This document shows, piece by piece, positions 1 through 64,000 of a stretch of 64,000 bases of DNA. Below the pieces are notes generated by a model. It saw only the letters and a list, made by a program, of their open reading frames with translations. It was not told the DNA's origin and searched no databases. Positions within the stretch are counted from its first letter, which is position 1, and each line of letters starts with the position of its first letter. This DNA comes from Methylotenera versatilis 301. GTDB lineage: Bacteria > Pseudomonadota > Gammaproteobacteria > Burkholderiales > Methylophilaceae. Made by a program: the position numbers and the translations under genes. Location: the NCBI RefSeq assembly GCF_000093025.1, contig NC_014207.1:1178001-1242000 (forward strand). Direction: 5' to 3'.

Positions 1-1118
1 GCATTTTCTTTAATGCCTTGGTAAATTCCATCTAAATCATCGCTGACGGTTGTTAAGTAGCAAGAGGAGAGCTGAGAGTGCAGGGTGCCAGCATTAAATA
101 AAGTTGGCGTAGAACTCATAAAGTCAAAGCTAGAAAGTACGTTATAAAACTCAATTGCACGGCTTTCGCGGTCTATTTCGTTAATCGCCAAGCCCATCGC
201 TACGCGCATGAAGAAAATCTGCGGTAGCTCAATACGGCGCTCTTCAATATGCAAAAAGTAGCGGTCATACAAAGTTTGGATGCCTAAATAGCCAAATTGG
301 AAATCACGGTCCTTGTTTAGCGCTGCCGCTAGTTTAGTTAAATCAAATTGCGCTAAACGTGAATCTAATAGTTCGGCATTGATCCCCATTTTGATATAAC
401 GCGGAAAATACTCTGCGTAATGCTCATCCATTTGCGCATGGCTCACTCGCTCGCCTAGCACTTCTGCGCGTACCAAATCTAGCTGTAAACGCGCTGTTAC
501 ATAATTGTAGGCGGGCTCAGTTTCAATCAGGCTACGGGCAGACAAAATCAGTGCTTTATACACTTCTGTAAATGGAATGCCATCGTACAAATCGCGCACG
601 GCTTGCTCAACCACTATGCTTGGATTCACTACATCACCCAAGTTTAGGCAGGCTTCACCGACCATCTCATTCAGTTGTTTAATATCGAGTGGAATCAATT
701 TTCCATCAATATTCACATTAAGCGTGTGGCTAAGTTCTGTAGTCGGATGGCTCGCTTTTTCAGCAGCACGTTCAGCATTGCGTTTTTCACGGTAAAGCAC
801 ATAAGCACGTGCTACATCGTGGTTGCCGTTGCGCATCAGAGCCAACTCTACTTGGTCTTGAATATCTTCAATATGGATTGAGCCGCCAGCAGGTAGGCGA
901 CGCATCAGCGCATTATTGACTAATTGGCTTAATGTAGCGACTTGGTCGCGCACACGTTGCGAAGCGCCACTTTGGTTACCTTCAACCGCTAAAAATGCTT
1001 TGGTGATGGCGATAGAAATTTTATCGAGTGTAAATTGAACTGCAGCGCCATTGCGACGAATGACTTGCAATGTGGGTAAAGATAAGTCTGTGTTAACAGA
1101 AGGTCTGACATCATCCAT
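1..1118 (-). CDS. nrdA: Ribonucleoside-diphosphate reductase, class I alpha subunit (5' part; runs off the window)
   Basis: Reading the minus strand from the ATG at 1118 gives an open frame to the window edge, about 372 codons of a protein usually near 900-960 residues. The N-terminus (about residues 12-105) is an ATP-cone, the allosteric dATP/ATP activity site. The R1 barrel domain follows. The segment SSTPTLFNAGTLHSQLSSCY near the edge carries the first redox Cys of the active site. The enzyme reduces NDPs to dNDPs with the radical-carrying NrdB, which is not in the window. An AAGGGAAT ribosome site precedes the ATG. The leader contains a cobalamin riboswitch and terminator, and the promoter region has tandem NrdR boxes, so expression should respond to both B12 and dNTP status. 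The 3' end is missing only because the window ends. Confidence 0.93.
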   Translation of the reverse strand, partial: MDDVRPSVNTDLSLPTLQVIRRNGAAVQFTLDKISIAITKAFLAVEGNQSGASQRVRDQVATLSQLVNNALMRRLPAGGSIHIEDIQDQVELALMRNGNHDVARAYVLYREKRNAERAAEKASHPTTELSHTLNVNIDGKLIPLDIKQLNEMVGEACLNLGDVVNPSIVVEQAVRDLYDGIPFTEVYKALILSARSLIETEPAYNYVTARLQLDLVRAEVLGERVSHAQMDEHYAEYFPRYIKMGINAELLDSRLAQFDLTKLAAALNKDRDFQFGYLGIQTLYDRYFLHIEERRIELPQIFFMRVAMGLAINEIDRESRAIEFYNVLSSFDFMSSTPTLFNAGTLHSQLSSCYLTTVSDDLDGIYQGIKEN

Positions 1119-1187
1119 TTGGTTATTCCCTTTTTCAAAAAGGGCAGGTACGCTTTGCTCGCAACAATATAGTGCTAATTGCCTGAA

Positions 1188-1230
1188 CAAAAACAGCATG
1201 GCGGAATGACGCAAAACATCATTCCATCTG
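1188..1230 (-). terminator. Intrinsic terminator in the nrdA leader, likely riboswitch expression platform
   Basis: On the minus strand GGAATGA pairs with TCATTCC around a 9-nt loop. The stem extends imperfectly through GGCAGAT and GCCATGCTG and is followed by TTTTT at 1193-1189. It lies between the cobalamin aptamer and the nrdA start, where a transcriptional off-switch would be expected. The antiterminator pairing was not resolved. Confidence 0.55.
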
Positions 1231-1335
1231 CCGAGGACACCCCGCCTCAAACGTTATAAAAGTACTTTTGCGTTTGCTTTAGATTTTAAAATTGATGGTT
1301 TTAAACTCTAAAAGTAAGCACAAAAAATGTACACG

Positions 1336-1512
1336 GCAGGTCTCCTGGCTCTCAGGTCATCGCTATTTGTTGGCCTTCCCAAATTGACAATATCCAATTC
1401 AGTGGCAAGTGCTTTTTAAACAAGCGTAACAAATAACTCGCTGATTACAGTTGCGGGGGCAGCTATGGCATAGATGTTTGAAAAGATGGTTCAAACACCG
1501 CACCGTATTCCC
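1336..1512 (-). promoter_or_regulatory. Cobalamin (B12) riboswitch aptamer upstream of nrdA
   Basis: Read on the minus strand, the conserved elements come in canonical order: GGGAATACGGTGCG (1511-1498), GCTGCCCCCGCAACTGTAA (about 1463-1445), GCCACTG, GGGAAGGC (about 1380-1373), and the final GATGACCTGAGAGCCAGGAG with ACCTGC. This is a full AdoCbl-type element. Its 3' side faces nrdA, not metE, whose 3' end lies upstream. Riboswitch repression of a B12-independent class I reductase is known in bacteria that also carry a B12-dependent class II enzyme. Confidence 0.93.
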
Positions 1513-1556
1513 TTTTATCTTACATTTTGACTAAAACGTAAGAACCGTGTGACAAC

Positions 1557-1586
1557 ACTATAACGCAATATAATGGAATAATTCAA
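1557..1586 (-). promoter_or_regulatory. Probable sigma-70 promoter of nrdA
   Basis: On the minus strand TTGAAT (1586-1581) and TATAGT (1562-1557) are separated by 18 bp. Transcription would start near 1549, about 37 nt before the riboswitch aptamer. One NrdR box lies mainly in the spacer and the other just upstream of the -35. Confidence 0.5.
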
Positions 1587-1609
1587 CATAAAAACACTAT
1601 ATATTGATT
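1563..1609. promoter_or_regulatory. Tandem NrdR boxes
   Basis: ACACTATATATTGATT (1594-1609) closely matches the published NrdR consensus acaCwAtATaTwGtgt. A weaker copy, ACGCAATATAATGGAA (1563-1578), keeps the core CwAtATa-wG. Start-to-start distance is 31 bp, the three-helical-turn spacing typical of NrdR box pairs. They overlap the predicted nrdA promoter, and an nrdR gene is present at 30417. Confidence 0.7.
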
Positions 1610-1668
1610 ATATTTTTTAATTTTGTTTTATGCGATTGTTTTATATGGAATTTTTATTTCATCCATTA

Positions 1669-1696
1669 CGTCATTCCCGCGAAGGCAGGAATGACG
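1669..1696 (-). terminator. Palindrome after metE (repeat-like hairpin)
   Basis: CGTCATTCC (1669-1677) and GGAATGACG (1688-1696) form a 9-bp stem with a 10-nt loop. It sits 45 bp past the metE stop and can act as its terminator, although the T-tract is poor. The sequence resembles the common dispersed GTCATTCCCGCGAAGGC palindrome; a relative lies at 54041. Confidence 0.5.
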
Positions 1697-1741
1697 GACT
1701 AGGTTAATAAAATATAGGGAAATAAATGAGTATGAATAAAG

Positions 1742-4030
1742 TTATGCCAACTGCTCGCGCAAGCTTTTAGCCACTGTCACCATGTTTTCTAATGCAGTTT
1801 TAGTTTCTGGCCAGCCACGCGTTTTTAAGCCGCAATCTGGATTAATCCATAAACGTTCTATAGGCACTACATCGAAGGCTCGTTTCATGAGTTTTTCCAT
1901 CGCCTCAACACTAGGTACACGCGGTGAGTGAATATCATAAACACCCGGACCAATGTCATTAGGGTATGAAAATTCGCCAAATGCGTCTAATAGCTCCATG
2001 GCTGAGCGCGAAGTTTCAATAGTAATCACATCGGCATCCATCGCCGCGATTGCAGGCAAAATGTCATTGAATTCTGCATAACACATGTGGGTATGAATTT
2101 GCGTATCGTCACGTGCAATGCTGGCTGACAACTTAAATGCTTTTACCGCCCATGCTAGATATTGCGCCCAAGCAGCTTTCTGCAATGGCAAGCCTTCACG
2201 TAGAGCAGGTTCATCAATTTGAATAATCGCAATGCCTGCTTTTTGCAAATCCTCAACTTCATCACGTATTGCCAATGCTAGTTGCATCGCAGTGGTTTCT
2301 CTTGGTTGGTCATCACGAACAAAAGACCATTGCAATATGGTGATTGGTCCCGTTAGCATGCCTTTTACTGGGCGACTTGAAAGTGATTGTGCGAAGCTTG
2401 CTGTGCCTACAGTCATGGCTTTTGGTCTATGCACATCACCATAAATGACGGGTGGTTTTACACAGCGTGAACCATAGCTTTGTACCCAGCCATTTTGTGT
2501 GAACGCGTAGCCAGCTAGTTGCTCGCCAAAAAACTCCACCATGTCGTTTCTTTCTGCTTCACCGTGTACCAGTACATCTAAGCCAATTTCTTCTTGCTGG
2601 GCAATGGCATAGGCAATATGCGCTTCCATTTCAGCGTCATATTTAGCTTGGCTAATATCACCTTTTTTATATGCGGCACGTGCAGCACGAATATCAGGGG
2701 TTTGTGGAAATGAGCCTATCGTCGTGGTTGGTAAAAGTGGTAAATTCAAGCGCGCTTTTTGGGCTTTAGCACGCAGCTCAAAAGTACTTTCACGATTTTC
2801 ATTTAATGTATTCAGTGCTGCAATACGTGCTTTTACATTGGCGTCATGTACTCGGTTTGATTGATTGCGAGAAGCAATTGCCGCACGTGAAATGGCCAAC
2901 TCTTGCGCAACTGAATCCACACCATTATTCAATGCTTTGGCAATAATACTAAGTTCAATGATCTTTTCATCGGCAAAGGCTAACCACGATTTAATCTCAG
3001 CGTCTAACTTCACTTCATGCGCGAGCGTCACTGGCGTATGCAGCAGTGAGCAACTCGGTGCAATCCATAAGCGATCGCCTAATCTTTTTACCCATGGGTC
3101 TAGTAATGCTAATGTTTTATCTAAATCATTGCGCCAAATATTACGTCCGTCAATCACGCCAGCGGAGATCACCCAATGACTTGGAATCGCGTTTACCCAA
3201 GGACCTAACTGCTCTGGGGCACGCACCAAGTCAATATGGATGCCATCCACAGGCAAATTCGTAATAAATGCCTGATAGCGTGACACATTGGCAAAGTAAG
3301 TGGTAAGCAATAATTTTGGGCGTGATGTTCTAAACCAAGAGTAGGCGTGGTCAAAGGCTTTCAGCCACGCATCGTCTAAATCTAGAGCGAAAATAGGCTC
3401 GTCAACTTGCAGCCATTCTATTTTACGCAACTGCAGCTCTTGCAATAAATACACATATTGTTGCGCTAAGCCATCTAATAAATCTAACTTATTAATACCA
3501 CGGGCTTTACTTAAGTATAAAAAGCTCACTGGGCCGAGTAATACAGGCTTCACATTTTTGCTGATTTTTTGCGCCTCATCTAACTGGCTTAAAAAGTCAT
3601 GCACGTTAATTGAAAACTGCGTATCACTGGCCAGCTCTGGCACAATGTAGTGGTAATTAGTATCAAACCACTTAGTCATTTCCATGGCGGGTTGCTCTAA
3701 ATTGCCACGCGCGAGTGCAAAATATGCATTCTCTGGGGCAGGGTTCGCTTCACCAAAAGGTTTTTTATTAAAACGCTTTGGTTGCGCACCAAACAAAACG
3801 GAATGATCCAACACATGGTCATATAATGAAAAATCGTTACTGGTGATAAAAGCCAACCCAGCTTCTTGCTGTTTTTGCCAATGTTCAGCGCGTAAATTTT
3901 TGGCAGTATTTTGTAAGTCGTCAGACGACACTTCTTTACGCCAAAAAGATTCCAGTGCAAATTTAAGTTCACGCTTCGCGCCTACGCGTGGGTAGCCCAA
4001 GATATGCGCTTTAATATTATTTTTAGTCAT
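1742..4030 (-). CDS. metE: Cobalamin-independent methionine synthase
   Basis: This 762-residue protein (E. coli MetE is 753) transfers the methyl group of 5-methyltetrahydropteroyl-polyglutamate to homocysteine in the cytoplasm. The N-terminal half starts with ILGYPRVGAKRELKFALE, the typical MetE opening. The zinc and homocysteine ligands are visible in the C-terminal barrel: His648 and Cys650 in THMCYAEF, Glu672 in TIETSR and Cys733 in NPDCGLKTRGW, a constant offset of seven from the E. coli residues. It is divergent from metR with a 109-bp intergenic region holding a perfect MetR box, so MetR with homocysteine is the likely regulator. The B12 riboswitch downstream faces away from metE. Confidence 0.97.
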   Translation of the reverse strand: MTKNNIKAHILGYPRVGAKRELKFALESFWRKEVSSDDLQNTAKNLRAEHWQKQQEAGLAFITSNDFSLYDHVLDHSVLFGAQPKRFNKKPFGEANPAPENAYFALARGNLEQPAMEMTKWFDTNYHYIVPELASDTQFSINVHDFLSQLDEAQKISKNVKPVLLGPVSFLYLSKARGINKLDLLDGLAQQYVYLLQELQLRKIEWLQVDEPIFALDLDDAWLKAFDHAYSWFRTSRPKLLLTTYFANVSRYQAFITNLPVDGIHIDLVRAPEQLGPWVNAIPSHWVISAGVIDGRNIWRNDLDKTLALLDPWVKRLGDRLWIAPSCSLLHTPVTLAHEVKLDAEIKSWLAFADEKIIELSIIAKALNNGVDSVAQELAISRAAIASRNQSNRVHDANVKARIAALNTLNENRESTFELRAKAQKARLNLPLLPTTTIGSFPQTPDIRAARAAYKKGDISQAKYDAEMEAHIAYAIAQQEEIGLDVLVHGEAERNDMVEFFGEQLAGYAFTQNGWVQSYGSRCVKPPVIYGDVHRPKAMTVGTASFAQSLSSRPVKGMLTGPITILQWSFVRDDQPRETTAMQLALAIRDEVEDLQKAGIAIIQIDEPALREGLPLQKAAWAQYLAWAVKAFKLSASIARDDTQIHTHMCYAEFNDILPAIAAMDADVITIETSRSAMELLDAFGEFSYPNDIGPGVYDIHSPRVPSVEAMEKLMKRAFDVVPIERLWINPDCGLKTRGWPETKTALENMVTVAKSLREQLA

Positions 4031-4111
4031 GTGCTAAGCCTTATTCAATGTAAGACATGCATTTTCTAACTTGCAAATATTTTAATAAAGCGAAAGTTTT
4101 TGTGATAAATT

Positions 4112-4124
4112 TGAATTAAATTCA
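4112..4124. promoter_or_regulatory. MetR binding site
   Basis: TGAATTAAATTCA is a perfect match to the known MetR consensus TGAA-N5-TTCA. It lies in the metE-metR divergent region, 16 bp before the metR start, a position suited to both metE activation and metR autorepression. Confidence 0.75.
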
Positions 4125-4139
4125 TACCTAAAATTTATT

Positions 4140-5051
4140 ATGATAGAAATTCGCCATCTAAAATCACTCAAAGCCATCGCCGAAACTGGCAAATTAGGGC
4201 TAGCAGCTGAGCGTGTATTTTTAACGCAATCTGCGCTTTCGCATCAAATACGTGGGCTAGAAACGCATTATGAAATCACCTTGTTTCAGCGCACCCCACA
4301 AGGCTTGCGTTTCACGCCGGCAGGTCAGCGATTACTAGACTTAGCCAATGAGCTACTGCCACTTATTGAAAAGTCGGAGCGCGATTTAATTCGATTAAAA
4401 AGTGATCAGTCAGGCGAGTTGCGCATCGTATTGGAGTGTCACACCTGTTTTGATTGGCTCACGCCAGTGATGGATGCGTTTAGACATGCGTGGCCAGAAG
4501 TTGAGTTGGATTTAGTGGCAGGGTTTCATAGCGACCCGTGGCAGTTACTACGTGAAGATAAAGCCGACATAGTCATTGGCGGCTTGCCCGAGAAAATGCG
4601 TGATTTGCACCATGCGCCGCTATTCAAGTTTGAAATTATGGCGGTATTGCCGCTTGATAGTAGCAAGGCTAATAAATCACGATTGCTTGCAGAAGACTTT
4701 AGCAATGAAACCTTGATTACTTACCCCGTACCTGAAGAGCGCATTGATATTATTCGAAATGTGCTAAAGCCAGCCAATATTGTATTTAACAGACGCACGG
4801 CAGAGCTCACCGTGGCAATTATGCAGCTTGTAGCAAGCCGCAGAGGTCTAGCGGCATTGCCGAGTTGGGGCATCAAAAGCTATATTGACCACGAGTATGT
4901 TCTGGCTAAGTCGATTGGTAAAAATGGTTTGTGGTCTGAGTTGCATGCGACTTGTACCGCAGACACCATGTCACGCCCTTACACTTTAGACCTAGTGAAT
5001 ATTATTAAGCAGACTTGCGCAGAGAATCTGAGCGGTATCAAGCTGCTATGA
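4140..5051 (+). CDS. metR: LysR-type regulator of methionine synthesis
   Basis: This 303-residue protein has a winged helix-turn-helix at about residues 1-62 (MIEIRHLKSLKAIAETGKL, then TQSALSHQIRGLE) and a periplasmic-binding-like effector domain behind it. The opening and the SALSHQ recognition helix resemble enterobacterial MetR, which binds homocysteine and activates metE and other met genes. It is divergent to metE with a MetR palindrome in between, the classic arrangement. The ATG has no strong Shine-Dalgarno sequence; an upstream in-frame start is excluded by the binding site. Confidence 0.92.
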   Translation: MIEIRHLKSLKAIAETGKLGLAAERVFLTQSALSHQIRGLETHYEITLFQRTPQGLRFTPAGQRLLDLANELLPLIEKSERDLIRLKSDQSGELRIVLECHTCFDWLTPVMDAFRHAWPEVELDLVAGFHSDPWQLLREDKADIVIGGLPEKMRDLHHAPLFKFEIMAVLPLDSSKANKSRLLAEDFSNETLITYPVPEERIDIIRNVLKPANIVFNRRTAELTVAIMQLVASRRGLAALPSWGIKSYIDHEYVLAKSIGKNGLWSELHATCTADTMSRPYTLDLVNIIKQTCAENLSGIKLL

Positions 5052-5086
5052 TTCAGTAGCTTTTGTTCTTCAACTATTAAGAAATA

Positions 5087-5416
5087 TTAGCCATTGATAA
5101 ACGATGCCGTGGGGTGTGAAATCGCACCATCACCGTAAGTGCGCAACACTTGAGAGATAATGACCTGATAACCATTCAGCCAATTAGATTGCGCTGCTTT
5201 GGCTTCAAGATGTTTTGGATGTTTCATTAACTCGTGAAGACCATCCGTGGTTTGCCAGTAATACACATTGGACACACGACCAGTTTCAGGATGCTCCCAT
5301 GCTTCCTCGCCCAAGTAACCTGAAGTTAGCTTGGCAATTTCCGCAATGGCTTGGTCAAGTCGATAAAACGCTTCATCGAATTGTTTCTTATCAAAAATAA
5401 AGGTTGCTGAATACAT
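5087..5416 (-). CDS. Antibiotic-biosynthesis-monooxygenase-like (ABM) domain protein
   Basis: This 109-residue protein has no signal peptide. Length and pattern (MYSATFIFD opening strand, central VYYWQTTDGLHELMKHPKHL, then NWLNGYQVIISQV) fit a single dimeric alpha/beta-barrel domain of the ABM/YgiN-like superfamily. These are cofactor-free monooxygenases, heme-degrading enzymes or simply small-molecule-binding dimers. The exact substrate cannot be told from the sequence. It is followed 8 bp upstream on the same strand by a GNAT acetyltransferase, so the two are probably co-transcribed. Confidence 0.6.
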   Translation of the reverse strand: MYSATFIFDKKQFDEAFYRLDQAIAEIAKLTSGYLGEEAWEHPETGRVSNVYYWQTTDGLHELMKHPKHLEAKAAQSNWLNGYQVIISQVLRTYGDGAISHPTASFING

Positions 5417-5424
5417 TTATTATC

Positions 5425-5916
5425 CTAATTAGCTGGTGTAATTGTTTTGTTGTAGGTGTAAAAAACATCATCGCGCACCCAGCCTAAAGACTCATAGAGC
5501 GATTGCGCTGTCAGGTTGGTTTTTGCGGTGGTTAAATCTAGTCGTGCATATCCATTGTCGGCGGCATACTCATGCGCGGCTAGCATCAACGCTTTGCCGG
5601 CGCCAGATTTTCTGATACTAGCATTTACAAATAAATCATAAAGTACGCAGATAGGCGCTGCGAGAACTGAGCAAAATGTCGGGTAAAGCTGACAAAAGCC
5701 AATCATCTTTTGTGCTTGGTTTGTATGAACACTTTTTTCATCAATAGCGCTTTCAGCAACAAAAATAATGGAATCTTTTTTGTTCAGTCTATCTTGCAGA
5801 AAGCGCCTTGCCAGACCGATGTCTGATGTCTCTTCATAAAATTGTCGGTATGCGTTAAATAGCTCCGCAAGCGGCTCAAGGTCTTCTAATTGGGCGATTC
5901 GAATTTTTATAGTCAT
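5425..5916 (-). CDS. GNAT-family N-acetyltransferase
   Basis: The chosen ATG at 5916 gives about 163 residues starting MTIKIRIAQLEDLEPLAEL, the usual first strand and helix of GNAT proteins. A TTG ten codons further upstream is less likely. The acetyl-CoA loop is seen as VNASIRKSGAGKALMLAAHE (R-x-x-G-x-G/A type), followed by DLTTAKTNLTAQSLYESLGW, the typical motif B end. It would acetylate an amino group of a small molecule or protein; the substrate is unknown. It lies in a probable two-gene unit with the ABM-domain gene. Confidence 0.8.
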   Translation of the reverse strand: MTIKIRIAQLEDLEPLAELFNAYRQFYEETSDIGLARRFLQDRLNKKDSIIFVAESAIDEKSVHTNQAQKMIGFCQLYPTFCSVLAAPICVLYDLFVNASIRKSGAGKALMLAAHEYAADNGYARLDLTTAKTNLTAQSLYESLGWVRDDVFYTYNKTITPAN

Positions 5917-6257
5917 ATTATTTTCAATTGAAATGAATGCGTACAAGAATCAATCATTGTAAGAAATCAAGTAAGAGTAATCTATAAGAATATTAGATAA
6001 GCATGAAGTTGAATGGCTGATGTAAATTTGTCCAGAAGCGAACTTACTTCGATTTAGCCTATCAATCCTAGTTAATATGGATTTACCCAGATTTACACGG
6101 ATTTACTATTTAGCCTATTCTATTTTTTCTGCATATGGTCATAATGGATTCAAGATTTTTAATGTCCTAAGCACCACAAGCCATTTGAGTAAAAATATCA
6201 AATTTAACCAAATATCAAATTAAAAAAATAAAGTAAACCCATGAATATTTTAAGCCT
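5917..6257. other. AT-rich intergenic region without a recognised gene
   Basis: About 340 bp between the GNAT gene and the efflux operon. It contains a short run of loosely repeated GATTTAC units (about 6050-6106) that is too irregular and short for a functional array. No clear promoter, RNA gene or mobile element was recognised. A six-codon ORF (6241-6261) ends across the start of the next gene and may be fortuitous. Confidence 0.5.
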
Positions 6258-7751
6258 ATGAACGTCTTATCAGTCAATCACAAAAAATCTTACCCAAGAA
6301 ACCATCAAGGAAGTCACCAAAGTAATTATAGGTTGAGCTTGATATGCCTGACTAGTCTATTGCTGACACTCAACGGTTGTGCTCTGCTTAACCCGAGCCA
6401 CCCTGAATTAGCTAAGGTAGAAGTCCCTGCTAAGTGGTCGGCTGATGAGGCGGTTGCAGCCTCTAGTTCAACCTCACTGAATAACTGGTGGCAGCGATTT
6501 AATGATCCGCTTTTGGTGAACCTTGTGCAGCAGTCTTTGCAGAGCAATACGAGTGTCAATAGTGCAAAGTCAGCACTGCAAGAAGCACGTGCTTTGCGCG
6601 ATGTAGCCGCTGCTGCTTTGTTGCCAACGCTGGATGCCTCTGCATCAGCTGGACGAAGTAAATCTGGTAACAATAGTGCAGTGAATAACTTCTCTGCTGG
6701 CTTGGATGCAAGTTGGGAGCTTGATATTTTTGGCGCTAATCGTAGCGGACTTAACGCGAGTGAAGCAACTGCTCAGGCGAGTGAAGCTAGTTTAGGTGAT
6801 GTGCAGGTATCTATTGCCGCTGAAGTCGCGCTTGATTATATTTCGCTGCGCAATGCCCAGGCGCGCCTGGCGATTGCAAATAGCAACTTAACCAGCCAGC
6901 TGGAAACGTTACAAATAACCGAATGGCGAACTCAAGCTGGCTTAGTTTCCTCATTAGATGCAGAGCAGGCGAGGGTTTCGGCTGAACAAACGCGCGCCAT
7001 TATTCCTCCGCTACAGACTTCTATTGCGCAGATGAGTCATGCGCTAGCTGTGCTTACTGGTCAGCCGCCCGCAGCTTTATTGCAGCAACTGTCAACAGCT
7101 AACCCTGTGCCACAGGCAGCGAATGATTTGGCTTTGAATTTTCCTGCTGAAACCTTGCGTCAACGTGCCGATGTAAGGGCTGCTGAATATCGAGTGACAG
7201 CTGACTTGGCAAAGCTGGCACAAGCTGATGCAGCGCGCTTGCCGAACTTCTCTTTGAGTGGCTCACTTGGTTTAAGCGCGCTGACTTTGGGGTCCTTAAC
7301 TAGCGGTTCTTCCGTGGTCAGTTCATTGCTGGCTAATGTCGCCATGCCGTTGTTTGACGGAGGTTCTAGGCGCGCAAAAGTGCGTGCTCAAGAGGCCGTT
7401 TTAGCGCAAACGCGATTAGCTTATAAGGCCACAGTACTAACGGCATTGCAGGAAGTTGAAGATGCTTTGGTCGCCTTGCGTGGTGATATTCAGCGTGTGT
7501 CTCGACTGAAACTCGCTTCTGAAGCCGCAAGTAATGCGGCACTGATGGCACGCCAGCGTTACGATAGTGGCTTATCAGACTTCCAAGCAGTGCTTGAAAC
7601 GCAACGTTCTTTATTAAGTACGCAAGACAGTTTAGCCAGTGCAAACGCCGATGTCAGTTCAGACCATGTGCGCCTTTATAAAGCTTTAGGCGGTGGCTGG
7701 CAAGCAAGCGAAGCTGAAATAACAACATCACTTACTGAAAAAACGAAATGA
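6258..7751 (+). CDS. Outer-membrane efflux lipoprotein, NodT/TolC family
   Basis: This 497-residue protein is the outer-membrane channel of a tripartite exporter. A long positively charged N-region leads to a hydrophobic stretch ending in the lipobox LNGC, so the mature protein would be lipid-anchored. The two outer-membrane-efflux repeats follow, with the usual alanine-rich helices (LQEARALRDVAAAALLP; EVEDALVALRGDIQR) and the YDSGLSDFQAVLETQRSLL motif near the end. It overlaps the next gene by ATGA and starts an operon with a MacA-like adaptor and a split MacB-like transporter. The ATG lacks a clear ribosome site; an internal TTG just before the hydrophobic core is an alternative start. Confidence 0.9.
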   Translation: MNVLSVNHKKSYPRNHQGSHQSNYRLSLICLTSLLLTLNGCALLNPSHPELAKVEVPAKWSADEAVAASSSTSLNNWWQRFNDPLLVNLVQQSLQSNTSVNSAKSALQEARALRDVAAAALLPTLDASASAGRSKSGNNSAVNNFSAGLDASWELDIFGANRSGLNASEATAQASEASLGDVQVSIAAEVALDYISLRNAQARLAIANSNLTSQLETLQITEWRTQAGLVSSLDAEQARVSAEQTRAIIPPLQTSIAQMSHALAVLTGQPPAALLQQLSTANPVPQAANDLALNFPAETLRQRADVRAAEYRVTADLAKLAQADAARLPNFSLSGSLGLSALTLGSLTSGSSVVSSLLANVAMPLFDGGSRRAKVRAQEAVLAQTRLAYKATVLTALQEVEDALVALRGDIQRVSRLKLASEAASNAALMARQRYDSGLSDFQAVLETQRSLLSTQDSLASANADVSSDHVRLYKALGGGWQASEAEITTSLTEKTK

Positions 7752-9115
7752 ATTTACCTCCTATGACAACGAATAATTCTTCAACTGAAACTACTCCAGC
7801 GACTACTTCTAAAGACAAGGAAGCCGTTGATATTGCGACCTTGTTAGATGAGCCAGTAAAGCTTGCATGGTATCGCCGCTCAACTTTGTGGATTGGGTTA
7901 GCGCTGCTTATTATGATGATTGCCGGTTTTTTGTATTGGCAGGGTAAACGCGCAGCAGAAGCCTTACCAAAATATACAACGCAAGAAGTGTCGCGAGGTA
8001 ATTTAACCTTAACCGTCACTGCCAACGGCACTATTCAGCCGACACGATCTATCAATATTGGTAGTGAGCTTTCAGGCACGGTGCGCAAGGTCAACGTTGA
8101 CGTAAACGATGTAGTTAAAAAAGGTCAGGTGTTGGTTGAGCTTGATACTTCAAAATTGAGTGATCAGGTGTTGCGTTCAAAAGCAACTTTGGCCTCAGCC
8201 ATTGCAAAGGTTGCGCAGACCGAAGCGACAATAAAAGAAACATCATCTGCCTTACAAAGGTTGGAAGAAGTGTCTCGACTATCAGGCGGTAAAGTACCAT
8301 CTAAATCTGAGCTTGATACGGGTCGCGCTGCATATGACAGAGCTGTGGCTGATGACTTAAGCGCAAAAGCTGGTGTGAATGATGCACGTGCTGCGCTATC
8401 AACAGACCAAATTAATTTATCCAAAGCCTCTATTGTTGCGCCGTCTGATGGTGTGATACTTACTCGTGCAGTTGACCCAGGCAATGCTGTAGCGGCTTCG
8501 TTACAAGCGGTGACTTTGTTTACGATGGCGGAAGACCTCACTAAATTACGCCTTTGGGTGTATGTGGATGAAGCCGATGTTGGCTCTGTTAAGTTAGATC
8601 AGGATGCTACTTTTACCGTGAGTGCTTATCCAACACGTAAGTTTCCAGCACGTATTACGCGAGTAGGTTTTGGTTCTACCATTACGGATAATGTGGTGAC
8701 TTACCTGACTTATTTAGATGTGGATAATACCGACCTCAGTCTACGCCCGGGTATGACAGCGACAGCCACTATCAAAGCTAAACAAGTGAAAGATGCGTTA
8801 TTAGTGCCTAACACCGCACTGCGTTTTACGCCTACATCTGCCGACTCTGATAAGTCACAATCAGCCAATAAAAAAGGACTCGCTACGAGCTTAATGCCAA
8901 GCATGCCGCGCAGTAGCAAAAATCGTAAATCTGCTGCTGATAGAGCTAATGTGGCGTTAGCTAAGCAAGTGTGGGTGTTGCCTAAAGATGGCGGCGCGGC
9001 TATTGCCGTTGCTGTAAAACCCGGCATTAGCGACGGCCATATGACGGAGATTATCGGTGGCGACCTACAAGTTGGCATGCAAGTCATTACTGATCAGAAA
9101 GTGGTGGCACAGTGA
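7748..9115 (+). CDS. MacA-like periplasmic adaptor (membrane fusion protein)
   Basis: This 455-residue protein bridges the inner-membrane transporter and the outer-membrane channel. A cytoplasmic Ser/Thr-rich N-terminus is followed by one membrane segment at about residues 48-66 (LWIGLALLIMMIAGFLYW). Next come the biotinyl-lipoyl half-motifs (GTIQPTRSINIGSELSGTV; ASIVAPSDGVIL), a coiled-coil hairpin between them and a beta-barrel (LRPGMTATATIKAKQV). The tail holds an insertion rich in Ser and Lys after about residue 360, within an otherwise standard HlyD/MacA layout. Start and stop overlap with both neighbours (ATGA and GTGA), indicating translational coupling. The substrate is unknown; MacAB relatives export macrolides, siderophores, peptides or lipoproteins. 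Confidence 0.9.
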   Translation: MNLPPMTTNNSSTETTPATTSKDKEAVDIATLLDEPVKLAWYRRSTLWIGLALLIMMIAGFLYWQGKRAAEALPKYTTQEVSRGNLTLTVTANGTIQPTRSINIGSELSGTVRKVNVDVNDVVKKGQVLVELDTSKLSDQVLRSKATLASAIAKVAQTEATIKETSSALQRLEEVSRLSGGKVPSKSELDTGRAAYDRAVADDLSAKAGVNDARAALSTDQINLSKASIVAPSDGVILTRAVDPGNAVAASLQAVTLFTMAEDLTKLRLWVYVDEADVGSVKLDQDATFTVSAYPTRKFPARITRVGFGSTITDNVVTYLTYLDVDNTDLSLRPGMTATATIKAKQVKDALLVPNTALRFTPTSADSDKSQSANKKGLATSLMPSMPRSSKNRKSAADRANVALAKQVWVLPKDGGAAIAVAVKPGISDGHMTEIIGGDLQVGMQVITDQKVVAQ

Positions 9116-9897
9116 GTGAGTCATTAACCCAGCAATCCATAGTACGGCAGCCACTTATACAATTAATAGATGTTAAGAAAACCTATGGGTCAGGCTCAAC
9201 CGAATTTCTTGCTTTAAAAGGTATAGATTTAAGTATCTACGCAGGTGAGTTTGTCGCCATTATGGGGCCAAGTGGTTCGGGAAAATCCACCGCTATGAAT
9301 ATTCTTGGCTGCTTAGATAGCCCTAAGTACGGCCAGTATCTTTTCAAAGGTGCCCATGTAGAAGACTTAACTCGAGACCAGCACGCGCGGCTACGCAGAC
9401 GTTTTCTTGGTTTTGTGTTTCAAGGCTTTAACTTACTCGCACGTACTACCGCGCAAGAAAATGTAGAGCTGCCATTACTTTATCGTGGTGATAATGCTGA
9501 AAAACGTCAAGCAGCGGCTAGCAAAGCATTAGCCTCAGTAGGATTGGCGGGTTGGGAGCATCATACGCCTGCAGAACTTTCAGGCGGTCAACAGCAACGT
9601 GTTGCCATTGCACGTGCCATTGTGACTGAGCCTGCGGTGTTGCTCGCCGATGAACCCACTGGAAACTTAGACACGCAACGCAGCCATGAAATTATGGCGC
9701 TTTTAGTAGCACTCAATAGAGACCATGGCATTACGGTGTTAATGGTGACGCATGAATTAGACATGGCTGCATACGCGCATCGAATCGTGACATTTGTCGA
9801 TGGAAAAATTGCAAAAGATGAAATGAATGAGCATCCTACGATGCCTAGCTCAGCTGATTTAAACATGTCAGATACTAATTTGACTGAGGTTATTTAA
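9112..9897 (+). CDS. MacB-like ABC transporter, ATP-binding subunit
   Basis: This 261-residue ATPase has Walker A GPSGSGKST, the Q-loop GFVFQGFNLLARTT, signature LSGGQQQRVAIARAIV and Walker B VLLADEPTGNLDT, the LolD/MacB-type pattern. It starts with GTG overlapping the TGA of the adaptor gene (GTGA) and ends one base into the permease ATG. In E. coli MacB the ATPase and permease are a single polypeptide; here they are separate. It would dimerise and power the permease encoded next. The C-terminal about 25 residues are Ser/Met/Asn-rich and not conserved in the family. Confidence 0.93.
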   Translation: MSESLTQQSIVRQPLIQLIDVKKTYGSGSTEFLALKGIDLSIYAGEFVAIMGPSGSGKSTAMNILGCLDSPKYGQYLFKGAHVEDLTRDQHARLRRRFLGFVFQGFNLLARTTAQENVELPLLYRGDNAEKRQAAASKALASVGLAGWEHHTPAELSGGQQQRVAIARAIVTEPAVLLADEPTGNLDTQRSHEIMALLVALNRDHGITVLMVTHELDMAAYAHRIVTFVDGKIAKDEMNEHPTMPSSADLNMSDTNLTEVI

Positions 9898-11114
9898 TGT
9901 TATTAAGTGTATTCATGTTGGCGTTGCGCTCAGTCAGGCGCAACTTATTACGGTCTTTCTTGACCATACTTGGCATTGTGATTGGCGTTGCCGCCGTGAT
10001 TACGATGGTGACATTAGGTAACGGCGCCACTCAAGCCATCAAAACGCAAATTTCTAGCCTAGGCACTAATTTGTTAATGGTCAATCCGGGTCAGCGTCAA
10101 CCCGGCGGCGGTGGAGGCGGAGGCGGCGTACCGCAATTCACAGAGGCAGATGCTGTCGCCATACAGTCAGAAATTGGTGGCGTTGCTGCGGTTGCGCCTC
10201 AAGGTCGCAGTAGCGTCACGGTGATTGCCAATGGGCGGAATTGGTCTAGCACTGTTTACGGCAGTACTAACGCATGGTTTCTTACTGGCAACTGGAAATT
10301 AGCAAGCGGCCGAATTTTTGACCCAGAAGAACAAACTGCCGGCGCAGCAGTTTGCGTGATTGGTGAAACGGTACGCCGTGAACTATACGCGGGCAAAATA
10401 GGGCAAACAGGTCTTGGTGAACAATTACGAATCAAGCAGTTTTCATGCACTGTTGTGGGTATTTTGAACGCTAAAGGTCAAGGTGGTATGGGCGACCAAG
10501 ACGATGTAGTGCTTGTGCCGCTACATACCCTTCAGCGCCGCGTCACCGGTAGTTTGAAAGTCAGTACGCTTCTGGTTTCAATGGAGGACGGCAGAGACAG
10601 CGGCCCATTAAAAGCTAGCCTGCGTGATTTGCTGCGCGAACGTCGCAAACTTGCCGAGAATGATGACGATAATTTTAATATTTTCGATACGCAACAACTC
10701 GCCGAAACACTTTCAAGCACCACTAAAGTGATGACTACATTGCTCGGTGCAGTTGCCGCGGTAAGCTTGCTAGTGGGCGGAATTGGTATTATGAATATCA
10801 TGCTAGTGAGCGTCACAGAGCGTACTCGGGAGATCGGTCTGCGCCTTGCCATTGGTGCGCTAGAGCGAGAGGTCTTGTTGCAGTTCTTGATTGAGGCAGT
10901 AGTGCTGTCGGCGCTTGGCGGGCTGATCGGCATCATTATTGCCGCCATAGCCTCTTACGGACTTTCTATCGTGATGAGCGTGCCGTTTATTTTTGATGTG
11001 ACAACTAACGCGATGTCGTTTTTATTCTCAGCTGGAATAGGTGTGCTGTTTGGCTACTTCCCAGCTAGACGCGCTGCACAAATGGATCCGATTGAGGCGT
11101 TAAGGCATGAGTAA
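9897..11114 (+). CDS. MacB-like ABC transporter, permease subunit
   Basis: This 405-residue protein has the MacB/FtsX topology: one N-terminal membrane helix (SFLTILGIVIGVAAVITMV), a large periplasmic domain (about residues 45-270) and three C-terminal helices with the conserved ERTREIGLRLAIGA coupling motif and a PARRAAQMDPIEALRHE tail. A run of eight glycines sits early in the periplasmic domain (about 10108-10131). The frame is intact through it. Its ATG overlaps the ATPase stop by one base. It works as a mechanotransmitter that drives periplasmic cargo through the TolC-like channel. Confidence 0.92.
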   Translation: MLLSVFMLALRSVRRNLLRSFLTILGIVIGVAAVITMVTLGNGATQAIKTQISSLGTNLLMVNPGQRQPGGGGGGGGVPQFTEADAVAIQSEIGGVAAVAPQGRSSVTVIANGRNWSSTVYGSTNAWFLTGNWKLASGRIFDPEEQTAGAAVCVIGETVRRELYAGKIGQTGLGEQLRIKQFSCTVVGILNAKGQGGMGDQDDVVLVPLHTLQRRVTGSLKVSTLLVSMEDGRDSGPLKASLRDLLRERRKLAENDDDNFNIFDTQQLAETLSSTTKVMTTLLGAVAAVSLLVGGIGIMNIMLVSVTERTREIGLRLAIGALEREVLLQFLIEAVVLSALGGLIGIIIAAIASYGLSIVMSVPFIFDVTTNAMSFLFSAGIGVLFGYFPARRAAQMDPIEALRHE

Positions 11115-11160
11115 TGTTTAGGTTAATGGGGGCAGTTAAGCATCCTGCTTGAGTGATAGG

Positions 11161-11622
11161 TTAGACTACGCTCCAAAGGCAACTTGTTTCGAACTGACCC
11201 ATAAACCAAATGCGTTTGAATGGATGATGGATTGCATCAAACCACGGCTGGATGGTTGGGATGATTTCGTCATCTGTCGTCATGATCTGACCATCGGTAT
11301 AGATGAGTAATTCGATGCGGCATATATTTGTTTTGTATGTCTTGTGTAGCTTATTTCGAATGATTCGCTCCGAGGGGTCGGACGTTGAGAACGCATCAGT
11401 GCGGGCTCTTTCTCCAGCCGCTTGAACCTTTGCTATCAAAGGATCTGTAAGGCTTACGAGTTCAAATGCAATCTCTCCTTCTTCGATGTGGGTGCATAGC
11501 AAATCAGGTTCAGGCTCTGGGCGGCTGCTTATCCTTGACCAATGGTTTTCTTCGCCTAACCGCCCGATGAAGCGGGCAAAGGCTGCCTGTTCATTGCGCT
11601 GTTTGACGGAGAGGGGTTCCAT
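11161..11622 (-). CDS. Uncharacterised 153-residue protein
   Basis: I do not recognise this gene. It encodes a soluble 153-residue protein with no signal peptide or membrane segment. A segment at about residues 36-58 (EPEPDLLC, then GEIAFELVSL) recalls the PD...(D/E)xK nuclease core, where an acidic residue after PD is followed by a strand with E-x-K. The expected Lys is replaced by Val, so a nuclease call would be speculative. The ATG at 11622 has only a weak ribosome site. It stands alone between the efflux operon (convergent) and the MocR-type regulator gene (same strand, 157 bp away), so context gives no hint. The frame is clean over 462 bp, but it could be a rarely expressed or acquired gene. 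Confidence 0.6.
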   Translation of the reverse strand: MEPLSVKQRNEQAAFARFIGRLGEENHWSRISSRPEPEPDLLCTHIEEGEIAFELVSLTDPLIAKVQAAGERARTDAFSTSDPSERIIRNKLHKTYKTNICRIELLIYTDGQIMTTDDEIIPTIQPWFDAIHHPFKRIWFMGQFETSCLWSVV

Positions 11623-11779
11623 ACGTGCTGTGCCGCCTAAAAGTTATTGTGAATGTTGATTTCGATATGTTAATTTTCTTTTTAAGTCTCATAATTAAGC
11701 ATTGTCCTGTCCATACTATAATTAATAGCAAGTACGGATGCAATTTAAAACTCCAAACACTATGAGTTTTTAATTTGAC

Positions 11780-13339
11780 TTACTGCCTTAACGCTAACTG
11801 TATAACCTCAGCCAGCTTACTTCCAAATTCCGTAATATGCTCTGTGGCGGAATACGCATAGCCAATAATCAAGCCTTTTTCGGTGCTTTCGCCCATGCAG
11901 TAGTGCGATAGCGGGTATACGCGTAAACCTTGTACTGAGGCTAGTTCAGCTACGCTTACGTCGTCGCATATTGAGTCAAATTCCACCACTAAATGCAGAC
12001 CAGAATCTACAGTAGAAAGCCTTGCACCTACCGTTGCGATTGGCGCTAGTGCTGCTTGCAATAACCGTCTGCGTTCACCGTATATTTGTCGCAGCCTTCT
12101 GATGTGGCTGGCGAAATGGCCTTCTTCAATGAAGTCTGCCAGTGCGGCTTGAATGACTACTTGTCCGGGTCGTTGTAGTTCATACAAGCCGCTTTTAAAG
12201 CTTTCTACCAAATTAGGTGGCACCACTAAATAGCCCAAGCGTATGCCTGGGTACATGACTTTTGAAAATGTGCCTAAATAAAGCACACGGCCATTTTGAT
12301 CCATGCCTTGTAATGATGAGATTGGGCGGCCTTCAAAGCGAAACTCGCTGTCGTAATCGTCTTCAATAATCCATGCTTTGCAGTTTTGCGCGTAATCCAA
12401 CAATAAGCGGCGGCGGCCATAACTCATGACCATGCCTTTTGGGTATTGGTGCGATGGTGTGGTGTAAATTAAACGTGGTGTAGTGCGGTAATCTTTAGTG
12501 CTCGGTGCCATGCCTTCTTTGTCTACGTTGACGGGGTGTAGTTGCAGACCATTCACTTCCAATACGCGTCGCGCCGCCCAGTACCCCGGGTTTTCTACCC
12601 ATGCGCAGTCGCCGTGGTCTGTGAGTAAGCGTGCGCATAAATCAATCGATTGTTGCGTACCTGAAGTAATCAGCACTTGGTCGTAGGTGAGGTTGACGGC
12701 ACGTGACACGCGTAAATAATCGGCAATGGCTTTGCGCAGAGGCAAGTAACCGCCATCATGGCTGGAATCCAACAGCGCAGGGTCTGGCGTGCGCCATTGC
12801 CGATTGAGTAATCGACGCCACAGCGCATAAGGAAAGCCTGCATAATCGTCTTCACCCGGTGTAAAAGGTTGAACCTCATTATGAACTCTTACTGGCGATT
12901 GATATTCTTTTATAGCGCCACATGCCGCTAATCCTCGCTTTGATAATCCTATGGAGTCTTCATGTTTTAAAGCGATATTTTCAGCATTGGATTCAACACT
13001 CTGTACTGCTGATTTATCTCCCGCAATATTGTTATTAACAATGTTCTTTGAAAAACCATCATGCTGATTATAGGTAACATAGGTGCCACTACCCGTTTGA
13101 GATGCCACATAACCTTCATCCAATAGTTGTTCAAAAGCAGCTAGTATGGTGTTGCGCGATACGGTTAAGTCATCTGCCAGACTTCTTGTGGACGGTAATC
13201 GCTCTCCGGCGGATAAAATTTGGGTGGTAATAGCGCGGCGAATCACCTCGTAAATGCGCCTGTGGTTAGGCATACGCACTGGGAAGTCTGATTGGTTAAG
13301 CTGCGTTAATAGCCATTCTGAAAGCACAAGTTGTTTCAT
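11780..13339 (-). CDS. MocR/PdxR-type regulator (GntR HTH fused to aminotransferase-like domain)
   Basis: This 519-residue protein has a GntR winged helix at about residues 20-90 (SAGERLPSTRSLADDLTVSR). A roughly 60-residue Asn/Ser-rich linker follows, then a fold-type I aminotransferase domain with the PLP lysine in LYLGTFSKVMYPGIRLGYL. Such proteins sense PLP, GABA or related amines; GabR activates GABA catabolism genes. It is divergent from the polyamine/GABA operon that follows, which makes it the likely local regulator. Enterobacteria use the unrelated PuuR for this pathway. A direct repeat in the intergenic region (13394-13410) is the candidate operator. Confidence 0.9.
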   Translation of the reverse strand: MKQLVLSEWLLTQLNQSDFPVRMPNHRRIYEVIRRAITTQILSAGERLPSTRSLADDLTVSRNTILAAFEQLLDEGYVASQTGSGTYVTYNQHDGFSKNIVNNNIAGDKSAVQSVESNAENIALKHEDSIGLSKRGLAACGAIKEYQSPVRVHNEVQPFTPGEDDYAGFPYALWRRLLNRQWRTPDPALLDSSHDGGYLPLRKAIADYLRVSRAVNLTYDQVLITSGTQQSIDLCARLLTDHGDCAWVENPGYWAARRVLEVNGLQLHPVNVDKEGMAPSTKDYRTTPRLIYTTPSHQYPKGMVMSYGRRRLLLDYAQNCKAWIIEDDYDSEFRFEGRPISSLQGMDQNGRVLYLGTFSKVMYPGIRLGYLVVPPNLVESFKSGLYELQRPGQVVIQAALADFIEEGHFASHIRRLRQIYGERRRLLQAALAPIATVGARLSTVDSGLHLVVEFDSICDDVSVAELASVQGLRVYPLSHYCMGESTEKGLIIGYAYSATEHITEFGSKLAEVIQLALRQ

Positions 13340-13393
13340 TAAGTTGAGTATTCCAAGTGTGTGTAGACGAGTTAAATGTGATAAAGTGGTTCT

Positions 13394-13410
13394 ATCTAAA
13401 TAATCTAAAT
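13394..13410. promoter_or_regulatory. Direct repeat, candidate MocR-type operator
   Basis: ATCTAAAT occurs twice, at 13394-13401 and 13403-13410, 9 bp apart, just upstream of a predicted promoter for spuA and between it and the divergent regulator gene. MocR-family regulators commonly bind direct repeats at such positions. The assignment is inferred from location and repeat structure only. Confidence 0.4.
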
Positions 13411-13418
13411 GGCTCTTG

Positions 13419-13448
13419 TTGCATTACCAATTTTAGGAATAGTATACT
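13419..13448 (+). promoter_or_regulatory. Possible sigma-70 promoter of the polyamine operon
   Basis: TTGCAT (13419-13424) and TATACT (13443-13448) are separated by 18 bp, placing the transcription start about 20 bp before the spuA ATG. The direct repeat lies just upstream of the -35, a position expected for an activator. Confidence 0.45.
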
Positions 13449-13475
13449 TAGCAATGAGGCAATGCAAATCTTCAA

Positions 13476-14249
13476 ATGATGACAACAAAACGTAAACCAA
13501 TAGTTTTAATCCCTGCGGATGTTAAACCGCTGGGTGAACAACCATTTCATGTGGTGGGTCATAAATATTTAGTGGCGGTTGCAGAGGCTGCTGGCGCTTT
13601 GCCTTTAGTGGTGCCTGCCATTGGTGATTTATTAGAGATTGAAGCTTTGCTATCCATTGCCGATGGCATATTGCTGACAGGGTCAGTTTCAAATGTACAT
13701 CCCTCACACTTCGACCAAGAAGTACTCAATCCAGCATTACCATTAGACCCTGCGCGTGATGCGCTTACCTTAAAGCTCGTGCAAGCAGCTATTAAAGCCG
13801 AAGTGCCTTTGTTGGCTATTTGTCGCGGTTTTCAAGAAGTGAATGTTGCGTTTGGCGGTAGTTTGCATCAAGCGGTACATGAAATATCTGGCTTGAATGA
13901 TCATAGAGAAACTAAAGATGTTCCAATCGATATTCAGTATGCGCAGGCGCATCTGATTGATTTAGTAGCTGATGGCAAGCTAGCTAAAATCGTTGGTGCA
14001 AAACAGATGATGGTGAACTCCTTACATGGTCAAGGTGTAGATAGACTTGGTGATGGCTTAGTTGCAGAGGCCTTCGCGCCAGACGGTTTAGTAGAAGCCA
14101 TACGCGTAGAAAAAGCAAAAGCCTTTACGTTGGCTGTGCAGTGGCACCCAGAGTGGAAAGTAATGGAAAACCCACAGTATTTGGCTATTTTCAGGGCATT
14201 TGGTGATGCCTGTAGATTTAGATTGAGAAGGCACGAGCCACCAGATTAA
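13476..14249 (+). CDS. spuA: Gamma-glutamyl-GABA hydrolase, class I glutamine amidotransferase family
   Basis: This 257-residue peptidase C26 enzyme (PuuD/SpuA family) would release GABA and glutamate from gamma-glutamyl-GABA. The nucleophile is Cys in LLAICRGFQEVN and the catalytic His lies in VQWHPEW. The N-terminus (RKPIVLIPADVKPLGEQPFH) is the usual opening strand. Two adjacent ATGs (13476 and 13479) are possible starts. It heads the locus spuA-spuB-spuC-transporter, the same order known from Pseudomonas spuABCDEFGH, and faces the divergent MocR-type regulator. Confidence 0.88.
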   Translation: MMTTKRKPIVLIPADVKPLGEQPFHVVGHKYLVAVAEAAGALPLVVPAIGDLLEIEALLSIADGILLTGSVSNVHPSHFDQEVLNPALPLDPARDALTLKLVQAAIKAEVPLLAICRGFQEVNVAFGGSLHQAVHEISGLNDHRETKDVPIDIQYAQAHLIDLVADGKLAKIVGAKQMMVNSLHGQGVDRLGDGLVAEAFAPDGLVEAIRVEKAKAFTLAVQWHPEWKVMENPQYLAIFRAFGDACRFRLRRHEPPD

Positions 14250-14330
14250 CGCTTAAAAGATGCAAAAAGAAAAATACATGAATAAAAATACGTCAATAAG
14301 TAGTTAATAAAGCAGTACAGGAGAATAAAA

Positions 14331-15701
14331 ATGACAGAACAAGTAGCAATGAACCATGTAGACATGGATAAGTGGTTGACGGAAAACAACATTACCGAAA
14401 TTGAGTGCTTAGTACCAGATTTAACAGGTGTAGCACGCGGCAAAATTTTACCTCGCGAGAAATTTTCTACAGACCGCGCTATGCGCCTACCAGAAGCGGT
14501 GTTTGGCATGACGGTAACGGGCGAGTCACCAGATGGTAATGAAGGTTATGACCGCGTATTTGGTGTCACTGATAAGGACATGGTGCTTATTCCAGACCCA
14601 ACCACCCTTAGATTGGTGCCTTGGGCGGTAGACCCGACGGCACAGGTGATTATGGATTGCGTAGACCATAACGGTAAGTCAATTGATTTTGCGCCTAGAA
14701 ACGTACTTCGCCGCGTGACTAATTTATACAAAGATTTAGGTTGGACGCCGATTGTAGCGCCAGAGCTGGAGTTTTACTTGCTAGAGCGTAACCCTGATCC
14801 TGATATCGCATTAAGCCCACCAGTAGGTCGCAGTGGCCGTAAAGAAACCAGCCGCCAGTTATACAGTATTGATGCGGTGAATGAGTTTGACCCGCTATTT
14901 GAGGATATTTACGATTATTCAGCACTCATGGGTTTGGAGTTGGATACGCTGATTCATGAGTTTGGCGCAGGGCAGATGGAGATTAACTTTTTGCATGATG
15001 AGCCGATGATTCTGGCGGATAAATCATTCTTCTTTAAACGTTTATTGCGTGAAGCGGCGATGCGTCACGGCATGTACGCTACTTTTATGGCTAAGCCTAT
15101 GCAACATGAGCCGGGTTCGGCGATGCATATTCACCAAAGCGTGATTGATACTCAAACTCAAAAGAATATCTTTAGCAATCCTGACGGCACAGCTTCCCCA
15201 ATATTTTTCCACTACATTGCCGGTTTGCAAAAATACTTGCCTGCCGCCATGGTGTTGTTAGCGCCTTATGTAAACTCATATCGCCGTATCGTACGCAATG
15301 GTGCGGCGCCAATTAACATTGAGTGGGGTTACGATAACCGCACTGTGGGCATTCGTGTGCCGATTTCCGAGCCAGCAGGTCGCCGCATAGAGAATCGGGT
15401 GGTGGGCGCTGATGCTAATCCTTACTTAGCAATGGCAGTGACCTTGGCTTGTGGTTACTTGGGCATCAAAGAAAAGCTGAAACCAACTGAGGTTACAACA
15501 GGTAGTGCTTATGCCTCTGACTATCAATTGCCACGAGGTTTGTCTGAAGCTATACGCGAGTTGGAGAACTCTCAAGCCTTACAGGATGTGCTAGGCAAAG
15601 ATTTCGTGGATGTGTATTTAGCCGTAAAAGATGCTGAGCATGATGAGTTTATGCGCGTCATTAGCCCATGGGAGCGTGAGCATCTTTTAATGCATGTTTA
15701 A
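14331..15701 (+). CDS. spuB: Gamma-glutamylpolyamine synthetase (glutamine synthetase-like)
   Basis: This 456-residue protein of the glutamine synthetase fold is of the PuuA/SpuB type. It would ligate glutamate to putrescine or another polyamine using ATP. Visible motifs are the beta-grasp domain at about 15-110 (ITEIECLVPDLTGVARGKIL), the metal/glutamate site PGSAMHIHQS and the ATP-region NGAAPINIEWGYDNRTVGIR. The adenylylation-site region of GlnA is not evident. A strong ribosome site (CAGGAG) precedes the ATG. Located between spuA and spuC, it fits polyamine breakdown rather than ammonia assimilation. Confidence 0.88.
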   Translation: MTEQVAMNHVDMDKWLTENNITEIECLVPDLTGVARGKILPREKFSTDRAMRLPEAVFGMTVTGESPDGNEGYDRVFGVTDKDMVLIPDPTTLRLVPWAVDPTAQVIMDCVDHNGKSIDFAPRNVLRRVTNLYKDLGWTPIVAPELEFYLLERNPDPDIALSPPVGRSGRKETSRQLYSIDAVNEFDPLFEDIYDYSALMGLELDTLIHEFGAGQMEINFLHDEPMILADKSFFFKRLLREAAMRHGMYATFMAKPMQHEPGSAMHIHQSVIDTQTQKNIFSNPDGTASPIFFHYIAGLQKYLPAAMVLLAPYVNSYRRIVRNGAAPINIEWGYDNRTVGIRVPISEPAGRRIENRVVGADANPYLAMAVTLACGYLGIKEKLKPTEVTTGSAYASDYQLPRGLSEAIRELENSQALQDVLGKDFVDVYLAVKDAEHDEFMRVISPWEREHLLMHV

Positions 15702-15721
15702 AAGCATTTAATAGTTAAAAA

Positions 15722-15766
15722 GTAGGTCGGGGTTTAACCCTGCAGTCGGACGTTAAGACCGAACTA
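15722..15766. repeat. Imperfect palindrome of the GTAGG type
   Basis: GTAGGTCGG at 15722-15730 and CCGAACTAC at 15758-15766 are outer arms of an imperfect inverted repeat with an inner GGGTTTAACCC palindrome. It lies between spuB and spuC and may attenuate or stabilise the mRNA. It resembles the intergenic palindromes at 18501, 21719 and 27878. Confidence 0.4.
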
Positions 15767-15798
15767 CAAAAACATTCATTATCTGAATTGAGAAAGTC

Positions 15799-17166
15799 AT
15801 GATCAATACTAAAGAAATTCAAGCAATAGATTCAGCGCATTACATGCATCCTTTTACCGATCATAAAAGCTTGTCGGATAAAGGCTCACGTATTATCACT
15901 AAGGCCGATGGTATCTATATTTGGGATTCCACAGGTGAAAAAATCTTAGATGCGATGTCTGGTTTGTGGTGCGTGAATGTTGGCTATGGGCGTAAAGAGT
16001 TAGTAGATGCAGCCGCTAAGCAAATGTTAGAGCTTCCTTACTACAATAGTTTTTTTCAAACGACCAATGTTCCTGCAGTTAAACTTGCTGAAAAAATCAT
16101 CAAGCTGGCAGGTGATGATTATAGTCATGTATTTTTTAGTAGTTCTGGTTCTGAGTCTAATGATACCAATGTGCGTATGGTGCGCCATTATTGGGCTACG
16201 CTAGGTCAGCCAGAACGCACGGTGATTATCAGCCGCAACAACGCTTATCATGGCTCAACGCTAGTTGGGTCATCTTTAGGTGGCATGGGCGGTATGCATG
16301 CGCAAGGCGGCATGATTTCAGGCATCGAACACATCGAACAGCCATACCATTACGGCATGGCACCAAATCAGGATAGAGATGCATTTGGCATTGAAGCTGC
16401 GGGTTGGTTAGAGAAAAAGATACTGGAAGTCGGTGCAGATAAAGTAGCGGCATTCATCGGTGAGCCTGTGCAAGGTGCGGGCGGCGTGATTATTCCACCT
16501 AAAACTTATTGGCCAGAGATTCAACGTATCTGCGATAAATACGGCATTTTGTTGATTTGCGACGAAGTGATTTGCGGTTTTGGACGTCTTGGTAAATGGT
16601 TTGGCTCGCAATTATTAGGCTGCAAACCCGATTTAATGACGTTTGCTAAAGGCGTGACTTCTGGCTACATTCCTTTAGGTGGCGTAGTGGTGGGCAAGCG
16701 CGTGGCTAAAGTGTTGATTGAGCAGGGTGGCGAGTTTAATCATGGCTATACCTACTCAGGGCATCCTACAGCATGTGCTGTGGCTTTAGCGAATATTGAA
16801 ATTATGGAGCGCGAAGGCTTAGTCGATAAAGTGCTCAATGAAACAGGCCCATATTTAGCACAAAAATACGCAGAGCTAGCTAAACATCCGTTGGTAGGCG
16901 GAGCGGAAACACTAGGGTTGGTCGCCGGCTTCGTGCTGATGAAAGACAAATCAAACCACGTACATTTTGATGAAGAAGTAGGTGTAGGCATGATTTGTCG
17001 AGGTCATTGCTTTGCCAATGGCTTGATTATGCGAGCGGTAGGTGACCGTATGATTATTGCGCCGCCGCTAGTGATTACTAAAGTGCAAATTGATGAAATG
17101 GTCGCGTTGATTCAAAAATGTTTAGATGCGACCCTAGCTGACTTGAAAAAGCAGGGAATTATGTAA
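15799..17166 (+). CDS. spuC: Polyamine (putrescine):pyruvate aminotransferase, class III
   Basis: This 455-residue PLP enzyme has the omega-aminotransferase pattern: AMSGLWCVNVGYGRKELVDA at the substrate pocket, SSSGSESNDTNVRMVRHYW, the cofactor Asp in LLICDEVICGFGRLG and the PLP lysine in TFAKGVTSGYIPLGG. It is closest in style to Pseudomonas SpuC, which deaminates putrescine to 4-aminobutanal with pyruvate as acceptor. Together with the aldehyde dehydrogenases downstream it gives a direct transamination route alongside the gamma-glutamyl route of SpuB/SpuA. GAGAAAG acts as ribosome site. Confidence 0.88.
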   Translation: MINTKEIQAIDSAHYMHPFTDHKSLSDKGSRIITKADGIYIWDSTGEKILDAMSGLWCVNVGYGRKELVDAAAKQMLELPYYNSFFQTTNVPAVKLAEKIIKLAGDDYSHVFFSSSGSESNDTNVRMVRHYWATLGQPERTVIISRNNAYHGSTLVGSSLGGMGGMHAQGGMISGIEHIEQPYHYGMAPNQDRDAFGIEAAGWLEKKILEVGADKVAAFIGEPVQGAGGVIIPPKTYWPEIQRICDKYGILLICDEVICGFGRLGKWFGSQLLGCKPDLMTFAKGVTSGYIPLGGVVVGKRVAKVLIEQGGEFNHGYTYSGHPTACAVALANIEIMEREGLVDKVLNETGPYLAQKYAELAKHPLVGGAETLGLVAGFVLMKDKSNHVHFDEEVGVGMICRGHCFANGLIMRAVGDRMIIAPPLVITKVQIDEMVALIQKCLDATLADLKKQGIM

Positions 17167-17317
17167 TTAAGCCACGTAATTAAATGTGGTTGTAGTTGAA
17201 GACATATTGTAAGATTACTTTGAATCTATTTGGTCAGCATAAGGGGTTTTATGGCGCAAAAGATGGTACTAATTTTTAGCAAAACTTTCTCAGTCACTCA
17301 CTAATTTAAAGGGGTTA

Positions 17318-18487
17318 ATGAATATGAATTTATCTTATAGTAAATACTTGCTAGGTATGGCGATAATTACCGGTCTAGCTACGGTTTCTTGTAGTAAGTC
17401 TGACAACACTACTGCTGAAACTGCTAAGCCAACAGTTGCAGCGGCTAGCGAGCCAGAGGAAAAAATCCTCAATATTTACAACTGGTCGGACTATATTGCG
17501 CCAGATACGATAGCCAATTTCGAGAAAGAAACGGGCATTAAAGTACGTTACGATGTGTTTGATAGTAACGAAATTTTGCATGCAAAATTAATCGCTAAGA
17601 ACACTGGCTACGACATTGTAGTACCTTCATCTAACTGGGCTAAGTTACAGATTGATGGCGGTTTATATCAAAAACTTGATAAAACCAAGCTACCTAATAT
17701 GAAAAATCTAGATCCAGGCATTATGAAGAAGTTAGCCGATCTGGATCCTGGTAATGAACATCTAATTGACTGGATGTGGAGCTATAACACTGTAGGTATC
17801 AATGTAGACAAAGTTAAAGCTGCACTTGGTGATACGCCTATGCCAGACAATGCTTGGGATTTAGTGTTTAACCCAACTTACACCAGCAAATTAAAATCAT
17901 GTGGTATTACCTTCTTAGATACACCAGCTGATGTGTTCCAAGCTGCTTTACATTATTTAGGTAAACCTGTTTTCACAGGTACACCAGATGATTACCAAGC
18001 TGCTTTTGATATGTTGATGAAAGTGCGCCCAGACATCAAAAAATTCAATTCTGGTGGTCAAATCGATGACTTGGCGAGCGGCAATATTTGTGTGGCTTAT
18101 GGTTGGGCTGGCGATTTTAACTTAGCGCATAAACGCTCTATCGAGAATAAAGCAGAGCAACATATCGAAGCATTAGTACCAAAAACAGGCGGCTTGATGT
18201 TTATGGATACTATGGCGATTCCTGCTGATGCCAAACATCCAAATAATGCACATCTCTGGATGAATTACATCATGCAGCCAAAAGTGACTGCAGCCATCAC
18301 TAACACTGTGACCTATGCCAATCCTAACAAAGCTGCAACCGAGTTTGTTGATCCAGAAATTAAAAACAACAAATCGATTTTCTTATCTGATGAAGATATT
18401 GCCAAGTTAGTGCCACCAGGTGTTGAGGATGCACAAACTAAACGCAACATGACGCGCCTGTATACCAAATTTAAAACAGGCGTTTAA
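17318..18487 (+). CDS. spuE: Polyamine ABC transporter, substrate-binding protein
   Basis: This 389-residue protein of the PotF/SpuD/SpuE family opens its mature part with ILNIYNWSDYIAPDTIANFE, the hallmark of polyamine-binding proteins. YGWAGDFNLAH and GGLMFMDTMAIPADAKHP are also family motifs. The signal sequence ends in ATVSC followed by Ser/Lys/Asp, so it may be a lipoprotein rather than a free periplasmic protein, which is less usual for a proteobacterial PotF. Two ATGs (17318, 17324) follow AAAGGGG. It would deliver putrescine or spermidine to SpuFGH. Whether it corresponds to SpuD (putrescine) or SpuE (spermidine) cannot be decided here. Confidence 0.88.
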   Translation: MNMNLSYSKYLLGMAIITGLATVSCSKSDNTTAETAKPTVAAASEPEEKILNIYNWSDYIAPDTIANFEKETGIKVRYDVFDSNEILHAKLIAKNTGYDIVVPSSNWAKLQIDGGLYQKLDKTKLPNMKNLDPGIMKKLADLDPGNEHLIDWMWSYNTVGINVDKVKAALGDTPMPDNAWDLVFNPTYTSKLKSCGITFLDTPADVFQAALHYLGKPVFTGTPDDYQAAFDMLMKVRPDIKKFNSGGQIDDLASGNICVAYGWAGDFNLAHKRSIENKAEQHIEALVPKTGGLMFMDTMAIPADAKHPNNAHLWMNYIMQPKVTAAITNTVTYANPNKAATEFVDPEIKNNKSIFLSDEDIAKLVPPGVEDAQTKRNMTRLYTKFKTGV

Positions 18488-18500
18488 TCGTTATTTTATT

Positions 18501-18530
18501 TGTAGGGGCGCCATTGATGGCGTCCCTACA
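18501..18530. terminator. Palindromic hairpin after spuE
   Basis: TGTAGGGGCGCC and GGCGTCCCTACA form a 12-bp stem (one G-T pair) with an ATTGAT loop, 14 bp past the spuE stop. It is one of several similar intergenic palindromes here. It could reduce read-through into the ATPase gene and so give more binding protein than transporter. Confidence 0.6.
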
Positions 18531-18647
18531 AAATTCTAATGTACCTAAATTTTTTAATATCATAGTTTTTAATACCATAGTTTTTAATATTTTAGTTTTC
18601 TGACTTTTTCTGTATCTTGATTTTCAATATCTTAGATAAGGGTTTTT

Positions 18648-19769
18648 ATGGCAACGGCTCCTAAAGAAACGAATAAAGCTGCGCAAGAGGTTTTACTGCG
18701 TGTTGAAAATGTCACCAAAGTTTACGATGGTACGGTCAAAGCCGTGGATGATGTTTCTCTAACAGTTATGAAGGGTGAAATCTTCGCGCTGCTTGGCGGT
18801 TCAGGTTGTGGGAAATCTACGTTATTGCGCATGATGGCTGGCTTTGAAACGCCCACAAAAGGGAAGATATTCCTAGCTAATCAAGATATTACCAATCTTC
18901 CGCCGTTTCAACGTCCAATCAATATGATGTTTCAGTCATATGCGCTCTTTCCTCATTTAAGCGTTTGGGAAAATGTAGCCTTTGGTTTGAAGCGTGATGG
19001 CATGCCTAAAGATGAAATTGCTGATCGTGTTGAAAAAATGCTGAGTTTGGCGCAACTCAATAAATATGCGAAACGTAAACCGCATCAACTCTCTGGTGGT
19101 CAGCAACAGCGTGTAGCCTTGGTGCGTAGCTTGGCAAAACGTCCTCAATTATTGCTTTTAGATGAGCCTCTCGGTGCTTTAGATAAAAAATTACGAGAAA
19201 CTACGCAGCTTGAACTGGTGAATATCATTGAAGAAGTCGGCGTGACCTGCGTACTTGTAACGCACGATCAAGAAGAAGCCATGACCATGGCATCACGCAT
19301 TGCCGTGATGAGTGAAGGTTATTTCTTGCAAGTCGGCGCGCCAGATGCCGTGTATGAAATGCCAAACAGCCGCAAAGTGGCTGACTTCATTGGCAATGTG
19401 AATATATTCGAAGGCAAAATTGAAGAAGATGAGCCTGATCATGTAACCGTGCGTTGCCCAGAGTGTGTGCATTATGTAGGTCATGGCGTTAGCGGACATC
19501 CAGGTATGGATGTAGGAGTGGCTTTACGACCTGAAAAAATCATGTTGTCTAAGGATAAACCAAATGGCGACTATAACTGGTGCGCTGGTGAAGTCATTGA
19601 AATCGTTTACTTTGGTGCTCATACAACTTATCACCTTAAACTTGATAGCGGTAAGATAATCAAGGCGCAAGAGCTTAACAATACGCGCGATTTGAGTTGC
19701 GGTTTAACTTGGGGTGACCGTGCTTATGCAAGTTGGAATAATTTAGCAATGGTGGTGTTAACGCAATAA
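18648..19769 (+). CDS. spuF: Polyamine ABC transporter, ATP-binding protein
   Basis: This 373-residue PotG/PotA-family ATPase has Walker A LGGSGCGKST, signature LSGGQQQRVALVRSLA, Walker B LLLLDEPLGALD and the H-loop LVTHDQEEAM. A C-terminal TOBE domain (about 290-370; VALRPEKIMLS) follows. It energises the SpuGH permease pair. It is separated from spuE by 160 bp with a palindrome and from spuG by 193 bp, so differential expression within the operon is likely. Confidence 0.92.
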   Translation: MATAPKETNKAAQEVLLRVENVTKVYDGTVKAVDDVSLTVMKGEIFALLGGSGCGKSTLLRMMAGFETPTKGKIFLANQDITNLPPFQRPINMMFQSYALFPHLSVWENVAFGLKRDGMPKDEIADRVEKMLSLAQLNKYAKRKPHQLSGGQQQRVALVRSLAKRPQLLLLDEPLGALDKKLRETTQLELVNIIEEVGVTCVLVTHDQEEAMTMASRIAVMSEGYFLQVGAPDAVYEMPNSRKVADFIGNVNIFEGKIEEDEPDHVTVRCPECVHYVGHGVSGHPGMDVGVALRPEKIMLSKDKPNGDYNWCAGEVIEIVYFGAHTTYHLKLDSGKIIKAQELNNTRDLSCGLTWGDRAYASWNNLAMVVLTQ

Positions 19770-19962
19770 AGGTTAACTAAATGGCACCTCTATTAATTAA
19801 GTTTTCGTCGTTATGTAGCGTTGCTCAAAAAAATTATTCCTTATATATCAAATATATACTGCGTCATAATTTTTTATTCGCACCTTGCCTAACTTAGAAA
19901 CTTGAATAAATAGAAATGCCCAAAACTTTAATTTCATTAAGAGTTTATTAAGGAAAATTGCT

Positions 19963-20865
19963 ATGGCTAAAACACAGAGTTTCTTTACCAGCCTTTCAGC
20001 TGGTCGCCTTGCGGTTATTGGTGTTCCATATTTCTGGTTTGTATTGCTGGCGGCTATCCCGCTGCTCATTGTGCTTAAAATTAGCTTGTCGGAAATGGAG
20101 TCAACCAGCATTTCAAATATGATCGATTGGAGTCACGGCTGGCCAAGGCTCACTTTAAACTTTGCCAGCTATCAGTTTCTTGCCACCGATTCGCTCTATT
20201 TAAAAACTTATATATCCTCTATTGAATATGCTCTGATTACCACTCTGTTGTGTTTAGCCATTGGCTATCCATTTGCTTACTACATGGCGCGCTCGCCAAA
20301 ACATATGCAGCCAACCTTGTTGATGCTCATTATGTTGCCGTTCTGGACATCATTTTTACTACGCATCTATGCTTGGAAGACGCTGTTAGTCAGTAATGGT
20401 GTGATTAACAATATACTCATCAGTTTGCATATCATTGATACACCAATCGCGATGATGAACAATTCTTTCTCATTGCTGCTAGGTATGGTGTATTCATACT
20501 TGCCGTTTATGATTTTACCGCTATATGCCAACCTATCTAAGATGGATATGCGCTATTTAGAGGCCGCTGCAGACCTTGGCACCAGTCCATTTAAAGCCTT
20601 TTGGCTGATTACCGTCCCACTTTCAAAAGCGGGCATTATTGCTGGTTCAATGTTGGTATTTATTCCTGCGGTGGGTGAATATGTGATTCCTGAATTATTA
20701 GGTGGTTCAAGCACCTTGATGATAGGTCGCGTACTATGGGATGAGTTCTTCAGTAATAATGATTGGCCAATGGCGTCGGCCGTGGCCGTCGTGATGATAC
20801 TGCTGATTTTGGTGCCGATGGGTGTTTACAATAAAGCACAAGCTGAGCAAATGGAGGGTAAGTGA
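19963..20865 (+). CDS. spuG: Polyamine ABC transporter, permease
   Basis: This 300-residue inner-membrane protein of the PotH/SpuG type has six predicted helices, the first at about residues 19-42 (VIGVPYFWFVLLAAIPLLIV). The EAA coupling motif is EAAADLGTSPFKAFWLITVP. AAGGAAAATTGCTATG gives a good ribosome site. Its stop overlaps the start of spuH. It forms the translocation pore as a heterodimer with SpuH. Confidence 0.92.
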   Translation: MAKTQSFFTSLSAGRLAVIGVPYFWFVLLAAIPLLIVLKISLSEMESTSISNMIDWSHGWPRLTLNFASYQFLATDSLYLKTYISSIEYALITTLLCLAIGYPFAYYMARSPKHMQPTLLMLIMLPFWTSFLLRIYAWKTLLVSNGVINNILISLHIIDTPIAMMNNSFSLLLGMVYSYLPFMILPLYANLSKMDMRYLEAAADLGTSPFKAFWLITVPLSKAGIIAGSMLVFIPAVGEYVIPELLGGSSTLMIGRVLWDEFFSNNDWPMASAVAVVMILLILVPMGVYNKAQAEQMEGK

Positions 20866-21710
20866 TGAGCAACGCTTCAAATAAAATATTCGCTAAAGCT
20901 TGGATGGTTATTGTCTATTTATTTTTATATTTGCCAATAGTCACACTGGTTGTATTTTCTTTTAACGATTCAAAACTGGTTACTGTCTGGTCTCACGCCA
21001 GCTTCCGTTGGTACACCGCATTAGCACAAGATTCAGATTTGATTTCGGCCGTGCTGTTATCACTAGAAATAGCAGGTCTGTCTGCGTTAATGTCAGTGTT
21101 TTTTGGCACATTCACCGCCTTCGCTTTAAATCGGTATAAGCGCTTTCAAGGGCGTACGCTGCTTAACTCTATGTCTAGCATGCCTTTGGTGATGCCCGAT
21201 GTGATTGTAGGATTGTCATTATTGTTAATGATAGTTTCCGTGCAAAATTGGCTGGGTTTCCCAGAGCGAGGCTTGTTCACTATTTTGCTAGGTCATGCAT
21301 TATTGGGTACTGCTTATGCCGCGGTAGTTGTCACTTCACGCTTGCGTGAAATGGACAGCAAATTAGATGAAGCCGCAATGGACTTGGGTTGTAAGCCTTT
21401 GCAGGTATTTACTTTAATTACTTTCCCTTTGTTAGTACCAGCGTTGGTTTCTGCATTTTTGCTGACATTTACACTGTCGTTTGATGATGTTGTATTGTCT
21501 TCATTCTTGTCTGGACCAGGCTATTCAACGATGCCTATGGTGATTTTCTCTCGCGCCAGATTAGGTTTAAATCCAACTATTAACGCCGTTGCAACTGTGA
21601 CGATTGCCGTGGTGACGATTGCGGTGATTGCTTCAAGCTTTTACACCTCGCACCAAGAACGTAAACGTAAACGCGAAGAGGCACAGGCCTATAGCGATAC
21701 TAATAAGTAG
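20865..21710 (+). CDS. spuH: Polyamine ABC transporter, permease
   Basis: This permease of about 281 residues (PotI/SpuH type) has six predicted helices and the EAA motif EAAMDLGCKPLQVFTLITFP. The ATG at 20865 overlaps the spuG stop (TGATG) and is preferred over an in-frame GTG three bases earlier, because GGAGG at 20854 is then ideally spaced. It pairs with SpuG. A hairpin 9 bp downstream (21719-21745) likely separates transporter from catabolic genes. Confidence 0.92.
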   Translation: MSNASNKIFAKAWMVIVYLFLYLPIVTLVVFSFNDSKLVTVWSHASFRWYTALAQDSDLISAVLLSLEIAGLSALMSVFFGTFTAFALNRYKRFQGRTLLNSMSSMPLVMPDVIVGLSLLLMIVSVQNWLGFPERGLFTILLGHALLGTAYAAVVVTSRLREMDSKLDEAAMDLGCKPLQVFTLITFPLLVPALVSAFLLTFTLSFDDVVLSSFLSGPGYSTMPMVIFSRARLGLNPTINAVATVTIAVVTIAVIASSFYTSHQERKRKREEAQAYSDTNK

Positions 21711-21718
21711 TATTTTAA

Positions 21719-21745
21719 GTAGAGGCGACATCTCGTCGCTTCTAC
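21719..21745. terminator. Palindromic hairpin after spuH
   Basis: GTAGAGGCGAC and GTCGCTTCTAC form an 11-bp stem (one G-T pair) with an ATCTC loop directly after spuH. It is of the same family as the palindromes at 18501 and 27878. Confidence 0.55.
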
Positions 21746-21770
21746 ACCAAACCAAATCAAGCAGAAAATC

Positions 21771-23231
21771 ATGTCAATTCAATTAAAGCATTCCGTATTA
21801 CTCAAAAATAATCTTACATTGCTCGCTGGGCAGTGGGTGAGTGCAGATTCAGGTGAAACGATAAGCGTCACTAATCCCGCTACAGGCTTAGAGGTGGCTA
21901 AAGTGCCGCTCATGGGTAGTGATGAGGCTGAACGAGCAATTATCGCTGCTGAGGCTGCGCAAAAGTCATGGAAAACGCTCACAGCAGCCGCACGTGCTGC
22001 CATACTCAAGCGCTGGTTTGATTTGATTATTCTTCACAGAGAAGATTTGGCGCAATTATTAACCGCTGAGCAAGGCAAGCCGCTAGCCGAAGCGCGTGGC
22101 GAAGTGAATTATGGTGCAAGCTTTATTGAATGGTTTGCCGAAGAAGCTAAACGTGTCTACGGCGAAACCATTCCTGCACCTATGGGTGACCGTCGTTTAT
22201 TAGTGTTAAAACAGCCAATAGGTGTCACCGCAGCCATTACACCATGGAATTTCCCAATCGCGATGATTACGCGTAAAGCTGGGCCGGCACTTGCTGCTGG
22301 TTGCAGTATGATTATTAAGCCAGCTGAACAAACCCCTTTATGCGCCCTTGCTTTAGCTGTATTGGCTGAAGAGGCTGGCGTGCCAAGTGGCGTGTTGCAA
22401 GTGATTACCGGCGATGCACGCCAAATTGGTGCAGTTTTATGTGAAAGCCCCGTTGTCGCGAAACTTTCATTCACAGGTTCAACGGAAGTCGGACGTATCT
22501 TAATGCGCCAGTGTGCTGATACCATTAAAAAACTATCTCTCGAATTGGGCGGCAATGCGCCATTTATCGTGTTTAACGATGCGGATTTAGATGCGGCAGT
22601 TGAAGGTGCCATGATTAGTAAATATCGCAACGCAGGGCAGACGTGTGTATGTTCAAACCGCTTGTTTGTTCAAGAGGGCGTGTACGATGAGTTCGCCAAA
22701 AAACTTGCAGTCAAAGTGGCTCAACTTAAAGTGGGTGTGGGTACTGAGGATGGTGTCACACAAGGCCCATTGATTGATGATGCCGCAATCGAAAAAGTGG
22801 AGTTTCATGTGGCAGACGCCATCGCCAAAGGCGCAACGCTTTTGCAAGGCGGCAAGCGCCATAATTTAGGCGGTACATTCTTTGAGCCTACAGTATTAGC
22901 TAATGTGAGTGATGATGCTTTGATTTTCAGTGAAGAGACTTTTGGTCCTGTGGCGCCATTATTCCGCTTCAAAACAGATGAAGAAGTCATCTCACTGGCT
23001 AACCGTACAGAGTTTGGTTTAGCTTCATATTTCTACAGCCGAGATATAGGCCGAATCTGGCGCGTAGCAGAAGCGCTTGAGTATGGCATGGTAGGTGTTA
23101 ATACTGGCATGATTTCAAATGAGGTAGCGCCTTTTGGAGGTATTAAGCAATCAGGTCTGGGTCGCGAAGGTTCGCATCACGGCATTGATGAATACCTAGA
23201 ACTGAAATATGTATGTATGGCGGGGTTATAA
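21771..23231 (+). CDS. gabD: Succinate-semialdehyde dehydrogenase (NAD(P)+)
   Basis: This 486-residue aldehyde dehydrogenase is of the GabD type. The general-base Glu lies in SLELGGNAPFIVFND and the nucleophilic Cys in KYRNAGQTCVCSNR. Cofactor-region motifs are PWNFPIAMITRKAGPALAAG and FTGSTEVGRILM. It oxidises succinic semialdehyde, the product of GabT, to succinate. It lies two bases upstream of puuC, so the two dehydrogenases are translationally linked. The C-terminal GGIKQSGLGREGSHHGIDEY is the usual GabD ending. Confidence 0.9.
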   Translation: MSIQLKHSVLLKNNLTLLAGQWVSADSGETISVTNPATGLEVAKVPLMGSDEAERAIIAAEAAQKSWKTLTAAARAAILKRWFDLIILHREDLAQLLTAEQGKPLAEARGEVNYGASFIEWFAEEAKRVYGETIPAPMGDRRLLVLKQPIGVTAAITPWNFPIAMITRKAGPALAAGCSMIIKPAEQTPLCALALAVLAEEAGVPSGVLQVITGDARQIGAVLCESPVVAKLSFTGSTEVGRILMRQCADTIKKLSLELGGNAPFIVFNDADLDAAVEGAMISKYRNAGQTCVCSNRLFVQEGVYDEFAKKLAVKVAQLKVGVGTEDGVTQGPLIDDAAIEKVEFHVADAIAKGATLLQGGKRHNLGGTFFEPTVLANVSDDALIFSEETFGPVAPLFRFKTDEEVISLANRTEFGLASYFYSRDIGRIWRVAEALEYGMVGVNTGMISNEVAPFGGIKQSGLGREGSHHGIDEYLELKYVCMAGL

Positions 23232-23232
23232 C

Positions 23233-24726
23233 ATGGCAGAGATTAAAATTGATTGGCATGAAAGAGCGAAAGATTTAAGAATCGATGGACGTGCTTTCAT
23301 TGATGGCGAACGTGTAGATGCACTTGATGGCAGTACCTTTGAATGCTTTTCACCGATTGACGGTCGTAAATTAGCCGATGTGGTTAATAGTAAAGCTGCG
23401 GATGTGGACCGCGCGGTAGTTGCGGCACGTTCTGCTTTTAAAGATAGACGTTGGGCTGGTTTATCGCCTCGCGAACGCAAGCAAACGATGATACGTTTTG
23501 CAGATTTGGTGTTAGCGCACAAAGCAGAGTTGGCATTGTTAGAAACGCTGGATATGGGCAAGCCTATTTCTGCAAGCTTGAGTGTAGATGTCAACTCCGC
23601 AGCAAATAGTTTGCGCTGGTTTGGTGAATCGATTGATAAAGTCTACGATGAGATTGCGCCAACGGCAGACCATACACTTGCAATGATTACACGCGAGCCT
23701 ATCGGCGTAGTTGGCGCTATCGTGCCATGGAATTACCCGATTTTAATGGCTTGTTGGAAGATCGCACCTGCCTTAGCTACCGGTAATAGCATCGTACTGA
23801 AACCTTCTGAAAAATCGCCATTAACAGCCTTAAGGCTTGGAGATTTGGCGATAGAAGCGGGTATACCAAAAGGTGTGCTAAATGTAGTACCAGGCTTTGG
23901 CCCAGAGGCAGGTACGCCGCTTGCGATGCATCTGGATGTGGATTGCATCGCCTTTACAGGCTCAACAGGTGTGGGTAAAAAAATCCAAATCATGGCAGGG
24001 CAAAGTAACCTCAAGCGCGCATGGTGCGAGCTAGGTGGCAAGTCACCTAATATCGTATTTGCAGATTGCAAGGATTTGGATAAAGCAGCAGCGGCTTCTA
24101 TTGGCTCAATTTTTTATAATCAAGGAGAAAGCTGCAATGCGCCTTCGCGCTTACTGGTTGAGCGCTCAATCAAAGATGAGTTCGTCAAAAAACTACTAAC
24201 TCATTTACCTGATTATCAGCCTGGTGATCCGTTAGATGCGAATACCACCATGGGCGCAATCGTGGATTGCGGGCAGATGGAAAATGTACTGAAATACATT
24301 GAAAGCGGTAAATCGCAAGGTGCAAAATTGCGCGCTGGTGGTGAGCGCGTATTAACTGAAACAGGTGGTTTTTACATTAGCCCAACTGTATTTGATGACG
24401 TGACCAATGATATGAAAATTGCCGCTGAAGAGATTTTTGGCCCAGTACTTTCTATCATTGCTTTTGATACAGAACAAGAAGCAATAGCGATTGCCAATGA
24501 CACAGAGTATGGTCTTGCCGCAGCAGTTTGGACGCAAGACCTGACGCGCGCGCACATGGTGTCACGCGCCTTGCGTGCAGGTACGGTACATGTGAATAGC
24601 TATGATGAAGACGATATCACCGTGCCTTTTGGTGGTTATAAACAATCAGGTAATGGTCGCGATAAATCCCTACATGCTTTGGAAAAATATACTGAGCTTA
24701 AAACGACTTGGATACGATTAATTTAA
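23233..24726 (+). CDS. puuC: Gamma-glutamyl-gamma-aminobutyraldehyde / aminobutyraldehyde dehydrogenase
   Basis: The ATG at 23233 (497 residues) follows the gabD stop by one base and is preceded by GGGG; an upstream in-frame ATG at 23209 lies inside gabD and is less likely. The protein strongly resembles PuuC: WCELGGKSPNIVFADCKDLD (Glu), IFYNQGESCNAPSRLL (catalytic Cys) and the ending GGYKQSGNGRDKSLHALEKY. It would oxidise the aldehyde made either by SpuC (4-aminobutanal) or from gamma-glutamyl-putrescine. Pseudomonas KauB is the functional equivalent. Confidence 0.87.
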   Translation: MAEIKIDWHERAKDLRIDGRAFIDGERVDALDGSTFECFSPIDGRKLADVVNSKAADVDRAVVAARSAFKDRRWAGLSPRERKQTMIRFADLVLAHKAELALLETLDMGKPISASLSVDVNSAANSLRWFGESIDKVYDEIAPTADHTLAMITREPIGVVGAIVPWNYPILMACWKIAPALATGNSIVLKPSEKSPLTALRLGDLAIEAGIPKGVLNVVPGFGPEAGTPLAMHLDVDCIAFTGSTGVGKKIQIMAGQSNLKRAWCELGGKSPNIVFADCKDLDKAAAASIGSIFYNQGESCNAPSRLLVERSIKDEFVKKLLTHLPDYQPGDPLDANTTMGAIVDCGQMENVLKYIESGKSQGAKLRAGGERVLTETGGFYISPTVFDDVTNDMKIAAEEIFGPVLSIIAFDTEQEAIAIANDTEYGLAAAVWTQDLTRAHMVSRALRAGTVHVNSYDEDDITVPFGGYKQSGNGRDKSLHALEKYTELKTTWIRLI

Positions 24727-24788
24727 TACGATAAAACTATAGTTATAAAAACCTACAGTTACAAAAAACTAGATGTAAGGACGAGAAC

Positions 24789-26072
24789 ATGAGCAACGCA
24801 GCAATCACCAATCAAGATTTACACAACAGACGTTTGGCTGCCACGCCTCGTGGCATTGGCGTGATGGCTAACTTCTTTATTGAACGTGCACTGAACTCTG
24901 AAGTATGGGATGTTGAAGGTAAGCGTTATATCGACTTTGCAGGTGGTATTGCCGTATTAAATACCGGGCACAGACACCCAAAGATAGTGGCTGCTATTGA
25001 AGCGCAATTGCAACAGTTTACGCACACATGCTACCAAGTGCTGCCTTATGAAAGTTATGTTACCTTGGCTGAGCGTATTAACGCCTTAACGCCAGGTAAA
25101 CACGCTAAGAAAACCTGTTTTTTCTCAAGCGGAGCAGAAGCCCTAGAAAATGCTATTAAAATCGCACGTGCAAGTACTGGCCGCCCAGGTGTTGTTGCCT
25201 TTGCTGGTGCGTTTCATGGCCGTACGATTATGACTAGCGCGATGACAGGCAAGGTTTCACCTTATAAAATCGGTTTTGGACCATTCCCTGCTGAGATATA
25301 TCACATACCATTTCCAATTGATTTGCATGGCGTCAGTGTTGAAGACTCTATCAATGCGTTGCACTTGTTGTTCAAGGCAGATATTGATCCTAAACGCGTT
25401 GCCGCAATTGTGATTGAGCCCGTGCAAGGTGAGGGCGGTTTTTATGCAGCGCCACCAGCTTTAATGCAAGCGCTTCGCAAAGAATGCGATGAGCATGGCA
25501 TTCTGCTGATTTATGATGAAGTACAGACGGGTTTTGGCCGTACTGGTAAATTATTTGCGGCAGAGCATTATGACGTGATACCAGATATCATCACGATGGC
25601 AAAAAGCTTAGCGGGCGGCACTACGTTATCAGCGGTTTGCGGCAAAGCTGAAGTGATGGATGGCCCCGCACCGGGTGGCTTAGGCGGAACTTACGCAGGT
25701 AATCCATTAGCTATTGCTGCTTCACATGCCGTGCTGGATATTATTGAAGAAGAAAAGTTAGTTGAGCGGGCAAATGTGTTGGGTGCAAAACTCACAGCAC
25801 GCCTTAAAGCGGCGCAAGCTAAAGTGCCTGCAATTAAAGATGTGCGTGGCTTGGGCTCTATGATTGCTGCTGAGTTTTTTGATCCCGCTACCAATGAACC
25901 CTCTATGGATGCAGTCAAACGCGTACAGCAAGCCGCATTAGCTGAAGGCTTGATATTACTGACTTGCGGCGTTTATGGTAATGCGATTCGCTTTCTGTAT
26001 CCATTGACAATTCAAGACGAAATATTTGATGAGGCGCTTGATATTATTGATAGAGCATTGGCTAAAGCTTAA
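24789..26072 (+). CDS. gabT: 4-aminobutyrate aminotransferase
   Basis: This 427-residue class III aminotransferase has the GabT pattern: YIDFAGGIAVLNTGHRHPKI, FFSSGAEALENAIKIAR, the cofactor Asp in LIYDEVQTGFGRTGKLFA and the PLP Lys in ITMAKSLAGGTTLS. It converts GABA and 2-oxoglutarate to succinic semialdehyde and glutamate. It closes the polyamine locus 62 bp after puuC with a good AAGGA ribosome site. With gabD it carries GABA to succinate, returning the nitrogen as glutamate. Confidence 0.92.
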   Translation: MSNAAITNQDLHNRRLAATPRGIGVMANFFIERALNSEVWDVEGKRYIDFAGGIAVLNTGHRHPKIVAAIEAQLQQFTHTCYQVLPYESYVTLAERINALTPGKHAKKTCFFSSGAEALENAIKIARASTGRPGVVAFAGAFHGRTIMTSAMTGKVSPYKIGFGPFPAEIYHIPFPIDLHGVSVEDSINALHLLFKADIDPKRVAAIVIEPVQGEGGFYAAPPALMQALRKECDEHGILLIYDEVQTGFGRTGKLFAAEHYDVIPDIITMAKSLAGGTTLSAVCGKAEVMDGPAPGGLGGTYAGNPLAIAASHAVLDIIEEEKLVERANVLGAKLTARLKAAQAKVPAIKDVRGLGSMIAAEFFDPATNEPSMDAVKRVQQAALAEGLILLTCGVYGNAIRFLYPLTIQDEIFDEALDIIDRALAKA

Positions 26073-26208
26073 TTTCACCATGCTAATTTTATGAATTAGT
26101 GAGTACGCTACTCCAAAGAAGCAACGTACTCGCTATAATAGAGTTCACATCAGCATCAATTTTTACTGAGTTAATTTTATTGTATTAACTTTTACTAAAG
26201 TATTCTAG

Positions 26209-27858
<1,650 letters not shown>

Positions 27859-27877
27859 TTTTATTGCTCCAGGGGTG

Positions 27878-27907
27878 TTTTTAGGGCGGCGATTCGTCGC
27901 CCTAAAA
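27878..27907. terminator. Bidirectional terminator between pgm and the convergent protease gene
   Basis: TTTTTAGGGCG and CGCCCTAAAAA form a perfect stem with GCGATTCGT in the loop. The A/T tracts serve as U-tracts in both directions. It lies between two convergent genes. The core resembles the palindromes at 18501 and 21719. Confidence 0.75.
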
Positions 27908-27910
27908 AAA

Positions 27911-28384
27911 TCAATCTACCTGCTTAATTGTCATTTCGCCTTTATAAAGTCTAACATCCATGCGGTTTAGAAAAGACATGCCGAGTAGCACGTCGCCATC
28001 AAGCCCAGGTGCAATCATTGCTGATACATCCTGGGCATCCACGCCGCCTAGTTTGACGGAATGCAAACGCACCATATAGCCAACGCTGTCGCCATTAGCA
28101 GTATTGGTGCGGATTGCGTCTATGCTGCTCAGTTTAAGTTTATCTGCAATATTCTGTGAAATTGCAACACCAGTTGCGCCAGTATCTACCAACACATTGA
28201 CTTTTTCACCGTTGATAAGCGCCTCCGCCCGATAATGACCATCTAAACCACGCTTTAATACGACAGTGCTATTTTCACCTAAACGGTTAATTTTATTAGG
28301 ATTTTGAATGTTATCCGACAAGTAATAGATAGTGCTTGCTAGCGCTATCCAAATGGTGGCTATAAGAATAGTATTTTTAGACAT
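27911..28384 (-). CDS. Membrane-anchored retropepsin-like aspartic protease
   Basis: This 157-residue protein has an N-terminal membrane segment (about residues 5-23, TILIATIWIALASTIYYL). A clan AA aspartic protease domain follows, whose catalytic Asp is in VNVLVDTGATGVAISQNIA. The flap and second strand region includes GLDGDVLLGMSFLNRMDVRL. Domain and size match the TIGR02281-type family common in proteobacteria, whose substrates are not well known. The catalytic domain should face the periplasm. It is the last of three minus-strand genes (iscX, DUF3307, protease) with short gaps. Confidence 0.85.
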   Translation of the reverse strand: MSKNTILIATIWIALASTIYYLSDNIQNPNKINRLGENSTVVLKRGLDGHYRAEALINGEKVNVLVDTGATGVAISQNIADKLKLSSIDAIRTNTANGDSVGYMVRLHSVKLGGVDAQDVSAMIAPGLDGDVLLGMSFLNRMDVRLYKGEMTIKQVD

Positions 28385-28404
28385 ACTATTTTTATTGGGG
28401 CTAA

Positions 28405-28779
28405 TTAAGCCGTTGCAATAGGCTTAAATGCAATCGCGACTAATGCAAAGTAAGTAAGATGGTGCAGAAGTTGATCGAACCCCAATAAAATCCAAAACCA
28501 CTCGCTATTATCAGGCTTAAGGTCGTAGCGTTTACCCGCATTCATTTTTGCCCAATCAATATGGTAGTGAATTAAAGCATCGGCTAGTGCGTATACCCAA
28601 GCGCCTGCGCCTAACCAAAAAGCAAAGATGATGAATGTACCAACACCATGCAATGCTGCATGTGTTAAGCCACTTGCATGGCCGTAGGTACCTTTATTGC
28701 GATACATCCATGGGTTGGCTTGCAATGGAAAGTCGCAGATAAAGTGTTTTACAAACAAGAATATTAAGGCCTCGAGCAT
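28405..28779 (-). CDS. DUF3307 family membrane protein
   Basis: This 124-residue protein has three to four hydrophobic helices. The DUF3307 pattern is clear: FVKHFICDFPLQANPWMYRN, then LTHAALHGVGTFIIF, ALADALIHYHIDWAKMN and FDQLLHHLTYFALV. The conserved His, Asp and Lys residues at membrane edges suggest a catalytic or ion-binding role, but no function is established that I can cite. It lies 17 bp after iscX. Confidence 0.85.
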   Translation of the reverse strand: MLEALIFLFVKHFICDFPLQANPWMYRNKGTYGHASGLTHAALHGVGTFIIFAFWLGAGAWVYALADALIHYHIDWAKMNAGKRYDLKPDNSEWFWILLGFDQLLHHLTYFALVAIAFKPIATA

Positions 28780-28796
28780 ATGAATTAAGCTGACAA

Positions 28797-28991
28797 TTAT
28801 TCAGCTTCATCAATCCAAGCCAGTTGTATAGCTTCTAATATCTTTTCACCGCAATGTTCTGGTAAATCATTAAAACCATCAAGCGCCATTACCCATTCCA
28901 TTAAATCGGTAAAACGTACTGTTTTCGGATCAATATCTGGATGTGTATCGTAAAGCGACTCGGCAATTCTTAAGCTGTCTGTCCATTTCAT
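28797..28991 (-). CDS. iscX: Iron-sulfur cluster assembly accessory protein IscX
   Basis: This 64-residue acidic protein matches E. coli IscX (YfhJ): [20 protein letters not shown], then [12 protein letters not shown] and the ending [16 protein letters not shown]. IscX binds the cysteine desulfurase IscS and iron and modulates cluster assembly. In E. coli it closes the isc operon. Here it stands away from any isc gene, next to a DUF3307 gene. It is divergent from glyA. Confidence 0.93.
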
Positions 28992-29142
28992 GTGTTATTC
29001 CAATAGATGATTAAATTAATTTGTATTATAGCTTGCTACAAGAGCAACTAAATCTTTTGCCTTTAATCTTATTGCTTGAGCGTGTTAAAATGCGCAAACA
29101 TTTTTTTCATTAAAATAATCTAGCATTTGGAAAACTAAAACC

Positions 29143-30402
29143 ATGTCGCAAGCACCATTTAACTATACAAATACCCTAAACAAAGCTGACCCAGCCTTAG
29201 ATGCCATGATTAATAGCGAAGTTGTTCGCCAACATGAGCATATCGAGTTGATTGCTTCTGAAAACTACACCAGCCCAGCTGTGATGCAGGCGCAAGGTTC
29301 ACAGTTAACTAACAAGTATGCGGAAGGTTATCCAGGCAAACGTTTTTATGGTGGTTGTGAATATGTAGACCAAGTTGAACAATTAGCAATTGACCGCTTG
29401 AAAGCTTTGTACGGTGCAGAATATGCCAACGTGCAACCACATTCAGGTTCACAAGCTAACCAAGCGGTGTATTTCTCTATCTTAAAACCGGGTGATACCG
29501 TGATGGGTATGAATCTTGGTCATGGCGGTCATTTAACGCATGGTTCACCCGCTAACTTATCAGGCAAACTATTTAACATCGTGCCTTACGGCTTAAATGA
29601 TAAAGAGGAAATTGATTACGACGAAATGGAGCGCATTGCAATTGAATGCAAACCAAAATTGTTAATCGGTGGCGCATCTGCTTACGCGTTGCGTTTTGAC
29701 TGGGCACGTATGGCAGAAATTGCTAAAAAAGTTGGCGCTTATTTTATGGTAGATATGGCGCATTATTCAGGTTTGATTGCAGCTGGCGTATATCCAAACC
29801 CAGTGCCGCATGCAGATTTTGTGACTTCAACAACACACAAAACTTTACGTGGCCCACGTGGCGGTATTATTTTAGCTAAAGCTGAGTTTGAAAAATCATT
29901 GAATTCAAGCGTGTTCCCAGCTTTACAAGGTGGTCCACTAATGCACGTGATTGCAGCTAAAGCGACAGCATTCTTAGAAGCATCGCAACCGGAATTCAAA
30001 ATCTACCAAGCGCAAGTGATTAAAAATGCCCAAGCGATGGCTGAGGCCTTAGCTGCACGTGGTTTACGCATTATTTCAGGTCGCACAGAATCACATATGT
30101 TCTTGGTAGATTTGCGCACAAAAGGTTTAACAGGTAAAGCTGCAGATGCTGCACTAGGTTTAGCGCATATTACTGTGAATAAAAATGCAATTCCTAACGA
30201 CCCAGAAAGCCCATTTGTGACTTCTGGTATTCGTATCGGTGCACCAGCGATTACAACACGCGGCTTTAAAGAAGATGAAGCGCGTCAAGTGGCGAACTTG
30301 ATTGCTGACGTGTTGGATAACCCAACTGATGAAGCAGTGATTGCGGCGACTAAAGCTAAAGTACATGCTTTAACTGCTCGTTTCCCTGTTTATCAAAACT
30401 AG
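29143..30402 (+). CDS. glyA: Serine hydroxymethyltransferase
   Basis: This 419-residue PLP enzyme interconverts serine plus tetrahydrofolate with glycine plus 5,10-methylene-tetrahydrofolate. Motifs are [51 protein letters not shown] and the PLP lysine in [15 protein letters not shown]. It supplies C1 units for thyA and purines; in serine-cycle methylotrophs it also assimilates formaldehyde, but nothing here shows a serine cycle. It is followed 14 bp later by nrdR, the usual betaproteobacterial order. Confidence 0.97.
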
Positions 30403-30416
30403 GTAATAGTTAATCA

Positions 30417-30860
30417 ATGAAATGTCCTTTTTGCGGTGATGCAGATACACAGGTAATCGATTCGCGCGTCAATGACGAAGGCGATTCCATACGCCGTCGC
30501 CGCAAATGTGGTGCTTGCGATAAGCGTTTTACTACTTACGAAACAGCTGAGTTGCACATGCCGCAAGTGGTGAAAACCAATGGTACGCGTGAGGAATTTA
30601 ATCGCGAAAAATTGCGCTTATCCTTCACACGCGCATTGCATAAGCGCCCTGTGCCGACGGAATACGTAGACCGCGCATTAGATAGAATCTCACAAAAATT
30701 ACTAAGTTTAGGTGAGCGTGAAATTCCAGCCAGAGACTTAGGTGAAAGCGTGATGCATGAGCTTAAGTTGATGGATAAAGTCGCCTATATTCGCTTTGCA
30801 TCGGTGTATCGCAGCTTTTCAGATGTAGATGATTTTAACGATGCGATTCGCGATTTGTAA
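30417..30860 (+). CDS. nrdR: Transcriptional repressor of ribonucleotide reductase genes
   Basis: This 147-residue protein has an N-terminal zinc ribbon ([17 protein letters not shown], then CGACDKRF) and an ATP-cone (about 49-139; [20 protein letters not shown]). It senses ATP/dATP and binds tandem NrdR boxes. Such boxes are seen upstream of nrdA at 1563-1609 in this window. It lies in a glyA-nrdR unit. Confidence 0.97.
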
Positions 30861-30901
30861 GCCATTTGATTTGCATAATGCTAATGATTAGGATGTAAAA
30901 C

Positions 30902-31279
30902 ATGAAATTTATTAACTGGGCTACTATTCTTTTTACCGCATTTACTGTGATACTGACGATTGTATTTTTCGGTTGGTGGATGATGAAAGATAGCATCGTT
31001 TTTGGCGATGAAAAATTCGACCAAGTAAAATGGATGCAAAGCGCAGCTTCGATAGAAAAAGATTGTAAGCGCGGTGATATGGCTTATGACTTGCAGCAAC
31101 ATGTGTTATCGAAAGGTACAAGCAAAGACGCCGTGGGCGTGTTGCTTGGTCGCCCAAGCTACGAAGACGGCAATGCAGTAGAGTATGATCTAGGCAAGTG
31201 CATGCACGTTTATCATGGCTTACTGCTTTTCTTTGATGAAAATAATCGTTTAATTAATAGCCGTATTTCATCGCACTAA
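30902..31279 (+). CDS. Membrane-anchored small protein with BamE/SmpA-like tail
   Basis: This 125-residue protein has one N-terminal membrane helix (about 5-27, NWATILFTAFTVILTIVFFG) and an extracytoplasmic domain of about 95 residues. The segment SKGTSKDAVGVLLGRPSYED followed by VEYDLG and LLLFFDENNRLINSRI recalls the BamE/SmpA-OmlA fold (G-T-x-x-V-x-x-L-L-G-x-P, then a strand with Y and Fd). There is no lipobox, so it would be a membrane-anchored rather than lipid-anchored member. AGGA precedes the ATG. Function is not known; it lies between nrdR and ribD. Confidence 0.7.
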   Translation: MKFINWATILFTAFTVILTIVFFGWWMMKDSIVFGDEKFDQVKWMQSAASIEKDCKRGDMAYDLQQHVLSKGTSKDAVGVLLGRPSYEDGNAVEYDLGKCMHVYHGLLLFFDENNRLINSRISSH

Positions 31280-31314
31280 ATTAACTACATCGCTATTTGG
31301 TTAATCAAAATATC

Positions 31315-32427
31315 TTGTTCTCAATAGCAGATCACACTTACATGACCCTCGCACTGCGCCTAGCAGAGCGTGGCTTGTATACCACTCAGCCCAACCCACG
31401 CGTTGGCTGTGTCATCGTTAAAAATAATCAAATAGTTGGCCAAGGTGCACACCTGAAAGCTGGTGAGCCACATGCAGAAGTATTTGCTTTGCGTGAAGCT
31501 GGCGCGAATGCTGAAGGTGCTGATGCATATGTCACTTTAGAGCCATGTAATCACCATGGCCGTACACCGCCTTGTGTCGATGCCTTGATTAACGCTCGCG
31601 TGAAGCGCGTGGTCGTTGCCATGCAAGACCCGAACCCCCTAGTGGCCGGTAATGGTATAAAACGTCTTCAAGCGCATGGCATAGAGGTTGAAGTAGGTTT
31701 GATGGAGGCTGAATCCAAGTCTTTAAACCTTGGTTTTATTTCGCGCATGACCTCAGCCTTACCATATGTACGTTGTAAAGTCGCAGCGAGTTTGGACGGT
31801 CGTACGGCGCTTAATAATGGTAAAAGCCTGTGGATTACTGGCGAGCCAGCAAGGCTGGATGTGCAGCATTGGCGCGCGCAGTCATGTGCAATCGTGACTG
31901 GTATTGGTACGGTGCTTACAGACAACCCAAGCATGAATGTGCGCTTGGAAAATACAGGTCGACAGCCGTTACGAGTCATTGTGGATAGCAACCTGCAAAC
32001 GCCTACAGATTGTAAAATGCTTAATCCTGAGTTGCTTTCACTTAGCCCAGTGTTGGTTGCTTATGCGCAAGATGCACATCATAAGGCATCTGCTTTAACT
32101 GCAACTGGCGCGCAATTATTACATTTACCTGATGAAAGTGGCCGAGTAAATTTACACGCTTTGCTTAAAAATCTAGCTTCACGTGACGTCAATGAGGTAT
32201 TGCTAGAAGCGGGGCAGGGCTTGAATGGTGCGTTTCTGCAAGCTGGTTTGGTAGATGAGTTCATTTTTTACTATGCACCTAAACTGATGGGTGCTGATGC
32301 CAAGGGTATGTTTGCAATTTCAGAGTTAATTGAAATGCAGCAGGCGACTGACTTACAGATTTTTGATGTGCGCCAGATCGGGCAAGATATTCGTGTACGT
32401 GCAAAACCAGTCAAGAGCAAACTTTAA
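31315..32427 (+). CDS. ribD: Riboflavin biosynthesis bifunctional deaminase/reductase
   Basis: I chose the TTG at 31315 (370 residues, starting MFSIADHTYMTLALRLAERG), because RibD proteins have about 6-9 residues before this helix; a TTG at 31297 and an ATG at 31342 are alternatives, and no strong ribosome site decides. The N-terminal zinc deaminase has HAEVFAL and LEPCNHHGRTPPC. The C-terminal reductase begins near VRCKVAASLDGRTALNNGKS. It performs two successive steps from the GTP-derived pyrimidine to 5-amino-6-ribitylamino-uracil phosphate. Confidence 0.93.
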   Translation: MFSIADHTYMTLALRLAERGLYTTQPNPRVGCVIVKNNQIVGQGAHLKAGEPHAEVFALREAGANAEGADAYVTLEPCNHHGRTPPCVDALINARVKRVVVAMQDPNPLVAGNGIKRLQAHGIEVEVGLMEAESKSLNLGFISRMTSALPYVRCKVAASLDGRTALNNGKSLWITGEPARLDVQHWRAQSCAIVTGIGTVLTDNPSMNVRLENTGRQPLRVIVDSNLQTPTDCKMLNPELLSLSPVLVAYAQDAHHKASALTATGAQLLHLPDESGRVNLHALLKNLASRDVNEVLLEAGQGLNGAFLQAGLVDEFIFYYAPKLMGADAKGMFAISELIEMQQATDLQIFDVRQIGQDIRVRAKPVKSKL

Positions 32428-32445
32428 CGAATTATTTCAATCAGC

Positions 32446-33258
32446 ATGCTTATAGATACTCACTGTCATCTTGATGCAGCCGAATTTAATGCTGACCGAA
32501 ACGATATTGCCTTGTTGGCTTTGCAACAGGGCGTTTCAAACATTGTTATCCCCGCTGTGGCGCGTAATAATTTTGATACTGTCATTCAGATATGTCAACA
32601 ACACAAACATTGCGTCTATGCGCTTGGTATTCATCCTATGTATGTGGATGATGCGACTTTAGATGACCTTGAAACGCTGAAAACTTACATCGTAGAAAAT
32701 AACCCAGTAGCGATAGGGGAAATTGGTCTTGATTACTTTGTGACTAACTATAAAAACAACCCAGATCACATCGAAAAGCAAATTCACTTTTTTACCGAAC
32801 AACTTAAAATTGCTAAGCAGCACAATCTACCTGTGATTTTGCATGTTAGAAATGCAATTGACGATATTTTAAAGTACTTACGCCGATACCAGCTCAACGG
32901 TGGTATTGCACACGCGTTTAATGGTAGCTTTCAACAAGCAGAACAGTTGATAGCACTTGGTTTTAAATTGGGTTTTGGTGGCGCGATGACTTATAGCCGC
33001 GCTTTAAAGATTCGAGCGCTTGCGAGCAAGTTGCCATTAGAGTCTATCGTTTTAGAAACGGACTCTCCAGATATCCCTCCTGCATGGATAGGCACAGAGG
33101 GGAGAAATACCCCGCTAGAACTCAGTAAAATCGCACAGGTTTTAGCTGATTTAAGGCAGGTAAATGTGGCTCAAGTGCTTGATATAACTAGCGCCAACGC
33201 CCTAAAAGTTTTGCCAAAATTAGCTGACTTATGCACACCACCTCAAGTGCTACTTTAA
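32446..33258 (+). CDS. TatD-family metal-dependent hydrolase
   Basis: This 270-residue TIM-barrel metalloenzyme has the TatD pattern: MLIDTHCHLDAAEFN (metal-binding HxH), IGEIGLDYF (Glu), LPVILHVRNA (His) and LETDSPDIPPAW (Asp). Homologues are 3'-5' exonucleases or DNases linked to DNA repair and quality control. The closest E. coli relative by sequence style is YjjV. It begins 18 bp after ribD and is probably co-transcribed. Confidence 0.9.
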   Translation: MLIDTHCHLDAAEFNADRNDIALLALQQGVSNIVIPAVARNNFDTVIQICQQHKHCVYALGIHPMYVDDATLDDLETLKTYIVENNPVAIGEIGLDYFVTNYKNNPDHIEKQIHFFTEQLKIAKQHNLPVILHVRNAIDDILKYLRRYQLNGGIAHAFNGSFQQAEQLIALGFKLGFGGAMTYSRALKIRALASKLPLESIVLETDSPDIPPAWIGTEGRNTPLELSKIAQVLADLRQVNVAQVLDITSANALKVLPKLADLCTPPQVLL

Positions 33259-33391
33259 GTATTCGTAAAAACCCTTATAAAACAATGTGATTAATTTAAG
33301 TGTTTGATTTATATGGGTTTAGTAATAGGTTAAAATTTAAGCGATTTGAAAAAAGCCTTATAAATTGGTATGTTACATTTTCAAGTCACAG

Positions 33392-33412
33392 TTATTCACA
33401 AAGTTATCCACA
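33392..33412 (+). promoter_or_regulatory. Two tandem DnaA boxes
   Basis: TTATTCACA (33392-33400) and TTATCCACA (33404-33412) are direct repeats 12 bp apart; the second is the perfect consensus. They lie in an AT-rich 220-bp gap before mtnA. No dnaA or other origin gene is nearby, so a role in DnaA titration or transcription control is more likely than an origin. The rest of the gap holds no recognised gene. Confidence 0.6.
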
Positions 33413-33478
33413 GATAATGTGGAGAGTATTTTTTCTTTCAGGGAACTTTTTAAAAGTCAACTTTTGAATTCATAATTT

Positions 33479-34579
33479 ATGATAATAAATAATCAAAAAT
33501 TTCGCACAATTTGGCCTAATGATGGTATGGCAGCTGGTAGTCGATCTGTATCAATTATTGACCAAACAAAATTACCTCATGCGTTTAAGATTGTTGAAAT
33601 TATTAACATGTCGCAAATGATTGTTGCGATTAAAACGATGCAGGTTCGTGGTGCGCCGTTAATCGGTGCGGCTGCCGCTTATGGTATGGCGTTAGCGATG
33701 CAGGATAATTGTAGTGAAGAACATTTGCAGCTTTCCGCCAAGCAACTAACACAAAGCCGGCCGACAGCAGTGAATTTGCGCTGGGCAGTTGAGCGTATGA
33801 AGCAACTACTATTGCCAACTCCTGTAGAGCTCCGTTTGGAAGCCGCTTGGGAGGAAGCTGCGAAGATTTGTGATGAAGACGTTTTGCTCAATCAGGCTAT
33901 AGGTCAGCACGGCTTGAATTTAATTCAGAGGCTGCATAGTCAAGACTTAAATAAACAGCATAATCGTCAATTAAATATTCTCACGCACTGTAACGCTGGT
34001 TGGCTAGCCACTGTAGATTTCGGCACGGCACTTGCGCCTATTTATGCAGCTTACGATGCGGGAGTTGATGTGCATGTGTGGGTGGATGAAACACGCCCAC
34101 GCAACCAAGGCGCAAGCTTAACGGCTTGGGAGTTGGCGCAACATGGCGTGCCACACACGGTGATTAGTGATAATGCAGGCGGTCATTTAATGCAGCACGG
34201 TCAAGTTGATATGGTCATCGTCGGTGCTGATCGTGTGACAAGTACGGGTGACGTATGCAATAAGATAGGTACTTATTTAAAGGCGCTTGCGGCGTTTGAT
34301 AATCACGTGCCATTCTATGCCGCGGTACCATCGCCAACGATTGACTGGACTATGCTAAATGGCGTGCAAGAGATAGAAATAGAAGAGCGCGATGGTCGTG
34401 AAGTGGCTTGGGTGACGGGTATGCTAGCCTCTGGCGAAGTGACAGAGGTGAATATTTTACCAGCAAACACTAAAGTGGCTAATCCTGCATTTGATGTTAC
34501 GCCTGCGCGCTTGGTGACTGGCATTATTACCGAGCACGGTGTGTTTTCGCCAAATCAGCTAAGAGATATTCTAAAGTAA
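33479..34579 (+). CDS. mtnA: S-methyl-5-thioribose-1-phosphate isomerase
   Basis: This 366-residue eIF2B-like aldose-ketose isomerase has TMQVRGAPLIGAAAAYGMAL, the active-site Cys in LTHCNAGWLATVDFGTAL and the catalytic Asp in IVGADRVTSTGDVCNKIGTY. It converts methylthioribose-1-phosphate to methylthioribulose-1-phosphate in recycling of methylthioadenosine from polyamine synthesis. It precedes a FucA-like aldolase by 7 bp instead of the usual mtnB/C/D genes. Confidence 0.92.
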   Translation: MIINNQKFRTIWPNDGMAAGSRSVSIIDQTKLPHAFKIVEIINMSQMIVAIKTMQVRGAPLIGAAAAYGMALAMQDNCSEEHLQLSAKQLTQSRPTAVNLRWAVERMKQLLLPTPVELRLEAAWEEAAKICDEDVLLNQAIGQHGLNLIQRLHSQDLNKQHNRQLNILTHCNAGWLATVDFGTALAPIYAAYDAGVDVHVWVDETRPRNQGASLTAWELAQHGVPHTVISDNAGGHLMQHGQVDMVIVGADRVTSTGDVCNKIGTYLKALAAFDNHVPFYAAVPSPTIDWTMLNGVQEIEIEERDGREVAWVTGMLASGEVTEVNILPANTKVANPAFDVTPARLVTGIITEHGVFSPNQLRDILK

Positions 34580-34586
34580 ATAAAAT

Positions 34587-35267
34587 ATGCAAAACAAACG
34601 AGAACAGCTATTACACATCAGCCAACAGCTGGTAAGTTTGGGCTTGAACCGCGGAACTGCTGGCAATGTCAGTGTACGTGCAGATAGCGCCGAGGGGCAA
34701 GCAGGTTTTTTAATCACGCCTTCAGGATTGGCGGTCGATAAAATGGCATCTTCTGACATGGTCTGGATGGATTTCTCAGGTAATGCGACTGGCGTTCATC
34801 CCCCATCAAGCGAGTGGCGATTCCATAGAGATATATTGCAGCAAAAATCCCAGGTGAATGCGGTGATTCATACTCACAGTATCTATGCCAGTACATTCAG
34901 CACCTTTCGCAAAGATATGCCGCCATTTCACTACATGATTGCGCTTGCTGGCGGCGATAGTATACGTTGTGCGCCTTATGCTTTGTTCGGCAGTCAGCAG
35001 CTTTCAGATAATGCCATAGAGGCACTAAAGGACCGCAAAGCTTGTTTGTTAGCAAATCATGGCATGATTGCTGTAGGCGAAACTTTAGAAAAGGCGCTCG
35101 ACATTACTCAAGAAGTAGAAACTTTATGCGAGCAATATTTACTCGCCTTGCAAGTCGGTGAGCCGTACATTTTAAGTCAGCAAGAAATGATGGATGTACT
35201 TGAAAAGTTCAAGACTTATGGTGCTTGGTCTGAGGCTTCCAATGGAGCTCGTGCTGAGAGAAGGTAG
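34587..35267 (+). CDS. Class II aldolase, FucA-like (candidate methylthioribulose-1-phosphate aldolase)
   Basis: This 226-residue zinc aldolase resembles E. coli L-fuculose-1-phosphate aldolase: LGLNRGTAGNVSVR, PPSSEWRFHRDIL (Glu), VIHTHSIYAS (two His), AGGDSIRCAPYALFG, LLANHGMIAVG (His) and the ending LEKFKTYGAW. The full set of metal ligands is present. Coupled 7 bp behind mtnA, it could be an Ald2-type enzyme that cleaves methylthioribulose-1-phosphate to dihydroxyacetone phosphate and methylthioacetaldehyde (the DHAP shunt). The alternative is the related dehydratase MtnB. The FucA-like motifs favour the aldolase. Confidence 0.8.
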   Translation: MQNKREQLLHISQQLVSLGLNRGTAGNVSVRADSAEGQAGFLITPSGLAVDKMASSDMVWMDFSGNATGVHPPSSEWRFHRDILQQKSQVNAVIHTHSIYASTFSTFRKDMPPFHYMIALAGGDSIRCAPYALFGSQQLSDNAIEALKDRKACLLANHGMIAVGETLEKALDITQEVETLCEQYLLALQVGEPYILSQQEMMDVLEKFKTYGAWSEASNGARAERR

Positions 35268-35328
35268 CTAAAAAATAAATTATGAAGAATTACAAGTAAA
35301 TTAATGCATTTTTATTTTTGATAACGTT

Positions 35329-37024
<1,696 letters not shown>

Positions 37025-37107
37025 GATTTTATAAGTAAATAACACAGTAAGTAACACATATAAATCATTACAGATTCTCTATTTAGAATCACTAAGTTAA
37101 AAACTAA

Positions 37108-38415
<1,308 letters not shown>

Positions 38416-38452
38416 TCTCAGCTTGAATGCAACTTTAATCTTAAAGTAATAA

Positions 38453-38863
38453 GTGAAAGCCTTAACGCTCATATTCGTAATCCTCATTGCCTTGCTGCAG
38501 TACCCGCTGTGGCTAGGTAAAGGGAGTTGGTTACGGGTATGGGATTTAAGTCGTCAGCTTGCTACGCAGCAAGAAAAAAATAGCGCTTTAAAAGCACGTA
38601 ATGAAACATTAGATGCTGAAGTGCGGGATTTAAAAAGTGGTCGTGCAGCCATTGAAGAACGCGCTAGAAGCGAATTAGGGATGATCAAGCAAGATGAGGT
38701 TTTTTATCAAGTGCTAGATAATTCAGCTCATACTCAATCAGTTCAACCGCCTACTCAACCATCCAGCTCTACTCAAGTTTCAGGTCAAACGCCAAGCTCA
38801 AGTCAAGCAGATAGCAAAGATACCGTAATGCAACGCACCACCAGTGCTAAAGCATTACAATAA
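38453..38863 (+). CDS. ftsB: Cell division protein FtsB
   Basis: This 136-residue bitopic protein starts with GTG at 38453. It has one membrane helix (about 3-20, [18 protein letters not shown]), then the coiled coil (about 28-70) and the conserved [20 protein letters not shown]. The last 45 residues are Ser/Thr/Gln-rich and variable. FtsB forms the FtsQBL complex that activates septal peptidoglycan synthesis. Position after eno is the conserved one. Confidence 0.93.
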
Positions 38864-38983
38864 CCGTTATTCTGTAAGTGTAGTGACGTGATGCATAAGA
38901 GTCAAAAACTTACTTTTCTCATCATTCTGTATTACTTTTCGGTTTCTTTTGCTGACAGTATCTAAATGAGCCAATCGAACTCT

Positions 38984-40021
38984 CTAATCACTAGACTCTA
39001 ATGAGTAGGGTAGTTGCTTGATGCTCAAAGCAATGTTGTTCCAGTAAATATCAGCAAGTGCTAAACTCTCTAACCTACACTCGACCAAAATAACAAATCC
39101 TGCATCCGTTGCTGGCGCGCAGCGCACAATTTTACCAATCGCTTGTTGATTAGCATCCACAACATCATCACCTATGGTTGGGCAACTGTCACTTGAAACA
39201 TGAGCTAACTGAGTGCGGCGTTTTACTTTACCTAAATAATGGGTACGCGCTACAATTTCTTGCCCTGTGTAACAGCCTTTTTTGTAGTTAATGGCGTTTA
39301 GCGCATCTAGATTCAGCATCTGCGGAACGAACTCTTCTTGGGTGCTTAGGTAAACATCTGGAATGCCAGTTTGAATTTCTAGCCACTCCCAGCAAGCTTT
39401 GCCAACTGGTTTGCAGTCCTTCTTTAATGCTTGCCATATAGCTTTTGCTTGTTCGGTATTACCGACAATTTGGTAGCGCGGCATACCTGCATTAGGCATA
39501 CAAATGATGGTGCCATTTTCTGTGCTAGTACTTTCATAGGGAAGCTTGGGAACAGTGGCAAAGAACGGGGCAAGTAATTCGGCGATGTTATTGCCACTCA
39601 AGCCGAATCTTACGGTACTGTCTGATACATCATTGATAGTCACTTTTGAGCGCATGACGTACATTTTTAGGCGCTTGGCGATGGGCTCAAGCAATTTCTG
39701 ATTCAACTCTAAATGCAACTTTTGATTGTGCGAGAAAGCAAAAAATAGCGCGAGTAAACGCCCTTTAGGGCTGCAATAGCCTGTGTAATGGGCATGGTTG
39801 TCACCGAGTAACCTTACGTCATTAGTGACTTGACCTTGCAAGAATGTCACTGCATCATCGCCACTGATTTCTAACAAGCCTAAATGTGATAAATCACAAA
39901 TAACATTTTGACTCCGCGTGCATTCCAGCTCGTTTTCTATATTACCGAATGAAGTAATTGTTTCGTTATTAAACACTGCGCCTTGAATGAATTGATATTC
40001 TTGCCAGTCATTGTTTGCCAT
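38984..40021 (-). CDS. ygfZ: Folate-binding Fe-S cluster repair protein YgfZ
   Basis: This 345-residue protein of the GcvT-like fold carries the family signature YKKGCYTGQEIVARTHYLGK with its functional Cys. YgfZ uses tetrahydrofolate in the maintenance or assembly of some Fe-S enzymes such as MiaB. The N-terminal CDLSHLGLLEISGDDAVTFL is also typical. It is divergent from a YgfX-like gene, which recalls the ygfX-sdhE-ygfZ neighbourhood of enterobacteria. No sdhE gene is seen here. Confidence 0.93.
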   Translation of the reverse strand: MANNDWQEYQFIQGAVFNNETITSFGNIENELECTRSQNVICDLSHLGLLEISGDDAVTFLQGQVTNDVRLLGDNHAHYTGYCSPKGRLLALFFAFSHNQKLHLELNQKLLEPIAKRLKMYVMRSKVTINDVSDSTVRFGLSGNNIAELLAPFFATVPKLPYESTSTENGTIICMPNAGMPRYQIVGNTEQAKAIWQALKKDCKPVGKACWEWLEIQTGIPDVYLSTQEEFVPQMLNLDALNAINYKKGCYTGQEIVARTHYLGKVKRRTQLAHVSSDSCPTIGDDVVDANQQAIGKIVRCAPATDAGFVILVECRLESLALADIYWNNIALSIKQLPYSLESSD

Positions 40022-40074
40022 GTGGTACTCTTTTATTTAATGAATTTTGTAAATTGAACTAAGTATATTATATC

Positions 40075-40545
40075 TTGAAGCCTATCACCCTTATATTCAA
40101 GCCCTCGAGTAAGTTAACAGCATTACTAATAATAGCAGGGCTATTTTTTAGTTTTATGCTTTTATTGACGCCAGTTCCGTTTAGTTTAAGCGTTACCTTA
40201 CTGTTGCTAATACTGGTGTTGACAAGTTATTTTGTCATGCTTGATGGGCTGTTATGCCTGCCGAGGTCTTGGAAGCTATTAAGAATAAACATGGTGGGAG
40301 ATTGTCATTTAACACAAAAGAATGACGAGAATTTTGTGGTGCATATCATGCCTGATAGCTTTGTCAGTGCTTACTTAACTGTCTTACATATCGTTCCAGA
40401 AGACTTTAGATGGTTTAAATTTTGGCAAAATCGCTACATTTTACTGTTGCAAGATAACATCGATGCTGAATCATTTCGTCAGCTAAGAGTGTATTTGCTG
40501 TGGCATAAAAATTCTGTCAATCACCATACTAACTCAACTGATTAA
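40075..40545 (+). CDS. YgfX/CptA-like small membrane protein
   Basis: This protein of about 156 residues starts with TTG at 40075; no in-frame ATG lies upstream, and the next Met is inside a helix. Two membrane helices at about 14-30 and 35-58 are followed by a cytoplasmic beta-rich domain ending RYILLLQDNIDAESFRQLRV. This resembles E. coli YgfX (CptA), which ends with a similar strand plus helix and lies near ygfZ there too. The similarity is weak, so the family is inferred partly from context. YgfX was described as affecting the divisome and as a partner of SdhE. Confidence 0.6.
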   Translation: MKPITLIFKPSSKLTALLIIAGLFFSFMLLLTPVPFSLSVTLLLLILVLTSYFVMLDGLLCLPRSWKLLRINMVGDCHLTQKNDENFVVHIMPDSFVSAYLTVLHIVPEDFRWFKFWQNRYILLLQDNIDAESFRQLRVYLLWHKNSVNHHTNSTD

Positions 40546-40561
40546 CAGAATTTTATCTTAA

Positions 40562-41596
40562 CTAATTGATATGGTTGTCGTGCGCGATCGCTAGTTCATT
40601 TTTAGTGTGTTGTCTTCTAATTGCGTTTTTTCTATAAAGCCTAAGCACTTCGCCAATTTGCTTGATTGGATGTTTGCTAAAGTAGGCGGCTAATAGTAAT
40701 AAGCCAGCTAAAGAAGCCATTACCCAGCTTAAATCGAATGGGGCAACATCGCGCCGAGCGGGTTTTTGATTTTTCATGGCATCTAATATGGTGTGTACAT
40801 TGTCACCATCCACATAAGTTGAACCGACTTCTTTGGCGATACTTTTCATATACTCTGAGTTAAGTTTTGAAACAAAGCGGTCTTGTTCGCCACCTGCCAC
40901 ATTGTCATCTCTGACGCCAAGGTTAGATTCAGAAATTTGCGCAATACCAGGTTGCAGGGCAAAGCTTTCATTTGACCAATAACCAATCAATTGATTTTTT
41001 TCACTGAGTTTAGGAATTGATGCGCCTTTTTCAGAGCCAACACCAACTAACAACCAGCCGTCAGCACCTTGAAAGTTAGTAAGATCCTTAGTGTTGAAGG
41101 CATGCAATTTAGGAGCTTCTTCGCCATCAGTAAAAAATACGACTTGGGCTGTTTCAGGAAAGCTACGAATGGCTCTGGTGATACTGAACAAGCTTTCACG
41201 AATGCGGCTGTTGCCTGACCAAGCGGTTCTCCAATCAAGATGGTCAATGGTATCTTGAATTGCTGCAAAGTTTTCACATACCTCAATTGGGTTGTATAGC
41301 GCAGCAACGCTCACACCAGCAAACAAGCCAACACTCACTTTTGTACCGCATGGCAGCGAAGAAACAACCTCATGCAACATTTTTTGTGTGTGTGCCATAC
41401 GTGAGGCAGGTTTGCCATCTATAGTCGTGTCGATGGTATTCATGCTTTGTGTAATATCAGCAACTAATAAGTAGGTGTAAATATTATGTTTAACTGGCAC
41501 GGTAATGTGAAACATTGCCAATACCAGCATCAGCATGGCACCACTAAGAAGTGCAGAGTCGCGATGCGTTTTAAAATAAGCGATGAGCGTTTTCAT
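40562..41596 (-). CDS. mxaL: MxaL-like von Willebrand A domain membrane protein
   Basis: This 344-residue protein has an N-terminal membrane helix (about 17-35). A VWA domain follows (about 38-260), in which the usual MIDAS DxSxS is altered to DITQS. A second helix lies near residue 298 (LSWVMASLAGLLLLAAYF). The position at the end of the mxaR-S-A-C-K-L order supports MxaL, a factor needed for methanol dehydrogenase maturation (calcium insertion) in the periplasm. It lies 11 bp after mxaK. The assignment rests on domain and order. Confidence 0.82.
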   Translation of the reverse strand: MKTLIAYFKTHRDSALLSGAMLMLVLAMFHITVPVKHNIYTYLLVADITQSMNTIDTTIDGKPASRMAHTQKMLHEVVSSLPCGTKVSVGLFAGVSVAALYNPIEVCENFAAIQDTIDHLDWRTAWSGNSRIRESLFSITRAIRSFPETAQVVFFTDGEEAPKLHAFNTKDLTNFQGADGWLLVGVGSEKGASIPKLSEKNQLIGYWSNESFALQPGIAQISESNLGVRDDNVAGGEQDRFVSKLNSEYMKSIAKEVGSTYVDGDNVHTILDAMKNQKPARRDVAPFDLSWVMASLAGLLLLAAYFSKHPIKQIGEVLRLYRKNAIRRQHTKNELAIAHDNHIN

Positions 41597-41607
41597 ACAA
41601 TATACCT

Positions 41608-42162
41608 CTATGGAAGACCTACAGGAATATTGCCCATAATCAGGCCAGGAGAGTCTGACTCACCAACACCTGGTGTAGGGTTTTCAGGAAGCAATGTAAT
41701 GACACGGTCTAAATTGCGACGTGTACCCCAGTTGCTATTGTCTAGTTTGAGTGCTTGCTTGTATGAGCTATGAGCTTGCGTTAATAGGTATTCAACCTCA
41801 TCTCGTACTTTAGGGTCATTACCTCCGCTGACTTGCAAGCTCTTTAAGAAAAACATATTGCCAATGTTGTGATGTACCGCAGCACGTTGGCTAGGCGTAC
41901 CTTTTTCTGTGAGCTGAGAAAATAGTAGCGTAGCTTCCTTATGACGATCATTATTTGCAAGCCAATAAGCTGTTGCAAATTTAGCTTCATAGCTGAGTCT
42001 GTCAGTCTGTGGGTTTTTACCAGTGCTTACTGCATTATTAAAAGCATTAATCTGACGTATGCGATTAAGCTCCGTGGCAATGCCCGCTGCTGAAGCTATG
42101 GCAATTAGAACGAGCGTAATTGTCAGTTGTTTGACCGTGATTGATTTTAAGCTAAGGCTCAT
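41608..42162 (-). CDS. mxaK: MxaK-like membrane-anchored TPR-like protein
   Basis: The ATG at 42162 overlaps the mxaC stop as ATGA and has GGAAAG upstream. It gives about 184 residues and is preferred over an ATG 15 bases earlier. One N-terminal helix (about 12-33, LTITLVLIAIASAAGIA) is followed by helical repeats resembling TPRs (YEAKFATAYWLANNDRHKEA; NIGNMFFLKSLQ). The Pro/Gly-rich tail is variable. Its place between the two VWA genes matches MxaK in the mxaRSACKL order. Confidence 0.8.
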   Translation of the reverse strand: MSLSLKSITVKQLTITLVLIAIASAAGIATELNRIRQINAFNNAVSTGKNPQTDRLSYEAKFATAYWLANNDRHKEATLLFSQLTEKGTPSQRAAVHHNIGNMFFLKSLQVSGGNDPKVRDEVEYLLTQAHSSYKQALKLDNSNWGTRRNLDRVITLLPENPTPGVGESDSPGLIMGNIPVGLP

Positions 42163-43148
42163 ATATTTACTTTCCATGTTCTAAACTCTAGGTATTTAAC
42201 GCCAAGCAACAAGGCAATCATCAGTGCCGCAATGATGTAGCAGAGTTGTGTAAAATCGTGACCAGGAATTTTTTCCATATACTTAATTGGTTTTCTTTCT
42301 TTTTCATTAATATCAGCTATCGCATTAGCGAGTGATTTAGGGTCTTCAGCTTCATAAGCACTAAATGGGCTGCGTAGTGTTTTAAAGTATTGATATAACT
42401 CGACCTCTTGGGGTAGGGGTTCCCCGTCAATTTCTTTGTATTCGTTAAATATACTGATGCCTCCAGGTTGCCTTAAGACAATCCAATAAAGTGTAATGTT
42501 GTATCGTTGTAGCCATTCGCGTAGTTTTTGTTGCACATCGCCGCCCAGTCGACCACCGCCATCAGAGAGCAGAATGATGGCGCGTGAGCCTGAATCTGGT
42601 ACATTTTCAAATAAACTTACAGCGCTAGTTAGTCCACCACCAATATTTGTTTGGAACAGCGAGTTGCCAGCCGTGGCTTTGATGGCGGCCTGAATAGCTT
42701 CGCGACTTTCAGTGAGTGGCAACACATACATTGCAGAGTTACTGAAAGTAATCACACCTATCATGTCATTTTGACGTGAGTTTACAAACTCAGTCATCAG
42801 TCTGGCAGCAGCTACAGATTTAGTCTCACCGACGCGGCCTTCAGCCGTACCGCCAGAAAACGGATCATCCATACTCGCGCTTCTATCAATCACCATGCCA
42901 ATTTGCGCGCCTATGCCGATACGCTCAACTTTTTGCTCTAGGCTATGTGGGCCAGCCAAGCCAATAATGATGCTAATTAAACTGAAGGTTGCTAGGATTT
43001 TAAGTAGTAAACCAATTAAATTCGAAAGTGGATCACTTGGCAGCATATCTACCCATGAGTAGGTGCGGCTATTTGAACGTTCTAGTAAAATTGGCAGCAG
43101 TGCAAGCGGCAGCAGCCATAACACTAAAGGATGCATAAATCCCATCAT
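42159..43148 (-). CDS. mxaC: MxaC-like von Willebrand A domain protein
   Basis: This 329-residue protein has membrane segments at both ends (about 7-22 and 306-322), a second N-terminal helix near 50-66 and a VWA domain with the MIDAS DRSASMDDP. The BatA/BatB-like topology (a VWA loop between helices) fits MxaC. It overlaps mxaA and mxaK by 4 bp each. MoxR-VWA modules act together as chaperone machines, here for periplasmic methanol dehydrogenase. Confidence 0.85.
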   Translation of the reverse strand: MMGFMHPLVLWLLPLALLPILLERSNSRTYSWVDMLPSDPLSNLIGLLLKILATFSLISIIIGLAGPHSLEQKVERIGIGAQIGMVIDRSASMDDPFSGGTAEGRVGETKSVAAARLMTEFVNSRQNDMIGVITFSNSAMYVLPLTESREAIQAAIKATAGNSLFQTNIGGGLTSAVSLFENVPDSGSRAIILLSDGGGRLGGDVQQKLREWLQRYNITLYWIVLRQPGGISIFNEYKEIDGEPLPQEVELYQYFKTLRSPFSAYEAEDPKSLANAIADINEKERKPIKYMEKIPGHDFTQLCYIIAALMIALLLGVKYLEFRTWKVNI

Positions 43149-44140
43149 GCGCTCGCTTCTGGTCTCAGGCCACGTTCACAATCACGCAGGTGACGGCAAA
43201 ATTTCATTAACCAAGCTTTTGAGTGCTCATTCAAGTTTTGTGCAGATTCTGGTTCAAAAAACACTTTCCGCGACAAAGCAAAAAACTTTTCAATATCTTG
43301 TTTCACTGGTGAAAAAGCTGGTTTGTCTTGAATAAAGCTATCGATGTTATTACCAAATAAGCTGGTACCAGCTGTTTTATTGAGCGATTCATGAATACGC
43401 GCTGCAGCTTGTTGCAAGCCTGCGGCAGTTTCAGGCATCTTACGAATATCACGATAAGCTTTTGCAAAAGGTGCGCCCATTCTAGGTAACCAAGCATGCA
43501 TGCCTAATATGTAAAGTAGCCCCAGCAATGATAAGCCTAGTAAACCAACAAGCACTTTTAGCGTGAGTTTTTGCTTACTTGAATCGATAAGGAAGGGTGG
43601 GGTAAATGGGCTCAGCTCTTCTTTTAGTTTCACAGAGCCAAACACAGAAAGTGGTGAAACGCGGAAATTAAAAGAGGGGACACGGTATTGGAGTATTTCT
43701 TTTTTCTCGGTGTTCCTCATTTTAAGAATCTCAGCTCTTAGTGCGGCTGGTTTCGCTAACTTACCAGTGGTAAATACTTGGTAAGTTAGATGTATGACGT
43801 GGGTTACGCTATCGCTGTGTTTAAACTCTTCTGAACTGACTTTAGAAAGCTCAATACCTGAAATCTGACCTTTCCAGCGATGTTCATAGCCAACAATAGG
43901 GATAGATTCTTTCACCAGTTCATAGGGTTTTTTAACTGTGAGCGTGATGGTTCTTTCCAATATATCGCCGACAACATAACCTGCATCTCGCGTAGGATTG
44001 TCTTCTTTAATCGTGACATATTTGGCATTAATATCTGGCAGCACAACATCAGCTAAAGCGGGCTGACCGATGAGCGATATAAGAACGCTAGTCGCTAATA
44101 AAATTTTTGTTTGTATACTTGTTCGCATAAATGTACTCAT
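43145..44140 (-). CDS. mxaA: MxaA-like exported protein
   Basis: This 331-residue protein has a signal peptide ending near ALADVV, an extracytoplasmic beta-rich domain and one membrane helix at about 193-211 (LTLKVLVGLLGLSLLGLLYI). A cytoplasmic helical tail follows. MxaA is needed for calcium insertion in methanol dehydrogenase of classical methylotrophs. The gene lies between mxaS (3-bp gap) and mxaC (ATGA overlap). Identity rests on gene order and topology. Confidence 0.82.
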   Translation of the reverse strand: MSTFMRTSIQTKILLATSVLISLIGQPALADVVLPDINAKYVTIKEDNPTRDAGYVVGDILERTITLTVKKPYELVKESIPIVGYEHRWKGQISGIELSKVSSEEFKHSDSVTHVIHLTYQVFTTGKLAKPAALRAEILKMRNTEKKEILQYRVPSFNFRVSPLSVFGSVKLKEELSPFTPPFLIDSSKQKLTLKVLVGLLGLSLLGLLYILGMHAWLPRMGAPFAKAYRDIRKMPETAAGLQQAAARIHESLNKTAGTSLFGNNIDSFIQDKPAFSPVKQDIEKFFALSRKVFFEPESAQNLNEHSKAWLMKFCRHLRDCERGLRPEASA

Positions 44141-44143
44141 AAA

Positions 44144-45025
44144 TTAAGCTGCCACATATTGGTGGAAGTATTCGGACAATTGATCAGCATCGAAGCTGTT
44201 TTCTACAAAAAATGGCTGCATGTCGTAACGTAAAAACAAGTTCTCAATGGCTGTTTTTCTATCTGTAAAGCTTTTTAGAATGCGATCACGATAGGACTTG
44301 CGTAAGAACAGTGTGCGTTTGACGCCTGTTTCAGGGTCTGTGACATTAGTGATACCAAACTCTGGCAAATCGCTATATTCAGATGAATCCCACAATACAA
44401 TAGGCACAATATGGTGACGTTGCATGAGCACCAATGACTCTTCTAAATCAGCAATCGGCATGTGAAAATCTGACACCATAAAAATCAGCGAGCGTTCACG
44501 TGGTAGTAATCTGACAATTTCTGTTATACCTCGACTGCCAACTTCCTCAGCTTCGTAACTTCTTAAGTTCTCAGCCATTTCAACAGTGGTATGTGGTCTG
44601 GCAGAGAGCGTACACAACCAATCCTCACGTACTACATCGTCAAAACCGATAAAGCCGACTAAATCGCGATTACGCGTGGCAGACTGCGCAACGGATTGTG
44701 CAATGTCTGCTGCAATTTCAATTTTTTTCTGGCTACTGCCATCTTGCTTAGTGCTGGCGTACTGCATAGAGCCTGACATATCACACAGCACAAATACCGG
44801 GGTGACACTTTTTTGGTTAAAAATACGTACATGCACCTGCTCTAGCGGGTCGCGGATTGTCTGGCGTATGTCTATGCGGCGCGGATCAGGGTACGCAAGT
44901 AGCGTGGTATGCCCACGAAACTCCATGCCCATACCGCGCTGGTTGCTTTTGTGTCTACCAGGTCTGCGCGAGTGAGAACGCCATGCGATGTGGTAGCTGA
45001 ATTCTTTTATATGTACTTGTGACAT
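44144..45025 (-). CDS. mxaS: MxaS-like DUF58 protein
   Basis: This 293-residue soluble protein has a DUF58 region (about 10-75: GRHKSNQRGMGMEF, then DPRRIDIRQTIRDP) fused to a VWA-like fold with FVLCDMSGSMQYA as MIDAS. DUF58 proteins pair with MoxR ATPases. Gene order (R-S-A-C-K-L) matches MxaS. The protein should act at the cytoplasmic face with MxaR. A 123-bp gap separates it from mxaR. Confidence 0.86.
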   Translation of the reverse strand: MSQVHIKEFSYHIAWRSHSRRPGRHKSNQRGMGMEFRGHTTLLAYPDPRRIDIRQTIRDPLEQVHVRIFNQKSVTPVFVLCDMSGSMQYASTKQDGSSQKKIEIAADIAQSVAQSATRNRDLVGFIGFDDVVREDWLCTLSARPHTTVEMAENLRSYEAEEVGSRGITEIVRLLPRERSLIFMVSDFHMPIADLEESLVLMQRHHIVPIVLWDSSEYSDLPEFGITNVTDPETGVKRTLFLRKSYRDRILKSFTDRKTAIENLFLRYDMQPFFVENSFDADQLSEYFHQYVAA

Positions 45026-45148
45026 TTGAATTACACCTACTTAATTAGCCGTAAGTTGAGATTTAAGCTGACATGTCGGACTTAAATCTAACCTATAAAA
45101 GCTTTGAGTTGTTGCTAACATCAGCTAGTTATTATTCTTAAATTTAAG

Positions 45149-46165
45149 TTAAGGCGCAGCAATCGCGTGAATGATACCGCTCAACATATCGCGGGCAATC
45201 TCTGTACGGCGCATTTCATATACTGGGCTGAACACCAAACGATGCGCAACAGTCGCGTGAAACACATCATGAATATCCTCTGGTAATACAGCGGTACGTT
45301 CATTCAACCAAGCATTTACACGGGCTGCACGCAATACCATCGCCATGCCGCGTGGGCTCGCGCCAGATAACACCAAACGGTTCATGTCTACACCAGATAC
45401 TTTTACGCCAAAATCTGTTGGTGTTTTAGTCGCGCGCCACAAGTTAAGCACGTAGCTGCGCAGAGTAGGGCTTGCAGAAATACTATTTTGTAAAATGCTG
45501 GCAAACTTATTTAGCTGGTCAAATTGCAAGATGTTTTCAGGTACGTTTGAAACTAGTGCATCGGCATCATGGAAACGTGTATCGAATACTAGAGACTCCA
45601 TAATGCTGTCGTCATTTGGCACAACGATTGGAATTTCCATCATAAAACGGTCACGCGCAGCTGATGGAATATCGAAAGTCTCTTCTTTTTCAACTTGGTT
45701 GCGGTCAGCAAATACCAACATGTGCGGGAAATGATGTTCTTTGTTAAACGCAGTCAATGTGCGTTCTGCCATTACGCGTAGTAATAAAGAGTGTACTTGA
45801 GGGCGAGCACGGTTAATCTCGTTAAAGAAGAATACTGATAAATTCTCACCAGACATCAAAATAGGACCAGGGCTTACATGAGGCTTACCATCTTCACCAA
45901 GGTAGGTGTGATAGACCAAATCGTTAGGCATCAAGTCAATCGTACCTTCGATACGTTGATAGCCGCCACCGATACCACGTGTGAACGCACGGAGCAGCGT
46001 GGTTTTACCAACGCCTACGTCACCTTCAAGCAACACATGTCCACGTGCAAAAATTGAAGTAGTAATCAAACGAACGGGAATGTGCTGACCCACAATCACT
46101 TTGTTGACTTCAGACTCTAAGGTTAGTGCGTGATTGCGCCAATCGGCTAGTTGTATATCGCTCAT
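45149..46165 (-). CDS. mxaR: MoxR/MxaR AAA+ ATPase
   Basis: This 338-residue AAA+ protein has Walker A EGDVGVGKTTLLRAF and the Walker B region LSVFFFNEINRARPQVHSLL, where the first acidic residue of the usual DE pair is Asn. Sensor 2 lies near LSGASPRGMAMVLRAARVNA. It heads a minus-strand run of six genes in the mxaRSACKL order and would drive conformational activation of methanol dehydrogenase together with the VWA proteins. No mxaF, J, G or I gene flanks it. Confidence 0.88.
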   Translation of the reverse strand: MSDIQLADWRNHALTLESEVNKVIVGQHIPVRLITTSIFARGHVLLEGDVGVGKTTLLRAFTRGIGGGYQRIEGTIDLMPNDLVYHTYLGEDGKPHVSPGPILMSGENLSVFFFNEINRARPQVHSLLLRVMAERTLTAFNKEHHFPHMLVFADRNQVEKEETFDIPSAARDRFMMEIPIVVPNDDSIMESLVFDTRFHDADALVSNVPENILQFDQLNKFASILQNSISASPTLRSYVLNLWRATKTPTDFGVKVSGVDMNRLVLSGASPRGMAMVLRAARVNAWLNERTAVLPEDIHDVFHATVAHRLVFSPVYEMRRTEIARDMLSGIIHAIAAP

Positions 46166-46712
46166 TTAATGTGCCCTAAGTAAGTGATTAGTAGTAATTG
46201 ATTTGTTAGAATTTGTAACAGAATGTAGCTAGTGTAATTGTTTTATTTAAAGGTGTAAACAGATCTGTATACACCTAAGTACAATTTATTGAATTAAGGC
46301 AATAATCATGGAAGCGACTGACTAAGCTTTGGCTGAATTTGTCCATATAAATGGCATCGCTAAATTTGTTAACCAAAAAGTAATTCAACACCATAAAAAA
46401 TCCCGCAACACAGTTAAGTATGTTGCGGGTTGAGTGGCGATAATTTGGAGATCTTCGCTACAAGATACTTAAGCAATACACATACCTAAAATAAACTGTC
46501 ATTTATTCAATAAGTTACAATTTATTGCGAATTTGTTTTGGCTGCATATAACCAATATTTGGTTGTGATGGCAGTAGATAATCACCATATTTTGTTGATG
46601 TTATAATTTGACATGTGACAAAAAATGCTGATAAAGCGTGAATAAGGCTTTCGTTAAATTGGATTTACGGCGAAAATAGCGGCTTAGATAATTATTTTTA
46701 GAATAAAAAAAC
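46166..46712. other. Intergenic region between mxaR and fabA
   Basis: About 547 bp, AT-rich, with no convincing ORF. It holds a strong minus-strand terminator (46393-46430) that no annotated gene needs. A TATAAT at 46602 could be the -10 of fabA, though no good -35 is seen. The minus-strand stretch from about 46440 to 46600 upstream of the terminator may be an unannotated small RNA. Confidence 0.5.
46393..46430 (-). terminator. Orphan rho-independent terminator
   Basis: CCCGCAACA (46402-46410) and TGTTGCGGG (46421-46429) form a perfect 9-bp stem with a 10-nt loop. Read on the minus strand the stem is followed by ATTTTTTATGG, a good U-tract. The nearest upstream gene on this strand is more than 2.5 kb away past plus-strand fabA-fabB. 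Confidence 0.75.
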
Positions 46713-47228
46713 ATGCAAAAACAAAGCAGCTTTACAAAAGAAGAGTTACTTAAGTGTGGCAGGGGTGAAATGTTTGGTGAGGGTAATGCACAATTACCAT
46801 TGCCACCAATGTTAATGTTTGATCGTATTGTTTCTATTACTGAAGATGGTGGTAAATATGGTAATGGCCAAATTATTGCTGAGTTAGATATCAACCCGGA
46901 TCTATGGTTCTTTCAATGCCATTTCACTGGCGACCCTGTAATGCCGGGCTGCTTAGGCTTAGATGCCATGTGGCAACTAGTTGGATTTTATTTAGGTTGG
47001 GCAGGCGGTCCTGGTCGTGGTCGTGCGCTTGGTGCAGGTGAAGTTAAATTTACTGGGCAAGTGTTGCCAACGGCTAAAATGGCGACCTATACTATTGATT
47101 TAAAACGCGTGATTATGCGTAAATTAGTGATGGGCGTAGCAGATGCCACTATGAGTTTAGATGGTCGTGAAATATATGCGGCTAATGATTTGCGTGTAGG
47201 TTTATTCACGCGAACAGACAATTTTTAA
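46713..47228 (+). CDS. fabA: 3-hydroxydecanoyl-ACP dehydratase/isomerase
   Basis: This 171-residue hot-dog-fold enzyme has the same length as E. coli FabA. The active site His and Asp lie in [20 protein letters not shown]. It dehydrates and isomerises the C10 intermediate to cis-3-decenoyl-ACP, the branch point for unsaturated fatty acids. It is followed 44 bp later by fabB, the enzyme it needs. The N-terminus [20 protein letters not shown] is typical. Confidence 0.97.
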
Positions 47229-47272
47229 GCATTATCTTAATACAATAAAAAAATAATTTGAGGGAGCACGAA

Positions 47273-48508
47273 ATGCGTCGTGTAGTGATTACTGGAATGG
47301 GGATTGTATCCAGTCTGGGTAATAACAAAACTGAGGTGCTGGAGAGTTTGAAGTCTGGCAAATCAGGTATTACTTATCAGCCTGAATATGCTGAAATGGG
47401 CTTGCGCTCACACGTGGCTGGTTCAATCAAGAATCTTAATGTTGAAGAGTTGATTGACCGCAAACTGATGCGCTTTATGGCTAAAGGTCATGCCTATGCT
47501 TGGCTTGCTATGCAGGAGGCGATTGCTGATGCACAGTTAGCAGAAGAGTATATTTCAAATGTTCGGACTGGTTTGATTGTAGGCACTGGCGGAGCTTCTC
47601 ATGAAAGCATTATGCAAGGTATTGATACCTTGCGTGAAAAAGGCGTGCGTCGCGTAGGCCCGTACATGGTCACTAAGGCTATGGCAAGTGGCGTGTCTGC
47701 TTGTTTAGCTACTGGTGCAAAAATCAAAGGCATTAACTATGGTATTAGCTCGGCTTGTTCAACCAGTGCACATTGTATAGGCGCGGGTGTTGAGCAGATT
47801 CAACTAGGTAAGCAAGATATTATTTTTGCAGGTGGTGCTGAAGAAGAGCATTGGACCTTATCGTTTATGTTCGATGGCATGGGCGCATTAAGTAGTAAAT
47901 ATAACGAAACGCCAGATAAAGCTTCTCGTACCTATGATGCTGATCGTGATGGTTTCGTCATTTCTGGGGGTGGCGGTATTGTCGTGCTAGAAGAGTATGA
48001 ACACGCTAAAGCACGCGGTGCAAAAATCTATGCAGAGGTGATTGGCTATGGTGCAACTTCAGATGGTTATGATATGGTAGCGCCAAGTGGCGAAGGTGCA
48101 GTACGTTGTATGCAATTAGCGTTGCAAGGCCATGACGGCAAAGCGATTGCTAAAGTGGATTACATCAATACGCATGGTACAAGTACTCCTGTTGGAGACA
48201 CTAAAGAACTTGAGGCTATTCGCGAGGTATTTGGCGCGAATAATCCAGTTGCGATTGCTTCAACCAAATCACTGTCTGGTCATGCGCTTGGTGCAGCTGG
48301 TGTGAATGAAGCAATTTATACTTTGCTGATGATGGAAAATAATTTTATTGCCGCCTCTGCAAATATCGATAATTTAGACCCAGGTGCTGAAGGCTTGAAT
48401 ATTGTGCGCAATCGTATTGATAACGTCAAAATTGAAACCGCATTATCTAATAGCTTTGGTTTTGGTGGTACGAACGCAACATTACTCTTGTCAACAAAAA
48501 ATCTTTAG
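47273..48508 (+). CDS. fabB: 3-oxoacyl-ACP synthase I
   Basis: The ATG at 47273 (411 residues, [18 protein letters not shown]) has AGGGAG upstream; a TTG 15 bases earlier lies within that ribosome site. The catalytic Cys is in [14 protein letters not shown], and the His pair in [11 protein letters not shown] and [13 protein letters not shown]. FabB elongates the cis-unsaturated acyl chains made by FabA. The fabA-fabB pair forms one transcription unit. Confidence 0.96.
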
Positions 48509-48551
48509 TCTGCGTTCTTCAATCAAGATTAATCAATTCCAAAGGTAAGTA

Positions 48552-49103
48552 GTGAAATTCAAGCCGCTCTTGTTGTTGGTTACATACTTAGTTACGGTAT
48601 TTCTGAGTGGTTGTGCCATGATGGGCGACCGCACGGTTAATATATCAGAAGCGCAGTTACAGAAAAAGCTCAATGAACGCTTATCAATTCCAATCTCGCT
48701 GCTAAAGATTTTTGATGTTAACTTAAGTAATTCCACTGTGAAGTTTGACAGCAAAACCGGGCGCATGTTGACTAGCTTAGATACTAGTTTGACGAGTATT
48801 TTAAGTAATAAAGTGCTAGCCGGAAAAATGGATATTTCTGGCAAACTACGCTTTGATGCAGCGACAAGCTCAATTGTATTAGATGACCCGAAAGTGGAGA
48901 GTCTTAATTTAGATGGCTTGGGCAGCAAATATGGTGAGTTTTTTAATTTAATCGCGCAAAAACTGGGCGGCGAAATGTTAAACGGATTGCCCTTGTATAC
49001 AGTCAAACCCGAAGATTTAATCGTTGGTTCAACGCAATACAGTCCAAAAGATATGCAAATCACGGACAAAGGTTTGCAAATTACGTTGAGTCCCGTCAGG
49101 TAG
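48552..49103 (+). CDS. DUF1439 lipoprotein
   Basis: This protein of about 183 residues starts with GTG at 48552 with AAAGG at a good distance. The signal ends in the lipobox LSGC at residue 21. The mature part resembles the DUF1439 family (E. coli YceB type): NISEAQLQKKLNERLSIPIS and a beta-rich body. YceB-like lipoproteins are outer-membrane proteins of unknown role. It follows fabB by 43 bp on the same strand. Confidence 0.82.
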   Translation: MKFKPLLLLVTYLVTVFLSGCAMMGDRTVNISEAQLQKKLNERLSIPISLLKIFDVNLSNSTVKFDSKTGRMLTSLDTSLTSILSNKVLAGKMDISGKLRFDAATSSIVLDDPKVESLNLDGLGSKYGEFFNLIAQKLGGEMLNGLPLYTVKPEDLIVGSTQYSPKDMQITDKGLQITLSPVR

Positions 49104-49120
49104 AGTTTTAAAGTCAGGTT

Positions 49121-49504
49121 CTATAGAATCAACGCCGCCAATACATTTCGGCCTTCACTCATCAATATGTTATATGTTCTGCAAGCCGCCCCTGTCGTCA
49201 TACATTCCACTGGAATGCCTTTAACAGCAAGAGATTGATAGATTTTAGGATGTAGAAACTGATGTTTTTCTCCTACGCCTAACAAAACAACTTCCGAATT
49301 AAATTCAGCTATTTTTGATAAATGTTGCTCTGTTAATTCAGTAAAGTTTTTTACGTCCCAATCAAGAATAAGCTGTTGCGGCATGACGATTAAATTTCTA
49401 GCATGCCGTTGCTTGTTTACTTCAATATAGCTTTGGCTATAGCCAGTAATCAAATTGTTATTTTCAGCTGTGGTTAAATGTAGTTTCATAGCGCCGTGTT
49501 TCAT
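49121..49504 (-). CDS. Mth938-like (DUF498) domain protein
   Basis: This 127-residue protein shows the Mth938/NDUFAF3-like pattern: NLIVMPQQLILDWDVKNFTE, then EVVLLGVGEKHQFLHPKIYQ and GIPVECMTTGAACRTYNILM. Bacterial members are of unknown function; eukaryotic NDUFAF3 helps complex I assembly. A second ATG (codon 6) is a possible start. It is divergent from alaA. Confidence 0.85.
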   Translation of the reverse strand: MKHGAMKLHLTTAENNNLITGYSQSYIEVNKQRHARNLIVMPQQLILDWDVKNFTELTEQHLSKIAEFNSEVVLLGVGEKHQFLHPKIYQSLAVKGIPVECMTTGAACRTYNILMSEGRNVLAALIL

Positions 49505-49577
49505 TGATAGATACTGCCATTCTAATGTAAACTAACGCCTTTAACTATTGTACTTTTAAAGCAAAAATAAGCGCGCT

Positions 49578-50855
49578 ATGCAGCCAATTAAATCAACTTC
49601 ACCAGTTCAGCCAATTAATCCAGGTCAGCAGAAAGAGTTAGCTAAATCGAATAAGCTAGCCAACGTTTGCTATGATATTCGTGGGCCTGTATTGCAGCGA
49701 GCCCGTCAGATGGAGGACGAAGGTCAACGGATTATCAAACTGAATATTGGTAATCCTGGCGTGTTTGGCCTTGATGTGCCAGAAGAGATGATGCAAGACG
49801 TGATGCGTAATATGAGCAAAGCGGGTGTTTATACTGATAGCAAAGGTCTGTTTGAACCACGCAAATCTATCATGCATTACACGCAAAGCAAGCATATTGC
49901 TGGTGTAACAGTGGATGACATCATCATCGGTAATGGTGTTTCTGAGCTTATCGTAATGGCGATGCAGGGCTTGCTAAATAATGGTGATCAAGTATTAGTA
50001 CCAATGCCAGATTACCCGCTTTGGACAGCCGCTGTGACTTTGGCTGGCGGTACAGCGCGGCATTACTTGTGTGATGAAGCAACAGGTTGGTTGCCAGATT
50101 TAAAAGACATGGAAGCTAAAATTACCGCAAATACGCGTGGTATTGTGGTGATTAACCCAAATAATCCAACTGGGGCTTTGTACCCGCGTGAGACCTTAGA
50201 AGGCATAATTGAAATCGCACGCCATCATGGCTTAGTTATTTTTGCTGATGAAATTTATGACAAAGTGTTATTTGATGGCAATGAGCATACCTCGATTGCT
50301 TCACTTGCTGATGATGTTCTGTTTGTGACCTTTAACGGCTTATCAAAAAACTATCGAGCATGTGGCTACCGTGCTGGCTGGATGATTTTAAGTGGCGAGA
50401 AAAAGCACGCAAAAGACTATATTGAGGGCTTGAATATGTTGGCCTCCATGCGTTTGTGTGCAAATGTACCAGGTCAATTGGCGATTCAGACAGCGCTCGG
50501 TGGTTATCAAAGTATTGATGATTTAGTGGCGCCAGAAGGTCGTTTATGCAAACAGCGTGACGTGGCTTATGACTTGCTGACAGCAATTCCAGGTGTCACC
50601 TGCACTAAGCCAGCAGCCGCGATGTATTTATTCCCAAGGTTAGACCCTGAAATTTATCCGATTGAAGATGACCAGCAATTTATTTTAGATTTGTTGCTAG
50701 AAGAAAAAGTATTGCTGGTGCAAGGTACTGGCTTTAATTGGCATACGCCAGATCATTTCCGCGTGGTGTTTTTGCCGAATGTAGATGATTTAACCGAAGC
50801 CATTCATCGTATTGCAAGATTTTTAGAAAATTATAGAAAAAAGCATGGCAAATGA
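49578..50855 (+). CDS. alaA: Alanine-synthesising aminotransferase AlaA
   Basis: This 425-residue class I aminotransferase is very close in pattern to E. coli AlaA (YfbQ): LANVCYDIRGPVLQRARQME, IIGNGVSELIVMAMQGLLNN, INPNNPTGALYPRETLEG, the PLP Lys in TFNGLSKNYRACGYRAGW and LLVQGTGFNWHTPDHFRVVF. It makes alanine from pyruvate and glutamate. It overlaps the following GNAT gene by ATGA and lies upstream of hom-thrC, so amino acid synthesis genes form one operon. Confidence 0.93.
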   Translation: MQPIKSTSPVQPINPGQQKELAKSNKLANVCYDIRGPVLQRARQMEDEGQRIIKLNIGNPGVFGLDVPEEMMQDVMRNMSKAGVYTDSKGLFEPRKSIMHYTQSKHIAGVTVDDIIIGNGVSELIVMAMQGLLNNGDQVLVPMPDYPLWTAAVTLAGGTARHYLCDEATGWLPDLKDMEAKITANTRGIVVINPNNPTGALYPRETLEGIIEIARHHGLVIFADEIYDKVLFDGNEHTSIASLADDVLFVTFNGLSKNYRACGYRAGWMILSGEKKHAKDYIEGLNMLASMRLCANVPGQLAIQTALGGYQSIDDLVAPEGRLCKQRDVAYDLLTAIPGVTCTKPAAAMYLFPRLDPEIYPIEDDQQFILDLLLEEKVLLVQGTGFNWHTPDHFRVVFLPNVDDLTEAIHRIARFLENYRKKHGK

Positions 50856-51289
50856 CACTTATCGAAGTCACCGATAATAGTGGGAGCATCATCGAGCTAG
50901 ATTGGTTAGTAAAAGCTGAAGTGGTGCATAGGCAACTGCGTCCTATGCTTCCAACTGATTATGTGGCACGTATGCGCGTAATCTTTGCAAATGGTGCAAG
51001 ATTATTAGTCGCTGAGCATGAGGGGCAGGTTGTAGGTCTAGCCGTATGGCGTTTAGTTGAGAATACCTATGAAGGCTTACGCTTATATATTGACGATTTA
51101 GTCACCGATGAAAATAAGCGCTCTACTGGTATTGGGAAGTTATTGTTACAGCACCTAGAGATCAAGGCAAAGAATTTTGGTTGCCATGTTTTAACTCTGG
51201 ATTCTGGTGTGCAACGTGCAGCCGCACATAAGTTTTATTTTCGCGAGGGAATGCATATTCCATCGTTTTGTTTTAGGAAAAGTTTGTAA
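50852..51289 (+). CDS. GNAT-family N-acetyltransferase
   Basis: This 145-residue acetyltransferase shows LVAEHEGQVVGLAVWRLVEN, IDDLVTDENKRSTGIGKLLL with the acetyl-CoA loop, and HVLTLDSGVQRAAAHKFYFR. The substrate is not evident. It overlaps both neighbours (ATGA with alaA, TAATG with hom), so it is translated within the amino acid operon. Confidence 0.85.
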   Translation: MTLIEVTDNSGSIIELDWLVKAEVVHRQLRPMLPTDYVARMRVIFANGARLLVAEHEGQVVGLAVWRLVENTYEGLRLYIDDLVTDENKRSTGIGKLLLQHLEIKAKNFGCHVLTLDSGVQRAAAHKFYFREGMHIPSFCFRKSL

Positions 51290-52602
51290 TGAAATCATTA
51301 AAAGTAGGTTTGCTTGGCATCGGTACCGTTGGCGGTGGTACATATACGGTTTTAACGCGCAACGCAGCAGAGATTACACGTCGTACTGGCGTGGCGATTA
51401 ATGTTGTACAAGTGGCAGATAAAAATATTGACCATGCTAAAGCCATTACAGGCGGCAAAGTAGATGTCACCAATGACGCTTTTGCGGTGGTGAATAATCC
51501 GGACGTAGATGTTGTGGTTGAGTTAATCGGCGGCTATACACTCAGTAAAAAGTTAGTGCTTAAAGCGATTGAAAATGGCAAGCATGTTGTGACGGCTAAT
51601 AAAGCATTGTTAGCAACGCACGGTAATGAGATTTTTGCTGCTGCGCAGGCTAAAGGCGTGATTGTGGCTTATGAAGCAGCTGTTGCTGGCGGCATTCCTA
51701 TTATCAAGGCTTTGCGTGAAGGTTTAGGCGCGAACAAGATTGAATGGGTTGCGGGCATTATTAACGGCACTACTAACTTCATTTTGACTGAAATGCGTGA
51801 AAAAGGCTTAGCGTTTGCTGATGTGTTAGGCGAAGCGCAGCGTTTAGGTTATGCAGAAGCTGATCCTACATTCGACGTTGAAGGTATTGATGCTGCTCAT
51901 AAGTTAACAATCATGTCTGCGATTGCTTTTGGTATGCCGATGAAGTTTGATCAAGCTTATACAGAAGGTATTACCAAGCTTCAACAAACTGATATTAAGT
52001 ATGCTGAAGAGTTAGGCTACAGAGTGAAGTTGCTTGGCATCACTAAGCGCACAGAAGCAGGTGTTGAGTTGCGTGTGCATCCGACTTTAATTCCAGAAAA
52101 ACGTTTGGTGGCTAACGTAAACGGCGCGATGAATGCCGTGGTAGTGAAGGGTGATGCAGTGGGTCCAACCCTTTATTACGGTGCTGGTGCTGGTGCAGAG
52201 CCAACGGCAAGTTCAGTGGTGGCAGACTTAATGGATGTTGCACGTTTGAGCAGCGCAAGTGTTGAGCAACGCGTGCCGTATTTAGGCTTTCAAGCTGGGC
52301 AGCTTAATGATTTGCCAATTCTGCCAATCAGTGATGTGAATAGTGCTTATTACTTGCGCTTACGTGCTTCTGACAAACCTGGTGTATTAGCAGGTGTGAC
52401 CAAAATATTGGCAGATCGCAATATTTCAATTGATGCGATGTTGCAAAAAGAGCCGGATGATAATGAAACCGAAGCAGACATTGTGATTTTGACGCATATT
52501 ACCGTAGAAAAAAACATGGACGCAGGTATTGCTGAAATTGAAGCTTTACCAGCAATTGTTGGTAAAGTGGTTAAATTGCGTATGGAAGAGTTAGGCAAGT
52601 AA
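51289..52602 (+). CDS. hom: Homoserine dehydrogenase
   Basis: This 437-residue enzyme reduces aspartate semialdehyde to homoserine. The N-terminal Rossmann fold reads KVGLLGIGTVGGGTYTVL, followed by VVTANKALLATHG and GIINGTTNFILTEM. A C-terminal ACT domain (about 355-430; YYLRLRASDKPGVLAGVTKI) suggests feedback control by threonine. It is monofunctional, without a fused aspartokinase. It is 4 bp from thrC. Confidence 0.96.
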   Translation: MKSLKVGLLGIGTVGGGTYTVLTRNAAEITRRTGVAINVVQVADKNIDHAKAITGGKVDVTNDAFAVVNNPDVDVVVELIGGYTLSKKLVLKAIENGKHVVTANKALLATHGNEIFAAAQAKGVIVAYEAAVAGGIPIIKALREGLGANKIEWVAGIINGTTNFILTEMREKGLAFADVLGEAQRLGYAEADPTFDVEGIDAAHKLTIMSAIAFGMPMKFDQAYTEGITKLQQTDIKYAEELGYRVKLLGITKRTEAGVELRVHPTLIPEKRLVANVNGAMNAVVVKGDAVGPTLYYGAGAGAEPTASSVVADLMDVARLSSASVEQRVPYLGFQAGQLNDLPILPISDVNSAYYLRLRASDKPGVLAGVTKILADRNISIDAMLQKEPDDNETEADIVILTHITVEKNMDAGIAEIEALPAIVGKVVKLRMEELGK

Positions 52603-52606
52603 TTTT

Positions 52607-54034
52607 ATGAAATATATTTCTACTCGCGGGCAGTCGCCTGCTTTAAGTTTTAGCGAAATTCTACTAGGTGGCTTGGCACCAGATGGTGGTCTTTACCTTC
52701 CAGAAGCATATCCACAATTTACTGATGCCGACTTAACGGCGATGCGTGGCTTGAGTTATGCTGATTTGGCATTCGCAATTTTGAGCCGTTTGGTAGATGA
52801 CATTCCTGCAGCTGATTTAAAAGCGATTATTGATAAAACTTATCGTGCAGATGTTTATGCATACACCCGAGCAGGGCAGAATGCGGCAGATATTACGCCA
52901 ACAGTTAAGCTTGAAGATAACTTGTATCTGTTGAGCCTTTCTAATGGCCCTACGCTAGCCTTCAAAGACATGGCGATGCAGTTGCTAGGTAACCTGTTTG
53001 AATATGTGCTTACCAAAGAAGGTAAAACCACTAATATTTTAGGCGCAACTTCTGGCGACACAGGTTCTGCGGCTGAGTATGCAATGCGTGGTAAAAAAGG
53101 CATACGCGTATTCATGCTTTCACCTCATAAAAAAATGAGCCGCTTTCAAACTGCACAAATGTTCAGTTTACAAGACGACAACATTTACAATATTGCTGTC
53201 AATGGCGTGTTTGATGACTGCCAAGACATGGTGAAAGCGGTTTCAAATGATGCGGAGTTTAAAGCTAAATACAAAATCGGCGCGGTAAACTCCATTAACT
53301 GGGGCCGCATTATTGCCCAAGTGGTGTATTACTTTAAAGGCTACTTTGCCGTGACAAGTAATAATGCTCAAAAAGTCAGCTTTGCTGTGCCTAGTGGTAA
53401 TTTCGGTAATGTTTGTGCAGGCCATATTGCGCGCATGATGGGTTTGCCAATTGATAAGTTGGTGGTTGCTACCAATGAAAACGACGTGCTAGATGAGTTC
53501 TTTAAAACAGGCGTGTACAGCCCACGTGGCTCAGCCAATACTTACCATACCTCTAGCCCTTCAATGGATATCAGCAAAGCCTCAAACTTTGAGCGTTTTG
53601 TTTACGACTTAGTCGGACGTGATGGCACAAAAACTCGGGCGCTTTGGAGCAAGGTAGATGCAGGGAATAGCTTTGATTTAAATGCAGATGGGTATTTTGC
53701 CAAAATTGCTGATTACGGTTTTCAATCTGGTAGCAGTTCACATGCTGACCGCATGAAAACCATTCGTGAAACTGCAGATAAATACCAAGTGATTGTTGAT
53801 ACGCACACAGCGGATGGTATTAAAGTGGCATTAGAGCTTCGTGATCCTAATGTGCCTATGGTGGTGCTAGAAACAGCCTTGCCTGCCAAGTTTGAAGATT
53901 CTATTGTAGAAGCTTTAGGCAAAGCACCTGAGCGTCCTGCAAGCTTGCAAGGCATAGAAAGCTTACCGCAGAAATTTACCGTGATGGATGCAAGTGATGC
54001 TGCAATTAAAAATTTTATCGTAAAAAATACCTAG
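52607..54034 (+). CDS. thrC: Threonine synthase
   Basis: This 475-residue fold-type II PLP enzyme converts homoserine phosphate to threonine. It starts MKYISTRGQSPALSFSEILL and has the PLP lysine in NGPTLAFKDMAMQLLGNLF, the GATSGDTGSAAEYAMRGKKG phosphate region and SVPSGNFGN-like AVPSGNFGNVCAGHIARMMG. A homoserine kinase gene is not in the window. A palindromic repeat follows the stop. Confidence 0.96.
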   Translation: MKYISTRGQSPALSFSEILLGGLAPDGGLYLPEAYPQFTDADLTAMRGLSYADLAFAILSRLVDDIPAADLKAIIDKTYRADVYAYTRAGQNAADITPTVKLEDNLYLLSLSNGPTLAFKDMAMQLLGNLFEYVLTKEGKTTNILGATSGDTGSAAEYAMRGKKGIRVFMLSPHKKMSRFQTAQMFSLQDDNIYNIAVNGVFDDCQDMVKAVSNDAEFKAKYKIGAVNSINWGRIIAQVVYYFKGYFAVTSNNAQKVSFAVPSGNFGNVCAGHIARMMGLPIDKLVVATNENDVLDEFFKTGVYSPRGSANTYHTSSPSMDISKASNFERFVYDLVGRDGTKTRALWSKVDAGNSFDLNADGYFAKIADYGFQSGSSSHADRMKTIRETADKYQVIVDTHTADGIKVALELRDPNVPMVVLETALPAKFEDSIVEALGKAPERPASLQGIESLPQKFTVMDASDAAIKNFIVKNT

Positions 54035-54040
54035 CTCGTC

Positions 54041-54061
54041 ATTCCGTGCTTAACACGGAAT
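54041..54061. repeat. Palindrome after thrC
   Basis: ATTCCGTG and CACGGAAT form a perfect 8-bp stem with a CTTAA loop, flanked by GTC and CCAGTG. This matches the widespread GTCATTCC...GGAATCCAG dispersed repeat. A variant lies at 1669-1696. It may terminate hom-thrC transcription before thyA. Confidence 0.6.
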
Positions 54062-54136
54062 CCAGTGACTTTTCACTATAAGAGTTACTTGATACCGATT
54101 TTTGTCGGTGTGGAAAACAAAGAAAAAGGCGCTACT

Positions 54137-54931
54137 TTGAAACAATATACCGAGTTACTTAATCACGTATTAGCCCATGGTAATCAAAAAACAGACCGTA
54201 CAGGCACTGGTACGCTTTCAGTGTTTGGTTATCAAATGCGTTTTAATTTAGAAGAAGGTTTCCCGCTTCTTACCACTAAAAAAGTGCATCTTAAATCTAT
54301 CATTCATGAGCTACTCTGGTTCTTACAGGGCAGCACTAATATTGCTTATCTGAAAGAAAATGGCGTACGTATTTGGGATGAGTGGGCAGATGACAATGGT
54401 AATTTAGGCCCTGTTTATGGCTACCAGTGGCGCAATTGGCCTAAGCCAGATGGCACACACATCGACCAAATTACACAGGTCGTGAATGCCATTAAAAATA
54501 ACCCAGACTCACGTCGCTTGATAGTTTCAGCTTGGAATGTAGCTGATGTTGATCAGATGAAGCTACCGCCTTGCCATGCTTTTTTTCAGTTTTACGTCGC
54601 AGACGGTAAGTTGAGCTGCCAGCTTTATCAACGCAGCGCAGACATCTTCCTTGGAGTACCATTTAACATTGCGTCTTACGCTTTGCTTACGATGATGGTG
54701 GCACAAGTTTGTGGCTTAAAGTTGGGTGATTTTGTGCATACGCTTGGTGATGCGCATATCTACACCAATCACATGGAACAAGTGCATGAGCAGTTGTCGC
54801 GTGATATCCGTAGCTTGCCCCAGATGCATATCAATCCAGAAGTGCACAACATTTTTGACTTCAAGTTTGAAGATTTTACGCTTGTAAATTACGACCCTCA
54901 TCCAGCAATTAAAGGCTTAGTGGCAGTTTAG
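54137..54931 (+). CDS. thyA: Thymidylate synthase
   Basis: I place the start at the TTG at 54137 because it gives 264 residues, exactly the E. coli ThyA length, with the canonical opening [20 protein letters not shown] and AAAAAGGCG just upstream. A longer frame from 54065 would add 24 residues not found in the family and run close to the palindrome. The catalytic Cys lies in [33 protein letters not shown] is the dUMP site. It makes dTMP from dUMP with methylene-tetrahydrofolate, cooperating with folA and glyA here. Confidence 0.94.
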
Positions 54932-54970
54932 CGACTTCAGTTCACAACATAAAGCTAATACGTTTTGTAC

Positions 54971-55005
54971 AAAAAAAGGTTGCTCTAGAAACTAGAACAA
55001 CCTTT
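54971..55005 (-). terminator. Terminator of the first EF-hand gene / candidate RNA
   Basis: The 14-nt arms 54975-54988 and 54992-55005 pair with one G-T, loop AAA. On the minus strand the stem is followed by TTTTTTT. The GGTTG...CAACC design recurs in copy 2 (55871-55905) with altered but paired inner bases. It may also serve thyA on the plus strand. Confidence 0.85.
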
Positions 55006-55042
55006 AAATTTTGTGACTTTAGGGGAGGAAGTCACAAAATTT
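55006..55042 (-). ncRNA. Hairpin with CCTCCCCTA loop, candidate 3'-UTR small RNA (copy 1)
   Basis: Perfect 14-bp stem (55006-55019 with 55029-55042) and a 9-nt loop that reads CCTCCCCTA on the minus strand, complementary to GGGGAGG-type Shine-Dalgarno sequences. It lies about 50 nt after the EF-hand stop and directly before the terminator. The same loop recurs in copy 2 (55913-55941) with two compensatory stem changes. No known RNA family was recognised with certainty; anti-Shine-Dalgarno loops occur in several regulatory RNAs. Confidence 0.6.
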
Positions 55043-55093
55043 TGAATAATTACTTAATACTTAAATTATTTTCAAGAATTAGTAATTAACGAA

Positions 55094-55444
55094 TTAATAC
55101 TTAGATGGAGGCGGAGTAGTTTCTGAAGTAGGGGTAGGCGCAGCTGTTTTAGCGCTTGCATACTCCTCCGCAGATATCATACCGTCATGATTTGCATCAA
55201 TCGTATCAAACTGACCTGACAAAGCTTTATCTTTCACAGCTTCTTTCAAAGATATTTTACCGTCCTTATTAGCATCCAGTGCTTTGAAGTTCTCATCTGC
55301 TGGTGCCGCCTCTGCAACTTTACCGTCAGTTTTTACTGCTGTTGTATTATCAGCCAATGCCACATTATGAATGCCTGCCATAAGTAACAATGCAATAGCT
55401 GTTGTTGAAGCTTTTAAGATAATTTGGTTTGAATTTACTTTCAT
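55094..55444 (-). CDS. Exported EF-hand protein (paralogue 1)
   Basis: This 116-residue protein has a signal peptide (about 1-32, cleaved near ALADNTT) and a mature part with two EF-hand loops, DANKDGKISLKE and DANHDGMISAEE, separated by about 15 residues, plus a Pro/Thr-rich tail. All metal-coordinating positions (1, 3, 5, 9, 12) carry suitable residues, so calcium binding in the periplasm is likely. Position 2 is Ala, not the Pro of lanmodulin. AGGAGC precedes the ATG. Transcription should come from the sigma-54 element at 55492. A paralogue with similar flanks lies at 55998, so the whole unit was duplicated. Confidence 0.9.
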   Translation of the reverse strand: MKVNSNQIILKASTTAIALLLMAGIHNVALADNTTAVKTDGKVAEAAPADENFKALDANKDGKISLKEAVKDKALSGQFDTIDANHDGMISAEEYASAKTAAPTPTSETTPPPSKY

Positions 55445-55491
55445 TGATATTGCTCCTAATGCTAAATAAAAAGGGCTTGCGCTATAGTATT

Positions 55492-55507
55492 AGCGAATAC
55501 CGTGCCA
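55492..55507 (-). promoter_or_regulatory. Sigma-54 promoter of EF-hand gene 1
   Basis: TGGCACGGTATTCGCT on the minus strand matches the consensus TGGCACG-N4-TTGCW with one mismatch; GG and GC are exactly 10 nt apart. The predicted transcription start near 55481 leaves a leader of about 38 nt containing AGGAGC. Confidence 0.85.
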
Positions 55508-55524
55508 ACTTTATTTGTAAATAT

Positions 55525-55537
55525 AATCAATGGGTTA
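55525..55537. promoter_or_regulatory. IHF binding site (copy 1)
   Basis: AATCAATGGGTTA is a perfect match to WATCAA-N4-TTR. It lies between the sigma-54 element and the upstream palindromes, where IHF bending is expected. Confidence 0.75.
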
Positions 55538-55568
55538 CGATAATTTTCAATTTTATTGAAAATTAATG

Positions 55569-55650
55569 TGTCGTTTCTAGGCGACATAAAAAAATACTTT
55601 CAGCTAACTATTTGAAATTAATGGGGTTTTATTGTCGCACTTGAACGACG
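55569..55650. promoter_or_regulatory. Two GlrR-type enhancer sites (copy 1)
   Basis: TGTC-GTTTCTAGGC-GACA (55569-55586) and TGTC-GCACTTGAAC-GACG (55633-55650) are palindromes of the TGTC-N10-GACA type known for GlrR, 64 bp apart, about 60 and 125 bp upstream of the sigma-54 element. Confidence 0.8.
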
Positions 55651-55870
55651 GTTTGATCATTTAAGGTCTCTTCTAGTGTAGAGCACGTTGACTTTCTTGA
55701 AGTCAGGAAAAATCATTTAGCTAATCTGTGTATTTATCCCGAGCACTGTGCGGGAAATCCTTAACTAGTAGGCTAACGGCATCAATCAATATTTATAAAG
55801 TAGCCATTTACTAGTTTTTTGGTTGCAGTTTAGGAGTTTTAAATTTAAAGTACTTCAGTCAAAAAAGAGT

Positions 55871-55905
55871 AAAAAAAAAAGGTTGCCCTAAAAATTAGGG
55901 CAACC
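55871..55905 (-). terminator. Terminator of the second EF-hand gene / candidate RNA
   Basis: GGTTGCCCTA (55881-55890) and TAGGGCAACC (55896-55905) form a perfect 10-bp stem, followed on the minus strand by ten T (55880-55871). It parallels the terminator at 54971-55005. The stretch 55651-55870 beyond it holds no recognised gene. Confidence 0.9.
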
Positions 55906-55912
55906 ATAAAAA

Positions 55913-55941
55913 CTTGTGACTCTAGGGGAGGGAGTCACAAG
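55913..55941 (-). ncRNA. Hairpin with CCTCCCCTA loop, candidate 3'-UTR small RNA (copy 2)
   Basis: Perfect 10-bp stem (55913-55922 with 55932-55941) and the same 9-nt loop as copy 1. Relative to copy 1 the innermost pair is C-G instead of T-A, and the ninth-to-tenth pair from the loop also changes T-A to C-G. The loop is unchanged although flanking DNA has diverged. Confidence 0.6.
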
Positions 55942-55997
55942 GGCTCAAACGTTTACTCAATACTGAAATTCTTTCTCAAGAATTACAAAATCACGAC

Positions 55998-56393
55998 TTA
56001 ATTCGTTGTCGGAGTTGCTGCAGGGCTTGGGGCTGATAAAGCAACCTTGTAGCTTGCGTACTCCTCTGCAGAAACCATTCCATCGTGATTTACATCGGCA
56101 GCATCAAACTGACCTGCCAAGGCTTTATCCTTTACCGCTTCTTTTAAAGACACTTTTCCATCTTTATTTGCGTCCAATACTTTGAAACTTTCATCTACTT
56201 GTGCCTTTGCTCCTGCATCTGTGGCTTTAGTATCTGTACTTTTCGCCTCTGAAACTTTAATGTCAGTTTTAATTGCATCTTTTAAGGCAGCTGTATTGTC
56301 TGCCAATGCCACATTGTTAATTCCTGCCATAAGTAGTAATGCAATTGCGGTTGTTGAAACTTTCACGATAACTGGCGTTGAATTTAATTTCAT
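55998..56393 (-). CDS. Exported EF-hand protein (paralogue 2)
   Basis: This 131-residue paralogue has a signal peptide ending near ALADNTA and a Lys/Asp/Ala-rich linker about 20 residues longer than in copy 1. The two EF-hand loops are DANKDGKVSLKE and DVNHDGMVSAEE. The segment between the loops, EAVKDKALAGQFD, differs from copy 1 by a single residue. It has its own sigma-54 promoter, IHF site and enhancer pair, and its own 3' hairpin and terminator, all spaced as in copy 1. It is likely a periplasmic calcium-binding protein. It lies just downstream of glrR on the same strand but is separated by its own promoter region. Confidence 0.9.
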   Translation of the reverse strand: MKLNSTPVIVKVSTTAIALLLMAGINNVALADNTAALKDAIKTDIKVSEAKSTDTKATDAGAKAQVDESFKVLDANKDGKVSLKEAVKDKALAGQFDAADVNHDGMVSAEEYASYKVALSAPSPAATPTTN

Positions 56394-56439
56394 TGATAAT
56401 GCTCCTAATGCTTAATAAAAGGGCTTGCGCTATTACATT

Positions 56440-56455
56440 AGCGAATACCGTGCCA
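56440..56455 (-). promoter_or_regulatory. Sigma-54 promoter of EF-hand gene 2
   Basis: TGGCACGGTATTCGCT on the minus strand, identical over all 16 bases to copy 1, with GG and GC 10 nt apart. The start of transcription would be near 56429. Confidence 0.85.
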
Positions 56456-56473
56456 ACTTTTATTTTTAAATAA

Positions 56474-56486
56474 AATCAATGGGTTA
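56474..56486. promoter_or_regulatory. IHF binding site (copy 2)
   Basis: AATCAATGGGTTA, a perfect WATCAA-N4-TTR match, at the same relative position as in copy 1. Confidence 0.75.
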
Positions 56487-56518
56487 GGAGTATTCTGGAA
56501 TTTTATCGGGAATTTATA

Positions 56519-56600
56519 TGTCGCTTATGGACGACACATAAGTATAGTTTTGGCTAACTGATTGAAATTACGGGATTTTTTTTGTCGTAATTAAACGACG
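56519..56600. promoter_or_regulatory. Two GlrR-type enhancer sites (copy 2)
   Basis: TGTC-GCTTATGGAC-GACA (56519-56536) and TGTC-GTAATTAAAC-GACG (56583-56600), again 64 bp apart. The spacer sequences differ from copy 1 while the TGTC/GAC(A/G) half-sites are unchanged. The distal site ends 6 bp from the glrR stop. Confidence 0.8.
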
Positions 56601-56606
56601 ATTTAT

Positions 56607-57977
56607 CTAGTCAGGTGACTCATTTTCTTTAGAGGCTTTAAATGTGCTGGCTTGAATATGGTGGCGTTCTAGTAATCTGTAAAACTCTGTGCGGTTGCGT
56701 TGCGCAAGTTTTGCCGCCTGAGTAACATTGCCTTGAGTTGTTTTAAGGATATTAATCAGATAGTTAAACTCAAATTGTTGGCGAGCAACATCTAGCGGGA
56801 TAACTGTATTTGCACCTTCTTGCAAAGCTTTTTGTACCAAATTAATCGGAATAACCTGCGTAGTTGCAAGCACTACAGTTTGTTCAACGATGTTTTGTAA
56901 CTGTCGCACATTGCCTGGCCAAGGCGCTGTAATCAAAATTTCTAAGGCATCTGGTGCAAAACTATGTAATTTTTTCTTATATTTATCGCTAAAGACATGC
57001 AAGAAATGATTTGCAAGCAGGCTTACATCTTCGCGACGATTAGCTAACGATGGAATTTCCAAGCTTACGACATTGATGCGATAAAATAAATCTTCCCGAA
57101 AACGACCTTCTTTCATCTCATTAACTAAGTTGCGGTGGGTGGCTGAAATTAAGCGTAAATCTATTGGTATATTGGTCGTGCTACCTACAGGTCGTATCAC
57201 GCGTTCTTGCAATGCGCGTAGCACTTTAACTTGCAAGGCTTGAGGCATATCGCCAATCTCATCTAAAAACAGTGTGCCGCCTTCTGCACTTTGGAACAGT
57301 CCAACATGGTTATTGATAGCGCCAGTAAAAGCGCCTTTGCTGTGACCAAATAGTTCTGATTCAAGTAGATTTTCTGGGATCGCACCACAGTTAATTGCCA
57401 CAAAAGGTTTTGCGCTGCGTGGGCTGTAGCGATGAATTGCACGTGCCAGCAATTCTTTTCCAGAACCGCTTTCACCTTGAATAAATACGCTAGCATCGGT
57501 ATTAGCAACGAGTTTGGCTTGACCAAGCAAACTCTCCATTATTGAACTGCGCGTTAGAATATCTGCACGCCAGCTATCATCCTCATTAGAGACTGTATGA
57601 GTTTGCGTGCCATTCAAGCGCAGCGCAGAGGCGACTTGTTGCAGCAGTGCTTGGCTATCAAACGGCTTGGTTAAAAAGCTGAACACACCGCGCTGCGTGG
57701 CATTAACGGCATCTGGTATAGAGCCATGCGCCGTTAACATAATTACGGGTAGGCTAGGGTGCGATTGTTGAATGGCGTCTAGTAAAGCCATGCCATCCAT
57801 CGCAGGCATACGTAAGTCGCTAATCACCAAATCAGGTCTTTGTAGCATGATGGCAGACATTGCCTCAGCGCCATTGTTTGTCGTGACAGTGGCATAGCCA
57901 GCGGCATTCAAGCGCATGCTAATGAGCTTGAGTATATCTTTGTCATCGTCAACGATTAGAATGTTTGGAGTTTGCAT
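56607..57977 (-). CDS. glrR: Sigma-54-dependent response regulator GlrR
   Basis: This 456-residue NtrC-family regulator has a receiver domain (about 1-120; phospho-Asp in LVISDLRMPAMDG), an AAA+ domain (about 145-375; Walker A GESGSGKELLA, sigma-54 contact loop GAFTGA, Walker B GGTLFLDEIGDMP) and a Fis-type HTH (TQGNVTQAAKLAQRNRTEFY). AHGSIPDAVNATQRGVFSFL closely matches E. coli GlrR (YfhA). It is last in the glrK-qseG-glrR operon. TGTC-N10-GACA sites with sigma-54 promoters lie immediately downstream, upstream of two EF-hand genes, and are its probable targets. Confidence 0.92.
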   Translation of the reverse strand: MQTPNILIVDDDKDILKLISMRLNAAGYATVTTNNGAEAMSAIMLQRPDLVISDLRMPAMDGMALLDAIQQSHPSLPVIMLTAHGSIPDAVNATQRGVFSFLTKPFDSQALLQQVASALRLNGTQTHTVSNEDDSWRADILTRSSIMESLLGQAKLVANTDASVFIQGESGSGKELLARAIHRYSPRSAKPFVAINCGAIPENLLESELFGHSKGAFTGAINNHVGLFQSAEGGTLFLDEIGDMPQALQVKVLRALQERVIRPVGSTTNIPIDLRLISATHRNLVNEMKEGRFREDLFYRINVVSLEIPSLANRREDVSLLANHFLHVFSDKYKKKLHSFAPDALEILITAPWPGNVRQLQNIVEQTVVLATTQVIPINLVQKALQEGANTVIPLDVARQQFEFNYLINILKTTQGNVTQAAKLAQRNRTEFYRLLERHHIQASTFKASKENESPD

Positions 57978-57992
57978 GGTTTTCTTGTAAAT

Positions 57993-58601
57993 TTAAGGTT
58001 TAGTCATGGGTTTACTGATTACCTTACTATCACGGTCACTAATGGTTTTTTCGATATTCTTTAAATCATTCAGTTTCTTATCTAAAGCATCATACTTTTG
58101 TTGTAAAGCTTCTAACTTCTGCTGACTTAAATCAAGCTTCTTCAAGTCATCTCTATTTTTTTGAGATTGCTTAATATCATCTAAAACGTATTCATAGAAT
58201 AAACTTGTTAATGCCGACTCTGTTGGATTTAGGCTGTTTTCTTGCAGTAAGTCTTGTAGCAGGCTTTGAGCTTTTGCAGTGTCTCGTACGCGGCTACTCG
58301 GTAATGAAAGCATAATAGCCAGCTTGATGCGCTCTGTTAGATCGAATTTATTTTCTATGAGTGCACGATTCGTTTCGTTGAATGATTTCTTTTGTACATC
58401 CAAAGTTTCGTTTGAAAAACGGTCAATAAAAAGCAACAAACTATTTACGCGATCTTGTCTAGAAGCCGAAGTTTCTGCCTTTCTGATCTCTAACGATTTA
58501 GTCGTATTAGGCTCTTTTTCTGCAGGTTTATTCGTCACACTTGTGCATGCGCCTAGCGATAGCACTAAAACACTTAAACTGATTATTACTTTGATGCTCA
58601 T
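57993..58601 (-). CDS. QseG-like lipoprotein
   Basis: This 202-residue protein has a signal peptide with lipobox LGAC (Cys about 19) and a mostly helical body. The C-terminal region (about 145-190; LSQQKLEALQQKYDALDKKL) is a predicted coiled coil. Between the kinase and the regulator it occupies the place of E. coli QseG (YfhG), an outer-membrane lipoprotein that interacts with the sensor kinase. Sequence similarity to QseG is limited, so the call rests mainly on position and architecture. It overlaps glrK by 4 bp. Confidence 0.72.
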   Translation of the reverse strand: MSIKVIISLSVLVLSLGACTSVTNKPAEKEPNTTKSLEIRKAETSASRQDRVNSLLLFIDRFSNETLDVQKKSFNETNRALIENKFDLTERIKLAIMLSLPSSRVRDTAKAQSLLQDLLQENSLNPTESALTSLFYEYVLDDIKQSQKNRDDLKKLDLSQQKLEALQQKYDALDKKLNDLKNIEKTISDRDSKVISKPMTKP

Positions 58602-60031
58602 CTAATCTCCAATTGGGGGATACTAACAATAAAATGCGCGCCTTGGTTTGACTCAGCGAGTTTGATGACGCCTTGATGCGCATTGACTAAATCTTTTGCG
58701 ATGGTGAGTCCTAGACCACTGCCACCGATCAAGCTTTTATGCAGTGTGTTTCCCCGATAAAACGGGTCGAATAGTTGCGCCTGATCAAGCTCGGCTAGGC
58801 CGGGGCCATTATCTTTAACATCAATTATCCAAGTTTCTTTTTCGAATCTTGTCTGTACTGAAATTAAGCCTTGCTGCGGCGTGTACTTTACAGCGTTTGA
58901 AATAAGATTGTCTAAAATAATTGTCAATTTTTCTTCATCTGCAACAACAGTTTCAACATTGTAGTGAGTTTCTACTGCCAACTCTTTATTTCTAATGCTA
59001 AGCGCATGAGCATTAATTACTTTGTTAATGACTTCAGATAAATTTAATTGTACTAGTGTTAACTCGGCTTCAATAGATTCCATGCGCGTGTAATTAAGCA
59101 GGTTTTCTATCATTCTCTGCAAGCGGATGCTATTTTCGCGCAGAATCAGGGTAATCTCAGATTGCTGTGCAGTAAGTGCGCCACCGATGCCATCGTATAA
59201 CAGTTCGGTGGCCTCTCTTATTGCGGTAAGAGGAGTTTTCAGTTCATGCGATACGTGCCTTAAAAACTGCTGTTTTTGTTCGTTCACTTCTTTAAGTTCG
59301 GTTCGCAACCAATCTAAGCGCTGTCCTAGAATGCGCAAGTCGCCAGGTCCATCTATGACAATGGGTTGCTCATATTCTCCTTTACCTAAATGTCTAATGG
59401 CCGCATCCATGCGTCTAATCGGTTTGGCGAGTAAGTAGGTAATGGCACCAGCCACTAGTAAAGCTAGCGGGATAAGCACTAAGCTTTGCAGAAATAATTT
59501 CTTCTGGGTCTGTTGTACGGTGAGCGTTAGTTGGCTGGATGCCGCATCTATGGCTAGGTTGTTTTCTTGCACGATGGTTTCTACCAATTGCGTGATTTGA
59601 CTAAAGCTATTTAAAAAGCTTAAATCTGGTCCATTCATAGGCTTGCTACTTAGAATAGCCTCATGTAATTGCGATGTTTTAGCGCTTAATAACTGCAGAT
59701 TTTTATGCTGAGATGGGCTATTGGCCAAAGCTTCAAGCTGAGAAATAGCGTCATTAAACTTAACGTGAGCTTGGTTATAATTGTTGAATAGTACATTGTC
59801 TTGAAGTACAAAATACTGCTTACTACTGCGCTCCATGAGGCTTAGCTGTTCTTGCAAGACACGTCCGGAGCGTGTGGTGACCACTGCATTTGAAATAGTA
59901 ATTTGACTTTGTTTTGCAAGGTGATCAAAAGCAATATTCGCGTTCGCAAACACCCATAGCAATGGCACAATGGCAAATGCAAAGCCTACTAATAAAAGCT
60001 TTAAGAAAGAGCTTGGGTATTGAAATCGCAT
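58598..60031 (-). CDS. glrK: Sensor histidine kinase GlrK-like
   Basis: This 477-residue inner-membrane kinase has helices at about 12-30 and 180-200 flanking a helical periplasmic sensor domain. A HAMP region (LAKPIRRMDAAIRHLGKGEY), the phospho-His box FLRHVSHELKTPLTAIREAT and the ATPase motifs (NLISNAVKYTPQQG, DNGPGLAELDQ, GSGLGLTIAKDLVN) follow. The MERSSKQYFVLQDNVLFNNY sensor segment matches the E. coli GlrK region MERSYRQY. It should phosphorylate GlrR in response to envelope conditions. Only 48 bp separate it from the divergent folA. Confidence 0.88.
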   Translation of the reverse strand: MRFQYPSSFLKLLLVGFAFAIVPLLWVFANANIAFDHLAKQSQITISNAVVTTRSGRVLQEQLSLMERSSKQYFVLQDNVLFNNYNQAHVKFNDAISQLEALANSPSQHKNLQLLSAKTSQLHEAILSSKPMNGPDLSFLNSFSQITQLVETIVQENNLAIDAASSQLTLTVQQTQKKLFLQSLVLIPLALLVAGAITYLLAKPIRRMDAAIRHLGKGEYEQPIVIDGPGDLRILGQRLDWLRTELKEVNEQKQQFLRHVSHELKTPLTAIREATELLYDGIGGALTAQQSEITLILRENSIRLQRMIENLLNYTRMESIEAELTLVQLNLSEVINKVINAHALSIRNKELAVETHYNVETVVADEEKLTIILDNLISNAVKYTPQQGLISVQTRFEKETWIIDVKDNGPGLAELDQAQLFDPFYRGNTLHKSLIGGSGLGLTIAKDLVNAHQGVIKLAESNQGAHFIVSIPQLEIR

Positions 60032-60067
60032 GTTTCTAGTCTAAAAGGTTTCCTTTAAAACATCTAG

Positions 60068-60073
60068 TATAAT
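60068..60073 (+). promoter_or_regulatory. -10 element of folA
   Basis: TATAAT lies so close to the folA ATG (60080) that transcription would start at or next to the start codon, giving a leaderless or near-leaderless mRNA. No clear -35 was found. The only GAGG is 1 nt from the ATG, too close for a ribosome site. Confidence 0.45.
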
Positions 60074-60079
60074 AGAGGC

Positions 60080-60562
60080 ATGACACAACTTTCCATCATC
60101 GTGGCTATCGCCAACAACCAAGTCATCGGTATCAACAACACCTTGCCATGGCATTTGCCAGAGGATTTAAAGCGCTTTCGCGCCTTAACCACAGGCCATC
60201 ACATCATTATGGGGCGTAAGACTTACGAGTCGCTAGGGCGTCTATTGCCAGGGCGTATTACGGTGATTGTGACACGTAATAAAGATTACCAACTAGAAGG
60301 AGCGTTAATCGCTCATTCCTTAGAGGCCGCAGTAGCTTTATGCAAAAACGATGATGAGGTATTCTTAATTGGTGGTGCGGAGTTGTATCAGGACGGGTTA
60401 AAACTTGCAGATAAACTCTATATTACCGAGGTCGATTTAACTGTTGATGGAGATGCATTTTTCCCCCAATTTGATTTAAATTTATGGCAAGAAACCACTC
60501 GTGAAGTTCATACTTCAGCGCAGGGTTTGCCGTTTAGTTATATTACTTACATGCGGAAATAA
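60080..60562 (+). CDS. folA: Dihydrofolate reductase
   Basis: This 160-residue enzyme reduces dihydrofolate, the by-product of ThyA, to tetrahydrofolate with NADPH. It begins LSIIVAIANNQVIGINNTLP and has WHLPEDLKRFRALTTGHHII with the active-site acidic residue, MGRKTYESLGRLLPGR and FLIGGAELYQDGLKLADKLY. Length matches the chromosomal FolA of E. coli (159). It is divergent from glrK and convergent with the decarboxylase gene. Confidence 0.96.
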   Translation: MTQLSIIVAIANNQVIGINNTLPWHLPEDLKRFRALTTGHHIIMGRKTYESLGRLLPGRITVIVTRNKDYQLEGALIAHSLEAAVALCKNDDEVFLIGGAELYQDGLKLADKLYITEVDLTVDGDAFFPQFDLNLWQETTREVHTSAQGLPFSYITYMRK

Positions 60563-60599
60563 ATAAGGCACAGTATTTATCTACGATGCCTTATTTATT
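60558..60599. terminator. Bidirectional terminator between folA and the decarboxylase gene
   Basis: AATAAATAAGGCA (60558-60570) and TGCCTTATTTATT (60587-60599) form a perfect 13-bp stem. A/T-rich outer arms provide U-tracts on both strands. It overlaps the folA stop and lies before the convergent gene end at 60621. Confidence 0.8.
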
Positions 60600-60620
60600 A
60601 CTATATTTACTTAGCTAGAT

Positions 60621-62861
60621 TTATTGCTCTACACAATCTACAAAGTAAGTCGCTTTACCATCTACCACTACTTTTACTAAGCCGTGATTATCAGCCTCAA
60701 AGCCCGGGAATTTTTCATTGAATTCGCGCGCGAATTTGAGATAATTCACAATCACTTTGTTAAAACGCTCGCCAGGAATGAGTAGCGGAATGCCAGGTGG
60801 ATAGGGAGTTAACAATACTGCAGTAATGCGGCCTTCTAAATCATCAATCGGCACGCGGTCCATTTTGCGGTGCGCCATTTTTGCAAATGCATCAGTTGGC
60901 TTCATCGCAGGTACCATGTCAGACAAGTACATTTCAGTGGTTAAGCGCGCTACATCGTTAGCTCTGTACACAGCATGTATTTGCTCGCATAAATCACGTA
61001 AACCAATCTTTTCGTAGCGTGGTTGTTTTTGTACGAATTCAGGTAACACTTTCCATAGTGGCTGGTTCTTGTCGTAATCATCTTTAAATTGCTGTAAAGA
61101 CGCTACCATCGTGTTCCAACGGCCTTTGGTGATGCCAATGGTAAACATGATGAAGAATGAGTAAAGACCAGTTTTTTCAACAATGACACCATGTTCAGCC
61201 AAGTATTTGGTGACAATGGCGGCAGGAATGCCGAATTTATCTGAGAAGTTACCTTTAATATCCAAGCCGGGGGTAATAATGGTCGCCTTGATAGGATCCA
61301 GCATATTAAAGCCTGGTGCAAGGTTGCCAAAGTCATGCCAAGCATCATTAGCTTTAAGCATCCAGGCATCACGTTCTTCCAAGCCTTCTTCTGATAAATC
61401 GTCAGGGCCCCAAACTTTAAACCACCAGTCAGTACCCCACTCTTCGTCGACCTTACGCATCGCACGACGGAAATCAAGCGCTTCCATTAAGCTTTCTTCA
61501 ACTAATGCGGTACCGCCAGGCGCTTCCATCATGGCTGCCGCCACGTCAATACTCGCCACAATAGAGTATTGCGGACTGGTTGAAGTGTGCATCAAATAAG
61601 CTTCATTGAAAATGTCGCGGTCTAGCTTATTATTTTCGGCATCTTGTACCAAAATTTGACTCGCTTGGCTTAAGCCTGCAAGCAATTTATGTGTAGATTG
61701 CGTTGAAAACACCATACTTTCTTTGCAACGTGGGCGACCTTCGCCAATTGCATGGTAGTCACCATAGAAGTCATGGAAAGTCGCGTGTGGCAGCCATGCT
61801 TCATCAAAGTGTAAGGTATCGATTTTGCCATCTAACATGTCTTTAATTTCTTCCACGTTATACAGCACGCCATCATAGGTAGATTGCGTAATGGTCAGGA
61901 CACGTGGTTTAGATGTTTTATCTAGAATGAATGGATTGCGATCGATTTTCTTTTGAATGTTTTCCCATTCAAATTCACTTTTTGGAATCGGCCCGATAAT
62001 GCCGAAGTGATTGCGTGTTGGCATTAAAAATACTGGAATCGCGCCCGTCATAATAATGGCGTGCAAAATAGATTTATGACAATTTCTATCTACAACCACA
62101 ACGTCACCTGGCGCTACGGTAGAGTTCCAGACCATCTTGTTTGATGTTGAAGTGCCGTTAGTCACAAAGTACAGATGGTCACAGTTATAAATGCGCGCTG
62201 CATTGCGCTCAGAGGCCGCTACAGGCCCTGTATGGTCAAGCAACTGACCTAGCTCATCCACCGCGTTACAAACGTCAGCACGCAGCATGTTTTCACCGAA
62301 GAATTGATGAAACATTTGACCCACTGGAGATTTCAAAAAAGCCACGCCACCAGAGTGACCTGGGCAATGCCAAGAGTAAGAGCCATCAGCTGCGTATTCA
62401 GTCAGCGCTTTAAAGAATGGTGGTGGTAAGCTGTCTAAGTAAGCTTTAGCCTCACGCAGAATATAGCGAGCAACGAACTCAGGTGTATCTTCATACATGT
62501 GAATGAAGCCATTTAATTCACGCAAAATTTCGTTAGGAATGTGGCGTGAGGTGCGAGTTTCACCGTGCAAGAAAATTGGAATCTCTTCATTACGGTAACG
62601 AATTTCGTCTACGAATTTACGTAAGTTATCTAGCGCATCACGATTTCCTTCAATGAATTCATTGTCATCAATCGATAAGATAAATGCTGACGCACGACTT
62701 TGTTGTTGTACAAACGAGGTAAGGTCACCATAACTGGTGACGCCTAACACTTCAAAGCCTTCAGTTTCAATGGCTTTGGCGAGCATACGTATGCCTAAGC
62801 CAGATGAGTTCTCTGAGCGAAAATCTTCGTCGATGATGACAACGGGAAAACGAAATTTCAT
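60621..62861 (-). CDS. Orn/Lys/Arg decarboxylase family protein
   Basis: This 746-residue PLP enzyme has the three-part layout of the family: an N-terminal response-regulator-like wing domain (about 1-130; FPVVIIDEDFRSENSSGLGI), the PLP core and a C-terminal domain. The PLP lysine is in STQSTHKLLAGLSQASQI; SWHCPGHSGGVAFLKSPVGQ, FVTNGTSTSNKMV and LHFDEAWLPHATF are core motifs. It would make cadaverine, putrescine or agmatine; the substrate cannot be fixed from sequence. AAGGAT precedes the ATG. It is probably co-transcribed with dcd (33-bp gap). Product polyamines could feed the spu pathway. Confidence 0.88.
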   Translation of the reverse strand: MKFRFPVVIIDEDFRSENSSGLGIRMLAKAIETEGFEVLGVTSYGDLTSFVQQQSRASAFILSIDDNEFIEGNRDALDNLRKFVDEIRYRNEEIPIFLHGETRTSRHIPNEILRELNGFIHMYEDTPEFVARYILREAKAYLDSLPPPFFKALTEYAADGSYSWHCPGHSGGVAFLKSPVGQMFHQFFGENMLRADVCNAVDELGQLLDHTGPVAASERNAARIYNCDHLYFVTNGTSTSNKMVWNSTVAPGDVVVVDRNCHKSILHAIIMTGAIPVFLMPTRNHFGIIGPIPKSEFEWENIQKKIDRNPFILDKTSKPRVLTITQSTYDGVLYNVEEIKDMLDGKIDTLHFDEAWLPHATFHDFYGDYHAIGEGRPRCKESMVFSTQSTHKLLAGLSQASQILVQDAENNKLDRDIFNEAYLMHTSTSPQYSIVASIDVAAAMMEAPGGTALVEESLMEALDFRRAMRKVDEEWGTDWWFKVWGPDDLSEEGLEERDAWMLKANDAWHDFGNLAPGFNMLDPIKATIITPGLDIKGNFSDKFGIPAAIVTKYLAEHGVIVEKTGLYSFFIMFTIGITKGRWNTMVASLQQFKDDYDKNQPLWKVLPEFVQKQPRYEKIGLRDLCEQIHAVYRANDVARLTTEMYLSDMVPAMKPTDAFAKMAHRKMDRVPIDDLEGRITAVLLTPYPPGIPLLIPGERFNKVIVNYLKFAREFNEKFPGFEADNHGLVKVVVDGKATYFVDCVEQ

Positions 62862-62894
62862 TAAATAGAAATCCTTAATTAATCTTACTAAATA

Positions 62895-63470
62895 TTAAAT
62901 CTTAGGTAAGGTCACACCAACTTGACCTTGATATTTGCCGCCACGATCTTTGTAGCTGGTTTCGCACACATCATCTTCATCTGCTTCAAAAAATAGAACT
63001 TGCGCGCAGCCTTCGTTTGCGTAAATTTTAGCTGGTAGTGGGGTGGTGTTGCTGAATTCTAGCGTGACATAACCTTCCCACTCTGGTTCGAATGGCGTTA
63101 CGTTAACGATAATCCCGCAGCGGGCGTAAGTTGATTTGCCTAAACAAATCGTAAGTACGTTACGTGGAATGCGGAAGTACTCCACTGTACGAGCTAAGGC
63201 AAACGAGTTTGGTGGAATGATGCAATAATCAGCATTCACTTCAACAAATGAATTTGGGTCAAAGTTTTTCGGGTCAACAATGGTGCTGTTGATATTGGTG
63301 AACAGCTTGAATTCTTTGCTGCAGCGAATATCATAACCATAGCTTGATGTGCCATATGACACCATACGTTCGCCATTGGCATTCTGTTTGACTTGATTGG
63401 GCTCGAACGGCTCTATCATGCCATGTTGCTCCGCCATGCGGCGTATCCATTTGTCTGATTTAATGCTCAT
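62895..63470 (-). CDS. dcd: dCTP deaminase
   Basis: This 191-residue trimeric enzyme deaminates dCTP to dUTP, the main route to dUMP for ThyA in proteobacteria. Motifs are [15 protein letters not shown], then [40 protein letters not shown] with the catalytic Glu, and [20 protein letters not shown]. Size equals E. coli Dcd (193). It is upstream of the decarboxylase gene and divergent from a PhoD-like gene. Confidence 0.96.
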
Positions 63471-63566
63471 AATGTTTGAAATGTTTTATGATTAATAAAA
63501 GAACTGCATTATAAGGTGAATGTAGAAAATTTAGGGGTATTAATCTGAATTTTTAGGGAGTTTTTG

Positions 63567-64000
63567 ATGCTAAAACTGGGCCCGATATTAAAGTTTTTAG
63601 GTTGTGATAGTGATGAATGGCGACTAGGCGTGCTTGCAGTAACTGCAGATACTGACTCTGCGCCAGAATTGAGCATTGCAGGCAAGTTGTTAACCATCAA
63701 ATCGCAGCAATTATTACTGTACACTAAGTCAAAATTATGGCTGTGGGAATGCAGTATTACGCTAGCTGCTAAAGCACAAAGTGTTGAATATAAACTCAAT
63801 AATGTGACTTACTCAATCACAGTTCCAGCAAAGAATCAAAAACCAGCCATTGCTTATGCTTCTTGCAATGGCTTTTCTGACCCCAAGTTAATGAAGAATG
63901 TGGCTGATCAGAATGCTTTGTGGAAGCGCATGAAAGCATTGCATGATGGCGTAGACACAATACGCACAACGCGTTATGGACCTTGGCACATTTTGCTAAT
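63567..64000 (+). CDS. PhoD-like phosphatase family protein (5' part; runs off the window)
   Basis: From the ATG at 63567 (AGGGAG upstream) the frame is open to the window end, 144 codons. The protein begins MLKLGPILKFLGCDSDEWRL, followed by a beta-rich N-terminal region. IAYASCNGFSDPKLMKNV, then NALWKRMKALHD and YGPWHILL match the start of the metallophosphatase core in bacterial PhoD-like proteins, where a GGDQ metal motif would be expected next, beyond the window. There is no signal peptide. The family call is moderately secure because the catalytic motifs are not yet reached. Confidence 0.65.
   Translation, partial: MLKLGPILKFLGCDSDEWRLGVLAVTADTDSAPELSIAGKLLTIKSQQLLLYTKSKLWLWECSITLAAKAQSVEYKLNNVTYSITVPAKNQKPAIAYASCNGFSDPKLMKNVADQNALWKRMKALHDGVDTIRTTRYGPWHILL

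Follow-up and report, generated by a model that had tools for sequence, protein, structure and literature searches.

The window is a stretch of 64,000 nucleotides from Methylotenera versatilis 301 (NC_014207.1, positions 1,178,001 to 1,242,000), and the genes described here are encoded on its minus strand. A GlrK-like sensor histidine kinase (58598..60031, (-)) presents HAMP, HisKA and HATPase_c domains and shares 136 of 441 aligned positions with E. coli GlrK (31%). A lipoprotein with the lipobox LGAC follows (57993..58601, (-)). The third gene (56607..57977, (-)) encodes a GlrR-like sigma-54 activator, with receiver, AAA+ and Fis-type HTH domains, 58% identical to E. coli GlrR. Its top NCBIfam model is NF011695 (GlrR), with 626 bits. 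The cut-off of this model is 763, so we treat the protein as related to GlrR and make no automatic call. HTH_8 is marginally under its cut-off. Both rpoN and hfq are present.

A sequence-only reading of this DNA had proposed a GlrK-QseG-GlrR-like operon. The regulator, the gene order and the lipobox agree with it. The QseG part is less firm. The lipoprotein is plausibly QseG-like by its position, its lipobox and a C-terminal coiled-coil motif, with weak sequence similarity. BLASTP gave a weak match to E. coli QseG (E 0.084), and hhalign a probability of 45% over 40 C-terminal columns. In the PDB, QseG chains (E 0.032 and 0.04) and a different outer membrane lipoprotein (E 0.026) were matched weakly. 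In what follows, family, order and genus are those of the window's genome, and loci are glrR loci. Of 52 family loci, 46 have an ORF of fitting length between kinase and regulator, with at least one wrong ORF (L149) among them. The strict lipobox pattern occurs in 32 of these 46.

Downstream of glrR lie two duplicated genes, EF2 (55998..56393, (-); 131 aa) and EF1 (55094..55444, (-); 116 aa). Their proteins are 72% identical. Each carries a pair of EF-hand loops that clear the Pfam cut-off, and both are putative calcium-binding proteins. Both are exported-looking, judged by eye from the N-terminus. Matches to XopAW and lanmodulin were far under the cut-offs of those models, and we rejected membership in either. 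The product encoded after glrR differs among loci: EF-hand, EF-hand+BON, BON, glycine-zipper or OpgG. Outside the genus, weaker EF-hand homologs are also present in genomes with no GlrR match (for example G081, G093 and G115).

The two genes share the architecture of an enhancer-dependent promoter, as had been claimed from the letters alone. Upstream of EF2 there is a distal activator site (56583-56600, (-); TGTCG-N8-CGACG read on the + strand), an IHF-like match TTTCAATCAGTTA with one mismatch (56555..56567, (-)), a proximal activator site TGTCG-N8-CGACA (56519-56536, (-)), an IHF match AATCAATGGGTTA with 0 mismatches (56474-56486, (+)), and the sigma-54 -24/-12 element TGGCACGGTATTCGCT (56440-56455, (-)). 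EF1 has the same parts: a distal site (55633-55650, (-)), an IHF-like match with one mismatch between the paired sites (55605..55617, (-)), a proximal site (55569-55586, (-)), a perfect IHF match AATCAATGGGTTA (55525-55537, (+)) and the element TGGCACGGTATTCGCT (55492-55507, (-)). The paired TGTCG-N8-CGAC(A/G) sites are 64 bp apart in both cases, and the distal site of each pair ends in GACG instead of GACA. The -24/-12 element is identical in the two promoters (score 21.0). The statement that half-sites stayed constant while spacers diverged also holds: the cores TGTCG/CGAC are the same, and the inner 8 bases differ. In the window, TGTC-N10-GACR has 8 matches against 2.07 expected, and 1 of 100 shuffles reached at least 8. 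The stricter pattern TGTCG-N8-CGACR occurs at five additional places in the genome. Searching from -100 to +400 around them, we found a single -24/-12-like element scoring at least 16 (16.4), inside an open frame.

We call an activator site together with a sigma-54 element a composite. One lies directly downstream of glrR in 95 of 121 loci of the family and order, compared with 0-1 of 121 in each of 20 shuffles; the sampled genomes are kin, and kinship inflates this and all other tests. By group, the figures are 45 of 53 for the family and 50 of 68 for the rest of the order. Its strict form follows glrR in 66 of the 121 loci. With both strands of these loci counted, 14 more strict forms lie at other positions, four of them belonging to displaced or duplicate EF-hand units. 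Across the order, the distances between site and promoter follow a 10.5-bp helical phasing. Loss of the half-sites in related genomes had been named as a ground for rejecting the GlrR-type wiring. The sites are conserved, and this conservation supports the retention of a GlrR-type regulator, its type of site, IHF and sigma-54, as read from sequence.

The predicted 3' end of both EF-hand transcripts is a hairpin with a C-rich loop, followed by a terminator. For EF2, the hairpin CTTGTGACTCCCTCCCCTAGAGTCACAAG (55913..55941, (-)) precedes an intrinsic terminator hairpin with a T-run (55871..55905, (-)). For EF1, they are TTTTGTGACTTCCTCCCCTAAAGTCACAAAA (55009..55039, (-)) and 54971..55002 (-). A conserved structured 3' end with an intrinsic terminator, one criterion for 3'UTR-derived sRNAs, is found in both units. 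In an alignment of 26 sequences, 9 of the 10 pairs of the first stem covary. Both sides changed in 110 cells compared with 34.2 in shuffles, and none of 500 shuffles reached 110. The CU-loop is found in 37 of 80 first terminators versus 32 of 490 other terminators. Most of this enrichment is due to the family, with 26 of 42, against 11 of 38 in the order. In 5 of 27 other family loci examined (L140 and L148-L151), we found no C-rich-loop terminator downstream of glrR.

The A1 hairpins were chosen by eye, and the A2 hairpins by a script requiring a C-rich loop. Of 150 family genomes, the RNA model R1 hit 27, the window's genome twice and every other one once; since the A1 and A2 sequences match the models by construction, just 2 of these 28 matches are independent. 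Over the 68 order loci beyond the family, R1 and R2 gave no convincing match (best E 0.31 and 0.084). The two top R2 matches there have no C-rich loop. The third and fourth (L183, E 0.38; L208, E 0.51) have a CUCCC loop and are not significant. An ancestral RNA in the order is therefore not supported. The GlmY covariance model (RF00128) hit neither the window stretch nor the ORF-less loci described below, and an Arsenophonus locus was matched in a like search. RF02278 gave no match at permissive thresholds. The top Rfam matches in the window stretch, suhB/mmgR (E 0.15; 23.5 bits, cut-off 41) and sau-6072 (E 1.4), were taken as chance.

Four genomes from a sister genus have lost the ORF and retain the promoter and hairpin. 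Their predicted RNAs have 70-72 nt and are 94% identical. The promoter is 84% identical, glrR 74% and the neighbouring non-site stretches 49-57%. The hairpin is all that is left of the transcript unit in these relatives, which makes the RNA itself a possible main product of the GlrR switch. The sequence-only reading had named exported calcium-binding proteins as a different output. The EF-hand genes bear out part of this claim, but it missed the conserved 3' RNA, the sole remnant in the four relatives.

Could the output be protein only? GlrR would then control the exported EF-hand proteins, and the hairpin would act only in cis, either stabilising the mRNA or belonging to the terminator. The position of the hairpin at the 3' end of both EF-hand transcripts of the window, adjoining the terminator, is consistent with this, and of the 47 first genes encoded in the family sample, 38 retain EF-hand domains. 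Nevertheless, in the four genomes with no ORF between promoter and hairpin, the RNA and the promoter are the most alike of the stretches compared. Moreover, the loop remains C-rich while the stem bases vary. We regard a protein-only output as unlikely. Far less probable is that the promoter serves a different sigma-54 activator encoded in the genome, such as one of the PrsR or NtrC type. Related activators could have half-sites in common, and the site pair alone is unspecific: of 150 family genomes, 45 contain TGTC-N10-GAC-type pairs, some of them several, and a number of genomes are also hit by the reversed control pattern (15 times in G021). Against this, the composites cluster within 520 bp downstream of glrR, and among the 24 genus members GlrR, the EF gene and the RNA are confined to one identical set of 14. 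E. coli GlrR also uses sites of this kind, according to the published consensus.

The best explanation as a whole, to which we give a probability of about 0.7, is that GlrR drives an envelope protein together with a 3' small RNA, as a counterpart of GlrR-GlmY. The enterobacterial system GlrK/QseG/GlrR (QseE/G/F) with the sRNA GlmY is alike in the regulator family and the TGTC-N10-GACA sites. In the E. coli glmY promoter, which also has two IHF matches and a sigma-54 element, the parts follow one another in the same way, and the sites are spaced 63 bp. In both systems the target adjoins the operon, and an RNA is the sole visible product in the four relatives. The claim of an identical location was wrong: glmY lies upstream of glrK, whereas the targets here lie downstream of glrR and usually encode a protein. 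Unlike GlmY, the RNA here has about 70 nt and a C-rich loop.

Other small RNAs offer partial parallels. The Burkholderia RF02278 double-hairpin CU-rich RNAs and Bordetella S17S are likewise short two-hairpin RNAs, with CU-rich unpaired stretches described as able to mask ribosome binding sites (PMC5688073, PMC11722255). In the same accounts, RNase E cuts S17S from a longer transcript, with its 5' end within a small ORF. However, the S17 promoter is of the housekeeping type, compared with the sigma-54/GlrR type here, and our RNA is located on the 3' side of an EF-hand gene. GlnZ is reported as a 3'UTR sRNA of the glnA mRNA driven by NtrC and sigma-54 (PMC9731577), and it resembles our case in the sigma-54 enhancer-driven mRNA with an sRNA in its 3'UTR. 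It differs in activator, host gene, sequence and RNA, and processing, shown for GlnZ, is inferred here. The BiofilmReg operon appears unrelated, with regulators mostly of the CreB subfamily in the part of PMC5192318 available. No mention of an EF-hand/GlrR regulon was found in the available part of PMC11784454.

We propose that GlrK, probably together with the QseG-like lipoprotein, would phosphorylate GlrR. GlrR would bind the two helically phased sites, IHF would bend the DNA, and sigma-54 polymerase would transcribe the duplicated unit. An envelope-type sensor system thus appears to switch on the two EF-hand genes. Each unit would give a predicted exported EF-hand protein and a 3' end with the C-rich-loop hairpin and terminator, which most probably serves as a regulatory RNA of about 70 nt as well. 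This RNA would be cut free from the mRNA in the window's species and directly transcribed, with no ORF, in the four relatives. It may act in trans, with its loop (UUCCUCCC/CUCCCC) pairing with G-rich, Shine-Dalgarno-like sequences and Hfq assisting. A 9-mer complementary to the common loop core (TAGGGGAGG) is present at 11 places in the genome, two of them the RNA genes themselves. Of the other nine, five fall within open frames on the same strand, three have a repeated sequence in common and one is antisense within an open frame; on our reading, there is no convincing translation start among them.

A broader reading is tentative, and we hold it somewhat below even odds. The RNA would be the constant product of GlrR in the family, as GlmY in enterobacteria, while the encoded envelope proteins are gained, altered and lost. 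This would make GlrR an ancient switch that turns an envelope signal into a small RNA, its RNAs unrelated or diverged beyond recognition. The results name a concrete candidate small RNA, and four relatives that naturally lack the ORF set it apart from the protein. If the candidate is confirmed, one regulator drives unrelated small RNAs in two lineages. In the literature surveyed, a GlrR regulon is described only in enterobacteria. On that basis, these results would extend it to a further, large proteobacterial order, where the promoter stays fixed and the envelope outputs are interchangeable.

The two EF-hand genes of the window (55094..55444 and 55998..56393, minus strand) encode proteins of 116 and 131 amino acids. 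They are 72% identical, exported-looking, and have two EF-hand loops each. Both lie downstream of an operon of kinase (58598..60031), lipoprotein (57993..58601) and sigma-54 activator (56607..57977), also on the minus strand. Each gene is preceded by two TGTCG-N8-CGAC(A/G) palindromes spaced by 64 bp, a perfect IHF consensus and an identical -24/-12 element, TGGCACGGTATTCGCT. On the EF-hand genes, the paired sites, the IHF consensus and the shared promoter element, the sequence agrees with the earlier sequence-only reading. A second IHF-like match, with one mismatch, lies between the paired sites. The palindrome pattern is enriched in the window (8 against 2.07 expected), and a lone TGTC-N10-GACA palindrome occurs at 5677-5694. 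The host genome, a single contig of 3.06 Mb (completeness 99.99), encodes RpoN and Hfq.

The activator shows 58% identity with E. coli GlrR, and the kinase 31% with GlrK. GlrR is the top NCBIfam model for the activator, at a score below the model's cut-off. The lipoprotein has no significant similarity to QseG by BLAST. Its profile, built from 20 relatives, aligned 40 C-terminal residues with QseG at 45% probability and matched solved QseG chains weakly. A strict pattern found the lipobox in 32 of 46 middle ORFs. Given its position, the lipobox and the C-terminal motif, the lipoprotein is likely QseG. The loci L148, L150 and L151 carry more distant GlrR-like relatives (55-62% identity). In L150 and L151, a sigma-54 composite with a one-mismatch site lies ahead of a different small protein.

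The TGTC-N10-GAC site pair is present in 45 of the 150 family genomes sampled. Because a reversed control pattern is matched in several genomes too, the pair is not specific by itself. We searched for GlrR in the same genomes (54 matches in 51, E up to 1e-120) and in 300 genomes of the order (125 matches in 118, E up to 1e-130). Besides the window's own locus, we fetched 52 of the 53 family matches and 68 of the 120 order matches outside the family, taking most in rank order and passing over some. We called a site (one mismatch allowed) together with a sigma-54 element a composite. In the 520 bp that follow the glrR stop, a composite is found in 95 of 121 loci including the window, and in 0-1 of 121 shuffled stretches. 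Conservation of the half-sites in related genomes had been proposed as a check, and the composite is indeed kept after glrR in 45 of 53 family loci (50 of 68 in the rest of the order). A strict composite is present at this place in 66 of 121 loci and absent from all 20 shuffles. Over both strands of the remaining sequence of these loci there are 14 more, of which four belong to EF-hand units that are displaced or duplicated (window, L102, L109, L110).

Eight family loci show no composite within this distance. In L102, L109 and L110 the unit sits farther downstream. A contig end cuts L106, and an EF-hand unit is on another contig of the same genome. L117 and L125 present the sigma-54 element with weak or distant sites. 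No composite was found in L148 and L149. Distances between the -24 element and its nearest site are phased at 10.5 bp in the order sample (n=50, R=0.72, nominal p=7e-12, uncorrected for relatedness). Allowing one mismatch, 29 of 37 family promoters have an IHF match between the sites (64 of 370 base-shuffled stretches) and 33 of 37 have one in the stretch from site to promoter (90 of 370). Half-site conservation in this set is circular, because the half-sites served to choose the loci.

For glmY, previous works describe sigma-54, IHF and sites of the form TGTC-N10-GACA or TGT-N12-ACA; a sigma-54 promoter of rpoE is preceded by similar sites (PMC8745638, PMC6075780). A comparative sigma-54 study counted 117 QseF-like regulators (PMC3162934). 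In the glmY promoter of E. coli K-12, sites lie at -230, -197 and -134, with 63 bp between the last two; one IHF match is between them and another ahead of the promoter. Its parts are in the same order as in the window promoters. The target location, claimed to be the same as in enterobacteria, differs between the lineages. The Arsenophonus locus has a composite 4.3 kb ahead of the glrR stop, directly followed by GlmY (Rfam). By analogy with E. coli, this position would be upstream of glrK, whereas the EF-hand genes are downstream of the operon.

The first gene after the promoter was assigned by Pfam (E up to 0.01). Of 47 such family proteins, 38 carry EF-hands and 15 a BON domain; at least six, L112 among them, must therefore combine the two. 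Small membrane-type proteins without EF-hand are found in L117 and in five loci of one genus (L114, L115, L119, L121, L129); the one tested, from L114, has no Pfam match. The 51 first genes of the order, some in wrong frames because a simple script picked start codons, encode BON (12), glycine zipper (8), EF-hand (7), glycosyltransferase family 2 (3) and MdoG/OpgG (2) domains. We take the glycosyltransferases to be OpgH. Judged by eye against the Pfam-tested proteins, the product is BON-like in Chitinimonas viridis, Herbaspirillum sp. and Duganella radicis, OpgG-like in Rubrivivax albus, and OpgH-like in Variovorax, Pseudorhodoferax and Pseudacidovorax. In L109 and L110 the stretch separating glrR from the EF-hand gene holds a second GlrR-type promoter, in divergent orientation, before an exported-looking ORF of 136-156 aa (MNRLLKRT...). 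Another divergent promoter of this type lies some 3.5-3.7 kb before the glrR stop in L177, L190, L264 and L272. Its ORF, a putative bactofilin starting with (M/V)FNK, may be a further GlrR target.

A pair of hairpins, the second an intrinsic terminator, is found 3' of both EF-hand genes of the window. With up to three mismatches the window hairpin has no other occurrence in the genome, and the window RNA belongs to no Rfam family at Rfam's own cut-offs. Compared with shuffles, both copies fold much better (z -9.6 and -8.6). We aligned them with 24 sequences that we picked by eye at the corresponding position in relatives. Changes on both sides affect 18 of 20 pairs (9 of 10 in the first hairpin). 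Cells changed on both sides number 110; shuffles give 34.2, none of 500 reaching 110, and slid structures at most 18. A covariance model has 28 matches in 27 of 150 family genomes, two in the window's genome and one in each other; weak matches may be lost to the stricter filters of this search. The two matches outside the model-building set (G140, G061) adjoin EF-hand genes. In G140, this unit (L239) is on a contig apart from glrR, with sites, promoter, gene and RNA intact, downstream of an ORF that we assume to be IstB-like. GlrR is present in 26 of the 27 genomes and unmatched in the other, G061, which is 76% complete. The model in turn has no match in 25 genomes with GlrR. GlrR, EF gene and RNA occur together in 14 of the 24 genomes of the genus, nine hold none of the three, and G060 has only a 55%-identical GlrR relative. 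Beyond the genus, weaker EF-hand homologs occur also in genomes without GlrR.

Of 27 further family loci examined, 22 have a C-rich-loop terminator, its loop often CUCCCCGAG, at the end of the GlrR-driven stretch. Seven of ten stem pairs covary (15 distinct rows). Its model matches in 29 of 150 genomes, some matches being weak or away from the GlrR unit. Three genomes have a second match of this CUCCCC-loop terminator model besides that at the GlrR unit (G073:C3:10268-10305, G014:C9:93729-93766, G012:C54:7462-7498).

The hairpin might be a cis-acting 3' element, the main rival to a regulatory RNA. Four genomes of a sister genus tend to speak against this (L126, L130, L132, L133), with no plausible target ORF after the promoter. 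About 27 nt beyond the first base of the -24 element, at the expected transcription start, lies a hairpin GTG(A/G)CT-TCCTCCCTTGT-AGTCAC, followed by an intrinsic terminator; the window genes have the same pair. Among these loci, identity is 94% in the RNA, 84% in the promoter, 74% in the last 900 bases of glrR, 70% in the two-site block, 57% before the promoter and 49% after the terminator. Three of the genomes lack EF-hand homologs (E up to 1e-6), and those in the fourth are weak and remote. In L111 and L144, of the same genus, the EF-hand ORF is kept with the hairpin behind it.

Precedents for such a regulatory RNA are GlnZ, derived from the sigma-54-driven glnA mRNA (PMC9731577), Bordetella S17S, cut out of a longer transcript (PMC11722255), and the CU-rich double-hairpin RNAs of Burkholderia (PMC5688073). 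No paper came up in full-text searches combining GlrR with EF-hand, or GlrR with sigma-54 and Betaproteobacteria. Among the matches listed in broader searches, with subscription journals mostly outside coverage, none describes this regulon or RNA. A search for targets of the candidate RNA was negative. Judged by comparison of the loci, the conserved unit consists of the promoter and the 3' end of the RNA, around a coding part that varies and is sometimes lost. In the simplest mechanism, GlrR would control a transcript ending in a 3' regulatory RNA, whose C-rich loop would pair with G-rich ribosome binding sites.
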